Part shown: positions 1 through 52,396 of the stretch, one piece after another
Layout: the number at the start of each line of letters is the position of its first letter
How positions within the stretch are numbered: the stretch's first letter is position 1
Source: a candidate division FCPU426 bacterium
Lineage (GTDB): Bacteria > Oederibacteriota > Muellerivitia > Muellerivitales > Muellerivitaceae
Direction of reading: 5' to 3'
Assembly (NCBI GenBank): GCA_003152075.1
Contig: PLZG01000067.1
Coordinates: forward strand, 1 to 52,396
Length of the DNA: 52,396 bases
Position numbers and translations under genes: made by a program
The notes under the pieces: model-generated
Seen by the model: the letters and a program-made list of their open reading frames with translations, nothing else
What the model was told of the DNA's origin: nothing
The model's database searches: none

Positions 1-302
1 GTTTCGTTGGTGTTCTTGGCGCCGAACAAGTTTAGGAAGGAGCCGATTTTTCCATCGGTAATATCTTTCTTTTTGTCCGCGTCCATTTGCTTCCATTGGT
101 GGAACTGGGTCATCTGACCTATTTTTTCCTCGAGAGTCATTTTGGCCAAGAGGGCTACTACCTTCGAATCAATGGGAGAGCGAGGAGAAGAAGCCTTGGC
201 GGCGGGCTTTGCGGCTACAGGCTTCGCATCCGGCGCGGCGTTAAGTAGTGAAGGCAAGAATAACGACACGACCAGCAGTAAGCTGTAGTTTGAAAATTTC
301 AT
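1..302 (-). CDS. Glycoside hydrolase family 3 (beta-glucosidase/beta-xylosidase type), N-terminal part
   Basis: Partial gene that runs off the left edge; the ATG is at 302-300 on the minus strand. The visible ~100 residues start with a Sec signal peptide (MKFSNYSLLLVVSLFLPSLL), followed by an Ala/Pro/Lys-rich linker. Next comes the GH3 N-terminal motif around residues 47-66 (VALLAKMTLEEKIGQM), which precedes the TIM-barrel domain in BglX-like enzymes. The family removes glucose or xylose from the non-reducing end of oligosaccharides, usually in the periplasm. The gene is divergent from a sugar ABC transporter and shares an upstream region holding a LacI-type operator, so a role in oligosaccharide degradation is likely. 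The catalytic Asp and Glu lie outside the window, so substrate cannot be told. Confidence 0.82.
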   Translation of the reverse strand, partial: MKFSNYSLLLVVSLFLPSLLNAAPDAKPVAAKPAAKASSPRSPIDSKVVALLAKMTLEEKIGQMTQFHQWKQMDADKKKDITDGKIGSFLNLFGAKNTNE

Positions 303-384
303 AAATCCCCCTCGAGATAAAAATTGAAGGCTGATTTTACTCAAGGGGAAGCTAGGCTGTGACAAAAATCGACTCGAAAGAATG

Positions 385-394
385 AAAGCGCTTT
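385..394. promoter_or_regulatory. LacI/GalR-type operator in the divergent GH3/ABC region
   Basis: AAAGCGCTTT is a perfect 10-bp palindrome with the central CG typical of LacI-family operators. It lies between the divergent GH3 gene and the ABC transporter. The core matches the AAAAGCGCTTTT palindrome before xylA, so one regulator, possibly the LacI protein at 19168-20157, may control both sites (inference). The intergenic stretch 303-670 shows no other clear element besides the promoter noted separately. Confidence 0.5.
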
Positions 395-494
395 GCCACG
401 GGCTTGTTGTTTTGGCACGGAGTGAAAAGGTTCGGATGCGTTTGGAAATGATTTTTGAAAGCCCTTCCACGTTAGCCTGTAAGGGTTTTTCACG

Positions 495-523
495 TTGACG
501 GCCCTTGGGGCCTATGACATACT
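495..523 (+). promoter_or_regulatory. Candidate sigma-70 promoter for the CUT1 ABC operon
   Basis: TTGACG at 495-500 and CATACT at 518-523 are separated by 17 bases. The -35 match is strong and the -10 is moderate. It would start transcription about 140 bases before the binding-protein ATG. Confidence 0.4.
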
Positions 524-670
524 GTACCTCGTTTTCAGCCATTTTTTCATTGTCGGCATTTAAATGGGAAAATGACTAGCCCAGTTGTCTTTTTAAAATT
601 AAATAAAAAAGCTGGGACGCCCATTCCGTTTTACCCAACCCTAGAAGCCGCATCTTTTTCAGGAGGTTTT

Positions 671-1957
671 ATGAAAAACTTTCGCTTGGTCTTGGTTGCT
701 GTCGCCTGTTTGACTCTCGTGGCCGGGTTTAGCCTCTCCGGATGTTCCAAAGGAAGTTCCAAGCTCAAGATTTCCTCTTGGGGAAGCCCGGAAGAAAACC
801 AAATTCTTGTCGATCTCCTCAATGATTTCCAAAAAAAGCATCCCGATATCCCGGTTGAGCTTCAACGTCTTCCATATAACGAGTACACCACCAAGCTTCT
901 CACTGAAGTAGCTGGTGGTTTAGCCCCCGATGTGGTTTTCACCGAAGTGGGGAACTTCGCTGATCTGTTCCTCCGCGGGGCTTTGGAGCCCTTGAACCCT
1001 TATGTGCAAGCCGATCATATGGACTTGAGCGGTTACTATCCCCAAGTGGTCGACCGGTTCTCGGTGGATGGCCAAATTTATGTTATTCCCCGCGATACGG
1101 CGCCCATTTGTGTCATCTATTACAACAAGAAGGCTTTCGACGAAGCGAAAGTGGCCTATCCCACCGACGATTGGACCGTTGACGATTTCGTGGCCATCGC
1201 GAAGAAGGTCATGAAGAAAGACGCCGCAGGCAAGGTTACCCGTTGGGGTTTCATTGACGACTGGGTGATGCCCGAGCCTTGGGTTTATGATTTTGGAGGA
1301 ACCTACGTTGACGACGTGAAACATCCTACCAAGTGGACTTTCGCGACAAATCCCCACACACTCGATGCCATTCAGTTTCGCGCCGACATGATAGGAAAAT
1401 ATAAAATCATGATGCCCCCCTCAGGGCTCGCCGCCATGGGCGGGATGGGAACCGGCGACATGTTCATGAACGGGTCCGAGGCCATGTTTATCTCGGGTAT
1501 CTGGAAGACGCCGACCTTCCGACAAATCAAGGATTTTAAATGGGACGTGGTCATGATGCCCAAGGGACCCAATGGTGTTCGAGGGTTTGCTACGGGTGGA
1601 TCGGGTTACGGCATCTTGAAGAGCTCAACGCACAAAAAAGAAGCCTGGGAGCTGGTGAAGTTTATCTCTGGCGAGGAAGGGGCGAAAAAGCTGGCCCAAA
1701 CGGGTTTGGCCCAACCAGCCTTGATGAGGGAAGCCAATACCACCTTCCTGGACAATTCAGATCCGAAGAACAAGAAAATGCTTTTGGAAGCCGTGAAATA
1801 TGTGAAGTACCCTCCCATGTGCAAGAACTGGGATGAAGTGACGCACAGCATCATCGGACCCGAATTGGACAAGGTGTGGAACGGAACGGAGACGGCCGCC
1901 GAGGCGATGGATAAGTTGAAGCCTATGCTGGAAAAGAACGAGCCCCAGACTAAATAG
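671..1957 (+). CDS. CUT1-type sugar ABC transporter substrate-binding lipoprotein
   Basis: Extracytoplasmic receptor for a sugar or oligosaccharide, delivering it to the two permeases encoded directly downstream. The start at 671 is chosen because AGGAGG lies at 661-666 and the protein then opens with a lipoprotein signal peptide with lipobox LSGC (Cys25). An in-frame upstream start at 572 would add 33 residues with no signal character. The 428-residue length and motifs such as NEYTTKLLTEVAGGLAPDVV and DTAPICVIYYNKKAF fit the family 1 solute-binding fold (MalE/UgpB-like). It is clearly paralogous to the binding protein at 20205-21497. No ATPase gene is nearby, so a shared MsmX/UgpC-type ATPase is expected elsewhere. 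Confidence 0.92.
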   Translation: MKNFRLVLVAVACLTLVAGFSLSGCSKGSSKLKISSWGSPEENQILVDLLNDFQKKHPDIPVELQRLPYNEYTTKLLTEVAGGLAPDVVFTEVGNFADLFLRGALEPLNPYVQADHMDLSGYYPQVVDRFSVDGQIYVIPRDTAPICVIYYNKKAFDEAKVAYPTDDWTVDDFVAIAKKVMKKDAAGKVTRWGFIDDWVMPEPWVYDFGGTYVDDVKHPTKWTFATNPHTLDAIQFRADMIGKYKIMMPPSGLAAMGGMGTGDMFMNGSEAMFISGIWKTPTFRQIKDFKWDVVMMPKGPNGVRGFATGGSGYGILKSSTHKKEAWELVKFISGEEGAKKLAQTGLAQPALMREANTTFLDNSDPKNKKMLLEAVKYVKYPPMCKNWDEVTHSIIGPELDKVWNGTETAAEAMDKLKPMLEKNEPQTK

Positions 1958-1967
1958 GAGAAGCCGA

Positions 1968-2879
1968 ATGACATCAGCCGAACGCAAGGAAGCCATCAGC
2001 GCTTACATGTTTATCACGCCATTCCTATTGGCGATGATTTTCATCACGGGCGGCCCGGTGTTGGCGGCCTTCGGCCTTTCTTTCTGTAAGTGGGACATCC
2101 TGACCCCCATCCAGTTCGTGGGTCTCGACAACTACAAGGAAATGTTTTTCGGGGACCCGCGCTTTTGGAAAGCTCTATATAACACGGCCTATTTCACCTT
2201 TCTGTCGGTTCCTGTCGGAATGGTCCTTTCCATTATCGTAGCCATGCTCATGAACCAAAAAGTTAAGGGCATTGCCATTTACAGGACGATTTATTACCTT
2301 CCTTCGGTCCTGGGCACGGGGGTAGCGGTAGCGGTTCTCTGGAAATGGATTTTCAACGCCGATTCGGGTCTGCTGAACTACTTGATATCAATATTAACCG
2401 GCATTCCCATGTCCGAATGTCCCAAGTGGCTGGCCAGCGAGTTTTGGAGCAAGAACGCTCTGGTCATCATGAGTTTCTGGGGCGTCGGCGGCGGAATGAT
2501 TATTTATCTGGCCGGACTTCAGGGAATTCCCACTACGCTTTATGAAGCCGCTGAAATCGACGGGGCTAACCGTTGGCAGCAATTCTGGACCGTGACCCTA
2601 CCAGGCCTTTCGCCGATCATTTTCTTCCAATTGATTATCACGCTGGTAAATTCCTTCCAAATTTTCAACCAGGTTTACGTTATGACCGATGGGCTTGGCG
2701 GCCCAGCCGATTCCACCCTGGTCATGGTGCTTTACATTTATCAAAAGGCGTTTAAGTATTACCAGATGGGTTATGCCTCGGCCCTGGCCTGCATCTTGTT
2801 CGCCGTGATTCTGTTGGCAACCTGGCTTCAGTTCAAGTTTTCCAAGTGGGTTTATTACGAAGGCGAATTGAGGAAATAA
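1968..2879 (+). CDS. CUT1 sugar ABC transporter permease (MalF/UgpA type)
   Basis: Inner-membrane permease of 303 residues with about six hydrophobic segments. The cytoplasmic EAA loop that docks the ATPase is seen near residues 190-210 (EAAEIDGANRWQQF). The start ATG is 10 bases after the binding-protein stop, with GGAGAAG as ribosome-binding site. It forms an operon with the binding protein and the second permease, and pairs with the latter as a heterodimeric channel. The substrate cannot be read from sequence; the GH3 neighbour and the xylan-related genes further down suggest a plant oligosaccharide. Confidence 0.93.
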   Translation: MTSAERKEAISAYMFITPFLLAMIFITGGPVLAAFGLSFCKWDILTPIQFVGLDNYKEMFFGDPRFWKALYNTAYFTFLSVPVGMVLSIIVAMLMNQKVKGIAIYRTIYYLPSVLGTGVAVAVLWKWIFNADSGLLNYLISILTGIPMSECPKWLASEFWSKNALVIMSFWGVGGGMIIYLAGLQGIPTTLYEAAEIDGANRWQQFWTVTLPGLSPIIFFQLIITLVNSFQIFNQVYVMTDGLGGPADSTLVMVLYIYQKAFKYYQMGYASALACILFAVILLATWLQFKFSKWVYYEGELRK

Positions 2880-2881
2880 CA

Positions 2882-3793
2882 ATGGATTCCATCAACGACA
2901 ACTTAACGGTCAGTTCACCCAACGGGTTTTGGGCTAGTAAACGCCGCACGGAAAAAATCACCAAGATTTTCACAACTATTGTTCTTTCGATCGGCGCGGT
3001 CAGTATGATCTTGCCCGTTATCTGGATGCTCTCGACTTCCCTCAAAACTCCCACCGAGGTTTTCGCCGTGCCGCCGATCTGGATTCCCCATCCCCTGCAT
3101 TTCGAGAATTACCCCAAAGCCTGGACGATTAACAATATGTACATTAGCGAAGGAATCACCTTCACTACTTACACCATCAACACCCTCATCATCGCCCTTT
3201 CGGGTTGTGTGGGTGTCACCCTTACCTCCTCGTTGGTGGCTTTCGCCTTCGCGCGCCTGAGGTTTCCGGGCCGGGGCCCGTTATTCATTCTTTGCCTGGC
3301 TACCATGATGATTCCCACCCAGGTCACCATGATCCCGACCTTCATCCTTTTCAAAAGTATGGGTTGGTATGACACTTACTATCCTCTGATCGTTCCGGCC
3401 TTCCTGGGCGGTGGCGCCTACAACATTTTCCTCATGCGCCAATTTTTCATGAGTATTCCCTATGAGATGGACGAAGCGGCCAAGATTGACGGCTGTACCA
3501 ACTTTGGGGTTTACTGGCGTATCCTTCTTCCCCTTTGCAAGCCCGCCCTTACAACCGTGGCGGTCTTTTCCTTCGTTTGGAACTGGAACGACTTTATCAA
3601 CCCCTTGATTTACCTGGATTCCAACAGCAAAAAGACCTTGGCTTTGGGTCTGACCAACTTCGTTTCCCTTTATGGCCAGGATTACCATTTGCTCATGGCG
3701 GCTTCCTTGTTGATCGTCATCCCCCTGGTGGTCATGTTCCTTATGGGCCAGAGGTACTTCATCCAAGGTATCGCGACAACAGGATTGAAATAG
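2882..3793 (+). CDS. CUT1 sugar ABC transporter permease (MalG/UgpE type)
   Basis: Second inner-membrane permease, 303 residues, with about six membrane segments and the EAA loop near residue 195 (EAAKIDGCTNFGVYW). I chose the ATG at 2882, two bases after the preceding stop, rather than an in-frame start at 2846 that would overlap the upstream gene by 34 bases. The protein begins MDSINDN and reaches its first membrane segment after about 35 residues, usual for MalG-type proteins. It completes the three-gene transporter. Confidence 0.93.
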   Translation: MDSINDNLTVSSPNGFWASKRRTEKITKIFTTIVLSIGAVSMILPVIWMLSTSLKTPTEVFAVPPIWIPHPLHFENYPKAWTINNMYISEGITFTTYTINTLIIALSGCVGVTLTSSLVAFAFARLRFPGRGPLFILCLATMMIPTQVTMIPTFILFKSMGWYDTYYPLIVPAFLGGGAYNIFLMRQFFMSIPYEMDEAAKIDGCTNFGVYWRILLPLCKPALTTVAVFSFVWNWNDFINPLIYLDSNSKKTLALGLTNFVSLYGQDYHLLMAASLLIVIPLVVMFLMGQRYFIQGIATTGLK

Positions 3794-3798
3794 GACAT

Positions 3799-3826
3799 TT
3801 GAATTTTTGGGTTAAAAACCTATAAT
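3799..3826 (+). promoter_or_regulatory. Candidate promoter upstream of metK
   Basis: TTGAAT at 3799-3804 and a perfect TATAAT at 3821-3826, with a 16-base spacer. The predicted transcription start near 3833 lies just before a strong intrinsic terminator hairpin (3841-3876), so either a very short RNA is made or the metK mRNA begins with this hairpin. Confidence 0.5.
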
Positions 3827-3840
3827 TGCTCACCTGACTA

Positions 3841-3876
3841 GCCCTTGTTCCAGCGCGGAACAAGGGCTTTCGTTTT
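3841..3876 (+). terminator. Rho-independent terminator after the ABC operon
   Basis: GCCCTTGTTCC and GGAACAAGGGC form a perfect 11-bp stem with loop AGCGC, followed by TTTCGTTTT. It ends the ABC transporter transcript 47 bases after the permease stop. Confidence 0.85.
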
Positions 3877-3986
3877 GCCAGGATTTCGTTGGACCCATTT
3901 ATTGGGTTGCCGGGTTTCACCCACGCCTTTCCTTCGCTGACTGATTTTTTTGAGAGACGTCATTTTATCCCTTAAGGAGATTTGGA

Positions 3987-5159
3987 ATGAAGAGCGCCGC
4001 TATTTCCCCGTTGGGCAATGAAAAGTTTTTCTTTACGTCGGAATCCGTGACTGAAGGCCACCCGGATAAGGTGGCGGACGCGGTTTCGGACAGTATCCTG
4101 GACGCCTGCTTGAGACAAGACCCCTTTAGCCGGGTCGCCTGCGAGACCCTTCTGACCTGCAACTGGGTGGTGGTGGCCGGCGAGATTACGACGAAAGCCA
4201 ACGTCAACTGGCCGGAGGTTATCCGGGGCGCGATCCGAAAGATCGGATACATCGACGCCAAGGCCGGGTTGGACGCCGACACCTGCGGGGTTTCGGTGGC
4301 CATCAACCGCCAATCGCCGGACATCGCCATGGGCGTGGACACGGGCGGGGCCGGGGACCAGGGCATGATGTTCGGGTTCGCCTGCCGTGAAACACCTGAA
4401 CTGATGCCGCTTCCCATCATGCTGGCCCACCGCCTGGTGGAAAAACTGGCGCAAGTCCGTAAATCCAAGAAGCTCCCCTACTTGCGGCCCGACGGCAAGA
4501 GCCAAGTCTCGGTAGAATATATCGGCGGCAAACCGGTCCGCGTGGACGCGGTGGTGGTTTCAACCCAGCACGCGCCGATCGACCAGTCCAAATTACGGAA
4601 GGATGTCATCCGGCACGTCATCCGCACGGTGATCCCGTCCCGCATGATCGACAGCAAGACCAAGATTTTCGTGAATCCCACGGGCCGGTTTGAAATCGGC
4701 GGTCCCCTGGGCGATACGGGATTGACTGGCCGAAAAATTATCGTGGACACTTATGGTGGCTACGGTCGCCACGGCGGCGGAGCTTTCTCGGGCAAGGACC
4801 CTTCCAAGGTCGACCGTTCGGCGGCTTACGCGGCGCGTTGGGTTGCGAAAAACATTGTGGCGGCTGGATTGGCCGACCAGTGCGAGGTCCAGATTTCCTA
4901 CGCCATCGGCGTGGCCCAACCCACCAGCGTGTTGGTACACACCTTCGGAACTGGCCGCCTGCCGGAAGAACAGATTACCCAGTTGGTTCGCAAGATATTT
5001 GACCTGACGCCTCGCGGCATCATGAAGGCCCTCAATTTGCGCCGGCCTATTTACCAGAAGACTGCCGCTTATGGCCACTTCGGGCGTCATGATAAAGACT
5101 TCACTTGGGAGAAGACGGATAAGGCCGCTGCTTTACGTAAGGCTGCAAAACTAAAATAA
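3987..5159 (+). CDS. metK: S-adenosylmethionine synthetase
   Basis: Makes S-adenosylmethionine from ATP and methionine in the cytoplasm. The 390-residue length and signatures are those of bacterial Met[18 protein letters not shown] near residues 24-40, the [12 protein letters not shown] hexapeptide region, and the P-loop-like [10 protein letters not shown]. The start follows an AAGGAG site at 3974-3979. No SAM riboswitch class that I can recognise is visible in the 110 bases between the terminator and the start. ahcY follows after a hairpin repeat, so the two enzymes of the methyl cycle are probably co-transcribed. Confidence 0.97.
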
Positions 5160-5165
5160 ATCATT

Positions 5166-5246
5166 AACCACCAAGGCACCAAGACACCAAGAAAAGCGAA
5201 AAGAAATATCTTTGCCTTTCTTGGTACCCTTTGTGTCTTGGTGGTT
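5166..5246. repeat. Family A palindromic repeat, copy 1 (metK-ahcY)
   Basis: Left arm carries three ~8-9 base units (ACCACCAAG, GCACCAAG, ACACCAAG). The right arm is its imperfect reverse complement, ending CTTGGTGGTT. The centre contains TTTGCCTTTC, the reverse of a GGCAAA box seen in other copies. It fills almost the whole gap between metK and ahcY and would form a long RNA hairpin in their joint transcript. Confidence 0.85.
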
Positions 5247-5267
5247 CAAATTTTTTGGAGGAATTGA

Positions 5268-6524
<1,257 letters not shown>

Positions 6525-6551
6525 TTTAAAGTTTTAAACAACTGTCATTTT

Positions 6552-6585
6552 AAAAGGCGGGCCTTTTGGGACCCGCTTTTTTTAT
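6552..6585 (+). terminator. Rho-independent terminator after ahcY
   Basis: AAAAGGCGGG pairs with CCCGCTTTTT around a short loop, followed by a T-rich run at 6577-6583. It closes the metK-ahcY transcript. Confidence 0.75.
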
Positions 6586-6605
6586 TTGGGTACTATTTAA
6601 ACTAT

Positions 6606-6719
6606 AACCCTCGCTCCTTGCGGGAGAGGGTATACCGACCATTTATTTATCTTTTAGGTGGTCGGCATTATGCCAATATCATTTTGGATGGATATCCAAA
6701 ATTGGCATAGGGTGAGGGG
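6606..6719. repeat. Family E repeat (CCCTCGCCCC type), solo copy split by an insertion
   Basis: The 6606-6632 half (ACCCTCGCTCCTTGCGGG, then AGAGGGTA) and the 6708-6719 half (TAGGGTGAGGGG) together reconstitute the ~36 bp sequence that flanks the DUF559 gene at 11911-12327. Here the copy is alone, without a gene, and interrupted at its TA by 77 bases. Confidence 0.75.
6631..6709. mobile_element. 77-bp hairpin insertion flanked by TA (MITE-like)
   Basis: The family E repeat is interrupted between 6632 and 6708. The TA is present on both sides (6631-6632 and 6708-6709), while intact copies have one TA or similar dinucleotide there. The insert has two imperfect hairpins: CCGACCA/TGGTCGG (6635-6665), and one pairing ATGCCAAT with ATTGGCAT (6670-6708). 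TA duplication is the signature of IS630/mariner-type insertion. No coding capacity. Confidence 0.5.
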
Positions 6720-6766
6720 TGGTACACCGCGAAAAAACCACCCATGAACTGGGAAGCTTGTTGTAA

Positions 6767-6847
6767 TTGGCCCGTGGGCCAACCGCGGCCATCCCCATTG
6801 GGGATGGCCGCTTCAAGCCTGTCGCTGAGTTCGCTTCTCGCAATGAC
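6767..6847. repeat. Hairpin cluster ending in a half family D repeat
   Basis: TTGGCCCGTGGGCCAA (6767-6782) is palindromic. It is followed by a perfect 12-bp hairpin, GCGGCCATCCCC with GGGGATGGCCGC, at 6785-6811. The segment ends with CTCGCAATGAC (6837-6847), the outer arm of family D elements at 14062-14175 and 25882-26014. It looks like a truncated copy. With the terminators, it accounts for the gene-free stretch 6525-6916. Confidence 0.55.
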
Positions 6848-6865
6848 AATAAGTGAGTTGAAAAC

Positions 6866-6902
6866 AAAAAAGGCGGGCTCCCAAAGGGTCCGCCTTTTTT
6901 TA
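6866..6902. terminator. Bidirectional intrinsic terminator
   Basis: An A-run, the stem GGCGG/CCGCC with inner CCC/GGG, then a T-run. On the minus strand it sits 15 bases after the stop of the PilT-like gene and should terminate that operon. On the plus strand it would back up the ahcY terminator. Confidence 0.75.
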
Positions 6903-6916
6903 TGTCCGGATAGCTT

Positions 6917-8020
6917 TTAATTGGCCGGTGAACTCTGCTGTTCTTGCTTCGCGATGGCCAATTCCCTTTCCATGAGGGCTAAAAACTTTTTCTTCTCATT
7001 GGCTTTCAAATAGGCTTGCTCCGCCGAAATCTTTCCCTCTTCCAAAAAGTTCATGAGGCATTGGTCCATGGTTTGCATCCCGGCCTTGCCGTTCAACTCA
7101 ATCAAGGAATTCAGCCCCGAAACCTTGCCGGTCCTAATCAAGTTTGGAAGGCTCTTTTCGTAAGTCAGGATCTCCACGGCCGCGCAGCGGCCCTTTCCGT
7201 CCTTGGTGGGGCACAACTGCTGGGCCACGATTCCCTTGGTGGTGGCGGCCACCCCCCCCCGGGCCTTGTCCCGCTCGTCGGCGGGGAAAACATTGATAAT
7301 GCGGTCGATGGTCTTGGCCGCTGAGTTGGTATGCAGGGTCCCGAAGACCAGGATGCCCATTTCGGCGGCCGAGAGGGCCAGGGAAATGGTCTCATAATCC
7401 CTCATTTCACCCACCAGGATGATATCCGGGTCCTAGCGCATGGAGGAGCGCAGGGCGGCCTTGAAAGAATGGGTGTCGCGGTGCACTTCCCGCTGGGTGA
7501 TCTTGCATTTTTTCACGGGATGCACGAACTCGATAGGGTCCTCAATGGTGAGGATATTGGCCTCCCGGTTGGAATTGATCTCATCGATCATGGCGGCCAG
7601 GGTGGTGCTTTTGCCGCTTCCCGTGGGACCGGTGACCAGGACCAAGCCCCTTTTCACCTTGCAAAGGTTTTTCAAAATCGGCGGCATCCCAAGGTCCTCA
7701 AGAGTCAGGATCTTGGCGGGGATGGTGCGGAAGACCGCCGCAATGCCCTGTTGGTTGAAAAAAACGTTGGCCCTGAAACGCGCCAGGCCCGGCACCTCGT
7801 AAGCGTAGTCGTAATCATGCCTCTGCCAGCAAAGCTCCCACTGCTCGTCCGTGATCGTCTCGTAAATCAGGGTATGAAGGACCTGCTCGGTCACGATCCA
7901 GTCGTCCAAGGGGGTCAATTCGCCCCGTACGCGGATCAAGGGCGGGTTGCCAATGGTCAAGTGCATGTCAGAAGCCTTGAGGGCCACCATCTTCTTGAAT
8001 AGCTCGTCAATGGTGGCCAT
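6917..8020 (-). pseudogene. PilT-like twitching ATPase, interrupted by an in-frame TAG
   Basis: Hexameric ATPase of the PilT/PilU family, which powers retraction of type IV pili. Start ATG is at 8020-8018 with GGAGGAAT just upstream. The reading frame carries PilT features: Walker A GPTGSGKST (residues 131-139), the Asp-box ILTIEDPIEF and Walker B ILVGEMRD. Codon 196 (7435-7433) is TAG, exactly where the upstream paralogue has GAG in LREDPDI. Without it the product would be 367 residues, normal for PilT. TAG is an ordinary stop for other genes here (for example 671-1957 and 2882-3793), so a nonsense mutation or sequencing error is likelier than recoding. The GTG at 7414 could restart a C-terminal fragment lacking Walker A. 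A run of nine C at 7252-7260 lies in the downstream half. Confidence 0.85.
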
Positions 8021-9054
8021 CAGGATTCCTCCGCGATCAGTTCCTCGGCCTGGGCCGGGGTGATCTTCTTGGAGGCCGCCATGGCCCTTAGGCATATTTC
8101 CATCGTCTGCATGCCTTGCAATCCGCCAGTCGCGATGAGGGAGGGGATCCGGTGGTATTCCTCGCCGCGAATGGTGTTGGCCATGGCCAGGCTGTTCACC
8201 AATATCTCAAAGGCTGGCACCATGGCGGTGCCCTCGGCGTTCACCAAAAGGCGCTGGGATACGATACCTACCAAGCTTTCCGAAAGGCTGGCGACAGCTT
8301 GGGACTGCTCGGCGGCGGGGAAAAGGTTGATGACACGGGAAATGGTGGCAGCGGCGGAACCGGTGTGCAGGGTGCCGATGACCAAGTGGCCGGTCTCGGC
8401 GGCGGTCAGGGCGAGGCTCATGGTCTCGTAGTCGCGCATCTCACCGACCATGATAATATCCGGGTCCTCGCGCAGGGCGCTGCGCAGGGCGGCGGAAAAG
8501 CTGGCCGTGTGGGGGCCGACGCTGCGCTGGTTCACCAGGGACTTCTTCCTTTTGTGGATGTACTCAATGGGGTCCTCAATGGTGATGATATGCTCCTCAC
8601 TCTCCTCGTTCATGTAGTCCACCAGGGCGGCGCAAGTGGTGGACTTGCCCGATCGGCCGGGCCCGGTGATGAGGATCAGGCCCTGGTTGGCGTCGGAGAA
8701 TTTCTTGAGGATGGGAGGCAGGCCCAGCTCGTCAAGGGAAGCCACCTGTGAGCTGAAATGGCGGAACACGGCGTCCCAACCCTTGCGCTGGCGGTAGGCG
8801 TTAACGCGGAACCGCTCGCAGCTTTCCATGGTATAGGAAGTGTCCACCTCCCAATCCATTCTCAACTTGTCGGCGATGAAAGGATTCAGAATCTCGAAAA
8901 TTAACTGTTCGCAGTCTTGAATGAGGAGGGGTTCGGGGGTAATGGGGGTCAACCGGCCCAATTGGCGCACGTAAGCGGGGGAGTCCGAGGCGATATGCAG
9001 GTCGGAACCCTTCCGGTCGATGCAGGTTTGAAGATACTGGTCAATTTTGGGCAT
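8020..9054 (-). CDS. PilT/PilU-like type IV pilus retraction ATPase
   Basis: Cytoplasmic motor ATPase of 344 residues. The N-terminal PAS-like region runs to about residue 110, followed by Walker A GPGRSGKST (131-139), the Asp-box TIEDPIEY (158-165), Walker B IIMVGEMRD (200-208) and the His-box GTLHTGSA. Its TGA overlaps the ATG of the second pilT-like gene by one base, so the two are translationally coupled. Tandem pilT-pilU pairs are common. Which member is PilT and which is PilU cannot be decided by eye. The Walker A second half (GRSGKS instead of GTGSGKS) is slightly unusual but keeps the essential GK[ST]. Confidence 0.9.
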   Translation of the reverse strand: MPKIDQYLQTCIDRKGSDLHIASDSPAYVRQLGRLTPITPEPLLIQDCEQLIFEILNPFIADKLRMDWEVDTSYTMESCERFRVNAYRQRKGWDAVFRHFSSQVASLDELGLPPILKKFSDANQGLILITGPGRSGKSTTCAALVDYMNEESEEHIITIEDPIEYIHKRKKSLVNQRSVGPHTASFSAALRSALREDPDIIMVGEMRDYETMSLALTAAETGHLVIGTLHTGSAAATISRVINLFPAAEQSQAVASLSESLVGIVSQRLLVNAEGTAMVPAFEILVNSLAMANTIRGEEYHRIPSLIATGGLQGMQTMEICLRAMAASKKITPAQAEELIAEES

Positions 9055-9208
9055 GGTTCATTTCGGGGTAGGTGTTAAAAGCTCTTGGGAGATTATAAAA
9101 AATTAATTTTGTTCATTCCATACAATCCCTCAAACCCCCGGTGGAGAGGCTGGCGAAAAAGGCTGTCTTTTCATTGTCAAATCGTTTCCTTCGCCGGGGC
9201 CAGCGCCT

Positions 9209-9214
9209 TATAAT
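9209..9214 (+). promoter_or_regulatory. -10 box upstream of xylF
   Basis: Perfect TATAAT 35 bases before the xylF start. The hexamer 17 bases upstream is a weak -35 (TTTCCT region), suggesting an activator-dependent or regulated promoter. TTGTCA at 9174-9179 is too far away to be its partner. Confidence 0.45.
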
Positions 9215-9249
9215 CGACCCCGCAATTCAACTATCCCCTGGAGGAACTT

Positions 9250-10260
9250 ATGCGTTTGAAGACCTGGGTGGCCTTGGGACTATCTGTTGTATTTCTGGCG
9301 GGCTGCGGCAAGCACGGGGGAACCGGCGGCATCAAAATCGGTCTTTCGTTGGATACCCTCAAGGAAGAACGCTGGCAGCATGACCGCGATCTTTTCGTGG
9401 CCCGCGCCAAGGAACTGGGCGCGGAAGTCCTGGTCCAGGCCGCTGACAGCGACGACGCCCGGCAGAATTCCCAGGCTGAAAACCTTATTACCCAGGGTGT
9501 GAACGTGCTGGTCGTCGTGCCCCATAACGGCAAAAGCTCGGCCACCATCGTGGAATCGGCCCACAAGGCCGGGGTTCAGGTCATCGCCTACGACCGCCTG
9601 ATCCGCGACTGCGACCTGGACCTTTATGTCACCCTGGACCCCACTGAGGTGGGCGTGCAGCAGGCCGATTATGCGGTCAAGCACGTTCCCAAGGGCAACT
9701 ATGTCCTCATCGGCGGAGCCCCCACGGACAACAACGCGGTGTTGGTGCGCAACGGCCAAATGAGCGTCCTACAACCCTATATCGACCGGGGCGATATCAA
9801 GATTGTCACTAACCAATGGGCCAAGGACTGGATGCCGGTGGAGGCCCTCAAGATTATGGAAAATTCCCTGACTAAGAATAAGAACCAGGTGGACGCGGTG
9901 GTGGTATCCAACGACGGCACGGCGGGTGGCGTGGTGCAGGCCTTGAACGAGCAGAAGCTGGCAGGCAAGGTGCTGGTCACCGGACAGGACGCCGACCTGG
10001 CGGCCTGCCAAAGGATCGTGCAGGGTACCCAAAGCATGACGGTCTACAAGCCCCTTGCCTTGCTGGCCAACAAGGCGGCCGAATTGGCGGTGGCAATGGC
10101 GAAAAAGCAGCCCCTCACCGACAAGACCACCAAGCTCAACAACGGCAAGATCGACGTGCCGTCCATTCTTCTGCCGACGGTTCAAGTGGACAAAGCCAAC
10201 CTGGATTCAACGGTTATCGCCGACGGCTTCCAGAAAAAAGAAGACGTGTATAAAAAATAA
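9250..10260 (+). CDS. xylF: D-xylose ABC transporter substrate-binding lipoprotein
   Basis: Periplasmic-side xylose receptor of the XylFGH importer. Signal peptide with lipobox LAGC (Cys19), so it is membrane-anchored rather than free as in E. coli. The mature part follows E. coli XylF closely from memory: LERWQ-type motif (EERWQHDRDLFV), LVVVPHNG, VIAYDRLI, GGAPTDNNA, DAVVVSNDGTAGG, GQDADLA and TMTVYKPLALLAN. Length 336 residues, normal. The start has GGAGGAA seven bases upstream. xylG follows after a 120-base hairpin repeat, an arrangement that could allow more binding protein than ATPase to be made. Confidence 0.95.
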   Translation: MRLKTWVALGLSVVFLAGCGKHGGTGGIKIGLSLDTLKEERWQHDRDLFVARAKELGAEVLVQAADSDDARQNSQAENLITQGVNVLVVVPHNGKSSATIVESAHKAGVQVIAYDRLIRDCDLDLYVTLDPTEVGVQQADYAVKHVPKGNYVLIGGAPTDNNAVLVRNGQMSVLQPYIDRGDIKIVTNQWAKDWMPVEALKIMENSLTKNKNQVDAVVVSNDGTAGGVVQALNEQKLAGKVLVTGQDADLAACQRIVQGTQSMTVYKPLALLANKAAELAVAMAKKQPLTDKTTKLNNGKIDVPSILLPTVQVDKANLDSTVIADGFQKKEDVYKK

Positions 10261-10265
10261 AAATT

Positions 10266-10380
10266 TAACCGCCAAGACGCCAAGACCGCCAAGTTACGGC
10301 AAAGATGAGCATGTTTTAAAATCAAAGTGTTCGGGTTTGGCTTTTGACTTTCTTGGCGAACTTGGCGTCTTGGCGGTAAA
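10266..10380. repeat. Family A palindromic repeat, copy 2 (xylF-xylG)
   Basis: Units are ACCGCCAAG, ACGCCAAG and ACCGCCAAG on the left. The right arm reads CTTGGCGAACTTGGCG then TCTTGGCGGT. All units use GCC rather than the ACC of copy 1, in both arms. The internal box TACGGCAAAG is at 10296-10305. The right arm ends two bases before the xylG start codon. Confidence 0.88.
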
Positions 10381-10382
10381 AC

Positions 10383-11897
10383 ATGTCTCTTCTCGAACTT
10401 AAAAACATCACCAAAGACTTCCCCGGTGTACGGGCGCTGGACGGCGTTTCCTTTGACCTCCAAAAGGGCGAGATCCACGCCCTTTGCGGGGAAAACGGCG
10501 CGGGTAAAAGCACCCTTATCAAGATCCTCTGCGGCTACTACCCCTACGACAGTTACGGTGGGGAAGTTCTCCTCAACAACCAACCCGTCCATTTCAAGAA
10601 CCTGAAAGCCTCGGAGGAAAAAGGCATTGCCTTGATCGCCCAGGAACTGGCCCTGGTGCCGGAGCTTTCGGTGGCGGAAAACCTCCTTCTCGGACGGGAA
10701 CCTGTTCATAACGGCTTTATTCAATGGGACAAGGTGAAGGCTGAAGCCCAAAGGGGCCTGGACTTGGTGGGGCTTAAGGTGGACCTGGACCATCCGGTCA
10801 AGGAACTGGGCATTGGCCAACAGCAGATGATCGAAATCGCCAAGGCCCTTTCCAAGAAGGCTGAAATCCTGGTCCTGGACGAGCCCACCGCCGCCCTCAC
10901 CGAAGCCGATGTTAAGAGGCTCCTGGAATTCCTTCGCAAGTTAAAAAGCCAGGGCGTTTCCTGCATATACATCAGCCACCGCCTGGAGGAAGTGGGCCAG
11001 ATCGCCGACCGGGTGACGGTCTTGCGGGATGGAAAATCCATCATCACCGACTCCATCGCTAAATTGAGCCAAGAGAAGATCATTTCCAACATGGTCGGGC
11101 GGGAAGTGAAGAACCTTTATCCCCGACCCCAGACCAAGGCGGGCGAGGTTTTCCTGGCGGTGAAGGATTTTAGCGTGGAAGACCCGGCCAACCCGGGGCG
11201 GTACGTGGTCAAGAACGTGTCCTTTGAGGTTCGCAAGGGGGAAGTGCTGGGAATCGCGGGGCTTATGGGAGCAGGCCGTACGGCCCTCCTGAGTTCCCTT
11301 TTTGGCGGGGCCCGCGGAAAAACGGAAGGTTCCCTGGTGGTTGAGGGCCACTCACGGCCGCTTTTCGCTTCACCCCAGCAAGCCATCAAGGCGGGGATCG
11401 CCCTGGTCAGCGAGGACCGCAAGCGTTACGGGCTGGTGTTAGAAAGCTCGATAGGCGAGAATCTGGTTTTGGCTTCCATGCGTAATCTGGTCAAGCAAGG
11501 CTTCCTGGACAAGGACGCCATCGAGAGGGAATGCGGTGAGCAGGTGAAGGCCATGAGCATCAAGACCCCCAACCTCTCGGTTTGGGTGAACAAGCTGTCC
11601 GGCGGGAACCAGCAGAAGGTGGTTTTAGGAAAATGGCTCATGACGAAACCCAAGGTCCTGTTCCTGGACGAGCCGACCAGGGGCATCGACGTGGGGGCTA
11701 AGGCGGAAATTTACCAATTGATGGGCCAATTGGCGGCCAGCGGCATCGGCATCGTCCTCGTCTCCTCCGACCTGCCGGAACTTTTGGGGTTGAGCCACCG
11801 GGTGCTGGTCCTGAACCAAGGTCGCCCCACAGCTTCCCTCACCTATCAAGAGGCCACGCCGGAAAGGGTCTTGGCCGCGGCGGCATTGAATGTTTAG
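10383..11897 (+). CDS. xylG: D-xylose ABC transporter ATP-binding protein
   Basis: ATPase of 504 residues with two fused nucleotide-binding domains, as in RbsA/XylG/MglA. The first domain has Walker A GENGAGKST, a signature region ELGIGQQQMIEIAKAL and Walker B ILVLDEPTAAL. The second has the usual degenerate P-loop (GLMGAGRTALL), LSGGNQQKVVLGKWL and VLFLDEPTRGIDVGA. These cytoplasmic subunits drive xylose uptake through XylH. The ATG directly follows the repeat, so the only ribosome-binding sequence is GGCGG inside the hairpin arm. The partner permease xylH is displaced 2.3 kb downstream. Confidence 0.95.
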   Translation: MSLLELKNITKDFPGVRALDGVSFDLQKGEIHALCGENGAGKSTLIKILCGYYPYDSYGGEVLLNNQPVHFKNLKASEEKGIALIAQELALVPELSVAENLLLGREPVHNGFIQWDKVKAEAQRGLDLVGLKVDLDHPVKELGIGQQQMIEIAKALSKKAEILVLDEPTAALTEADVKRLLEFLRKLKSQGVSCIYISHRLEEVGQIADRVTVLRDGKSIITDSIAKLSQEKIISNMVGREVKNLYPRPQTKAGEVFLAVKDFSVEDPANPGRYVVKNVSFEVRKGEVLGIAGLMGAGRTALLSSLFGGARGKTEGSLVVEGHSRPLFASPQQAIKAGIALVSEDRKRYGLVLESSIGENLVLASMRNLVKQGFLDKDAIERECGEQVKAMSIKTPNLSVWVNKLSGGNQQKVVLGKWLMTKPKVLFLDEPTRGIDVGAKAEIYQLMGQLAASGIGIVLVSSDLPELLGLSHRVLVLNQGRPTASLTYQEATPERVLAAAALNV

Positions 11898-11910
11898 AAG
11901 TTATCTTCAA

Positions 11911-12327
11911 ACCCTCGCCCCTTGCGGGAGAGGGTAGGGTGAGGGGTAGCCCTGGAAAAATCTCCCAAAGCCTTTGCCAGAAACCTACGGCGTAATCAAA
12001 CTGAGGCGGAAAAACGGGTTTGGAGACATTTGCGTTCCCGGGAGTTCCAAGGAATAAAGTTTAGGCGGCAGCAACCGCTGGGGCCGTATATCGCTGATTT
12101 TTGTTCGCTTCAAAAGAAATTGATTATTGAGTTGGATGGTGGACAAGACGCCCAAAAGAAAGAAAAAGATTCTAAGAGAACAGAATATTTAGAAAAATCA
12201 GGCTATCGGGTAATCCGTATTTGGGATAATGAAGTCATCAATAATTTGGAAGGTGTTTTGGAATACATACGGCAACAGATTTTAACTTCACCCCTCACCC
12301 CGACCCTCTCCCGCAAGGGGCGAGGGG
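11911..12327. mobile_element. DUF559 cassette bounded by near-perfect inverted repeats
   Basis: Left end 11911-11947 and right end 12290-12327 are inverted copies of one sequence. Both contain CCTCGCCCCTTGCGGG, then AGAGGGT, then GGGTGAGGGGT, differing only by A versus CG in the middle. Each end is itself a hairpin (CCCTC..CCC/GGG..GAGGG). The single gene inside encodes a DUF559 endonuclease-like protein. A solo copy of the end sequence occurs at 6606-6719. No target duplication is evident. The cassette separates xylG from the rest of its operon. Confidence 0.7.
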
Positions 12328-12338
12328 GTAAAAAGTGA
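12030..12338 (+). CDS. DUF559 / Vsr-like PD-(D/E)XK endonuclease domain protein
   Basis: Small nuclease-fold protein related to the very-short-patch repair family. Recognisable motifs are FRRQQPLGPYIADF, IIELDGGQ and GYRVIRIWDNEVINN, giving the acidic Asp/Glu of the PD-(D/E)XK core. The TTG at 12030 is the first conventional start codon. However, the family-typical N-terminal helix (NLRRNQTEAEKRVWRHL) is encoded in frame upstream from about 11982, and the frame is open back to 11943. Either a CTG (11952) is used or the start has been lost. His of the usual DGGQHA is Asp here. The last ~18 residues (SPLTPTLSRKGRG) are translated from the right inverted repeat, and the TGA overlaps the next start. 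The role is unknown; the flanking repeats suggest mobility. Confidence 0.78.
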   Translation: MRSREFQGIKFRRQQPLGPYIADFCSLQKKLIIELDGGQDAQKKEKDSKRTEYLEKSGYRVIRIWDNEVINNLEGVLEYIRQQILTSPLTPTLSRKGRGGKK

Positions 12339-14044
12339 ATAAAGTGCCTATTCGTATTAGAACTAGCGGGAATCAATCCGGCCTTTTGTCTAAACTCTTC
12401 CCCTGGTTGTCCCCCCTTTTCCTCTTCTTCCTGGGAATGTGGCAGTTCCACAACACCGAGTTTTACTCCAACTTCGACCTAGTGCCCGGCGGGCGGGGCG
12501 ACCCCCGTTTGGTGACGGCCCTCCTGGAATATTTCCACCAGGCCCTCCACGGCGTTGGCAAGATCGGCTCGCCGGCCTTTTATTACCCCACGCAGGGAAC
12601 CTTGGGCTACGCCGACGTTTTTTTCTCCTACGCCGTACTTTATGACTGGCTGCGGCAGGGCGGCAACGACATCTTTACTTCCATCCAAATCTGCGTCTTC
12701 ACGGCCGACGCCCTGAATTTTATTTGCTGTTTTCTCCTGCTCTGGCGGGGTTTTGCCTTTGGGGCGGCGGCTTCGGGACTGGGAGCCTTTCTCTTCGCCT
12801 TCAACGCCCCCAAGTTCAACCAGATCGGGCATGTCCAATTACAGTGCCTATTCTGGATTCCCCTGGTCCTTTGGTGCTTGGTGGAAGTGGCCAAGCAGGG
12901 GCGGTCGATGAAACCCGCGCGGGCCTTTGGCCTGCTGGCGCTGGCCGCGGTTTTCCTCAATCTCCAACTCTTGTCCTCCTTTTATGGCTCCTGGTTCTTT
13001 CTCTTTTGGGGATTCCTTTATCTATTCTTGGCGTTCAGCATTCCTTCTACCCGGTCGTTCCTGAAAGAACTTATCCTCCACCACCGGCTTCCGGTTTTGG
13101 CAGCTTTGGCTGTTTTTATCGTCACGCTTATCCCCTTCCTTCTCGTTTATCTGCCGGTGATCCATGAATTGGGCGGAAAGAGCTATGACGAAGTGAAGAT
13201 GATGATTCCCAACCTCTGGGCCTGGCTATGGATGGGGCCACGGCATGGGTTATGGGGATGGTTCTGGGATAATTTCGCGGGGATAAGGGCGCTTCCCGTG
13301 GACGGGGAAGAACGCATGGGGTTTGGATTAGTCCTACCCCTTGTTTGGTTGGCACTTACTTGGACGGCGGTTGGCGTGTTGAAAAAGAACATGGTTAAGG
13401 TAAATAAGAACAAGATTTATGTCCCTTTCGTTTCCTTGGCCATTTTGACCACTTCACTTTTCATTTTATTAGCCTTTCAATATCCGGGGGATTTATCGCC
13501 CTGGTGGCTGGTTTATAAAATCATTCCGGGGGCGGGAAGTATCCGGGCAGTTTCCAGGTGCGCCCTGGTCCTGGCTTTGCCCATGGCCATCGTTTTAGCC
13601 CATGTTTGCGGGGTCCTGTTGGATAAGGCTTCCGGAGAAAAGAAGCCGCTGAAAAAAATGCTCATTGGAGGTTTGACCCTTCTGGCCGCGGGATTCATCG
13701 TTTGGGAGCAGGTAAGCTTTCCCCCTGCTCCGGCCTTTAGCAAGAGTTGGGAATTGAACCGGCTGGAATATTTAAGCCAAAAACTACCGGCTAACTCCAA
13801 GGTTTTTTACGCGACGGTTAATTCCGATTTGCCCTACACTGCTACGGATATCCAGATCGATTCCATGCTTCTCTCAGCCGTTCGGGGCATACCGACCCTC
13901 AATGGGTATAGCGGGCAAAGCCCCGCTAACGGTAGTTGGTGGCTGTTCCGGGTTAGAAGCCCCAAGTACGAGGAATATGTGCGGAACTGGATTGAACTCC
14001 ATCAAATCAAGGAAAATGTTTTCAGACTAGAAATCGATAAATAA
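12335..14044 (+). CDS. Polytopic membrane protein, GT-C-like
   Basis: 569 residues with many hydrophobic segments. A luminal/periplasmic loop after the first segment contains GGRGDPRLVTALLEYFHQ, resembling the acidic first loop of GT-C glycosyltransferases (PMT/YfhO-like), and a soluble C-terminal tail is present. Such proteins transfer sugars from lipid carriers, but I do not recognise a specific family. The GTG start at 12335 overlaps the DUF559 stop by four bases, and the purine-rich GAGGGGG in the repeat just before it could serve as ribosome-binding site. The gene sits between xylG and xylH but has no evident role in xylose transport. Confidence 0.75.
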   Translation: MNKVPIRIRTSGNQSGLLSKLFPWLSPLFLFFLGMWQFHNTEFYSNFDLVPGGRGDPRLVTALLEYFHQALHGVGKIGSPAFYYPTQGTLGYADVFFSYAVLYDWLRQGGNDIFTSIQICVFTADALNFICCFLLLWRGFAFGAAASGLGAFLFAFNAPKFNQIGHVQLQCLFWIPLVLWCLVEVAKQGRSMKPARAFGLLALAAVFLNLQLLSSFYGSWFFLFWGFLYLFLAFSIPSTRSFLKELILHHRLPVLAALAVFIVTLIPFLLVYLPVIHELGGKSYDEVKMMIPNLWAWLWMGPRHGLWGWFWDNFAGIRALPVDGEERMGFGLVLPLVWLALTWTAVGVLKKNMVKVNKNKIYVPFVSLAILTTSLFILLAFQYPGDLSPWWLVYKIIPGAGSIRAVSRCALVLALPMAIVLAHVCGVLLDKASGEKKPLKKMLIGGLTLLAAGFIVWEQVSFPPAPAFSKSWELNRLEYLSQKLPANSKVFYATVNSDLPYTATDIQIDSMLLSAVRGIPTLNGYSGQSPANGSWWLFRVRSPKYEEYVRNWIELHQIKENVFRLEIDK

Positions 14045-14061
14045 AGGCGTTGGAAAATAGT

Positions 14062-14175
14062 AGTCATCACGAGGAGGCCTGTGTTGGCCGACGTGGTGAT
14101 CAGAAGTAATCCAAAAACTGCAGTTTCTGGAATGTTTGGATTGCCACGCCCGAAAAATTTCGGGCTCGCAATGAC
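14062..14175. repeat. Family D palindromic repeat, copy 1
   Basis: Outer arms are GTCATCACGAGGAGG and CTCGCAATGAC. Inside lie ACGTGGTGATCAG versus GGATTGCCACG, the palindrome CCAAAAACTGCAGTTTCTGG (near-perfect) and CCCGAAAAATTTCGGG (perfect). It resembles the GTCATTGCGAG-type intergenic repeats familiar from many bacterial genomes. It fills the gap before xylH. Confidence 0.75.
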
Positions 14176-14211
14176 GAATATTCCTCATAAAATTAACTCC
14201 GGGAGATAGAA

Positions 14212-15309
14212 ATGGCCGACTCAAATAAAAACATTCAAATCCCCTGGCGTGCCCTCACGATGGTTGGCGCTTTATTACTAATTTGGGTCATTTTTTCCAT
14301 CACCACAGGCGGAATTTTTCTGGAACCCAGAAATCTCTCGCTACTCATGCGCCAAATGGCGGTCACGTCGCTCCTTGCCGTTTGCATGGTGCTGGTCATT
14401 GTGGCGGGGCAGATCGACCTTTCAGTAGGAGCCATGACAGGCTTCCTGGGGGCGGTTTCGGCACTCCTGTTCGTCAACCACGGGTGGCCGCTATGGGCCA
14501 CCTTTATCGCGACCCTGGTGGTCGGCGCCTTGTTGGGCCATATCCAGGGCCACTTGGTGACTTGGTTTAATATCCCACCTTTCATTGTGACTTTGGGAGG
14601 CATGCTGGTTTTCCAAGGGGCCCTTTTGGGAACGACCGGTGGGGTGGCCATCAGCCCCACGCCCGATTACCTTTATGTGGGGCAGGCTTATCTTCCGAAA
14701 GCCTTTGGATGGTGGGCACTGGGCCTGCTGGGGCTCTTCTTTCTCCATAAAGCATTCAAAGAAAAGTCCGGTTCTCGATGGAAATGGATTGGTTTGGTGG
14801 CTTTAACGGCGGTATTTATTTCTGTCATGAATGATTATGAGGGTGTTCCCATTCCCGTGGTCTTGATGATCCTCTTCGCCGCTGTTTTCTCCACAATAGG
14901 CCAGCACACGCCATTCGGACGGCATCTTTACGCCATCGGGGGAAACAGGGAGGCGGCCTTTTATTCCGGCATCAATATTCAACAGCATATCGTCCTGGTA
15001 TTCACCCTCATGGGTTTCATGGCGGGCATCGCGGGCATCGTGCTGACAGCGCGCGTGGGCGCGGCTACCTCGGACGCGGGACGCATGATGGAGCTGGATG
15101 CCATTGCCGCGGCGGTCATTGGCGGAACTTCTCTAATGGGAGGCCGGGGAACGGTTTGGGGCGCTCTTTTAGGCGCCTTGGTCATGGCTTCGCTGGATAA
15201 CGGTATGAGCCTGATGAACACTGAGGCCTTCTGGCAGCCCATCATCAAGGGAAGCATTTTGGTGATCGCTGTGGCTCTCGACATGATGGGGCGAAAAGGA
15301 AAAGCTTAA
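14212..15309 (+). CDS. xylH: D-xylose ABC transporter permease
   Basis: Inner-membrane channel subunit of 365 residues with about ten hydrophobic segments, of the RbsC/XylH family (BPD_transp_2). Typical stretches are QIDLSVGAMTGF near residue 65, GGMLVFQGALLGTTGG, YAIGGNREAAFYSGI and GGTSLMGGRGTVWGALLGAL. It works with XylF and XylG, whose genes lie 2-5 kb upstream. GGGAGATAG precedes the ATG. Its separation from xylG by a DUF559 cassette, a membrane-protein gene and a repeat element indicates that the original xylFGH operon was split. Confidence 0.94.
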   Translation: MADSNKNIQIPWRALTMVGALLLIWVIFSITTGGIFLEPRNLSLLMRQMAVTSLLAVCMVLVIVAGQIDLSVGAMTGFLGAVSALLFVNHGWPLWATFIATLVVGALLGHIQGHLVTWFNIPPFIVTLGGMLVFQGALLGTTGGVAISPTPDYLYVGQAYLPKAFGWWALGLLGLFFLHKAFKEKSGSRWKWIGLVALTAVFISVMNDYEGVPIPVVLMILFAAVFSTIGQHTPFGRHLYAIGGNREAAFYSGINIQQHIVLVFTLMGFMAGIAGIVLTARVGAATSDAGRMMELDAIAAAVIGGTSLMGGRGTVWGALLGALVMASLDNGMSLMNTEAFWQPIIKGSILVIAVALDMMGRKGKA

Positions 15310-15357
15310 AATCGACTTAGTTTGTGGCCGTTTTGTTTACGGCGTTGGGAGCATAAC

Positions 15358-16101
15358 GTGAAGAAATGGCAATATACAATTTTCCTTCTCGTTTTGATGG
15401 TCCTTCCTTGTGGTTATCTATTCGCGGATTCAAACTCCTTCTCAATCTTTTTGAATAAAGGAAGACACTCTTATTTCAATTCCACGGTTCAAAAAAACTT
15501 AGAGAACTTTGCAATTGAAGAAGAACCAGTAATAACTTTGGATGATATTGTTTTTTATTATCAAAACACAAATGAAATACAATTGACGAAGGAAGCTTAT
15601 GAACGTTTCGCAAAGATTAGGATTTTAGATTGTCCGTTTGTTGTTTGTGTTGGCGAAAAACGTGTTTATTCGGGTGTTTTAGTAAGTATGGCTAATTCGG
15701 CATCTTTTTCCGGTATTGTCATTGTGGAGCCAAACATTTGGGCCGAGGCACCTAAAGCAAGCGAATTAATAAAATATGAAGATTGGAATTGGCAATATGA
15801 AAATTACAGAAGGAACCAAGACCACATAATTAAGTTGCATTTGAGTTACCCCGGTTATCCCGATGAACGAAATTTTAGGGGTGTTGATAGCCGTTCGGAT
15901 CCGAGGATATTAAGTGTTTTTGAAAGAGCCGGTAAATTAAGAACAAGAATATCGACTCCAAATAAAATTATTTTTTTCTTTGGCACGATTTCACCATGGT
16001 TTGAATATCAGGAAACCTGGGAATTGATATTTGTTGCTGGAATTGTCCTCGCTTTGGTCGTTGTTTTAATGATTTGGCGCAAACGAAAGCGGAAGGTCTA
16101 A
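15358..16101 (+). CDS. Hypothetical exported protein with C-terminal membrane anchor
   Basis: Not recognised. The GTG at 15358 begins a clean signal peptide (VKKWQYTIFLLVLMVLPCG) and is preferred to an in-frame ATG at 15322 that adds 12 non-signal residues. The 247-residue product has a periplasmic-looking middle and a hydrophobic segment followed by WRKRKRKV at the end, giving a type I membrane topology. Base composition is much more AT-rich than the flanking xylH and galactosidase genes, which hints at separate acquisition. The next gene starts 17 bases after its stop. Confidence 0.6.
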   Translation: MKKWQYTIFLLVLMVLPCGYLFADSNSFSIFLNKGRHSYFNSTVQKNLENFAIEEEPVITLDDIVFYYQNTNEIQLTKEAYERFAKIRILDCPFVVCVGEKRVYSGVLVSMANSASFSGIVIVEPNIWAEAPKASELIKYEDWNWQYENYRRNQDHIIKLHLSYPGYPDERNFRGVDSRSDPRILSVFERAGKLRTRISTPNKIIFFFGTISPWFEYQETWELIFVAGIVLALVVVLMIWRKRKRKV

Positions 16102-16118
16102 TTACTGGGAGGATGCGG

Positions 16119-17759
16119 ATGAAAAAATTAAATGTGATCCTATTACTTATATTCGGTATGTTTTTTCCTGCCTGCGCCGTGGCGGAAGGCCTGGCCCCAA
16201 CCCCTCCCATGGGCTGGAACAGCTGGAACGCCTTTAACATGGGGATTAACGAGACCGCGTTGAAGGCTACGGCGGACCTGATGGTGAGTTCCGAGATGCG
16301 GGACGCGGGCTACGTCTACATCAACCTGGACGACGGCTGGCAGATTAGCCGGGACGCGAAAAGCGAAATCCAGCCTGATCCGGCTACCTTTCCTTCGGGC
16401 ATGAAGGCTCTGGGTGATTACTTCCACTCTAAAGGACTAAAGTTCGGCATCTACACTTGCGCGGGGGATATGACCTGCGGCAAGAGGCCCGGAAGCAAGG
16501 GCCACGAAAAGCAGGACATGGCCACCTACGCTTCCTGGGGTATGGATTACATCAAGGTCGACTGGTGCAGTACGGACGGCCTGAATTCCAAGACACAATA
16601 CGCTCTCTTTCGAGACGGCATTAAAGCCAGTGGGCGACCCATGGTGTTGTCGCTGTGCAACTGGGGAGTGGATAAGCCCTGGCTTTGGGGACGTCAAGTG
16701 GGCCAGCTTTGGCGCACGACCGGGGACCTATTACCTTGCTGGGATTGCAAGACCGATTGGGGCGGTAGTGGCTTTGTTCCCATCCTGGACAAGCAAATCG
16801 GCCTGGAATCCTACTCCGGGCCGGGCGGCTGGAACGACCCAGACATGCTTCAAGTCGGTAACAGCGGTTTGGCACTTGAGGAATCCCGCGCCCATTTCAG
16901 CCTTTGGTGCATCCTGTCGGCGCCCCTCATCGCTGGTAATAAATTGGCCAAAATGAAGCCGGAGATAGCCGAAATCCTTCTCAATAAGGAAGCCATCGCG
17001 GTGGATCAGGACTCCCTCGGCAAAGAGGGAACCCGCGTGAAGGATTTAGGGGAAGGCCGGGAAGTTTGGGCCAAGCCCCTTAGTGGCGGCGCTTGGGCGG
17101 TCTGCCTATTCAACCGGGGACCCTATTCGGCCAGCGTTTCAGTGGATTGGGTGGACCTGGGTTTGAAAGAAGACAAAATGAAAGTTCGTGACCTATGGGC
17201 CCACCGTGATTTAGGAATTTTTGATAAGGGCTATGCCGCCAGTTTGCCTACTCACGCGGTCGCTTTATTAAAGATTGAAGAAAACAAACTGACCAATGAC
17301 CCACCTTCGGATACTTGGCGAATCCGTGCCGGGGGAGACGCCTTCAAGGACCATGCGGGGGTAACTTGGTCAGACGACAGAGATTTTGACGTAGGCGAAA
17401 CCGCCGAAACGACTCATCCTATCGAGACTAAGGAAGATATCGAACTTTATCAAACGGAGCGCTGGGGCCCGGACTTTAGCTACACCTTCCCAGTCAAGCC
17501 GGGCAAATACCGTGTCAGGCTCAAGTTCGCTGAATGCTACGTGAAAGAGCCGGGCCAACGGGTTTTCGACATTATGATCAATGGCAAAAAGCTTCTGGCG
17601 AACTTTGACATCCTCAAAGAAGCGAATGGCTTCGAAAAGGGTATCGATAAGAGTTTCGAGAATATCCGGCCCGACGCTTCGGGCCTTATTAAGATTCGGT
17701 TTGTCGCGTCAGTCCAAAACGCGAAGGTCTGCGCCATTGAGGTCCTTAAGCAGAAATAA
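16119..17759 (+). CDS. GH27 alpha-galactosidase with C-terminal malectin-like domain
   Basis: Exported glycosidase that should remove alpha-linked galactose (or beta-L-arabinopyranose, another GH27 activity) from polysaccharides. Signal peptide covers residues 1-22. The catalytic barrel opens with PTPPMGWNSWNAF; D148 in YIKVDWC is the expected nucleophile and D203 in WRTTGD the acid/base. LDDGW is at 70-74. A beta-sandwich follows, then a 149-residue malectin-like domain (about 398-546) closely matching the end of the GH43 protein at 23758-25866. The ATG at 16119 is chosen for its six-base spacing from GGGAGG; another ATG lies at 16113. 546 residues in all. Confidence 0.9.
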   Translation: MKKLNVILLLIFGMFFPACAVAEGLAPTPPMGWNSWNAFNMGINETALKATADLMVSSEMRDAGYVYINLDDGWQISRDAKSEIQPDPATFPSGMKALGDYFHSKGLKFGIYTCAGDMTCGKRPGSKGHEKQDMATYASWGMDYIKVDWCSTDGLNSKTQYALFRDGIKASGRPMVLSLCNWGVDKPWLWGRQVGQLWRTTGDLLPCWDCKTDWGGSGFVPILDKQIGLESYSGPGGWNDPDMLQVGNSGLALEESRAHFSLWCILSAPLIAGNKLAKMKPEIAEILLNKEAIAVDQDSLGKEGTRVKDLGEGREVWAKPLSGGAWAVCLFNRGPYSASVSVDWVDLGLKEDKMKVRDLWAHRDLGIFDKGYAASLPTHAVALLKIEENKLTNDPPSDTWRIRAGGDAFKDHAGVTWSDDRDFDVGETAETTHPIETKEDIELYQTERWGPDFSYTFPVKPGKYRVRLKFAECYVKEPGQRVFDIMINGKKLLANFDILKEANGFEKGIDKSFENIRPDASGLIKIRFVASVQNAKVCAIEVLKQK

Positions 17760-17808
17760 GGCTGCTTATAAGCCATTTCGCCCCCTCGATTTGCTCTTTA
17801 TGGCTTGC

Positions 17809-17820
17809 AAAAGCGCTTTT
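17809..17820. promoter_or_regulatory. LacI-type operator 1 upstream of xylA
   Basis: AAAAGCGCTTTT is a perfect 12-bp palindrome with central CG, typical of LacI/CcpA-like operators, located 73 bases before xylA. The same core occurs at 385-394. Confidence 0.55.
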
Positions 17821-17834
17821 ACTGGCGTATTTTC

Positions 17835-17846
17835 GAAACCGGTTTC
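17835..17846. promoter_or_regulatory. LacI-type operator 2 upstream of xylA
   Basis: GAAACCGGTTTC is a perfect 12-bp palindrome centred 26 bases from operator 1, also with a central CG. Two operators this close suggest cooperative binding by the LacI-family protein encoded after xylA. Confidence 0.5.
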
Positions 17847-17892
17847 AGTGAATTACGAGAAGTTTCAATAAGTTACATTTCTTGGAGGCAAC

Positions 17893-19059
17893 ATGGCAAG
17901 CTTCAAACCGAAGAAGGAACATAGATTCTCATTTGGGTTGTGGTGTACCGCTAACCGTGGGCGAGACCCATTCGGTGAGGAAACCCGGGCCCGGTTGGAT
18001 CCCATTACCAACATTAAGGAACTGGGCAAGCGCAACGTGTACGGGTTCAACTATCACGACGACGACCTGATTCCATTCGGCGCAAATTTACAGTTACGCA
18101 ACAAGATCATCAAGCAAACCAAGCAGGTCATGAAGGACTACAACATCGTTTGCTCCATGGCCACCACCAATCTTTTCTACCACCGTATCTTCAAGGATGG
18201 GGCCTTCACCAGCCATGACCCGAAGGTGCGGGCCTTCGCTTTGCAGAAGGTGATGAAGAACATGGACCTGGGCGCGGAGTTCGGTGCCAACACTTACGTT
18301 TTCTGGGGCGGAAGGGAAGGGGCCGAGGTGGACGCCGCCAAGACGCCGGAAGAAGCCATCAAGCGCTACCGGGAATGCATGAACTTCCTTTGCGCCTATT
18401 CCAGGAAGCAAGGTTATAAGTTCCGTTTCGCGATCGAGCCCAAGCCTAACGAGCCGCGCGGCGACATCTACTTCGCCACTGCCGGCCACGTGTTGGCCTT
18501 CATCGAGACCCTCGACTATCCCGACATGGTGGGCGTGAACCCCGAGATTGAGCATTCCCGCATGGCGGGCCTGAACACCTACCACGACTTCGCCCAAGCC
18601 ATGGAAGCGGGCAAGCTTTACCACGTAGACCTGGGGGCGCAGAAGCCAAACCGCTTCGACCAAGACTTAAGATTTGGCAGTGAGGACATTAAGGAAACCT
18701 TCTTCGTGGTCAAGCTCCTGGAAGACAACAACTGGGCGGGGACACGCAATTTTGACGAGCATCCCTACCGTTCCGAGGACGAGAAGGGCGTGTGGAACTT
18801 CGTGGAAGGAAGCATGAAGACCTACCTGATCCTTTGGGACAAGGTGAACCAATTCAACAAGGACAAGAAGATCCAACAAATCCTCAAAGATATTCACGGA
18901 AGCGACCCGGCCTTGGAAGGCATCATGAAACATTTCTCAAGCGAAGGCGCGGACAAATTGCGAAAACAAGCTTTTGATCCGATGGCCATTTCCAAGAAGC
19001 GGTTGCCCTATGAGGAACTGGACCAACGAGTCCAAGAATTGTTAATGGGTGTCCATTAA
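17893..19059 (+). CDS. xylA: Xylose isomerase
   Basis: Converts D-xylose to D-xylulose in the cytoplasm using two divalent metal ions. The 388-residue length and sequence match the shorter (class I, Streptomyces-like) isomerases: FSFGLWCTANRGRDPFG near the start, YVFWGGREGAE, the metal-binding region FAIEPKPNEPRGD, VNPEIEHSRMAGLN, and HVDLGAQKPNRFDQDLRFG with the metal-ligand Asp residues. The ATG follows TTGGAGGC. Downstream genes encode a LacI regulator and transport and glycosidase functions; xylB is 8.5 kb further on. The last codons and stop lie inside a perfect 18-bp inverted repeat (19031-19070). Confidence 0.96.
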   Translation: MASFKPKKEHRFSFGLWCTANRGRDPFGEETRARLDPITNIKELGKRNVYGFNYHDDDLIPFGANLQLRNKIIKQTKQVMKDYNIVCSMATTNLFYHRIFKDGAFTSHDPKVRAFALQKVMKNMDLGAEFGANTYVFWGGREGAEVDAAKTPEEAIKRYRECMNFLCAYSRKQGYKFRFAIEPKPNEPRGDIYFATAGHVLAFIETLDYPDMVGVNPEIEHSRMAGLNTYHDFAQAMEAGKLYHVDLGAQKPNRFDQDLRFGSEDIKETFFVVKLLEDNNWAGTRNFDEHPYRSEDEKGVWNFVEGSMKTYLILWDKVNQFNKDKKIQQILKDIHGSDPALEGIMKHFSSEGADKLRKQAFDPMAISKKRLPYEELDQRVQELLMGVH

Positions 19060-19070
19060 CAATTCTTGGA
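19031..19070. promoter_or_regulatory. Perfect 18-bp inverted repeat spanning the xylA stop codon
   Basis: Left arm TCCAAGAATTGTTAATGG, loop GTGT, right arm CCATTAACAATTCTTGGA. The TAA stop (19057-19059) is in the right arm. There is no T-run, so it is not a standard terminator; it may protect the xylA mRNA 3' end or be a regulator target. Confidence 0.75.
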
Positions 19071-19078
19071 CAATTATT

Positions 19079-19151
19079 AATTTTGAATGTTGAATTTTGA
19101 ATTAAGGAAATTTCCGCAAGCGGAAATAACTTCAATTAAAAATTAAGAATT
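19079..19151. repeat. Family B AT-rich repeat with inner hairpin, copy 1
   Basis: Left arm repeats TTTTGAAT units (AATTTTGAATGTTG, then AATTTTGAATT) and the right arm is AATTAAAAATTAAGAATT. The centre is a perfect TTTCCGC-AA-GCGGAAA hairpin. The left arm is identical over 25 bases to copy 3 at 38061-38085. Confidence 0.7.
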
Positions 19152-19167
19152 CCCCAAAGGGGTAAAT

Positions 19168-20157
19168 ATGGGTGTGACGATTCAGCAGATAGCCGTGAAG
19201 GCCGGTGTTTCCAAGGCCACGGTATCACGGGTATTGAACGGCCTCGCGGTTAAATACGAGACCGAGCAAAAAGTAAAAGCCATCATGGAAAAGATGGAAT
19301 ACCGCCCCCACCGTTTCGCCCGTGGCTTGGCGGCCTCCCATAAAACGGGCTTTTTGGGCGTGGTTACGCCTTCCCTGAACCCATATGTGGCCGCGGTCAT
19401 TACGGGCATGGAAGAGGAAGCCCAGCGACACGGCAAACTGCTGACTTTGGCGACATTCCCTACCGGAAGCAACGAGGAAAGGGAAGTCATCCAAACCATG
19501 ACCAATCCCCCCGTTGTGGATGGTCTGTTGTTTTTCCTGCCCTCACCCCAAATGGAGGGGCTCATCAAAAGGCTTCTCCAGCATAAGTTTCCCATGGTGG
19601 TGGCCAGCGAAAGGCGGTTTGAAAACCTTGTTTCCGCAGTCATTATCGACAATTTGAACGGCGCCAAACAGGCCACCGAGTACCTGATCAGCAAGGGCCA
19701 CCGGCGCATCGGCTATATCAATGGCCGGCCCGAAATGAGCGACTCGGTAGACCGCATGGAAGGCTACCGGATTGCCCTAAGAGAGGCCGGGATTTCTTTC
19801 GACGAAAACCTTATCCAGCCAGGGCTTTATGACATCAAGTCCGGGACCGAAGCCGCCGCCAAGTTTTTGGGGATGTCCAACCCTCCTACCGCCGTTTTCG
19901 CGGCCAATGACGGGATGGCCATTGGCGTCTTGAAAGCCCTCCATTCCTTGAAAAAAGAAGGCGCCTTCGCGGTCATGGGGTTTGACGATATCGAGATGGC
20001 ATCCTACGTGACGCCCTCCCTTACCACGGTGGGTTATGACTTGCATGAGTTGGGACGACAGGCCGTGCACAAGCTTATCCGGCAGATTCAAGGCGAGGAG
20101 AAGGTTCAAAGTACACTGCAGTTGAAAACGCATCTGGTCGTCAGGGAAAGCGCCTGA
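19168..20157 (+). CDS. LacI-family transcriptional regulator
   Basis: DNA-binding repressor of 329 residues. The N-terminal helix-turn-helix and hinge (IQQIAVKAGVSKATVSRVLN) are followed by a periplasmic-binding-like ligand domain with the family-typical GRPEMSDSVDRMEGYR and AVFAANDGMAIGVLKAL. It lies between xylA and a sugar-binding protein gene, so it probably senses a pentose or oligosaccharide and controls this region; the palindromes at 385, 17809 and 17835 are candidate targets (inference). AAAGGGG, part of the palindrome CCCCAAAGGGG, serves as ribosome-binding site. Confidence 0.93.
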   Translation: MGVTIQQIAVKAGVSKATVSRVLNGLAVKYETEQKVKAIMEKMEYRPHRFARGLAASHKTGFLGVVTPSLNPYVAAVITGMEEEAQRHGKLLTLATFPTGSNEEREVIQTMTNPPVVDGLLFFLPSPQMEGLIKRLLQHKFPMVVASERRFENLVSAVIIDNLNGAKQATEYLISKGHRRIGYINGRPEMSDSVDRMEGYRIALREAGISFDENLIQPGLYDIKSGTEAAAKFLGMSNPPTAVFAANDGMAIGVLKALHSLKKEGAFAVMGFDDIEMASYVTPSLTTVGYDLHELGRQAVHKLIRQIQGEEKVQSTLQLKTHLVVRESA

Positions 20158-20161
20158 CGAC

Positions 20162-20188
20162 AATTTTGAATTATGAATTATGAATTAA
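20162..20188. repeat. Family B AT-rich repeat, single arm (copy 2)
   Basis: AATTTTGAATTATGAATT followed by ATGAATTAAA lies between lacI and the binding-protein gene. It has the repeated TGAATT units of copies 1 and 3 but no second arm or inner hairpin. Confidence 0.5.
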
Positions 20189-20204
20189 ATCCAAGGAGAC
20201 CCGC

Positions 20205-21497
20205 ATGAGAAAATTCCTGGCTTTAGTTGGTTTACTTCTCGTGGTAGCGCTTCCCATGGGTTGCATGAAAAAGAACAACCAGATGGAAATCCGCGTGGCG
20301 GACTTCCTGACTGATCCGGTGCTCATTCAAATTCTTAACGACACCCTGCGCAAAATTGAGAAGGATAATCCGGGCCTGACGATCAAACTTGAAACCACCC
20401 CCTACAACGAGTACCAGCAAAAGGTCACCACCCAAATGTCGGCGAACAACGCGCCGGACATCCTCTTCGTGGAAGTGAATAACTTCGTCGACCTGTTCCT
20501 TCGGGGCGTACTGGAGGATTTGGACCCCTACGTGACCAAGGACCAGATGGACCTCAAGCCCTATTACCCGAGCGTGGTGCATCGCTTCAGCCCCAACGGC
20601 CATCTCTTCGCCGTTCCCCAAGACACAGCCCCCATGGGCGTGATGTATTACAACAAGAAGATATTCGACGAGGCGGGGGTGCCTTACCCGACCGGCAAGT
20701 GGAGCTGGCCCGAGCCTTTCCTTTCCATCTGCCAGAAACTCATTAAGAAAGATGCCGCGGGGAAGCAGACCCGTTGGGCCTATACGGAAGCCAACCCCAT
20801 CAATATTGAGAATTTCCTTTTCAGCAACGGCGGCAACTGGGTGGACGATATCGACCATCCCACTCGTTTTACCGCCGACAGCCCCCAAGGGCTCGAGGCC
20901 GCCCAGTTCCGCTATGACATGATCCACAAGTACCACGTGGCGCCCAGCATTTCTGAAATGCAGGCTTTCAACTACGGTATGGGCGTTGAGAACATGTTTA
21001 TTAACGGGCAAATCGCCATGATGTCCAGCGGCATCTGGTACACCCCAAAGTTCCTCAAGGAAAAGAACCTGGACTGGGACATTGTGGAATTCCCCCGCGG
21101 ACCCAAGGGCGGGCAAGGTTGGGGGTCCGGCGGTTCAGGTTACGCCCTCTGCAAGAGCTCTACGAAAAAGGAACTGGCCTGGAAGGTCATCAAGGCCATC
21201 ACCAGCGAGACCTCTATCACCAGCCTGGCCGCCACCGGCATGATCCAGCCAGCTATCAAGAAACTGGCCGAATCGGACGTTTTTTTGAAATCCCCCGGGC
21301 CCGCCCATAAGTCCATCCTGCTGGAAATGCCGGAAAACGCCCATTACCAGCCCTTTCTCTCCAATTGGGAGGAAATTTATTACGGCACTTTAACCCCCGC
21401 CTTGGACCCGGTTTGGCTGGGGACCCAGAAGATGGAGGTTGTTTTGCCCAAGGTTTGCAAGACCATCAATGATAAGTTCTTTTCCGGTAAGAAATAA
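20205..21497 (+). CDS. CUT1-type sugar ABC substrate-binding lipoprotein (second copy)
   Basis: 430 residues with lipobox PMGC (Cys20) after a short signal peptide. The sequence parallels the binding protein at 671-1957 throughout, for example LFLRGVLEDLDPYV and DTAPMGVMYYNKKIFDEAG. No permease or ATPase genes are next to it, so it probably docks to the permeases encoded at 1968-3793 or to unlinked ones, extending the range of sugars taken up. AAGGAGA is eight bases before the ATG. The gene follows the LacI regulator and precedes glycosidase genes. Confidence 0.92.
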   Translation: MRKFLALVGLLLVVALPMGCMKKNNQMEIRVADFLTDPVLIQILNDTLRKIEKDNPGLTIKLETTPYNEYQQKVTTQMSANNAPDILFVEVNNFVDLFLRGVLEDLDPYVTKDQMDLKPYYPSVVHRFSPNGHLFAVPQDTAPMGVMYYNKKIFDEAGVPYPTGKWSWPEPFLSICQKLIKKDAAGKQTRWAYTEANPINIENFLFSNGGNWVDDIDHPTRFTADSPQGLEAAQFRYDMIHKYHVAPSISEMQAFNYGMGVENMFINGQIAMMSSGIWYTPKFLKEKNLDWDIVEFPRGPKGGQGWGSGGSGYALCKSSTKKELAWKVIKAITSETSITSLAATGMIQPAIKKLAESDVFLKSPGPAHKSILLEMPENAHYQPFLSNWEEIYYGTLTPALDPVWLGTQKMEVVLPKVCKTINDKFFSGKK

Positions 21498-21510
21498 GAA
21501 TCAAAACCAT

Positions 21511-21618
21511 TTTCACCGCCACGACGCCACGTTCACCAATGACAACGGAAGATTAATGCTTACAAAAATTAATTCGTTTTTTTACTTTCTTGGCGAACGT
21601 GGCGTCGTGGCGGTAAAA
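21511..21618. repeat. Family A palindromic repeat, copy 3
   Basis: Arms are built of CCGCCACG, ACGCCACG and a third CCAA-containing unit. The right arm contains TTGGCGAACGTGGCG then TCGTGGCGGT. The A-to-C change (CCAAG to CCACG) in the first two units is present in both arms, so pairing is kept. It lies between the binding-protein gene and the next gene. Confidence 0.88.
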
Positions 21619-21642
21619 TCTTTTTAATTTTCAGGATTTGAA

Positions 21643-23613
21643 ATGGGCAGACCCAATCTAAAAACACTGAAAAGGGAGGCGGCGTCGGCCGTATTTCCTA
21701 TGGAGTTTGAGAAAGAGGGCGTGGTTTATACCGCCGATCTCGAACCCCGTTCCAAAGGCAAGTTCTCCGGCTTCTTTGAGGACGCCAAAAGCCCCTTTCT
21801 TTCCCTGGACGTTTCATTCCATAAAAAAATTTTTGGCGGTTTGACGGTTTGGGAAGAAAAGCGGGTTTACAAGGCTCTGCGTCCAATCTCCCAAGCCCTT
21901 TTAACCGTTCGTTATTTTTTGCAACCGGTTCAAAAGCGGGAGGATGGTTTCCTGGTTATTCCCGCCCTTTGGTACGGGGACAACGAGGAATGGAATAAAA
22001 AGGCGGTTTATCCGAAGGGGTTGGAGAAGGATTGGAGTTTCCGGGCCGATGGTTCCTCCTGCCCGGCGGTGGTTTGGACCACTCCCCAATCTTCCTACGC
22101 GATAGCCACTGACCATTCGGTGAAATTTCCGGTTAAGCGGAAGGGTCTGGACGATGTGCTGGGCATCGGTTTCGCCCAGATGGACAAGAACCCCCAGGCC
22201 GTCTTCACCTTCCCAGCCCAGGAAATTCCCCAAAGTCATCCCTTCGGCCAAAAGTTGAAAGGCCCCCTAACGCCCCGGGCCGATTGGAAAAAGGGACAGA
22301 CGCTAACCCTCACCTTTTACCATTCGGTTTCCAAGCCCGACCGGGCCTTTCACCTGAAGGTCTGGCGGGCCCATTCCCTAAGGGTTTCCAAACCTTACCG
22401 CTATTCTGTCAATCCGGCGAAACTCGAAAAGACCGCCGGCCTTTTTACCTACTGCCTGAAGGAAAGCCATTTCATCGAAGGCAACGGTTTTTCCCACCGC
22501 CACGACATCCCGGAAATTTTCACGGGTTGGTGCGGGGGCTTCGCGGCCGCCTACGCCGCCATCAAGTGGGGCGACCTGGCAGGTGACCCCCAGTTCCGGC
22601 GCATGGGCGAGACCATGTGCGATTTCATCAGCCGGGAAGGCATATCTCCTTCGGGGATTTTTTACTCGGAGAATGTGAAGGGCATTTGGCTTCAGAAAGT
22701 TTTCTGGGGCAAGGCCCAGGGGCTGCATATGCGGAACCCTTCCGAGGGTTCCTGCTACCTGGCCTTGATCCTGGAATATGAGCGGGGCTTAGGCCGCTAC
22801 CGGGCCGAATGGGACATTGCCTTGCGGTCCAACCTGGACGCGGTCCTTAAGCTCCAGCGTAAGGATGGGGCCATTCCCCATGAGATTGACGGCAAATCAG
22901 GCAAGCCATTGTCCTGGGTGGGGGCCACCAGCGGGGCTTGGGCGGGAGCCTTGGCGGTCTATTCCCGGATTGATGAGGACAAGGCAAGGGGTAGGCGGTA
23001 CCTTGCGGCGGCGCAAAAGGCGGCGGCCTATTACTTAAAGAATTATGTGGAAAAAGAACGATATATAGGGGGGCCTTATGACACCTACATGGCTCCCAAT
23101 ATGGAAGACCCCTATAACCTCCTCTTGGCCTTTTCGGAACTTTACCAGACCACGGGCAACCGACAGTGGCTTGTGGCGGCCAAACGGGTGGCCGACCACC
23201 TGATTTCCTGGCGATATATCTACGACGTGCGCTTTCCCGATGGCACCATTTGCCTGAAGAACAAGGTGAAGACCTTTCATATGTCGCCGGCCTCGGTATC
23301 CAACAAGCATATCCAGAACTGGGACACCCTGGCGGACCCTTACCTGTTGCGCCTCAGCCGGTGGCTCAAGGACCCCTTTTACGCCGATTGCGCCCGCCAG
23401 CATTTGGAGGCCTCCACCCAGTTGGTGCAGGAGGGCCAGTTGCCCAAGGGCATCCCTTATGGAGGGCAGTCGGAACAGTGGTATGCCACCAATTTCAATT
23501 GGTTCGGCGATTGCGGCAACTACTCCAAGGGAAACCTTTGGCAAATCACCGTGGCCCTGCCCAAGGCGGGTTTTTTGATTTCATTGGCGGAGCTAAAACA
23601 AAAGGCGATTTGA
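21643..23613 (+). CDS. Cytoplasmic (alpha/alpha)6-barrel-like protein, putative glycosidase
   Basis: 656 residues, no signal peptide. The N-terminal ~250 residues look beta-rich. The C-terminal ~400 contain repeated helical-hairpin motifs typical of six-hairpin glycosidases, for example GWCGGFAAAYAAIKWGDLAG, LQRKDGAIPHEIDG and GNRQWLVAAKRVADHLI. I cannot assign a GH family; unsaturated uronidase (GH88/105), GH127-like and related barrels all share this outline. Its position between a sugar-binding protein and a GH43 enzyme suggests it cleaves imported oligosaccharides. The ATG at 21643 has AGGAT upstream. The stop codon forms the edge of the next hairpin repeat. Confidence 0.75.
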   Translation: MGRPNLKTLKREAASAVFPMEFEKEGVVYTADLEPRSKGKFSGFFEDAKSPFLSLDVSFHKKIFGGLTVWEEKRVYKALRPISQALLTVRYFLQPVQKREDGFLVIPALWYGDNEEWNKKAVYPKGLEKDWSFRADGSSCPAVVWTTPQSSYAIATDHSVKFPVKRKGLDDVLGIGFAQMDKNPQAVFTFPAQEIPQSHPFGQKLKGPLTPRADWKKGQTLTLTFYHSVSKPDRAFHLKVWRAHSLRVSKPYRYSVNPAKLEKTAGLFTYCLKESHFIEGNGFSHRHDIPEIFTGWCGGFAAAYAAIKWGDLAGDPQFRRMGETMCDFISREGISPSGIFYSENVKGIWLQKVFWGKAQGLHMRNPSEGSCYLALILEYERGLGRYRAEWDIALRSNLDAVLKLQRKDGAIPHEIDGKSGKPLSWVGATSGAWAGALAVYSRIDEDKARGRRYLAAAQKAAAYYLKNYVEKERYIGGPYDTYMAPNMEDPYNLLLAFSELYQTTGNRQWLVAAKRVADHLISWRYIYDVRFPDGTICLKNKVKTFHMSPASVSNKHIQNWDTLADPYLLRLSRWLKDPFYADCARQHLEASTQLVQEGQLPKGIPYGGQSEQWYATNFNWFGDCGNYSKGNLWQITVALPKAGFLISLAELKQKAI

Positions 23614-23722
23614 ACCACCAAGGTCACCAAGTACACCAAGAACGGCAAAAAGCAAAAGATTGAATAGTCTAAGAATAAAATGTTTGAGTTTTTCTTGGTG
23701 CTCTTGGTGACCTTGGTGGTTA
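23612..23722. repeat. Family A palindromic repeat, copy 4
   Basis: Left arm GAACCACCAAGGTCACCAAG then TACACCAAG starts at the stop codon of the preceding gene. The right arm ends GACCTTGGTGGTTAA. Unit ACCAAG is used three times in both arms, with the insertion of a T (GGTCACC) matched by an A on the other side. The inner box ACGGCAAAAAG is at 23642-23652. Confidence 0.88.
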
Positions 23723-23757
23723 ATAAAGTTCTAGATGTTATGTTTGAGGGAGGGATT

Positions 23758-25866
23758 ATGGGAACGAAGGGATTCTTTTGGTTGGCGGTGGGAATATTGG
23801 TTTTGGGACTGGCAGCGGGAGCGCAAGCGAAAGGAACGAATAATATGACAACCTTTAAAAATCCAATTCTTCCGGGCTTTCATCCTGACCCCAGCATCTG
23901 CCGGGTGGGAGATGATTTCTATATCGTCAATTCCACCTTCGAGTATTTCCCGGGTTTGCCCATCTACCATAGTAAGGACCTGGTCCATTGGAAGTTGATC
24001 GGTAACGCCCTGGACCGGCCGAGCCAGCTTCCCTTGAAGGGAGCTACGGATTCCGGCGGCCTTTACGCACCGACTATCCGATACTGGAAGGGACTTTTTT
24101 ATCTCATGTGTTGCAATGTGAGCGGCGGCGGCGAATTCTTTGTCACGGCTAAGGATCCGGTCGGGTCCTGGTCCGAGCCCCTATGGCTGGATGACCACAA
24201 CATCGACGGCTCGATGTTCTTCGACGACGACGGGAAGGTCTATTACACTTGCCAAGGCGGCGGGGAGAGGGCCGGTATACAACAAGCGGAATTGGACATC
24301 CTCACGGGTAAACTAACCACGCCGTTCAAGAACATTTGGAACGATAAGAATGAACAGTGGAACGAGGGGCCGCATCTCTACAAGATCAAGGGCCTTTACT
24401 ACCTCATGCTGGCCGAAGGCGGCACAGGCGACCAGCACATGGTGGCCATTGGCCGGTCCAAGTCGCCTTGGGGGCCATTCGACCCCTGCCCGCACAACCC
24501 AATCCTGACGGAGAGGGATGAACCGAAAAGCCCCATCCAATGCACGGGCCATGCCGACATTCTCGACGCTCCGGACGGAAGCTGGTGGGCGGTGTTTCTG
24601 GGAGTGCGTCCCCAAAACGGCATGTCGGTGCTGGGTCGGGAGACCTTCCTGGCCCCGGTGAAATGGACCGAGGATGGCTGGCCGGTTGTGAATGGCGACC
24701 ACCATATCGCCCCGGAGATGCCCGCGCCCCTGTTGAAGCCTTTTGCCGTGCCAAAGCCGCCCGCCCGGACCCTTTTCACCGCCGCCAAGTTAGGGCCGGA
24801 ATGGCTCCATATCCGCAACTATGATCCCGCCAATTTTTCCCTGACCGAACCGAAAGGGTTTCTGAGGATCAAAGCGGCCAAGGACAGCTTGGATAAGAAA
24901 ATGGAAGAACCCGCCTTCGTGGGCCAGCGCCAATCAGCTTTCCGTCTGACGGTACGCACGGAAATGGAATTCACCCCCGCCCAGGACGGGGAAGAAGCGG
25001 GTCTTTGCGTGAGAGCCAACGATGACAACCATTACGAAATCTCGGTGGGCCGTTTCGACGGGAAAACCCTTCTCTTCGTCCGTAACCACGTGAAGGGACA
25101 AAGCTACATGGTCGCCCAAACGCCTTTTGACGGCGGTAAGGTCCAACTGGAGATCTCCGGCGCCGAAGACCGCTACCAATTCGCCTGGTCGGCGGACGGG
25201 AAGGTTTGGAAAACCCTGGCGGCCTCGCCCTCGGCGGATCTTTCCCGGGAGAAGGCGGGCGGGTTCACGGGCACGGCCATCGGTCTTTACGCCAGCGCCA
25301 ATGGCCAAGAGTCCAAGACCACCGCGGACTTCGCCTGGTATGAGGTCTTGCCGGACCTGGTACCGGACCCGGTGGAATTCGCCGTCCGGCCCACTCCTAC
25401 GCCCCAGCCGCCGAAGGACACCTGGCGGATTCGCGCGGGTGGGGACGACTTTACCGATCACGCTGGCGTAGTTTGGTCCCGGGAAAGGGGCATCATGGCC
25501 GGGGATACGGCTTGGACCGGCAGGCCCATTCAGGCCAAAGAGGACCCCCTGCTTTATACCGTTGAACGGTGGGGAGCGGATTTCGGTTATACCTTCCCCG
25601 TCTTTCCCGGTAAGTACAAGGTCCGGCTCAAGTTCGCGGAGACCTACGTGAAGGGCCCTGGCGAAAGGGTTTTCGACATTCTTATTAACGGGAAGAAGGT
25701 TCTGCCCAACTTCGATATTTTCAAAGAGGCAGGTGGAATAGACAAGGCTGTGGATAAGACCTTTGAGAATATCCAGCCCGACGCTGATGGCCAGATCCAA
25801 GTGAGGTTTGTCGCCTCGGTCCAAAACGCCAAGGTATGCGCGATTGAGGTTATTAGGCAAAAGTAA
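23758..25866 (+). CDS. GH43 beta-xylosidase/arabinofuranosidase with malectin-like domain
   Basis: Exported enzyme of 702 residues acting on xylan or arabinoxylan fragments. The five-bladed propeller shows the GH43 triad: D44 in PGFHPDPS (base), D150 in NIDGSMFF (pKa modulator) and E203 in WNEGPHLYK (acid). A C-terminal beta-sandwich typical of the xylosidase subgroup follows, then a 149-residue malectin-like domain (554-702), about two-thirds identical by eye to that of the GH27 protein. The ATG at 23758 is chosen because GAGGGAGGG precedes it and a signal peptide follows (residues 1-24). The in-frame start at 23680 would translate the repeat arm. Confidence 0.92.
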   Translation: MGTKGFFWLAVGILVLGLAAGAQAKGTNNMTTFKNPILPGFHPDPSICRVGDDFYIVNSTFEYFPGLPIYHSKDLVHWKLIGNALDRPSQLPLKGATDSGGLYAPTIRYWKGLFYLMCCNVSGGGEFFVTAKDPVGSWSEPLWLDDHNIDGSMFFDDDGKVYYTCQGGGERAGIQQAELDILTGKLTTPFKNIWNDKNEQWNEGPHLYKIKGLYYLMLAEGGTGDQHMVAIGRSKSPWGPFDPCPHNPILTERDEPKSPIQCTGHADILDAPDGSWWAVFLGVRPQNGMSVLGRETFLAPVKWTEDGWPVVNGDHHIAPEMPAPLLKPFAVPKPPARTLFTAAKLGPEWLHIRNYDPANFSLTEPKGFLRIKAAKDSLDKKMEEPAFVGQRQSAFRLTVRTEMEFTPAQDGEEAGLCVRANDDNHYEISVGRFDGKTLLFVRNHVKGQSYMVAQTPFDGGKVQLEISGAEDRYQFAWSADGKVWKTLAASPSADLSREKAGGFTGTAIGLYASANGQESKTTADFAWYEVLPDLVPDPVEFAVRPTPTPQPPKDTWRIRAGGDDFTDHAGVVWSRERGIMAGDTAWTGRPIQAKEDPLLYTVERWGADFGYTFPVFPGKYKVRLKFAETYVKGPGERVFDILINGKKVLPNFDIFKEAGGIDKAVDKTFENIQPDADGQIQVRFVASVQNAKVCAIEVIRQK

Positions 25867-25881
25867 TTTTTTTCAGTTCGG

Positions 25882-26014
25882 CGTCATTCCGAGGAGCAGA
25901 GCCGATAGGCTCGTTTTGCGACGTGGGAATCTCAGATTGTGCAGTTGGTTTTAAAATTTAAGTGAGATTGCCACGGTCCAAATCGCCCCGATTGGGGCTG
26001 GACCTCGCAATGAC
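25882..26014. repeat. Family D palindromic repeat, copy 2
   Basis: Outer arms GTCATTCCGAGGAG and CCTCGCAATGAC. Inner arms ACGTGGGAATCTCA and TGAGATTGCCACG. Side hairpins are GAGCC-GATA-GGCTC and GTCCA...TGGAC. Same plan as the copy at 14062-14175. Confidence 0.78.
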
Positions 26015-26029
26015 AGCTAAAAGGGCCTT

Positions 26030-27106
26030 ATGAACGATGAATTTAAAACTAAGTGCAGCCGCCTCAAGGGTTTCCTCAAAGCCAAAGACTTGCGGGGGGT
26101 CCTCCTCTCCACTCGCGCCAACTATTCCTGGCTGTCTTGTGGGTTGACCAACCGAATCCGCTCGGACGTGGAAAAGGGTGTGGCTTCCTTGTGGGTGACT
26201 CCAAAGGGCGTCGAGCTTTGGTGCAATAACATTGAGGAGCCTAGGTTCAAGGAAGAAGAAGCCAAGGGCTTGCCAATTAAATACAGGGTTCACCCCTGGT
26301 ATGAGGGTGCGAATATCCCGGGTTTGTCGAAGGTTGCTTCGGATGACGGGGCTTTCGGAACCAAGAATCTAAAGGATGAAATCGCCCAATTGCGTTGGAG
26401 TTTGACCCAGGAAGAAATTAGTCGGTACCGCAAGGTTGGGAAGCTTTCGGGAGAAGCCGTGAATGTCGTGGCCCGGAAAGTGAAGCCCGGTTGGACTGAA
26501 CAGCGGGTTGAGGCTGAACTTTCCAGGGAACTGTTTTTACGAGGATTAGAAGCTTCCGTTATCTTGGTTGGGGCCGACGAACGTTTGAAACGCTACCGCC
26601 ATCCTTTACCGACAGAGCATAAGATGAAAAAGATCGTCATGATGGTCATCTGCGCCAAGGGTTATGGGCTTATCGCCAACCTAACCCGTATTGTTAACTT
26701 CGGAAAGATTCCGGCGGACCTAAAGCGCCGTCACGAAGCCTGCGTTCGTGTGGAATGCGCCATGTGGCATGAAACGACTCCGGGCGTTGAAGCGAGGGAC
26801 GTTTTTCAGGCTGGCGCGTTGGAATATGCCCGGCACGGCTTCGATGGCGAATGGAAAAAGCATCACCAGGGTGGACCCACCGGATACGAAACCAGGGATT
26901 ACCTGGCCACCCCAAATGAAAAACGGGAGATTCAATTGAACCAAGCAGTAGCTTGGAATCCTTCGATCACTGGAACTAAGAGCGAAGATACTATTTTGGT
27001 AACGGCCAAGGGTTTGGAAGTCTTAACTCCCACACCCTCTTGGCCGATGCTGAAGGTAAAATATGGCGGTAAGGAATACCTAAGACCGGATATTTTGCTA
27101 GCTTAG
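26030..27106 (+). CDS. M24 peptidase-fold protein lacking part of the metal site
   Basis: 358 residues with the creatinase-like N-terminal domain and the pita-bread C-terminal domain of Xaa-Pro aminopeptidases. The later metal-site motifs are visible: HHQGGPTGY with the expected His, and NPSITGTKSEDT with a Glu. The two Asp ligands normally found in the preceding strands are missing; that region reads VICAKGYGLIANLTRIVNFG. I recall a subgroup of M24 proteins with this replacement, which probably have altered or no dimetal peptidase activity. No signal peptide. The ATG at 26030 follows AAAAGGG. Its role in a xylose region is unclear. Confidence 0.8.
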   Translation: MNDEFKTKCSRLKGFLKAKDLRGVLLSTRANYSWLSCGLTNRIRSDVEKGVASLWVTPKGVELWCNNIEEPRFKEEEAKGLPIKYRVHPWYEGANIPGLSKVASDDGAFGTKNLKDEIAQLRWSLTQEEISRYRKVGKLSGEAVNVVARKVKPGWTEQRVEAELSRELFLRGLEASVILVGADERLKRYRHPLPTEHKMKKIVMMVICAKGYGLIANLTRIVNFGKIPADLKRRHEACVRVECAMWHETTPGVEARDVFQAGALEYARHGFDGEWKKHHQGGPTGYETRDYLATPNEKREIQLNQAVAWNPSITGTKSEDTILVTAKGLEVLTPTPSWPMLKVKYGGKEYLRPDILLA

Positions 27107-27119
27107 GATCAAAAATGAA

Positions 27120-27524
27120 TTGAAACAAAAGTTTAATGTTCAAAACGGGGGAGTGTTGAAAAAGAAATCAAAAGCTTCAAAAAAGAAGAAGTCATTGATT
27201 ACCTCGGTGGCAATATTGTGGCCAATTCTTGCGATATTGATTATTGAAATGATGAAGCCCAGATTTAATGATCCGTCTTTAATTTTTGGCCTCATCGTTA
27301 TATCACTCTTCGGATTTGTATTGGTTCGCGCAATCAAGGGGGAAGATGATTTAACGGTATTGAAAGATTTTACACTTCTAATTATATGTTCGTTACTGGT
27401 GTCTTTTTCCATCGGTGTTTCTATGTATTTTAATTTTTTTCAGTCTTATTCTTTCGCGTGGATAATTTTTTCGATCGCAATAATTTTTATTGGATACCGG
27501 TTCTTTTTTGGAAAAAAGAAATGA
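27120..27524 (+). CDS. Hypothetical small membrane protein
   Basis: Not recognised. About 120-134 residues with a Lys-rich N-terminus (KKKSKASKKKKS) and four predicted membrane segments, ending FFFGKKK. The start is uncertain: TTG at 27120 opens the frame, but GTG at 27153 or TTG at 27156 just after GGGGGAG is plausible and would drop 11-12 residues. The gene is strikingly AT-rich between the M24 gene and xylB, suggesting recent gain. Confidence 0.55.
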   Translation: MKQKFNVQNGGVLKKKSKASKKKKSLITSVAILWPILAILIIEMMKPRFNDPSLIFGLIVISLFGFVLVRAIKGEDDLTVLKDFTLLIICSLLVSFSIGVSMYFNFFQSYSFAWIIFSIAIIFIGYRFFFGKKK

Positions 27525-27558
27525 TTCGATTGAATTGTAATTAATTTTGGAGGGTTTT

Positions 27559-29082
27559 ATGTCTTACGTAATCGGCTGTGACGTTGGAACCTCAGGAACC
27601 AAAGCCATCGTGGTTTCGGAAGGTGGCAAAATCCTCTCGAATGTGATGGTTGAGTATCCCTTGTCCACACCCCGTCCGGGATGGGCGGAACAGCACCCCG
27701 ATACCTGGGTAAAAGCGGCCTTTGAGGCCATCGCAGGTGCCGTGAAAAAGTCGGGGGTGAAAGCCCAAGAGGTAAAAGCCCTGGGTTTTTCGGGCCAGAT
27801 GCATTCTTCCGTGTTCCTCGATAAGAACGGCAAAGTTTTGCGCCCCGCCCTGCTTTGGTGCGATACCCGTACCCACCAGGAATGTCTGGAGATTACCCGC
27901 AAGGTGGGGGAGAACCATTTGCGCCAATGGGTTTCCAATCCAGCGCTTGAGGGTTTTACCTTACCCAAGATTCTTTGGGTCAAAAAGCACGAGCCTAAAA
28001 TTTACAAACAAATCGCCCAAGTCCTGATGCCAAAGGATTACGTCCGTTACAAACTCACCGGCGTATTGGGAACCGAAGTTTCCGACGCGGCGGGAACTCT
28101 TTACTTCGACGTAAAGAATCGTTGTTGGTCGAAAGAAATTCTCTCGAAACTGGGAATCCCCTTGATATGGTTTCCCCAAGTGGTGGAATCCCAGCAGATC
28201 TGCGGCCATTTGACTATCGCGGCTGCGAAAGTTTTGGGTGTGAAAAGGGGAACGCCAGTTGTTGGCGGCGGAGCCGACAACACCTGCGGGGCGGTGGGGA
28301 ACGGCATTATCAAGACCGGGGATGTAATGGCCAGTATCGGAACTTCCGGTGTCTTTTTCGCGCACACCGACCAGGTGAAGGTCGATCCCAAGATGCGGGT
28401 CCATACCTTCTGTCACAGCGTCCCAAAAAAATGGTACCTCATGGGGGTCATGCTCTCCGCTGGTTATTCCCTGCGGTGGTACCGGGATACCCTTGGCCTG
28501 ACCGAAAAGGAAATCGGCAAAAAAACGGGCCGGGATGCCTATAACGTCCTGAGTGATTTAGCCGAAAAAGCGCCCGAGGGAAGCGAGGGGCTTTTGTTTC
28601 TGCCCTACTTGATGGGGGAGCGAACCCCGCATAAGGATCCCCACGCGAGGGCAGCCTTTATCGGCGCATCCGCCAGGCATGGCCGGGCCCATTTCGCCCG
28701 TTCGGTTTTCGAGGGCATGATATTCGGCATGAGGGATTCGCTGGAGATTTTTCGCAAGCTTAAGGTTCCCATCCGACAAGTGGTGGCTACCGGCGGGGGA
28801 GCGGTGAATCCTTTCCAACGGCAGTTGCAAGCGGACATCTATGGGGAAGAAGTGGTGACGGTGAACAGCCAGGAAGCCCCGGCTTTTGGGGCCGCTTTAT
28901 TAGCGATGGTAGGTTCGGGTTTATATCCCTCAGTATCGGAGGCTTGTAACCTTATTAAGGTTGTAACCCGTACTTATCCTCGGAAAAAATCTGTCCAGAT
29001 TTATAACGGCTGGTATCAGGAGTTTAAAAGGCTTTATCCAGCGTTAAAACCAAGTTTTGCATCAATCCAAGCCAAGCTTTAA
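27559..29082 (+). CDS. xylB: Xylulokinase
   Basis: Phosphorylates D-xylulose to xylulose 5-phosphate, the step after XylA. FGGY-family kinase of 507 residues: phosphate-binding motif IGCDVGTSGTKAIV at the N-terminus, substrate loop GFSGQMHSSVFLD, the catalytic-domain motif GGGADNTCGAVGNG with the expected Asp, and ATGGGAVNPFQRQLQADI near the C-terminus. Start ATG at 27559 has GGAGGG at the usual distance; an upstream TTG in frame at 27547 overlaps that site. It completes the isomerase pathway of this locus. Confidence 0.95.
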   Translation: MSYVIGCDVGTSGTKAIVVSEGGKILSNVMVEYPLSTPRPGWAEQHPDTWVKAAFEAIAGAVKKSGVKAQEVKALGFSGQMHSSVFLDKNGKVLRPALLWCDTRTHQECLEITRKVGENHLRQWVSNPALEGFTLPKILWVKKHEPKIYKQIAQVLMPKDYVRYKLTGVLGTEVSDAAGTLYFDVKNRCWSKEILSKLGIPLIWFPQVVESQQICGHLTIAAAKVLGVKRGTPVVGGGADNTCGAVGNGIIKTGDVMASIGTSGVFFAHTDQVKVDPKMRVHTFCHSVPKKWYLMGVMLSAGYSLRWYRDTLGLTEKEIGKKTGRDAYNVLSDLAEKAPEGSEGLLFLPYLMGERTPHKDPHARAAFIGASARHGRAHFARSVFEGMIFGMRDSLEIFRKLKVPIRQVVATGGGAVNPFQRQLQADIYGEEVVTVNSQEAPAFGAALLAMVGSGLYPSVSEACNLIKVVTRTYPRKKSVQIYNGWYQEFKRLYPALKPSFASIQAKL

Positions 29083-29097
29083 CCCCGGTTTTTTATT

Positions 29098-29142
29098 CAC
29101 CCCTTGTTAGACATTTCCAAAAGGGGTGGTAGAATTGTCTAA
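29098..29142 (+). promoter_or_regulatory. Candidate H-type pseudoknot upstream of a lipoprotein gene
   Basis: CACCCCTT (29098-29105) pairs with AAGGGGTG (29121-29128). TTAGACA inside that loop (29107-29113) pairs with TGTCTAA (29136-29142). The two stems interleave, giving a pseudoknot topology 50 bases before the next ATG. Function unknown; it may also be a remnant repeat. Confidence 0.4.
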
Positions 29143-29193
29143 ATTCTTCCTGTTGCAGTTTGATTTACACCAAAAAACGATTTCGGAACGCGG

Positions 29194-30021
29194 ATGAAAC
29201 CACGTCTTACTATTTCAATCTTACTGTTGCTGGCCATGGGATTAGTGACCGCCTGCCAAAAAACCTTGACCCTTTCCCCCTCCAGCCCCTTGGCTACCCT
29301 TACCTTTACACCCACTAATACGTTGAGCCCCACATTCACCAAAACACCCATCTTCACCGCAACCAGCACGTTCTCCCCTTCGCCGGTTTTCACCGTTTCG
29401 CCCACTTTCACCTTTTCGCCGATATTTACCTCTTCGCCGACTTTTTCTCCTTCACCCATTTTTACGAAGAGCCCCACCTTCACGTTTTCAATTACCCCTA
29501 CGCTCACCAAAACAGCAACCCCAACCAATAGCCCCACTCCAACTCCGACAGCTACTCCAACCCAGCCTGTAATCTGTACCATGACCCCCGTTTCACCGGT
29601 CCTTTACACGGAAATGGAACTACCCGCGAATGGTGGACCGACCGGAACCAATGATTCCTGCGCGACCGCCGAAAATATCGGTACTGTCTCTTCTGGGACA
29701 CCCCTTGTTATTTCGGGAATTCTTAGTTCAGCTGGCACCAATAGTTTTACCGGCGATTTCGATTATTACCAATTCACTGCGGGATCGGCGGGGATGTATA
29801 CCCTCACCTTGGATTGCTTTTCGACAGGTGCGGACAGTAATTTATTGGACATCGTCATTTTCGACTCTACCTGTACCTACGTAAACGATCCTGGGGCAAC
29901 CAAGCCTGTCGTAACAACCACGTCCCCCGCGCTTAATCCCGGTGATGTTTATTATTTTTTGATTACCGCCTATAACGGGGCAGCGCCTATTCCATATCAT
30001 TTCACCATCAGTCCTCCTTAA
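29194..30021 (+). CDS. Lipoprotein with long Thr/Ser/Pro/Phe repeat and PPC-like domain
   Basis: 275 residues. A signal peptide ends in lipobox VTAC (Cys21). Residues ~25-125 are a low-complexity tract of SPTFT, FTPT and TPTPT units, a flexible cell-surface linker. The C-terminal ~135 residues (from ELPANGGPTGTNDSC) look like a pre-peptidase C-terminal-type beta-sandwich, with GDFDYYQFTAGSAGMYTLTL and YYFLITAYNG as typical strands. It is probably exposed at the surface, where such domains bind protein or carbohydrate. No enzyme domain is present. The CGGATG start has only a weak ribosome-binding site. Confidence 0.72.
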   Translation: MKPRLTISILLLLAMGLVTACQKTLTLSPSSPLATLTFTPTNTLSPTFTKTPIFTATSTFSPSPVFTVSPTFTFSPIFTSSPTFSPSPIFTKSPTFTFSITPTLTKTATPTNSPTPTPTATPTQPVICTMTPVSPVLYTEMELPANGGPTGTNDSCATAENIGTVSSGTPLVISGILSSAGTNSFTGDFDYYQFTAGSAGMYTLTLDCFSTGADSNLLDIVIFDSTCTYVNDPGATKPVVTTTSPALNPGDVYYFLITAYNGAAPIPYHFTISPP

Positions 30022-30063
30022 GGGAGTTTAGCTTTAAAGACTAGGCTTAAAAATTTTTCTCTT

Positions 30064-30160
30064 GCGGTCGAGATTGAAAGGGGCCCAATACTGGCTGGTC
30101 AAGCTGACTTGGGGCATTACCGCCCTCAAATGTTCCCATCATTGGGAATCGCGGATTTTT
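30064..30160 (+). ncRNA. Structured leader candidate before a small exported protein
   Basis: GCGGT (30064-30068) pairs with ACCGC (30119-30123), enclosing GCCCAA/TTGGGGC and a smaller inner hairpin. It is followed by TTCCCATCATTGGGAA (a 6-bp hairpin) and a T-rich run at 30155-30161. The outline, a closed multi-stem domain then a terminator-like hairpin, resembles a riboswitch leader, but I match it to no known class. Confidence 0.35.
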
Positions 30161-30196
30161 TTATTTTATTAAATGTTTAAAAAGCAGGAGGGCTTT

Positions 30197-30388
30197 ATGA
30201 GACAAATAGCTGTTTTATCGTTGGCCTTAGTGTTCCTGGGAGGTTTCACCCTTCCAGCTTTTGCCGATGGATGGACCTCAAATTCTTCCGGGGGTCCCAA
30301 GTTTGGGGATTTCATTAAAAAAAATAAGGAAACCATTGTCCGTTACACAAAAAAAAATAAGAAGTTGAAGGAAAAGAACCCGCAATAA
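30197..30388 (+). CDS. Small exported hypothetical protein (63 residues)
   Basis: Starts at the ATG after CAGGAGGG (an in-frame ATG at 30173 overlaps that site). It has a clear signal peptide ending TLPAFA, leaving a mature chain of about 40 residues rich in Lys and Asn (KKNKETIVRYTKKNKKLKEK). No Cys for lipidation. Not recognised. The good ribosome-binding site, signal peptide and structured upstream region argue that it is a real gene. Confidence 0.6.
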   Translation: MRQIAVLSLALVFLGGFTLPAFADGWTSNSSGGPKFGDFIKKNKETIVRYTKKNKKLKEKNPQ

Positions 30389-30529
30389 AGGTCTGGATTT
30401 CTCCTCTGCCCATCAGGGCTCTTTGGTTTCCCCGATAAACCATGGATTTCACCGCTTTCCTCCTCCGGCTAATAGGGTTCGGTTTAACCGGGAAAAATGA
30501 AATGCTGGTTAAAAATCAAGGTTGAAGAA

Positions 30530-31678
30530 TTAGAACCGGACTATCGCGTCGAAAGCGATACCGAAAGTAATGGAATCCTGAATTGCCGGAAGGCTTCGGG
30601 TTAAGAAAGATAAGTCGAGATTGAAGTTGGGTACCATATAACCCCCGCCGATTGTCCATAATTGCGAATTGGAAATCCTGTCATTAAAAGTCCCTAAGCG
30701 GACTACGATATGGTTATCAGGGTATAACCTTTCAAGCCCAGCCCGCCAATTGACCACTCCCTGAGTCCAAGCGACCTCTCCTTCCAACGCGACGTTCGTG
30801 CCTGGCGGGGATCCCATTAAGCCAAGTTTGGTGGCGTAGGGAAAATTCGCCGGTATGGTCACGTTGGTAGCCGGGCCTGAGGCCGTTTCTTTTCCGGAGC
30901 CGTCCAATGTGTAAGATTGTTGCTGGGCCTGCCAATTGAAATTGGATTGGAGGTTTTGGAACATCATCCCTACCTGCAGGGCTTCAGTGAATTTCGCCAA
31001 GAAACCCGCGTCAATACTCAATCCCAGGCCCGAGGTGGAAGTGGTCTTGGTGTAGGTATAACCAGTGGCAGGGGCCGCCTGTTGGTAAGTGCCCACGAGG
31101 GAAGCCTGCTGGTATTGAACCCCGTCATGATATTTCAAACTACCCCCGGCGGAAAAAAATGGAACGGCCCCTATGGGAAGCTGGCTCGCGTAACTGACAA
31201 CGACATTGTAGATTTGCTGGGTGGTTTGAGTCATGCCTAGGCTATAGGTCCCGGTCGTGGAGAGGCTGTTGTTGTCACGATCGTGGAAAAATTGCAGGGC
31301 GCCCTGGGAGGAGGAGGAATTAAGTTCCTGATCAAAGATGACCCCCCCGGCGGCGGTGGTGTATTTCGCCCCGAAGGTTCCCAAATATTGCTGGTATCGG
31401 TTGACGGGGTCTATTCCTGATTGAATGGCGTTATCGGTGTTGTATCGGAGGATGGGCGAACCGGAATTGCTGGTGTCAAAAAAGGACCCCCCGGTGGCGA
31501 TGGTCCAGGTAGGCCCGGCGCCTGGGATGGCCAGGCAAGCGGGGTTCCAATAAACGCCGAAATAATCCATGGGAGCTGCGGTGGCGGCGAAGCCGATGCC
31601 CAAACTATGCGCGTCCTGGGCCAAAAGGGGCGTGGGTAAAGTCAGTAGAAGCGTTGCCAATAACCACCGTCGGTTCAT
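30530..31678 (-). CDS. Outer-membrane beta-barrel protein (PorV/UPF0164-like)
   Basis: 382 residues with signal peptide MNRRWLLATLLLTLPTPLLA. The N-terminal motif (GIGFAATAAPMDYFGVYWNP) is typical of PorV/FadL-like barrels, which contain a GxxxxAxxDxxxxYWNPA-like segment. Alternating polar and aromatic strands follow, and the last residue is Phe, as needed for BAM-dependent assembly. It probably forms an outer-membrane channel or secretion accessory. The gene is divergent from the membrane-protein gene at 31873. A TAAGAT box six bases before the ATG implies a leaderless mRNA. Confidence 0.8.
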   Translation of the reverse strand: MNRRWLLATLLLTLPTPLLAQDAHSLGIGFAATAAPMDYFGVYWNPACLAIPGAGPTWTIATGGSFFDTSNSGSPILRYNTDNAIQSGIDPVNRYQQYLGTFGAKYTTAAGGVIFDQELNSSSSQGALQFFHDRDNNSLSTTGTYSLGMTQTTQQIYNVVVSYASQLPIGAVPFFSAGGSLKYHDGVQYQQASLVGTYQQAAPATGYTYTKTTSTSGLGLSIDAGFLAKFTEALQVGMMFQNLQSNFNWQAQQQSYTLDGSGKETASGPATNVTIPANFPYATKLGLMGSPPGTNVALEGEVAWTQGVVNWRAGLERLYPDNHIVVRLGTFNDRISNSQLWTIGGGYMVPNFNLDLSFLTRSLPAIQDSITFGIAFDAIVRF

Positions 31679-31684
31679 TTAAGT

Positions 31685-31714
31685 ATCTTAACCGCCCAAG
31701 CCCCATGAAATCAA
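31685..31714 (-). promoter_or_regulatory. Promoter of the beta-barrel gene, leaderless geometry
   Basis: On the minus strand TTGATT (31714-31709), 18 bases, TAAGAT (31690-31685), then six bases to the ATG. No ribosome-binding sequence lies between. Confidence 0.45.
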
Positions 31715-31820
31715 CAAAAGTAGGTTCTGGATAACAGGGCTTTGGTGACAGCCTTCGTTTTAACAAAACACACCAACAATTTAGAACAATCAGTATCGGC
31801 ATAAGTCATTCAAGAGTATC

Positions 31821-31848
31821 TTCCGGGACCCGGAGCCTGACACCTATC
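31821..31848. repeat. REP-like motif with CCGGGACCCGG hairpin
   Basis: TTCCGGGACCCGGA is a palindrome and is followed by GCCTGACACCTA, reverse complement TAGGTGTCAGGC. I recall GGTGTCAGGC motifs as the conserved part of REP sequences associated with Y1 (RAYT) transposases. One copy only. It also supplies the CTGACA used as -35 below. Confidence 0.45.
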
Positions 31849-31865
31849 AACTGGTTTGTTACAAT
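31837..31865 (+). promoter_or_regulatory. Promoter of the 31873 gene, leaderless geometry
   Basis: CTGACA (31837-31842), 17-base spacer, TACAAT (31860-31865), then seven bases to the ATG at 31873. The -35 is contributed by the REP-like motif. Confidence 0.5.
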
Positions 31866-31872
31866 CAAACCG

Positions 31873-32955
31873 ATGAAAAAATCGGAACGAAAAATCAAAC
31901 CCCGAAAAAAAATTCTGGATTTCCCTTGCGCGAATCTAATTTGGGGAGCCTTGGCCCTTTGCGTTTGGTTTGGGGAACAGGGTTGGCATGTCCATAAAGG
32001 TGAAGTCTTTTCCCTTCTTCTCTTCCTCAAGGGGGTTCTTATTCTGGCCTTGGGCGCCTTGGCTTATTATTTCTCCGATTCCAAGGGTTTTTCCTTTTTG
32101 GGCCTTTTTCCCCTTCTGTGGCTGACGACTTCCAAGTTCCAATGGGACCTCTGCGCCAGCGGGGAAACCCGTTATTGGGTTTGGCTGGTCCTTTTTTTAT
32201 CCGCCGAAATAATTATCCTAAAAATAAAAGACGGCAAGTGGCTTCTCGCGGCCTTGGCCCCTGTTTGGACCGGGCTCGCGTTGCTTTTTCCTTTTTCGTT
32301 TTTATTGCCGCTCACGTTCTTAAAAGCCCGGAAAGAACAATTTAAAAGATCTAAATTGATCCGATGGGGAGGATTGGGGCTTGGGTTAGGCCTTTTCCTA
32401 TTATCACGGGGGTGGAGGTCTCTTAATTTTTTTGAAGCCGCGTCGGGAGGGGTTCCTATCCATTTTTGGTTTTATTTTTTAGCCATGTGGTTTTTCTTCG
32501 TTTCCATGCCCCTGTTTTTATTAAGACGGAACCGCTATTCCTTGACGGGAAAGATGTCAAATTCAATGTTTTTCAACCTTGCTATCGCGGGGCCTTTTTT
32601 ACTCGGCTTAGCCTGGTGGCTTTCCCTCCACTTTTATTTTGACAAAATTTATAATCTCCTGATTCCCCAACATTTTCTCTCCTTTTTCCTTCTGGGGTGG
32701 CTGGGCTTGATAGCCACGCCCAAAAAGGGAACCTGCCGGTTCGCCTTTTCCCCTCTTTTTTTATTGACCTTGGGGTTCTTGTTTTGGGGAACCTTCCCGG
32801 CGCAGCCAATGGAGAAGGTCCTCTATCAATGGGTATTGGTTTTTTTCGCGGGTTTCGGTTGGGAGTCCTTTCGGCGGGACTTGATGGATCCGAGCTGGCA
32901 TGGGAGGCTGGTTTGGGCCTCCCTTGGAGCGGCCTTTTTCGCCGGGGTAGTCTAA
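31873..32955 (+). CDS. Hypothetical polytopic membrane protein
   Basis: 360 residues with about ten hydrophobic segments and a basic N-terminus (MKKSERKIKPRKK). Not recognised. Aromatic-rich helices and the spacing of loops resemble membrane glycosyltransferase or O-antigen-ligase-like proteins, but no catalytic motif can be named. The ATG at 31873 lies seven bases after a -10 box and lacks a ribosome-binding site. It stands alone between the divergent barrel gene and the DUF1573 gene. Confidence 0.65.
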   Translation: MKKSERKIKPRKKILDFPCANLIWGALALCVWFGEQGWHVHKGEVFSLLLFLKGVLILALGALAYYFSDSKGFSFLGLFPLLWLTTSKFQWDLCASGETRYWVWLVLFLSAEIIILKIKDGKWLLAALAPVWTGLALLFPFSFLLPLTFLKARKEQFKRSKLIRWGGLGLGLGLFLLSRGWRSLNFFEAASGGVPIHFWFYFLAMWFFFVSMPLFLLRRNRYSLTGKMSNSMFFNLAIAGPFLLGLAWWLSLHFYFDKIYNLLIPQHFLSFFLLGWLGLIATPKKGTCRFAFSPLFLLTLGFLFWGTFPAQPMEKVLYQWVLVFFAGFGWESFRRDLMDPSWHGRLVWASLGAAFFAGVV

Positions 32956-33083
32956 TAATAGAAATCAGGTAACATTTCTCACGTTTCAACCAAAAAAAGG
33001 GCGATGAACTATTAGTTAAAGTCGTTTATGAGAATGGTTTATACCCAGGTTTAACGTCTTGGTTAATCTTTACTTTTTTATCT

Positions 33084-33112
33084 TTGACTAGGTTTTTTGG
33101 TGGGTTTAATGG
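33084..33112 (+). promoter_or_regulatory. Candidate promoter of the DUF1573 gene
   Basis: TTGACT (33084-33089) and TAATGG (33107-33112) with a 17-base spacer, 58 bases before the ATG. The -10 is weak; TATGGT and TAAACT nearby are alternatives. Confidence 0.35.
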
Positions 33113-33170
33113 TAAAAAAATATGGTAAACTCCGTGTGTTTTTCCTCGTCAAACTCTAGGGAGGCCCAGA

Positions 33171-34319
33171 ATGAAGTTTTACTTTTCGTTATTAATTCTT
33201 TTTACTATGTCAATTTTCGCCTATTCCCAAACAACTAACACGGGGGCGCCTGGAGGGGTGATTTCCGCGATCCCGACTCCGATTCCGGCCACCGCTACCC
33301 CAACGGTGAATATGGCCGCCGCTCCCAAGATTTTCTCCGCGAGCCCAAATTTTGACTTTCACGACGTGGATGAAGGGCCGGATATCCACCATGAGTTTAA
33401 AATTAGGAACAAAGGAAAATCCGCCCTTAAAATTACCAATGTGGGAACCTCTTGCGGTTGTACCGCGGCGGTTCTGAAGAAGCAAGGATCGAAGGATGAG
33501 GCCGCGACGCTTCCCGTGGAAATTCCGGCGGGCGGGCGGGGCACCATTCTCGCAACCTACCACACGGCTAACCGGCCGGGCCACGCAACCAAGGTCATTA
33601 CGATTTCCTGCAATGATCCCGTTAACCCCAATTTCCAATTAAAGCTCGACATGACGGTGGTGCGGGACGTGGATGTCCAACCGGACCGGGTTTACCTTTA
33701 CAACGTCAAATTCAAGGAAGCTCATGACACTTCCATTAAGATACTGGGGAAACCGGGCGCGCCTTTGACCATTCTTTCGGCTGAGAGCGCTAACAAGGTT
33801 GTAACCGTTACCAGCCTAGCTCCGGTGACTGAAAATGCCCCGGCGCCCGCTCCGGTTCCCGGCCAACCCGTCCCCAAGGAGCAAAAACGCTACGGTGCTA
33901 CCCTGATGGTCAGCCTGCCCGCCACCCAGCCTATTGGAACCGTTGCGGATGAAATTGTCGTCAAGACCAGCAGTCCCAAGAAACCGGAAATCAGGATCCA
34001 AGTCATGGGTAAGGTAGTGGGAAGGGTCCAATACCAACCCGAGTTTTTTTCCTTCTCCCCGCATCAGGATAGCCCGGTCACTATTCAACTCACGGTCGAT
34101 CCTCCCAAGGGATTCCAGATTCGCGACGTAAGGTCCGTCAAGCACTTGGCCCGGCCTTCCGTCAAAAAAACCAGGGGGCCTAACGGTGACCAGTTCTCAG
34201 TGATTGCCTCGGTTGTGAAGAACCTTCCGAAAGACAGCGACGGCAAGGATCAAATCATTGTTGAGACGAACGACGTGGAACAGAGGTCGGTTACCATTGA
34301 GGTCCAGGCGCAAAAGTAG
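33171..34319 (+). CDS. Exported DUF1573-domain protein
   Basis: 382 residues with signal peptide MKFYFSLLILFTMSIFAYS and a Pro/Thr linker. A DUF1573 immunoglobulin-like domain starts near residue 60: FHDVDEGPDIHHEFKIRN then ITNVGTSCGCTAAVL, with the signature SCGCT. Two further beta-sandwich-like segments follow. DUF1573 domains are found in periplasmic or surface proteins and may bind copper or other proteins through the SCGC site; the role is not established. AGGGAGG is at the proper distance from the ATG. Confidence 0.85.
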   Translation: MKFYFSLLILFTMSIFAYSQTTNTGAPGGVISAIPTPIPATATPTVNMAAAPKIFSASPNFDFHDVDEGPDIHHEFKIRNKGKSALKITNVGTSCGCTAAVLKKQGSKDEAATLPVEIPAGGRGTILATYHTANRPGHATKVITISCNDPVNPNFQLKLDMTVVRDVDVQPDRVYLYNVKFKEAHDTSIKILGKPGAPLTILSAESANKVVTVTSLAPVTENAPAPAPVPGQPVPKEQKRYGATLMVSLPATQPIGTVADEIVVKTSSPKKPEIRIQVMGKVVGRVQYQPEFFSFSPHQDSPVTIQLTVDPPKGFQIRDVRSVKHLARPSVKKTRGPNGDQFSVIASVVKNLPKDSDGKDQIIVETNDVEQRSVTIEVQAQK

Positions 34320-34322
34320 GAC

Positions 34323-34437
34323 ACCAGCTAACGGTTGTTAGTTCCCAGTTGTCAGCTGTGGGGGTGGATTGAATGAGTATTAGGATTTGATTCATAATAT
34401 GACCGCTGACGACTGACTGCCGACAGCTGTTTTTAAG
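34323..34437. repeat. Family C repeat, copy 1
   Basis: Left arm GGTTGTTAGTTCCCAGTTG then TCAGC. The right arm GCTGACGACTGACTGCCGA then CAGC is its partial complement, with several G-U pairs in RNA. It consists of degenerate (A)GTTGTC/GACTGAC units and lies between the DUF1573 and citrate synthase genes. Confidence 0.55.
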
Positions 34438-34445
34438 GGGTTTTT

Positions 34446-35576
34446 ATGGCGACCAAAGAACTTTCCATCGCGGAAAAAGGTTTAGAAGACATTATCGCGA
34501 CCAGCACTTCAGTATGCTCCATCGAGAACGGGGTTCTGGCTTACCGCGGTTATAACATCGACGAACTGGCGGAAAAGGCCACCTTCGGCGAGGTGACTTA
34601 CCTTTTGTTTTATGGCCAATTGCCCAATCGCGCCCAGCTGGAAAAGCTTGAAAAGGAAGTGGCTGAACAGGGCAAGGTGCCCGAGGCTTCCTGGAAAATC
34701 ATCAAGCAATTTCCCCTCAACGTGCCGCCTATGGACTGGCTGAGGACAGCCGTTTCAACTCTTTCCTTCAACGACCCGGACGCCAAGGACAACAGCAACG
34801 AGGCCAATTTAAGGAAGTCCGTCCGCCTGACGGGCCAGATCCCAACCCTGGTCGCGGCCTTTGACCGCATGAGAAACAAGAAAGAAATCCTGGATCCTAA
34901 ACCGGGGAAGAGCCAGGCCTGGAACTTCCTTTACATGCTCACCGGTAAGGAACCGGACGAGGTTTCGGTGAAGACCTTTGACGTTTGCCTGATCCTGCAC
35001 GCTGACCACGAACTCAACGCCTCCACCTTTTCGGCTCGCGTGACGGCCGCCACCTTGAGCGACCTTCACTCGGCTATCACTTCGGCCATTGGCACCCTTA
35101 AGGGTTCCCTCCATGGCGGGGCCAATGAGCAGGTGATGATCATGCTGCAAAAGGTGGGCGACGCCTCCAAGGTTGAGGCTTGGATCAAGGACGCGTTAGT
35201 TCGTAAGGAAAAAATCATGGGATTCGGCCACCGCGTCTACAAGAACGGCGATCCCCGGGCTAAGCATTTAATGAAACTTTCCGAGGCCATGGGCAAGCTC
35301 AAGGGCGAGACGAAATGGTACGAGATGTCCCGCGTGATCGACTCGGTCGTTCAAAAGGAAAAGAACCTCCTGCCCAACGTGGATTTCTACTCAGCTTCTA
35401 CCTACCACTACTTGGGCATTCCCACCGACATCTTCACGCCGATATTCGCCTGCAGCCGCATCACGGGCTGGTCGGCCCACGTCTGTGAGCAGTTGGCCCA
35501 CAACCGGCTCATTCGTCCCCGCGCCGAGTATCTGGGCGCCCGCGACCAGCATTACGTTCCTATCGACAAACGCTGA
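34446..35576 (+). CDS. gltA: Citrate synthase
   Basis: First enzyme of the TCA cycle, joining oxaloacetate and acetyl-CoA. 376 residues, the short form found in Gram-positives, archaea and 2-methylcitrate synthases, lacking the N-terminal extension of E. coli GltA. Catalytic regions are visible: HADHELNASTFSAR, GSLHGGANEQVM with the catalytic His, MGFGHRVYKNGDPRA, NVDFYSAS with the catalytic Asp, and RPRAEYLG. Methylcitrate synthase activity cannot be excluded by eye. AAGGGG precedes the ATG. A terminator follows at 35639. Confidence 0.94.
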   Translation: MATKELSIAEKGLEDIIATSTSVCSIENGVLAYRGYNIDELAEKATFGEVTYLLFYGQLPNRAQLEKLEKEVAEQGKVPEASWKIIKQFPLNVPPMDWLRTAVSTLSFNDPDAKDNSNEANLRKSVRLTGQIPTLVAAFDRMRNKKEILDPKPGKSQAWNFLYMLTGKEPDEVSVKTFDVCLILHADHELNASTFSARVTAATLSDLHSAITSAIGTLKGSLHGGANEQVMIMLQKVGDASKVEAWIKDALVRKEKIMGFGHRVYKNGDPRAKHLMKLSEAMGKLKGETKWYEMSRVIDSVVQKEKNLLPNVDFYSASTYHYLGIPTDIFTPIFACSRITGWSAHVCEQLAHNRLIRPRAEYLGARDQHYVPIDKR

Positions 35577-35598
35577 AAACCTCCGGAAAAGCTCGCTT

Positions 35599-35627
35599 TT
35601 GAGTTTTTATCGGTTCTTCGTTAGAAT
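35599..35627 (+). promoter_or_regulatory. Candidate promoter between gltA and msbA
   Basis: TTGAGT (35599-35604), 17-base spacer, TAGAAT (35622-35627). The predicted start, near 35634, immediately precedes an intrinsic terminator hairpin, the same plan as before metK. Confidence 0.5.
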
Positions 35628-35638
35628 AGTTTCCCGTG

Positions 35639-35668
35639 AAGCCCGGACGGATGTCCGGGCTTTTTTAA
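35639..35668 (+). terminator. Intrinsic terminator after gltA / 5' hairpin of msbA
   Basis: AAGCCCGGAC and GTCCGGGCTT form a perfect 10-bp stem with loop GGAT, then a run of T. It ends 16 bases before the msbA start, so it terminates gltA and would also be in any transcript from the promoter at 35599. Confidence 0.85.
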
Positions 35669-35683
35669 TTTCCAAGGAAGACC

Positions 35684-37480
35684 ATGGCTGACCAATCCGG
35701 CAATTTCAAAGAATCATTCAAGCTTTACCTTAGGCTCTTAGCTTATTTAAGGGATAACAAGGGAAAAGTTACTCTCGCCCTAGTCTGCATGGTGGGCTCG
35801 GCCCTTTCCACTACCTTCGTGATGTATCAATTGAAACCTATTTACGACGGCGCCTTTCTCAAGACTGATGATCCAACTGGTACTTTTTATCACTTAGTAG
35901 CCTGGATCCTCCCAATCACGTTTATTGCGGCTCTTATCCGTTCTCTTAGCGGTTTCGGTCAGGATTATCTCAACCGATACCTGGGCCAGCGGGTGGTCCA
36001 GCGTCTTCGCAACGACCTTTACGTTCATTTCCTCAAATTGCCCATGTCTTATTTCAACGTTCAGCGCACGGGAAGCTTGGCAGCCCGCATCACCAACGAC
36101 GTGCAGGTGTTGCAGGATTCCTTGATGAACGTGGTGGGGCAAGGAACATACTCGGCTTTGATGGTGGTTGCCCTAGCCGCCTTTTTGATTTACCGAGATT
36201 GGCAATTGGCCCTCATAGCTCTCTTCGTTATTCCCGCGGTGCTTTATCCCATTTTTCGCTACGGTCGCAAGATTCGCCGTTCCTCGGGGGAAGGCCAGCA
36301 GTTCCTGGCGGACCTGAATTCCCAGCTTCACGAGACCCTGTCGGGTATAAGGGTCGTCAAGGCTTTCGGGATGGAGAACTTTGAGAAGCGGAAATTCGAG
36401 GAAACCAATAACAAGTTTTTTGGGGCCGCTATGCGGGTTAATTTGGCCTTTGCGGCTTCCTCGCCAATCGTGGAAGTCATCGCGACAACCGTTTTGTTGG
36501 GTCTCATCGCTTGGATGGGACATCGCGCGCTTTTCCAAAACAGTCTCACAGGGGGGGATTTCATTTCCTTCTTGGGCGGTACGCTTACGCTTTATCCTTA
36601 CTTGAAAAATTTCAACGGCCTTTGGGGTGGGCTTCAGCATTCCCTGGCTTCGGCGGAGAGATGCTTCGAAGTTATGGACACGGTGGACCCGATGGTGGAT
36701 GCCAAGGGTGCAATGGAGATCAAGCCTCTTCATAAAACCTTGGAATTCAAGGACGTCAGCTTTGAGTACCTGCCGGGCCATCCTATTTTGAAGAGCATTT
36801 CCTTTTCGGTGAAAAAAGGGGAAGTGCTGGCGCTGGTCGGCCCTTCGGGGGGTGGCAAAACAACCCTTGTCGATCTCATTCCCCGTTTTTACCAACCCAA
36901 ATCGGGACAAATTCTTTGGGATGGAAAGGATATCTCCCAGGTCAAACTAACCTCCTTGCGATCACATATCGGAATCGTCACCCAGGAAACCATCCTCTTC
37001 CACGATTCCATCATGAAGAACATCGCCTATGGGCGGCCTGGCGCTTCCTTTTGGGATGTTCAGGAAGCCGCCAAGGCGGCCTACGCCAAGGATTTTATCG
37101 ACAACAGCCCCAATGGCTTCAACACCTTGATCGGCGACCGGGGCATCAAGCTTTCCGGGGGCCAACGCCAGCGTCTGGCCATCGCCAGGGCCATTTTGAA
37201 AAACCCACCGGTCATGATCCTAGATGAGGCTACCTCCGCCCTGGACACGGAAAGCGAGCAGTTGGTCCAGAAGGCCCTCAATGAGTTGATGGGCCACCGT
37301 ACCACTATCGTCATCGCCCACCGGCTTTCCACGGTCCATAAGGCCCACCGGATACTCGTCATCGACAAGGGTCGAATCGTAGAGCAAGGCAAACACGGCG
37401 CCCTCTTGGCCAAGCGCGGCCTTTACGCGAAACTGTACAAGATGCAGTTCCGCTCCTCCTCCACCCCCTCCTTCGAATGA
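35684..37480 (+). CDS. msbA: MsbA-type lipid A/LPS flippase ABC exporter
   Basis: 598 residues fusing a six-helix transmembrane domain (about 20-340) to a nucleotide-binding domain. Seen: Walker A GPSGGGKTT, Q-loop TQETILF, signature LSGGQRQR, Walker B VMILDEATSALD and the switch His in IVIAHRLST. Such exporters flip lipid A-core across the inner membrane. The assignment to MsbA rests on the following LPS-core genes; other half-size exporters look similar. AAGGAAG is the ribosome-binding site. Its stop overlaps the gmhB start (ATGA). Confidence 0.88.
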   Translation: MADQSGNFKESFKLYLRLLAYLRDNKGKVTLALVCMVGSALSTTFVMYQLKPIYDGAFLKTDDPTGTFYHLVAWILPITFIAALIRSLSGFGQDYLNRYLGQRVVQRLRNDLYVHFLKLPMSYFNVQRTGSLAARITNDVQVLQDSLMNVVGQGTYSALMVVALAAFLIYRDWQLALIALFVIPAVLYPIFRYGRKIRRSSGEGQQFLADLNSQLHETLSGIRVVKAFGMENFEKRKFEETNNKFFGAAMRVNLAFAASSPIVEVIATTVLLGLIAWMGHRALFQNSLTGGDFISFLGGTLTLYPYLKNFNGLWGGLQHSLASAERCFEVMDTVDPMVDAKGAMEIKPLHKTLEFKDVSFEYLPGHPILKSISFSVKKGEVLALVGPSGGGKTTLVDLIPRFYQPKSGQILWDGKDISQVKLTSLRSHIGIVTQETILFHDSIMKNIAYGRPGASFWDVQEAAKAAYAKDFIDNSPNGFNTLIGDRGIKLSGGQRQRLAIARAILKNPPVMILDEATSALDTESEQLVQKALNELMGHRTTIVIAHRLSTVHKAHRILVIDKGRIVEQGKHGALLAKRGLYAKLYKMQFRSSSTPSFE

Positions 37481-38067
37481 AAAAGAAAGCCCCGCGAAAA
37501 CCCGCTGTTTTTTTGGATCGGGATGGCACCCTTATTCACGACGCGGACTTCTTAAGCCAGCCTTCCCAAGTGAGGCTTTTCCCGGGGAGCGCAGAGGCCC
37601 TCAAACTCTTGCGGGGAGGGGGATTCCGGCTATTCGTGGTTTCCAACCAATCCGGCGTGGCGAGGGGCTACTTTACCGAGACCTCGGTGAAAAAGGCGAA
37701 CCGGAAAATCCAAACTCTTTTGAAAGCCAAAGGGGCGCGGGTGGACCGCTTCTTTTATTGTCCCCATTACCCGCAAGGCAAAGTAAAATCGTTGGCGATT
37801 AATTGCGATTGCCGCAAACCCAATCTGGGAATGGTTAAAAAAGCCGCCCGGCTTTATCCCCTCGATTTGAAGCGAAGCTACGTGATAGGGGATAAAATAG
37901 ACGACTTGATGTTAGCTAAAAAAGCCGGTGTGGCCGCGGGGATATTGGTGAGGACAGGTAAGGGCCGGAAGAGTGAAAAACAGCTGGGACGTTTAGGGTC
38001 GGGAAGGACGGTTGTGGTTTCTGGTATCCTCCTAGCTGCCAAGTGGATCGTTGAGCAGCAATTTTGA
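37477..38067 (+). CDS. gmhB: D-glycero-D-manno-heptose 1,7-bisphosphate 7-phosphatase
   Basis: HAD-family phosphatase of 196 residues acting in ADP-heptose synthesis. The nucleophile motif is FLDRDGTLIHD, the second motif VVSNQSGVARG and the last GDKIDDLMLA. The zinc-binding loop characteristic of GmhB/HisB-N is present: CPHYP with a later CDCRKP. The start overlaps the msbA stop by four bases, so the genes are coupled. The next gene encodes the heptose kinase, consistent with the pathway order. Confidence 0.92.
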   Translation: MKKKAPRKPAVFLDRDGTLIHDADFLSQPSQVRLFPGSAEALKLLRGGGFRLFVVSNQSGVARGYFTETSVKKANRKIQTLLKAKGARVDRFFYCPHYPQGKVKSLAINCDCRKPNLGMVKKAARLYPLDLKRSYVIGDKIDDLMLAKKAGVAAGILVRTGKGRKSEKQLGRLGSGRTVVVSGILLAAKWIVEQQF

Positions 38068-38128
38068 ATGTTGAATTTTGAATTGTGGTCATTTTCACGA
38101 AGTGAAAATTCCGTAATTTAAAATTAAG
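38061..38128. repeat. Family B AT-rich repeat with inner hairpin, copy 3
   Basis: Left arm AATTTTGAATGTTG then AATTTTGAATT, identical to copy 1. The inner hairpin is ATTTTCAC-GAA-GTGAAAAT, different in sequence from copy 1 but also perfect. The right arm is AATTTAAAATTAAG. It begins within the last codons of gmhB. Confidence 0.7.
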
Positions 38129-38156
38129 CGGATGAATTCAAGTAAAGGGTGAACGT

Positions 38157-39182
38157 GTGAAGAAAGCAAATTTTCCCTCTGGTTTTATGGCTAAGAGCCA
38201 GGCGCTTTTGAAAAAATTCCCCAAAATTCGCCTGATGGTGGCAGGCGACCTGGTGGTGGACGAGGCTATTTACGGCGTTACCGAGCGCATTTCCCGGGAA
38301 GCGCCGGTCCTGATCCTTCGTTACACGCACACCGACATTCTTCCCGGCGGGGCGGCCAACGCGGTTAACAACGCCGCCGACATGGGGGCGCAGGTGTTCC
38401 CCCTGGGAGTGGTGGGGGATGACGAACAGGGTGGGAAGCTGCTGGATTATTTCAAAATGAAGAAGGTGGACAACTCCGGTATCATCACGGTCAAGGACAG
38501 GCCCACCACGGTGAAAAGCCGGATCATGGCGGGGGCCCACCACACGGCCAAACAACAGGTCATCCGGGTCGACCGCTACGAGGACAAGGACGTTTCCAAA
38601 GCGGTAGAGGCCAAACTGGTGGGCCGTATTACCGCCCTGGCCACCAAGATGGACGCCCTGCTGATCTCTGACTACGGATTGGGGGCTATGACCGAGACTG
38701 TGCGCCGGTCATTGCTTTCAGCATTCGCGGGAAAAATCATCACGGTGGATTCCCGTTACCACCTGCCTTCCTATCAGGGCGTTACACTTATTACCCCTAA
38801 CGTATCCGAAGCGGGTCCGGCGGCGGGCCTGGAAATCCGCGATGACGAAAGCCTCTTGAGGGCCGGGCAAATTTTGCAGAAAAAGCTTGAGTGCAATGTT
38901 CTCATAACTAGGGGGCCTCAAGGTATGAGCATTTTCGACGCGAAAGGTGGCATAACTCACCTTCCGGTTTATGGTATCGACCAACCGGTTGACCCGACGG
39001 GCGCGGGGGACACGGTTGCCATTACGGTTACATTATCCTTGGCGGCTGGAGCGGATTTAACTATGGCCGCTTCACTGGCAACGGTGGCGGCGGGGTTGGT
39101 GGTGGCCAAGCGGGGAACGGCCACGACGAACCCACAGGAAGTTCTAAAGGCCCTAAAGTCCGGCGGCTCATCTAATAAATAA
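38157..39182 (+). CDS. HldE kinase-domain protein (RfaE1), first copy
   Basis: PfkB/ribokinase-fold kinase of 341 residues, matching the N-terminal domain of HldE, which phosphorylates heptose 7-phosphate at C1. Seen: AGDLVVDEAIYG, the RfaE-typical ISREAPVLIL, the sugar-binding LPGGAANAVNNAADMGA and the ATP/anion-hole DPTGAGDT. It is more divergent from canonical RfaE1 than the second copy at 45565 (for example DLVVDEAI versus DVMLDVYI), so its sugar may differ. GTG start with AAAGGG upstream. Confidence 0.87.
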   Translation: MKKANFPSGFMAKSQALLKKFPKIRLMVAGDLVVDEAIYGVTERISREAPVLILRYTHTDILPGGAANAVNNAADMGAQVFPLGVVGDDEQGGKLLDYFKMKKVDNSGIITVKDRPTTVKSRIMAGAHHTAKQQVIRVDRYEDKDVSKAVEAKLVGRITALATKMDALLISDYGLGAMTETVRRSLLSAFAGKIITVDSRYHLPSYQGVTLITPNVSEAGPAAGLEIRDDESLLRAGQILQKKLECNVLITRGPQGMSIFDAKGGITHLPVYGIDQPVDPTGAGDTVAITVTLSLAAGADLTMAASLATVAAGLVVAKRGTATTNPQEVLKALKSGGSSNK

Positions 39183-39210
39183 ATCGAAAGCCTTAACCTT
39201 GGGGTTTTGA

Positions 39211-39924
39211 ATGAAGATTTCGGATTTTTATCTTAGGAACAAACGGCTATTATATTTTATTCTTTTCATGCTTTTTTCCGCAGGAAACGCCTATTACGGT
39301 TGTCTTGTTTTCGTCCGTGAGCCATCCCTTTTTTCCGATCCAATCTTTTTTACTTTGAGAATTACCTGGCTTCTTTTTTATGAAATTCTCTGTCTGGTTC
39401 TGCTTGCATTTGTTTTGCTGGATAGAGGAGAAAGTCTTTTGAACTTCGGGCTTTCTTTCAAGGTAAAAGATTTTTTACATTCCTTGACTTTATCTTTTGG
39501 GAGCCTTATCGGAATCGCTTTTTGTGCGACAATTCAGTATTTGTTTGGCCATTTTGTTTTCAAAAACCCTAATCCAAACATTGATATGCACCTCCTTAAA
39601 GCCTTCAATAATTCCCTTGGGATATTGCCTTTTTACTTGATCATTCCATTTATCTTTTTAAATCCTGTTTTTGAAGAATTGATCATGCGTTCTTTTTTTA
39701 TGACCGAGCTAAATTTTTTTATCCGTAAAGGTTTCTTGGTTGTTTTGTTGAGCGCGTTGATCCAAGCGGGATACCATCTTTATCAAGGTTGGGACATCTT
39801 TCCGATGCATTTTATTCATTTTTTCGTTTATTCTGTTTATTATCAAAAAACCAAAAGAATTACTCCTGTTGTACTATCTCATTTTTATTTTGACGCTTAT
39901 GGCATACTAAGGACGGTGTTTTAA
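39211..39924 (+). CDS. CPBP-family intramembrane metalloprotease
   Basis: 237 residues, strongly hydrophobic, about seven membrane segments. The family motif EExxxR is seen as EELIMR near residue 155. It is followed by conserved His-containing segments (YHLYQGW and LSHFYFDAYG). CPBP (CAAX/bacteriocin-processing) proteins cleave or bind membrane peptides; the substrate is unknown. The gene is AT-rich compared with the heptose genes on both sides and interrupts the kinase-cytidylyltransferase pair, so it is probably a later insertion. Confidence 0.82.
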   Translation: MKISDFYLRNKRLLYFILFMLFSAGNAYYGCLVFVREPSLFSDPIFFTLRITWLLFYEILCLVLLAFVLLDRGESLLNFGLSFKVKDFLHSLTLSFGSLIGIAFCATIQYLFGHFVFKNPNPNIDMHLLKAFNNSLGILPFYLIIPFIFLNPVFEELIMRSFFMTELNFFIRKGFLVVLLSALIQAGYHLYQGWDIFPMHFIHFFVYSVYYQKTKRITPVVLSHFYFDAYGILRTVF

Positions 39925-39961
39925 AATTCTTAGGCCAAGATGAGAATTATTTGGGAGAAAA

Positions 39962-40453
39962 ATGGCAGAAGTTATCCTAAATCATGATGAACTTTCCAAA
40001 AAGCTCGAGGCCTTGAAGGCCCAGGGGAAGAAAATTGTCTTCACCAACGGTTGTTTCGACCTGCTCCACGTGGGCCATGTTCGTTACTTGAGGGGCGCCA
40101 AAGCCCTAGGCGATGTGCTGGTTTTGGCCGTAAATTCAGATGATTCCATCCGCCGGCTGAAAGGAAAAGAGAGACCGCTTCTCCCCCTGGAGGACCGGCT
40201 GGGTATTTTATCGGCCTTTGAAATGGTGGATTTTGTCACGCCCTTTGAGGACGACACGGTGACACCCTTGCTCTTGAAACTCAAGCCTCACATCCAGGCC
40301 AAGGGCACCGACTACACGCCGGATACGGTTCCCGAAAAGGACACGGTGGCTTCCTACGGCGGTACGGTAGCCGTGGTGGGTGACCCTAAGGATCATGCTT
40401 CCAAGAATCTCATCAAGGAAATTCTCGAAAAATATGGCTCGACTGCGAAATAA
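39962..40453 (+). CDS. HldE nucleotidyltransferase-domain protein (RfaE2), first copy
   Basis: 163-residue cytidylyltransferase-fold enzyme, equivalent to the C-terminal domain of HldE, which makes ADP-heptose from ATP and heptose 1-phosphate. Motifs: FTNGCFDLLHVGHVRYL with the HxGH nucleotide site, VNSDDSIRRLKG and LLPLEDRLGILSA. GGGAG lies near the start. Together with 38157-39182 it forms a split HldE. A second equivalent lies at 47838-48320. Confidence 0.9.
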   Translation: MAEVILNHDELSKKLEALKAQGKKIVFTNGCFDLLHVGHVRYLRGAKALGDVLVLAVNSDDSIRRLKGKERPLLPLEDRLGILSAFEMVDFVTPFEDDTVTPLLLKLKPHIQAKGTDYTPDTVPEKDTVASYGGTVAVVGDPKDHASKNLIKEILEKYGSTAK

Positions 40454-40468
40454 ACTGGGAGTGAGCCT

Positions 40469-41521
40469 TTGATCGGGACTAAGACCTTGAGAAACGTGTT
40501 GATCGCGCGCACCGACAAGATCGGCGACCTTCTTTTATCCCTCCCCGTTTTCCAAACCCTCAAAAAAGCGTTCCCCTACGCCAAACTTATCGCCCTCGTA
40601 AGCCCCTACGCTCAGGAAATTGTCCAGGGCCACTCTTCAGTTGACGCGGTGGAGCTTTATGAGAAAGGGGAAAATTTCCTCCAGCTAGCCGACCGGTTCA
40701 AAAAAATGGAGATTGATGTTTTTGTCGCCCTTTATCCCCGTTTCCAACAGGCCCTGGCCGCGTGGCTGGCGGGGGTTCCTGTCCGCATTGGAACCGCCTA
40801 TCGTTGGTACAGTTTTCTTTTTACCGAAAAGATTAAGGTCCACCGTTCCGCCGCCGACCGCCACGAGGTGGAATACAATCTAGACCTCCTCAAGCCCATG
40901 GGGATCAACGCGGGCAATATAAAAATAGAATTCCCCTTAAGTGATTCGGAGAGGGCTTTCGCCAAGGACCTGCTCAAGGAAAAGGGAATCCAACCTGGCA
41001 CTCCTTACGTGGTGGTCCATCCCGGGCACAAGGGTTCGGCCTTGAATTGGAACCCGGTTCTTTATGGCCAAATCGTTGCGCACCTAAGCCAGCAAAAGGG
41101 GCTCCGGGTCGTAATTACGGCCGGGAAGGATGAGACCCCTCTTATTTCCAAAGTGACCCTGCAACACGGCTCCCTGCCCGAGGAACAAAAACCCATTCTG
41201 ATTATTGGTGAATGTGGGTTGCGCCATTTAGCGGCCATTTACGAAAGGGCGGCTTGTTTTCTTTCCGGCTCTACCGGCACCATGCACCTGGCGGCCGCTG
41301 TGGGAACCCCCACCGTCTCCCTCTTTTGCCCTATTCCGGAAACAACCCCCGTCCGATGGGGACCCTGGGGTAATGACGCCACTATTTTGATGCCGAAGAA
41401 CCTGAAGTGCCCCGACTGCTTGAGGGGTTATTGCGGAAAGCACGACCCCATGGACGCCATCACGGTGCAGGAAGTTTTCCAGGCCATGGAAAAATACATC
41501 CGGAAAGCCGCTCGTCATTGA
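40469..41521 (+). CDS. Family 9 glycosyltransferase (ADP-heptose:LPS heptosyltransferase type)
   Basis: 350-residue GT-B enzyme that adds heptose to the LPS inner core at the cytoplasmic face of the inner membrane. Seen: the N-terminal IARTDKIGDLLLSLPVFQTLKK, VVVHPGHKGSALNWNP, and the donor-site segment SGSTGTMHLAAAVGTPTVSLF with the Pro-rich following loop. A Cys-containing tail (CPDCLRGYCG) is also present. WaaC, WaaF and WaaQ cannot be separated by eye. A TTG start at 40469 is used, with CTGGGAG upstream, 15 bases after the cytidylyltransferase stop. Confidence 0.88.
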   Translation: MIGTKTLRNVLIARTDKIGDLLLSLPVFQTLKKAFPYAKLIALVSPYAQEIVQGHSSVDAVELYEKGENFLQLADRFKKMEIDVFVALYPRFQQALAAWLAGVPVRIGTAYRWYSFLFTEKIKVHRSAADRHEVEYNLDLLKPMGINAGNIKIEFPLSDSERAFAKDLLKEKGIQPGTPYVVVHPGHKGSALNWNPVLYGQIVAHLSQQKGLRVVITAGKDETPLISKVTLQHGSLPEEQKPILIIGECGLRHLAAIYERAACFLSGSTGTMHLAAAVGTPTVSLFCPIPETTPVRWGPWGNDATILMPKNLKCPDCLRGYCGKHDPMDAITVQEVFQAMEKYIRKAARH

Positions 41522-41547
41522 GACGTAGGAAGCGGGATTTGTATAAT
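41518..41547 (+). promoter_or_regulatory. Promoter of the first LysM lipoprotein gene, leaderless geometry
   Basis: TTGAGA (41518-41523), 18-base spacer, perfect TATAAT (41542-41547), then six bases (CCCCGC) to the ATG. The -35 overlaps the stop codon of the preceding gene. Confidence 0.6.
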
Positions 41548-41553
41548 CCCCGC

Positions 41554-42732
41554 ATGAAGAAATTAACTGCACCTTTAAACCTTTGCACTTTCACACTTTT
41601 CATTTTCTGTCTTTTTATCCTTCCTGGTTGCACCCTTTTGTTCGTGGAAAAGGCTCAAACCCATTACGTGGAAAACAAAGTGGACGAGGCCCCGCCCGCG
41701 AAATCCCTTTCTTCCCAAATGAAAAAGCAGGTGGTATTGAAATACAAGGCCCAGGAAGGAGACACCTTGGATTCGGTGGCCTTAATTTATTACGGGCACG
41801 CCTCAAAAACCGGGAAATTGGCCAAGGCCAACGGCTTGAAACCAGATAGCCCTTTAACTCCGGGCCGGGTTCTAAAAGTTCCTGATCCCCTCAACTTCCC
41901 CAATCCCAAAGATCTGGTTAAGAAAAAGAAAACGAAAGCCAACGAGGAAGAGGACCTAGATAAGCCACCCATCTCCCGCCTGGATACCACACCTGAAAAC
42001 ATCACGAATGTCCCAAGACCCAGGGTGAACCACGCTTTTGGACCGGGTGAAAAGCTTAGGTTTGAGGTCAGGGCTCTTTCCATGCTGGGAGGCTACGGGG
42101 TTCTGGAGGTGGGGGGTTCGGAAACCGTCAAGGGGCGTCCCTGTTATCCTTTAATTGCCAAGGCCACAACGGCGTTTCCCTTTAGCATGATTTACCAGGT
42201 GCATGATGTTCAAACCAGTTTCTTTGACGCGGTGGATTTCATCTCCTGGAAGTTCCAGAACGACGTTCTGGAAGGGAAACACAAAGCCCAGAACCTGGAA
42301 CTATACGACCAGCTTCGGCATAGGGTGGAACGGACTCGCAAGGATAAGCCCTCCGAGGAAATCGATACCGCCCCCTTTACCCAGGACATCATTTCTTGTT
42401 TCTATTATTTCCGCCTGCTACCGATGAAGGTGGGGGAAAACTATTCCATTCCGACCCAGGCCGGGGGCAAGAATTACAACTTGATCGTGGAAGTCCTCAA
42501 CAAAGAACGAATCTCCATCCCTTTTGGGACCTTCGACTGCATTCACATCAAACCCCATGTACGGTACGCGACCGTTTTTCGGAACACCGACGACATCGAC
42601 ATCTGGCTAACGGATGACGAGCGGCGCATTCCGATTTTGGTCCGAAGCGCTATTTTTATCGGCCACGTGGAGGCCACCCTTTTGGAAGCCACTTTACCCA
42701 AAATGAAAGAAACCGCCTCTGGTTCACGGTAA
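41554..42732 (+). CDS. LysM-like plus DUF3108 lipoprotein, first copy
   Basis: 392 residues. Signal peptide with lipobox LPGC (Cys26). A LysM-like segment runs from about residue 68 (YKAQEGDTLDSVALIYYG through LTPGRVLKVPDP), expected to bind peptidoglycan. After a Lys/Glu-rich linker, a DUF3108 domain begins at GPGEKLRFEVRALSMLGGYG and continues to the C-terminus. DUF3108 proteins are periplasmic with unknown function. The ATG at 41554 is chosen because it opens the signal peptide; it sits six bases after TATAAT, suggesting a leaderless mRNA. The next gene is a clear paralogue. Confidence 0.85.
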   Translation: MKKLTAPLNLCTFTLFIFCLFILPGCTLLFVEKAQTHYVENKVDEAPPAKSLSSQMKKQVVLKYKAQEGDTLDSVALIYYGHASKTGKLAKANGLKPDSPLTPGRVLKVPDPLNFPNPKDLVKKKKTKANEEEDLDKPPISRLDTTPENITNVPRPRVNHAFGPGEKLRFEVRALSMLGGYGVLEVGGSETVKGRPCYPLIAKATTAFPFSMIYQVHDVQTSFFDAVDFISWKFQNDVLEGKHKAQNLELYDQLRHRVERTRKDKPSEEIDTAPFTQDIISCFYYFRLLPMKVGENYSIPTQAGGKNYNLIVEVLNKERISIPFGTFDCIHIKPHVRYATVFRNTDDIDIWLTDDERRIPILVRSAIFIGHVEATLLEATLPKMKETASGSR

Positions 42733-42776
42733 CCTTGGTTAACCTGCTTTTTTACCTTCCCTGTAAATAATCCAAG

Positions 42777-42782
42777 TAAAAT
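42777..42782 (+). promoter_or_regulatory. -10 box of the second LysM lipoprotein gene, leaderless geometry
   Basis: TAAAAT followed by six bases (GGGCCC) and the ATG, the same spacing as in the first copy. The -35 is unclear; TTTACC at 42751-42756 gives a 20-base spacer. Confidence 0.4.
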
Positions 42783-42788
42783 GGGCCC

Positions 42789-44000
42789 ATGAAAAAGGAT
42801 TTTTGGCGTGGTGAAATCTGTCGACCATCGACTGCCGACCGACGACTAATATTGGGTTTGCTTCTGTTCCTGCCTGTTTTCCAAGGCTGCTCCCTCCTCT
42901 TTGTCGCCAAGGGTGGTACCCACTATGTCGCGGCCAAGGGGGGAAAGGTCCCGGATGCGGCCTCCCAAGCCGTTGAAATGGAAGGTCCTCCCGTTTTTGA
43001 ATACAAAGTGCAGGAAGGGGACAGCTTCAAGACTATCTCCCAGAGATTTTATGGAAGCACCTCCAAAGCCTCCAAGATCGTTAGGGCCAATCATTTGAAT
43101 TCGAGGAAGGATCCCGTTAAGGACACGGTTATCAATATTGTTGACCCTGTTTATTTTCCTAGCCCGGATGAGCTGAGGCAGAAGGTTGTGCTCCCTCCGG
43201 CCAAGGCCAAAAGGCCCAAGGTTAGTAAAACACCCCAACCGGTTACGACACCATTCCCAACCCCAACCGCGGAACCGGCACCGCAAAAGGTGGATAAAGT
43301 TGCCCGTCCCAAGGTGAACAACGCTTTCGCCCCGGGAGAAAAATTGAAGTTTGAGATCAGGGCACTTTCCATCCTGGGCGGTTATGGAAGCATGGAAGTG
43401 GGGGATTACACGACGGTTAATAAAAGACCCTGTGTTCCTTTGATCATCCGCGCGAACGCGGTCTTGCCATTGAGTAGTATTTTCGACGTCAATGACCTGC
43501 AAACCAGTTATTTCGACTCGGTGGATTTCATCCCTTGGAAGTTCCAGAACAAGGTCGTGGAGGGAAACTATAAGGCCCATAATTTGGAAACCTTCGACCA
43601 GATCAAGCACAAGGCCGTGCGGTTACACAACGAGGACGCCCCCGAGAACATGGAAATAGCCCCCTTTTCGCAGGACATTATTTCCTGTTTCTACTATTTT
43701 CGGTTATTACCCATGGAAATTGGGAAAACCTATGACATTCCGACCATGTCCGGCGGGAAGAATTACCATTTATACGTGAACGTGGTAAAGCAGGAAAAAA
43801 TCACCGTTCCCGCGGGCACCTTTGATTGCCTTCGCATCAAGCCGATCATCAAACAGGGGACGATCTTTCGCACGAATGAGGATATTGATTGTTGGGTGAC
43901 CGCCGATTCACGGCACATTCCGGTAAAGATTCAGACCGGAATTGTAATTGGAAGTATTGACGTGGATCTGCTGGAGGCTAACCTGCCGCCCATCAAATAG
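42789..44000 (+). CDS. LysM-like plus DUF3108 lipoprotein, second copy
   Basis: 403 residues, paralogous over its length to 41554-42732 (for example APGEKLKFEIRALSILGGYG, QDIISCFYYFRLLPMEIGK and AGTFDCLRIKP). LysM-like segment: YKVQEGDSFKTISQRFYG. The lipoprotein signal (LGLLLFLPVFQGC) is preceded by an unusually long hydrophilic stretch, RGEICRPSTADRR. This part is encoded by a family C repeat half (42818-42849), which seems to have inserted at the start of the gene. Tandem duplication followed by divergence explains the pair. Confidence 0.85.
   Translation: MKKDFWRGEICRPSTADRRLILGLLLFLPVFQGCSLLFVAKGGTHYVAAKGGKVPDAASQAVEMEGPPVFEYKVQEGDSFKTISQRFYGSTSKASKIVRANHLNSRKDPVKDTVINIVDPVYFPSPDELRQKVVLPPAKAKRPKVSKTPQPVTTPFPTPTAEPAPQKVDKVARPKVNNAFAPGEKLKFEIRALSILGGYGSMEVGDYTTVNKRPCVPLIIRANAVLPLSSIFDVNDLQTSYFDSVDFIPWKFQNKVVEGNYKAHNLETFDQIKHKAVRLHNEDAPENMEIAPFSQDIISCFYYFRLLPMEIGKTYDIPTMSGGKNYHLYVNVVKQEKITVPAGTFDCLRIKPIIKQGTIFRTNEDIDCWVTADSRHIPVKIQTGIVIGSIDVDLLEANLPPIK
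42818..42849. repeat. Family C repeat half inside a coding region
   Basis: CTGTCGACCATCGACTGCCG then ACCGACGACTAA has the GTCGAC/CGACTG units of family C and lies within the 5' end of the second LysM lipoprotein gene. There is no second arm. Confidence 0.55.
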
Positions 44001-44083
44001 TCGACAGTCGACAGCCAAGAATTATCTTCTTTTGTGATTAGTCGTTTTATCTGTCGACTACGGACTGTCGGCTGTTGACTGGT
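43998..44083. repeat. Family C repeat, copy 2
   Basis: Left arm TAGTCGACAGTCGACAGCC starts at the lipoprotein stop codon. The right arm CTGTCGACTACGGACTGTCG then GCTGTTGACTGG ends at the 3' end of the convergent membrane-protein gene. The arms are imperfectly complementary. It could act as a bidirectional terminator-like hairpin. Confidence 0.6.
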
Positions 44084-44084
44084 G

Positions 44085-45410
44085 TTAGTAAAGCGCGTTA
44101 GTCCGGCGCTCGCCCATCAAGTGGTAGTTCTTTTCCTGCATGGCCCTCACGATTAGATCCCTCTCCTTGTAGAGTGATTTCTTTTGGAAGTTGTCGAAAG
44201 CCAAGCCCACATGAAAAACCAGGTTGCATACCAAAAGGACTTTCGCGGTGGCCAGGAACCAATTTTTGGAAGTCCACGGGCTGAAGACATAAAAAGCGTA
44301 AAACATCACGACGGGCAAGGTGAGGTAATAGGTGTGGGAGGCTGGGGTTTTGAAGGTAAAAAGAAAGCTCAAATAGATGAGTAGAAAGGTTGTCCAAGCC
44401 AGGGTCTTTACGGAGGTCCAATCCTTTTGTGGGTGCTTTTTCCGCAAGCCTGAAAACAACATGATGACTGGTTGAAGGATTCCTAGGATGAAGGCTGCAA
44501 TGGCAAAGGGCCCTACCCATATGTATTCCTTGAGGAAGGCCAGGCGCTCGTCGGTATGCGCCCCAATGAAACGGGGGATTTCACAACTGGCCAAGGAGAA
44601 ATAACGGGCCAGGATTGTAAAAACTTCCAGGAGATTAGAGGGGTTGAAAGACAAGGCTTCCTGGGTTCCGCCGGATCCCTGGTGGAAACCGTATTGGAGA
44701 TAGGTTGGGAAGAGAAAACTTCCAGAGGCTAGACATCCCAAAAGAAACAAAGCCAAGGAAGCTGGTAGGGTGGAAGGCCGTGTTTTCGCCTTGAGAATAA
44801 AAGTGAAAAGGACAAAAGGCCCCAATAAAACATAGGAAAGGTGGAATTGGGCGATCCATAACCAGCCAAAACCCATCATGAAAAAACAAAGCCGGGGAGA
44901 GATGATTTTCAGGGAAAGGTTAGGGATGGTTTCGAAAAAGCCCAGGAAGAAAAGTACGGAGCCGAATAAAACATAGGAAACGTTGAGGATATTAGTGGAA
45001 AAGTCCAAAGTCCAGGGGGAGGTCATAAGCCATCCCCAAAGAAGCCACTTGGGACATTTCGGAAGGCGTTTGGAAAAATACCAGGCTAACAAACACAAAG
45101 CTCCGAAGGATAAGAGGTTCAATAGAAGATAGGAGGCTTCAGGTATGGATAGAATTCTCAGGGGGAGGCCAACGATTAATCCTTCCAGGGCCCCGGGGAC
45201 CTGCATACCCTCCACAACATCAGGCCCAAAGTAAGGCCAGGAACCGGTGCAGGCATATTTCAAACCGATCAGGTAGGTTTGCCTTGGATCATCGCCGCTG
45301 ATATTCGAACAAAGACCGAATCCCAAACGAAAAAGAAAGAGGAGTCCCAAGGCGATCACAATCCCCCGAGGAGAATCCAGGAAAGCGGTTTGGTTTGAGG
45401 ATTTTTTCAT
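44085..45410 (-). CDS. Polytopic membrane protein, putative GT-C glycosyltransferase
   Basis: 441 residues with about ten membrane segments. The first periplasmic loop holds SGDDPRQTYLIGLKYACTG, an acidic pair placed as in GT-C enzymes (ArnT/PMT family), which move sugars from lipid-linked donors. The family is not named with confidence. On the minus strand, TATAAT (45451-45446) and AAGG (45419-45416) precede the ATG. Its location within the LPS-core locus suggests a role in surface glycan modification. Confidence 0.7.
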   Translation of the reverse strand: MKKSSNQTAFLDSPRGIVIALGLLFLFRLGFGLCSNISGDDPRQTYLIGLKYACTGSWPYFGPDVVEGMQVPGALEGLIVGLPLRILSIPEASYLLLNLLSFGALCLLAWYFSKRLPKCPKWLLWGWLMTSPWTLDFSTNILNVSYVLFGSVLFFLGFFETIPNLSLKIISPRLCFFMMGFGWLWIAQFHLSYVLLGPFVLFTFILKAKTRPSTLPASLALFLLGCLASGSFLFPTYLQYGFHQGSGGTQEALSFNPSNLLEVFTILARYFSLASCEIPRFIGAHTDERLAFLKEYIWVGPFAIAAFILGILQPVIMLFSGLRKKHPQKDWTSVKTLAWTTFLLIYLSFLFTFKTPASHTYYLTLPVVMFYAFYVFSPWTSKNWFLATAKVLLVCNLVFHVGLAFDNFQKKSLYKERDLIVRAMQEKNYHLMGERRTNALY

Positions 45411-45564
45411 GAGGACCTTAAGGCTGGAAGGCTTGAATTTGACTCATTATATGGATAAATCCCAGGGGCGGAGCTAAAATGTGCCATCGTTTCCCGTGGG
45501 GAATTTTTAGTTCGATAAAACCGGGAACGCCTCATTCAACTTTTAGAAACGAGAACTTCCTTCC

Positions 45565-46581
45565 GTGAAAAACAAAACCATCCTTTCCTCGGTGGATAAA
45601 TCCGAATTATTAGCCCTGGTGGGGGCCCTTCAAAACAAGAAAGTCGTTGTCGTTGGTGACGTCATGTTGGACGTCTATATCCAGGGATCGGTGGCCCGTA
45701 TTTCTCCCGAGGCGCCTATCCCCGTGGTTGAGATCAACGAAGACGACAAGAAGATCCCGGGTGGGGCGGCCAACGTGGCCTGCAACATCACCGCCCTGGG
45801 AGGGAAATCCTCCATTATCGGCACCATGGGCCGTGATTCGGCGGGGAAAGAGTTAATCCGGCAGTTGAAAAACCGCCAAGTTCAAACGAGGGGGTTGTTG
45901 GCCCTGGGAGACAGGCCGACCACGGAAAAAACCCGCGTTATCGCCAATACCCAGCAGGTCGTTCGCTACGACAGGGAAGTGAAAGCCGACCTCACCAACC
46001 AACAAGCCGATCAAATTGTCAGCAAGGCCATCCAGGAAATCAAAGACGCGGATGGGGTTATTTTCGAGGATTACAACAAGGGCCTCCTGACCTCCCGGGT
46101 CATCCGTAAAATTATCGCTTTCGCCAAGTCCAAGAAAAAAATCATCACGGTAGACCCGAAATTCCACAATTTTTTTGAGTTCAAGGGCGTCACCGTCATG
46201 AAGCCCAACATGAAAGAAGTAACGGAGGCCCTGGGGCCCGAGGCCGACGGGCAGGATTTCGAGAGCATCGGGCAGAAGGTGATGAAAAAATTGGAGTGCC
46301 GCGCGGTGGTGCTGACCCGAAGCGAGCATGGCATGACAATATTCGAAAATGGCCAGCCGCCCCGGACGATCCCCACCGTGGCCCGGGAAGTTTACGACGT
46401 TTCAGGAGCGGGAGACACCGTCATCGCCACCCTGACCTTGGCTCTTACCGCGGGCGCGTCCCTGCTTCAGGCGGCCACGCTAGCCAATTACGCCGCTGGA
46501 ATTGAGGTCGAAAAACTGGGCGTGGCGACCGTCTCGGCGGAAGAATTGACCCAGCGCCTCCTGGAAGAAATGAACCGCTGA
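45565..46581 (+). CDS. hldA: D-glycero-beta-D-manno-heptose 7-phosphate kinase (RfaE1), second copy
   Basis: 338-residue PfkB-fold kinase very like the N-terminal domain of canonical HldE: VVGDVMLDVYIQGSVARISP, EAPIPVVE, KIPGGAANVACNITALGG, DRPTTEKTRVIA and VSGAGDT. It makes heptose 1,7-bisphosphate, the substrate of GmhB (37477-38067). GTG start without an obvious ribosome-binding site. A metallophosphoesterase and the second RfaE2 follow in the same direction. This is the copy best suited to the LPS heptose pathway. Confidence 0.92.
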   Translation: MKNKTILSSVDKSELLALVGALQNKKVVVVGDVMLDVYIQGSVARISPEAPIPVVEINEDDKKIPGGAANVACNITALGGKSSIIGTMGRDSAGKELIRQLKNRQVQTRGLLALGDRPTTEKTRVIANTQQVVRYDREVKADLTNQQADQIVSKAIQEIKDADGVIFEDYNKGLLTSRVIRKIIAFAKSKKKIITVDPKFHNFFEFKGVTVMKPNMKEVTEALGPEADGQDFESIGQKVMKKLECRAVVLTRSEHGMTIFENGQPPRTIPTVAREVYDVSGAGDTVIATLTLALTAGASLLQAATLANYAAGIEVEKLGVATVSAEELTQRLLEEMNR

Positions 46582-46584
46582 GAG

Positions 46585-47721
46585 ATGGCCCTCCAACCGC
46601 TTTTTTGGTTATTCCTTCTATGCCAGTTCCTGATTTTTATTTTCCTCGTGAACCGGGTCAGTTTTCATCCTTTGAGGGTCATACCGGAAGCCATGTGGGT
46701 CATTTCCTGGACCATTTTCTTGTTCGCCCTCGATTTAGCTTTGATCCTGGGGCTCGCCCATGCCTGGGATTTCAGGCCGGAGGTTTTTCTTGGCCTGTCT
46801 TTCTCCTGGAAACTTTTCATCGTCGGTTTGGTCCTATGGGTGTTTTTAATGGCGGCGAACCACATCGAATGGTATTGGGTCCGACGCCAGCCCGTGGACG
46901 CCCGCATGACCCGCCAAATTTTCCCCAACCATCCTCCCCGATGGAAACTGCCTTTAGGTTTCCTGGAAAACATCTATATCGATAACCAGGTTTATGACCT
47001 GGAGGTGGTGGAATATGACCTTTACTTGCCCGGTTGGCCCAAGGAGTTTTCGGGCCTTTCCCTGGTCCAGGTTTCGGATATCCATTATGGAAAATATATC
47101 CACAAGGATTACCTGCGGATGGTTTTCGACGAGGCAAAAAAGCTTAAGCCCGATTTCTTTGCCCTCACGGGGGACTTCGTTTCCCACATCAAAGACATCG
47201 CCCCGATGAAGGGATTGTTGAAGGGCTTTAAGGCTCCCATGGGCGTTTATGCGCTCCTGGGAAATCACGACCATTGGGCTGATGGGCCTGCCATGCGAAA
47301 GGTTTTAGAGGGGGACGGAATCAAGGTGCTTCAAAACGAGGTGGTTTACTTGAAACGCAAGGGCAAGACTCTTGCCCTGCTTGGCGCCGATGATTTATGG
47401 GAGGGAAAAAAGGATGTTACTCCGCTTTTAAACGCGAAAGGCGACGCCAAAATCCTTTTAGCCCATCAGCCCGACCATTTTTATTTGGCCAAGAAACTGA
47501 AGGTGAATTTGCAGATTTCCGGCCATTGCCATGGGGGACAGATTTGCTTTCCCATCGTGGGACCATTGATCATTCCAACTGTCCAGGGACGTAAATTCGC
47601 CGCGGGGTTCATGAGGGAAAAGGGAGTCACCCTTTTTATTCACCGGGGCATTGGCGGGTTCCCCCCCCTGCGTACCCTTTGCCGTCCCCAGGTGGTGAAG
47701 TTAGTATTGAAGACGGCCTGA
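46585..47721 (+). CDS. Membrane-anchored metallophosphoesterase
   Basis: 378 residues. Three hydrophobic segments fill the first ~100 residues, followed by a calcineurin-like domain of the YkuE type: VSDIHYGKY, ALTGDFVSH, LLGNHDHWAD, LLAHQPDHF and ISGHCHGGQ supply the metal ligands. Relatives include UDP-2,3-diacylglucosamine hydrolases such as LpxG, which would suit this LPS locus, but the substrate is not provable here. The start is four bases after the kinase stop, suggesting coupling. Confidence 0.88.
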   Translation: MALQPLFWLFLLCQFLIFIFLVNRVSFHPLRVIPEAMWVISWTIFLFALDLALILGLAHAWDFRPEVFLGLSFSWKLFIVGLVLWVFLMAANHIEWYWVRRQPVDARMTRQIFPNHPPRWKLPLGFLENIYIDNQVYDLEVVEYDLYLPGWPKEFSGLSLVQVSDIHYGKYIHKDYLRMVFDEAKKLKPDFFALTGDFVSHIKDIAPMKGLLKGFKAPMGVYALLGNHDHWADGPAMRKVLEGDGIKVLQNEVVYLKRKGKTLALLGADDLWEGKKDVTPLLNAKGDAKILLAHQPDHFYLAKKLKVNLQISGHCHGGQICFPIVGPLIIPTVQGRKFAAGFMREKGVTLFIHRGIGGFPPLRTLCRPQVVKLVLKTA

Positions 47722-47741
47722 AGCGGAAGAAAATTTAAAAA

Positions 47742-47766
47742 CGTGGAACAGAACCGATGTTCCACG
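47742..47766. promoter_or_regulatory. Inverted repeat of parS-like half sites
   Basis: CGTGGAACA (47742-47750) and TGTTCCACG (47758-47766) form a perfect 9-bp inverted repeat around GAACCGA. The halves equal the two halves of a parS-like TGTTCCACGTGGAACA but in outward order. No T-run, so not a usual terminator. Confidence 0.4.
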
Positions 47767-47780
47767 AAAAATTTGAAAAC

Positions 47781-47809
47781 TTGCCAGAACAGACCCCATT
47801 CCCTATAAT
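47781..47809 (+). promoter_or_regulatory. Promoter of the second RfaE2-kdsB-pyrG-kdsA run
   Basis: TTGCCA (47781-47786), 17-base spacer, perfect TATAAT (47804-47809). Predicted start near 47816, about 22 bases before the TTG start codon. Confidence 0.6.
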
Positions 47810-47837
47810 TACCCATCCCAAGTGAAGTAGAGATGAA

Positions 47838-48320
47838 TTGGAACATTTTTTAGAACCTACCAAGTTAGCGCCGATCCTAAGACTTCAAAAATCCCAAGGC
47901 AAAAAAGTCGTCTTCACCAACGGTGTTTTCGATTTATTGCATTTAGGCCATGTGACCTACCTCAAGGAAGCCCGCAAGCAGGGGGACCTGCTGGTGGTGG
48001 GCCTCAACAGTGACGCCTCGGTGAAGCGCATCAAGGGCCCCCTGAAACCCCTCCTACCCCTGGAGGAAAGGGCCGAAATGCTCCTGGCGCTGGATTGCGT
48101 GGATTATGTGTCTTTCTTTGGGGAAGATGATCCCTACAACATCATCAATATTCTAAAGCCCGACGTCCTGGTCAAGGGTGGCGACTGGGCTATCGACAAG
48201 ATCATTGGCGCCGACCTAGTGAAATCCTGGGGTGGAAAGGTCATGAATATCCCAGTGGTTGAGGGCCGTTCCACCACCAACCTCATTGAGATCGTCAAGG
48301 ACCGCTATGGCAAAAAATAA
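47838..48320 (+). CDS. HldE nucleotidyltransferase-domain protein (RfaE2), second copy
   Basis: 160-residue cytidylyltransferase-fold enzyme: VVFTNGVFDLLHLGHVTYL with the HxGH-type site, VGLNSDASVKRIKG, LLPLEERAEMLLALD, VKGGDW and VEGRSTTNLIEIV. It transfers AMP to heptose 1-phosphate to form ADP-heptose. A TTG start at 47838 is used because the nearby ATG (47833) is in another frame. It overlaps kdsB by 14 bases. Paralogue of 39962-40453; residues differ at the active site (NGVFD versus NGCFD). Confidence 0.92.
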   Translation: MEHFLEPTKLAPILRLQKSQGKKVVFTNGVFDLLHLGHVTYLKEARKQGDLLVVGLNSDASVKRIKGPLKPLLPLEERAEMLLALDCVDYVSFFGEDDPYNIINILKPDVLVKGGDWAIDKIIGADLVKSWGGKVMNIPVVEGRSTTNLIEIVKDRYGKK

Positions 48321-49041
48321 GGTCATCGGGGTCATTCCCTCACGTTATGGGGCCCAAAGGTTTCCCGGCAAGCCCTTAGCGCTCATCGGGGGCGTGCCCA
48401 TGATCGTGCGGGTGGTCAGGCAGTCCCGGAAGGCCAAGCGTCTGACCGAAGTTTGGGTGGCTACTGATGACAAGAGGATCGCGGACGTGGTTGAAAAAGC
48501 CGGGGCCAGGGCGGTGATGACGCCGCCCTCGTTGAAGTCGGGAACCGATCGGATCGCTTACGCCGTGCGGGATCAGCAGGTAGATATCGTGGTGAATATC
48601 CAGGGGGACGAGCCGGTTATGGCGCCTCAGGCCATTGACGCGGCCGTGGAAGTGCTTGAAAAGGACCATCGTGTTTTGATGTCCACGGTCGTCATACCAT
48701 TGTTGGATAAAAAAGAATGGTTGGACCCCAACGTGGTCAAGGCCGTGCTTGGCTCCAAAGGGGATGTGTTATATTTCTCGCGGGCGCCCATACCCCATCC
48801 CCGGGATGGTGGAATGCCCAAGGCCTACAAGCATATGGGCCTATATGGATACCGCCCGGCCTGGCTGCAATTGATGGCGACTTTGAAACCCACGCCTCTG
48901 GAATTGACGGAGACATTGGAGCAGCTGCGGGCTATGGAAAACGGAGTCATGATCCGCGCGGCCATAAGAAAAGTTGAATCTATCGCGGTAGATGTTCCCG
49001 CGGATGTTAAAAAGGTCGAAAGATTTTTGAGGAAAAAATAA
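48307..49041 (+). CDS. kdsB: 3-deoxy-manno-octulosonate cytidylyltransferase
   Basis: Activates KDO as CMP-KDO for lipid A-core synthesis. 244 residues, with VIGVIPSRYGAQRFPGKPL at the N-terminus, VNIQGDEPVM and YFSRAPIPHPRD. The ATG at 48307, overlapping the upstream gene by 14 bases and preceded by AAGGA, gives the usual length; an in-frame start at 48259 would add 16 residues with no homology. Same operon as RfaE2, pyrG and kdsA. Confidence 0.95.
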   Translation: MAKNKVIGVIPSRYGAQRFPGKPLALIGGVPMIVRVVRQSRKAKRLTEVWVATDDKRIADVVEKAGARAVMTPPSLKSGTDRIAYAVRDQQVDIVVNIQGDEPVMAPQAIDAAVEVLEKDHRVLMSTVVIPLLDKKEWLDPNVVKAVLGSKGDVLYFSRAPIPHPRDGGMPKAYKHMGLYGYRPAWLQLMATLKPTPLELTETLEQLRAMENGVMIRAAIRKVESIAVDVPADVKKVERFLRKK

Positions 49042-50688
<1,647 letters not shown>

Positions 50689-50719
50689 TAGCTTCCAACT
50701 GGTGGCCAAAGGACTTTGA

Positions 50720-51526
50720 ATGAATGAAGTATCGCAGTTAGGCAGAAACGGAAAGTTTTTCGTGATCGCCGGCCCTTGCGTTGTAGAAGGGATTGAATTT
50801 CTTTTGAGTGCCGCCAAGACCATCAAGGCCATCACGGATGAATTGCGGGTTCCCCTTGTTTTCAAATCCTCCTATGACAAAGCCAATCGTTCCTCAGGTA
50901 AAAGCTTCCGGGGGCTTGGAATTAAAAAAGGTCTCGAGGCGATGGCTTTGGTGAAAAAGAAACTGGGGATTCCCATTCTGACGGATATCCATGAAATTGG
51001 AGAAGTGAAGACCGCCGCCAAGGTGGCCGATGTGCTCCAGGTCCCCGCTTTTCTTTCCAGACAGACCAGTCTTTTGACGGCTGCGGCGCGAACAGGCCGG
51101 GCAGTTAACGTCAAGAAGGGCCAGTTCATGGCGCCCTGGGAAATGGAAAATGTGGTGGAAAAATTGTGGAAGGCTGGGGCGAAAAACGTCTGGCTGACAG
51201 AGCGGGGAACTACCTTCGGTTACAATAATCTGGTGGTGGACTACCGGGGGATTCCTGAAATGCAAAAGACCGGCTGTCCGGTGATATTCGACGGCACCCA
51301 TAGCGTGCAACAGCCAGCCGCCAAGGGGACCACCAGTGGTGGCACCCGAGAACATGTTCCGACCTTGGTTAGGGCCGCGATGGCTGCCGGCGCGGACGGA
51401 CTTTTCCTGGAAGTGCATCCCAATCCGCTAAAGGCCAAGTCGGACGCCGCGACCCAGATTACCTTTGAGACTTTCCGGCAAGTGTTGAAAGACAGTCTCG
51501 CCATCCGAAAAGCACTCCAAAAATAA
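50720..51526 (+). CDS. kdsA: 3-deoxy-8-phosphooctulonate synthase
   Basis: Condenses phosphoenolpyruvate with arabinose 5-phosphate to form KDO 8-phosphate. 268 residues with FVIAGPCVVEG, SSYDKANRSS, GIPILTDIHE and FDGTHSVQQP. Cys20 in AGPC occupies the place of the metal-binding Cys of class II enzymes (Aquifex type), so this one is probably metal-dependent; the E. coli type has Asn there. It follows pyrG by 31 bases. Confidence 0.95.
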   Translation: MNEVSQLGRNGKFFVIAGPCVVEGIEFLLSAAKTIKAITDELRVPLVFKSSYDKANRSSGKSFRGLGIKKGLEAMALVKKKLGIPILTDIHEIGEVKTAAKVADVLQVPAFLSRQTSLLTAAARTGRAVNVKKGQFMAPWEMENVVEKLWKAGAKNVWLTERGTTFGYNNLVVDYRGIPEMQKTGCPVIFDGTHSVQQPAAKGTTSGGTREHVPTLVRAAMAAGADGLFLEVHPNPLKAKSDAATQITFETFRQVLKDSLAIRKALQK

Positions 51527-51633
51527 TAACCAAAGAGCACACAGAGGGCACAGAGTAAGACTTAAATTCTTTTTGGTTTTGAAAAAATTGTTTTGCCGTA
51601 CTCTGAGAACTCTGTGACCTCTGTGGTGAAAAG
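51526..51633. repeat. Family A palindromic repeat, copy 5 (CACAGAG variant)
   Basis: Left arm ACCAAAGAGCACACAGAGG then GCACAGAGTA. The right arm has TACTCTGAGAACTCTGTG then ACCTCTGTGGTG. The unit is CACAGAG instead of CACCAAG in both arms. The internal box is TTTTGCCGTA, reverse complement TACGGCAAAA, which links it to copies 2 and 4. Lies between kdsA and the RNase H gene. Confidence 0.82.
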
Positions 51634-51640
51634 GTGTTGA

Positions 51641-52045
51641 ATGTCCTATCAAATCTATACCGATGGCGCTTGTCGTGGAAATCCGGGTCCTTCCGGAATT
51701 GGGGCGGTTATTCTCAAAGGCGACAAGGTTGTTCACGAAATCGCTAAATTTATTGGCACTACTACCAATAATGTGGCGGAATACGAGGCATTACTTGCGG
51801 CCTTGGACTATTGCGTGAAGAAAAAGATATCCCCGGTGGAAATCCTAGCCGACAGCCAATTAATGATCCGTCAGTTGTCGGGTCAATACAAAGTGAAGCA
51901 TCCGAACATCATTCCCCTTCATCAAAAAGCGAAAGAGTATCTTACCCATTTGAAAGTGACTGGGTTCACTCACGTGATGCGGGAATTCAATAAAAGAGCG
52001 GACGAACTGGCTAACGAGGGTATCGACAACCACTTTTCAAAATAA
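51641..52045 (+). CDS. rnhA: Ribonuclease HI family protein
   Basis: 134 residues. Cuts RNA in RNA-DNA hybrids. The four acidic residues are in place: D8 in IYTDGACRGNPGPSG, E47 in NNVAEYEAL, D71 in ILADSQLMIRQLSG and D121 in NKRADELAN. It lacks the basic handle of E. coli RnhA, resembling the YpdQ/archaeal-like group with reverse-transcriptase RNase H similarity. AAAAGG precedes the ATG. kdsA lies upstream and rnpB downstream, each across a hairpin repeat. Confidence 0.92.
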   Translation: MSYQIYTDGACRGNPGPSGIGAVILKGDKVVHEIAKFIGTTTNNVAEYEALLAALDYCVKKKISPVEILADSQLMIRQLSGQYKVKHPNIIPLHQKAKEYLTHLKVTGFTHVMREFNKRADELANEGIDNHFSK

Positions 52046-52059
52046 AAATCTAAGACTGT

Positions 52060-52155
52060 TGAACCACCAAGGCACCAAGGGCACCAAGAAAACCGAACAA
52101 AACCAAAGATTTTAGATTTTGTCTTCCTTGGTGCCCTTGGTGTCTTGGTGGTTCA
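52060..52155. repeat. Family A palindromic repeat, copy 6 (rnhA-rnpB)
   Basis: Left arm TGAACCACCAAGGCACCAAG then GGCACCAAG. The right arm CCTTGGTGCCCTTGG then TGTCTTGGTGGTTCA. 28 or so paired positions, one of the best-preserved copies. It lies between the RNase H gene and the rnpB promoter region. Confidence 0.88.
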
Positions 52156-52191
52156 TAGTCTTGGTCGCTGGATTTTAAGCCTCTTTGGCCC

Positions 52192-52197
52192 TATCAT
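52192..52197 (+). promoter_or_regulatory. -10 box of rnpB
   Basis: TATCAT ends eight bases before the expected RNA 5' end at about 52205. The -35 region (TGGATT near 52169) is weak. Confidence 0.4.
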
Positions 52198-52204
52198 GCC
52201 TCTT

Positions 52205-52396
52205 GGAAGCAGGTCCGTGATCGCGATCGGTTCCTTTTAGGGACCGGTTGAGGAAAGTCCGAACTCCAAAGGACAGGATGCCGGGTAACGCCCGGTCGGG
52301 AGCCGCAAGGCTTTTGAAGGAAAGTGCCACAGAAAATAAACCGCCTTAAGGTCCCTAAAGGACTGAGGGGTAAGGGTGAAATGGTGGGGTAAGAGC
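52205..52396 (+). ncRNA. rnpB: RNase P RNA, 5' part
   Basis: Catalytic RNA that matures tRNA 5' ends. The universally conserved elements are visible in order: GAGGAAAGTCCG (52251-52262) after the P3 hairpin, a GCCGGGTAACGCCCGG hairpin, AAGTGCCACAGAAA (52322-52335) and GGTGAAATGGTGGGGTAAGAG near the right edge, where the molecule is cut off. It fits the ancestral type A layout. The 3' half, including the second strand of P4, is outside the window. Confidence 0.95.

What the first reader, a model, noticed from the sequence alone, without database searches (positions are those of the whole stretch)
6606..6719. Insertion within a repeat: 77-bp hairpin element flanked by TA in a solo family E copy
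Seen: the repeat matching the DUF559 cassette ends is split, with TA on both sides of an insert made of two imperfect hairpins. Removing the insert restores the intact repeat. Known: TA duplication marks IS630/mariner insertions and their MITEs. This gives relative dating: the solo repeat existed first.
Basis: partly seen in the sequence, partly recalled or inferred. Interest (0 to 1): 0.55.

Follow-up and report, generated by a model that had tools for sequence, protein, structure and literature searches.

The report
Hairpin element nested inside dispersed repeats
A 77-base insert in this bacterial genome is one copy of a small hairpin-forming mobile element that is found mostly inside other repeated DNA, at fixed points and facing one way, which makes it an unusual repeat-within-a-repeat rather than the ordinary type first suggested.

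Summary
Window 6631-6709 holds TA, 75 bases folding into two hairpins, and TA, splitting a family-E repeat; without one TA and the 75 bases a standard E repeat remains. BLAST finds 10 such copies in this genome and 2 in its sister species (an FCPU426 MAG), all 12 at the same point of E in one orientation, while 61 E sites in this genome match an empty-site pattern.

A covariance model of the insert finds 54 copies in 5 of 45 genomes of the phylum (a lower bound), most in a sister genus. I read all 54: 49 sit in dispersed repeats of four different families (E 12, C 32, B 3, D 2), 5 in sequence I could not assign. Flanks are TA/TA in 10 of 12 E copies and CA/CA in all 37 C, B and D copies; both sides agree in 52 of 54.

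Insertion stands; IS630/mariner is not supported: no IS630-type hit over cut-off, mostly CA flanks, one-way insertion. It behaves like REP-targeting IS110/IS1111 elements but is tiny and non-coding; its recombinase is unknown and IS110 genes were not searched. 'Repeat first' holds for the family, not proven at this locus.

The parts
6607..6630 (+). left arm of the host family-E repeat (ACCCTCGCTCCTTGCGGGAGAGGG)
6631..6632 (+). left flanking dinucleotide TA (the TA of the empty site GGGTAGGG)
6633..6707 (+). 75-base core of the double-hairpin element; this copy begins TACC where most begin TGCC, and ends GGCA
6632..6668 (+). hairpin 1 (stem of 9 positions, 8 paired in this copy, 19-base A+T-rich loop)
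6670..6708 (+). hairpin 2 (stems of 6 and 9 pairs separated by a one-sided bulge)
6708..6709 (+). right flanking dinucleotide TA (second copy)
6710..6720 (+). right arm of the host family-E repeat (GGGTGAGGGGT)
11911..11947 (+). empty family-E repeat, left end of the DUF559 cassette (comparison copy)
12290..12327 (-). empty family-E repeat, inverted, right end of the DUF559 cassette

Best explanation
The insert is a copy of a small non-coding mobile element (core 73-103 bases, 75 here) made of two adjacent hairpins. It lies directly after a YA dinucleotide (TA or CA) with the same dinucleotide again on its right, in one orientation, and in 49 of 54 copies the target is a fixed point in another dispersed repeat. 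Shown: the copies, their fixed position and orientation, the doubled dinucleotide, the conserved and co-varying hairpins, and several different host repeats. Inferred: that the element moves; that a recombinase supplied in trans recognises the hairpins and prefers palindromic repeats, in a one-way reaction around a dinucleotide like that of REP-targeting IS110/IS1111 elements; and that, once inside a host repeat, it is partly carried along when that repeat multiplies (as the C-family data suggest).
For: Copies: 10 in the genome by BLAST, 2 in the sister species, 54 in 5 of 45 genomes of the phylum by covariance model. Same point and orientation in E: 12 of 12; C 32 of 32 and B 3 of 3 face one way relative to their host (read by eye). 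Hosts: E 12, C 32, B 3, unassigned 5 of 52; L181, one of those five, and L196 lie in a further repeat, D; L195 is unassigned; total 49 of 54 hosted. Dinucleotide the same on both sides in 52 of 54. Taking out core and one dinucleotide gives regular host units, e.g. CACCAAGAA-CACCAAGCT-CACCAAG (L145) and GATTGC-CA-CGTCGC (L169), and insert-free copies of C and B were seen. Insert and host divergence are unrelated in E (Mantel r 0.00, p 0.48, n 12): window and L002 have identical 35-base hosts but inserts 10% apart; window and L005 have hosts 37% apart but inserts 6% apart. Hairpins: 94.4% of cells paired, 18 of 24 pairs with changes on both sides against a shuffled mean of 6.5 (0 of 500).
Against: No longer copy with the same ends around a gene was seen in this genome at BLAST level; three weak partial hits look like ordinary sequence. 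In C hosts insert and host do correlate (Mantel r 0.33, p 0.007, n 32), so many may be passengers of a spreading repeat, which lowers the number of independent insertions. No locus shows an empty repeat in one species and a filled one in another; relatives lack the repeat at the loci tested. One subtype of C does not restore exactly: filled copies give GTACACAAAGG where an empty copy reads GTACACGAAGG. Five copies have no recognised host and four of these sites are not hairpin-like; several hosted sites (L169, L174, L009) fold no better than random places do. Passages on IS1111 and on one IS110 relative report insertion without duplicated bases. No complementarity to targets in 18 of 54 copies tested.
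Confidence: 0.7

Rival explanations
1. It is a MITE of an IS630/Tc1-mariner element that duplicates TA on insertion.
For: 10 of 12 E copies have TA on both sides and the other two have one changed end; short, non-coding, with short inverted ends TGCC/GGCA in most copies.
Against: 41 of 54 related copies have CA/CA and none TG/TG; 12 of 12 E copies face one way; 49 of 54 lie in repeats; PF13358 hits over the cut-off in 0 of 7 genomes, three below it, of which one was identified (rve_3).
Confidence: 0.07
2. It is a non-autonomous element moved as single-stranded DNA by a Y1/HUH transposase (IS200/IS605 or RAYT type), which recognises end hairpins and inserts one-way 3' of a short target.
For: Two hairpins with a conserved one-sided bulge, one-way insertion, short motif YA on the left. 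Y1 hits in 5 of 8 genomes, among them G002 (13) and G001 (3).
Against: No Y1 hit in this genome or in G006, both of which carry copies; no insert-like hairpins in the 12 Y1 loci examined; both flanks switch together between TA and CA, which a left-target rule alone does not predict (inference).
Confidence: 0.2
3. It is a DDE-type MITE with 5'-TG...CA-3' ends and a 2-bp duplication, for example of an IS30-like element, a family that I recall as preferring palindromic targets.
For: Core begins TG and ends CA in most copies; 2-bp direct repeat; palindromic hosts.
Against: Inverted ends of only about six bases and one-way insertion, unexpected for symmetrical ends; IS30 genes were not searched for.
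Confidence: 0.12
4. The filled repeat is a longer version of each host repeat that spreads as one unit; the insert itself moved only a few times.
For: In C hosts insert and host correlate; relatives lack the whole repeat plus insert at the loci tested.
Against: Four host families and five unassigned sites need separate entries; in E, insert and host divergence are uncorrelated; the insertion point in two C subtypes differs by one base (by eye).
Confidence: 0.2

Closest known systems
ISPpu9 (IS110/IS492 family) and ISPpu10 of Pseudomonas putida, inserted in REP sequences
   Same: All copies at one point of a palindromic dispersed repeat, with a 2-bp direct repeat on both sides (PMC1525189: abstract and Results section read; PMC8450116: passages read). 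PMC8450116 also reports three orphan copies of a small RNA gene of ISPpu9, flanked by the element's boxes and apparently not in REPs.
   Different: Those are transposase-coding elements; the present one is mostly 79 bases, shows no gene, and uses at least four different host repeats.
IS621 and other IS110/IS1111 elements (bridge RNA / seekRNA)
   Same: One-way insertion around a short core, REP elements as natural targets (PMC11208160 and PMC11187229: passages read).
   Different: No recombinase found or searched for here, no guide complementarity in cis; the passages of PMC11187229 report no extra or duplicated bases for IS1111 members and for the IS110 relative ISEc21.
Bacterial MITEs and IS200/IS605-type hairpin elements
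   Same: Short, non-coding, multi-copy, hairpin-forming (MITE review PMC10969869: passages read; IS200/IS605 features recalled).
   Different: Nested mostly in other dispersed repeats at a fixed point; no match in Rfam, phage or plasmid records; the strict pattern scan of genome-contig hit only the sister MAG.

Membership tests
IS630/Tc1-mariner MITE | TA target duplicated | tested here: not met
   TA/TA in 11 of 54, CA/CA in 41 of 54
IS630/Tc1-mariner MITE | IS630-type transposase in the genome or family | tested here: not met
   PF13358 over the cut-off in 0 of 7 genomes; below it in G000, G001, G002; the G000 one is rve_3
IS630/Tc1-mariner MITE | both orientations at TA sites | tested here: not met
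   12 of 12 E copies in one orientation; weight depends on how many are independent
IS200/IS605 (Y1) derivative | end hairpins, one-way insertion | tested here: inconclusive
   hairpins and one-way insertion present, but hairpins reach the very ends and short inverted ends exist
IS200/IS605 (Y1) derivative | Y1 transposase present in genomes with copies | tested here: not met
   0 hits in G000 and G006; hits in G001, G002, G007
IS110/IS1111 derivative | one-way insertion at a fixed site with a shared dinucleotide at both ends | tested here: met
IS110/IS1111 derivative | DEDD recombinase with matching ends in the genome | not tested
IS110/IS1111 derivative | guide RNA matching target in cis | tested here: not met
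   longest shared words 4-6 bases, reached by at least 42 of 200 shuffles each; 18 of 54 copies tested

The most novel reading that the evidence does not exclude
A minimal, protein-free element of about 79 bases lives as a parasite of parasites: it has switched between different families of palindromic repeats in different genera of one bacterial family, seeking the folded repeat rather than its sequence, and riding on each host repeat's own multiplication.
Probability: 0.33. Interest if true: 0.7.

Novelty: new variant of a known kind. Interest (0 to 1): 0.5.

Why it matters
Insertion sequences that target REP palindromes are known, but they carry their own recombinase. A tiny hairpin element that nests at fixed points in four different repeat families gives a natural record of how a recombinase chooses a target when the target's sequence changes but its repeat character does not, and a handle for finding that enzyme in an uncultured phylum.

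Tried and rejected
IS630/mariner MITE: set aside on flanks, orientation and lack of a transposase over the cut-off. Autonomous partner by partial match: three weak hits in this genome (E 0.28-1.8) were fetched and look like ordinary sequence, by eye. Known RNA family: no Rfam match overlaps the insert; those beside it are far below gathering scores. Phage and plasmid records: no match. Viral contigs: 0. Genome contigs pattern scan: 2 stretches, both of a candidate division FCPU426 MAG (nzgw216) whose contig lengths equal those of G001; the pattern was strict and would not have met the copies of the sister genus. Cis guide RNA: no complementarity in 18 of 54 copies. Orthologous empty site: looked for at the window locus and at the loci of L048, L004 and L003; the relatives read lack the repeat, or in G001 at the window locus carry different E-like sequence at a contig end; for L006 and L009 no flanking orthologue was found. 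Folding of empty sites (16 of 54 sites): z about -6 in the three C sites and -3.8 and -5.3 in D; 0 to -4.3 in B; -0.7 to -3.0 in E; -3.1 in L178 and 0.1 to -0.7 in the other four unassigned sites; 40 random places gave median -0.4, 10th percentile -2.1, lowest -8.8. Literature: 14 papers hold the word DUF559, none in title or abstract (listing); searches on small dispersed repeats, REP targeting (46), FCPU426 (47), IS110 and REP (64), nested MITEs (65) and IS30 (75), listings only, showed no description of this element; most subscription papers are not in that library.

Full report
What is there. At 6607-6720 a family-E repeat is split by 75 bases plus a second TA. The stretch folds into two hairpins in the insert, better than 200 of 200 shuffles.

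Copies in this genome and its sister. BLAST with the region finds 10 copies of the insert in this genome and 2 in G001; none in the other 57 of 59 genomes at that sensitivity. All 12 lie between a GAGGG-like left arm and a GG(G/A/T)(T/C)GAGGG right arm (CGGTGAGGG in L008) of an E-type repeat, in one orientation. Empty E sites by pattern (up to 3 mismatches): this genome 61 (reversed-pattern control 0), G001 50 (control 10), G002 114 (control 10), G006 22, G007 16, G004 5. So in this genome filled copies are the minority, and E exists in genera where no filled E was found.

Insert and host in E. Hosts (35 bases) of the 12 differ by 0-54%, inserts by 5-32%; the two matrices are uncorrelated (Mantel r 0.00, p 0.48; for the 10 of this genome r -0.05, p 0.47). 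Host types include plain E, variants with CCCTCTCCC or CCTTCTCCC left arms, and a long-loop form with an extra hairpin module. The hosts are short, and conversion between repeats cannot be excluded.

Relatives in other repeats. A covariance model of the 12 over 45 genomes of the phylum gave 54 matches at E <= 0.01 in 5 genomes: G000 11, G001 3, G002 16, G006 6, G007 18; the search used strict filters and scored only part of the candidates, so this is a lower bound. I read all 54 with flanks. Sorting 52 by motif gave E 12, C 32, B 3, unassigned 5; by eye, L181 and the later-read L196 share a further repeat, D (GCCACAGAT...ATCTGTGGC), leaving L151, L177, L178, L180 and L195 unassigned. C is the tandem CACCAAGNN family and its variants, present without insert in the window near 5169-5255, 23616-23721 and 52060-52162; B is the GATTGCCACG...GCAATGAC repeat. 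The names C, B and D are mine.

The doubled dinucleotide. 41 of 54 copies read CA/CA, 11 TA/TA; L008 reads TG/TA and L010 TA/TT. Because CA is not its own complement, CA on both sides is a direct repeat, not part of the inverted ends. None reads TG/TG. Taking out the core and one dinucleotide gives regular host units in the copies shown; in one C subtype the result differs by one base from an insert-free copy.

Structure. Across 53 aligned matches (45 distinct; one is an antisense match at L009; L195 and L196 not included) the stems keep standard pairs in 94.4% of cells, with 18 of 24 pairs changed on both sides at least once (shuffles 6.5; slid controls 2-6). One pair of hairpin 2 is unpaired in 27 rows. 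The alignment was fitted to the model, which leans towards the structure, and palindromes can correct themselves during replication, so this shows maintained hairpins, not necessarily an RNA.

Mechanism. One-way insertion at a fixed point of palindromic repeats with a dinucleotide on each side is the pattern reported for ISPpu9 and ISPpu10 in REPs (PMC1525189; PMC8450116) and fits the one-way, core-centred insertion of IS110/IS1111 elements (PMC11208160; PMC11187229), though the last reports no duplicated bases. IS110 genes were not searched here. Y1 hits are missing from this genome and G006; PF13358 gives no hit over the cut-off in seven genomes, and the weak hit here is an rve_3 protein. 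In C hosts insert and host correlate (r 0.33, p 0.007), so there the element probably also spreads as a passenger. I think both routes operate.

Dating. Relatives lack the repeat at the loci tested (window, L048, L004, L003), so 'repeat first' is a family-level inference, not shown at 6606-6719.

Noticed in passing
window 11911-12327: A DUF559 open frame (stop-to-stop 11943-12338, PF04480 138 bits) lies between inverted E repeats, like a small insertion sequence; this genome has only 2 DUF559 matches but 61 empty-pattern E sites.
   Followed up: partly
L011, about 2577-2677, minus strand: E also occurs as an inverted pair of about 100 bases that folds into an almost perfect hairpin (-69 kcal/mol with RNA energies), resembling REPIN-type doublets.
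   Followed up: partly
L048, about 3362-3473 (G001): This E copy carries a second, different multi-hairpin stretch in its first loop in addition to the insert.
   Followed up: no
L005, L009, L008 1358-1482; also L096-L099: A CATAGGGG...CCCCTATG hairpin module occurs inside long-loop E repeats and also elsewhere without E in G000, G004 and G005.
   Followed up: no
L009 2986-3069: One copy has its second hairpin enlarged, the bulge being matched by five extra bases; looks like template-directed correction of an imperfect palindrome.
   Followed up: no
G002 and L053 (G001): G002 has 13 Y1-transposase matches, some of them fragments and several in frames of 315-345 aa, against none in this genome; a 315-aa relative in G001 has a sub-cut-off DnaA-C-like match in its tail.
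   Followed up: no
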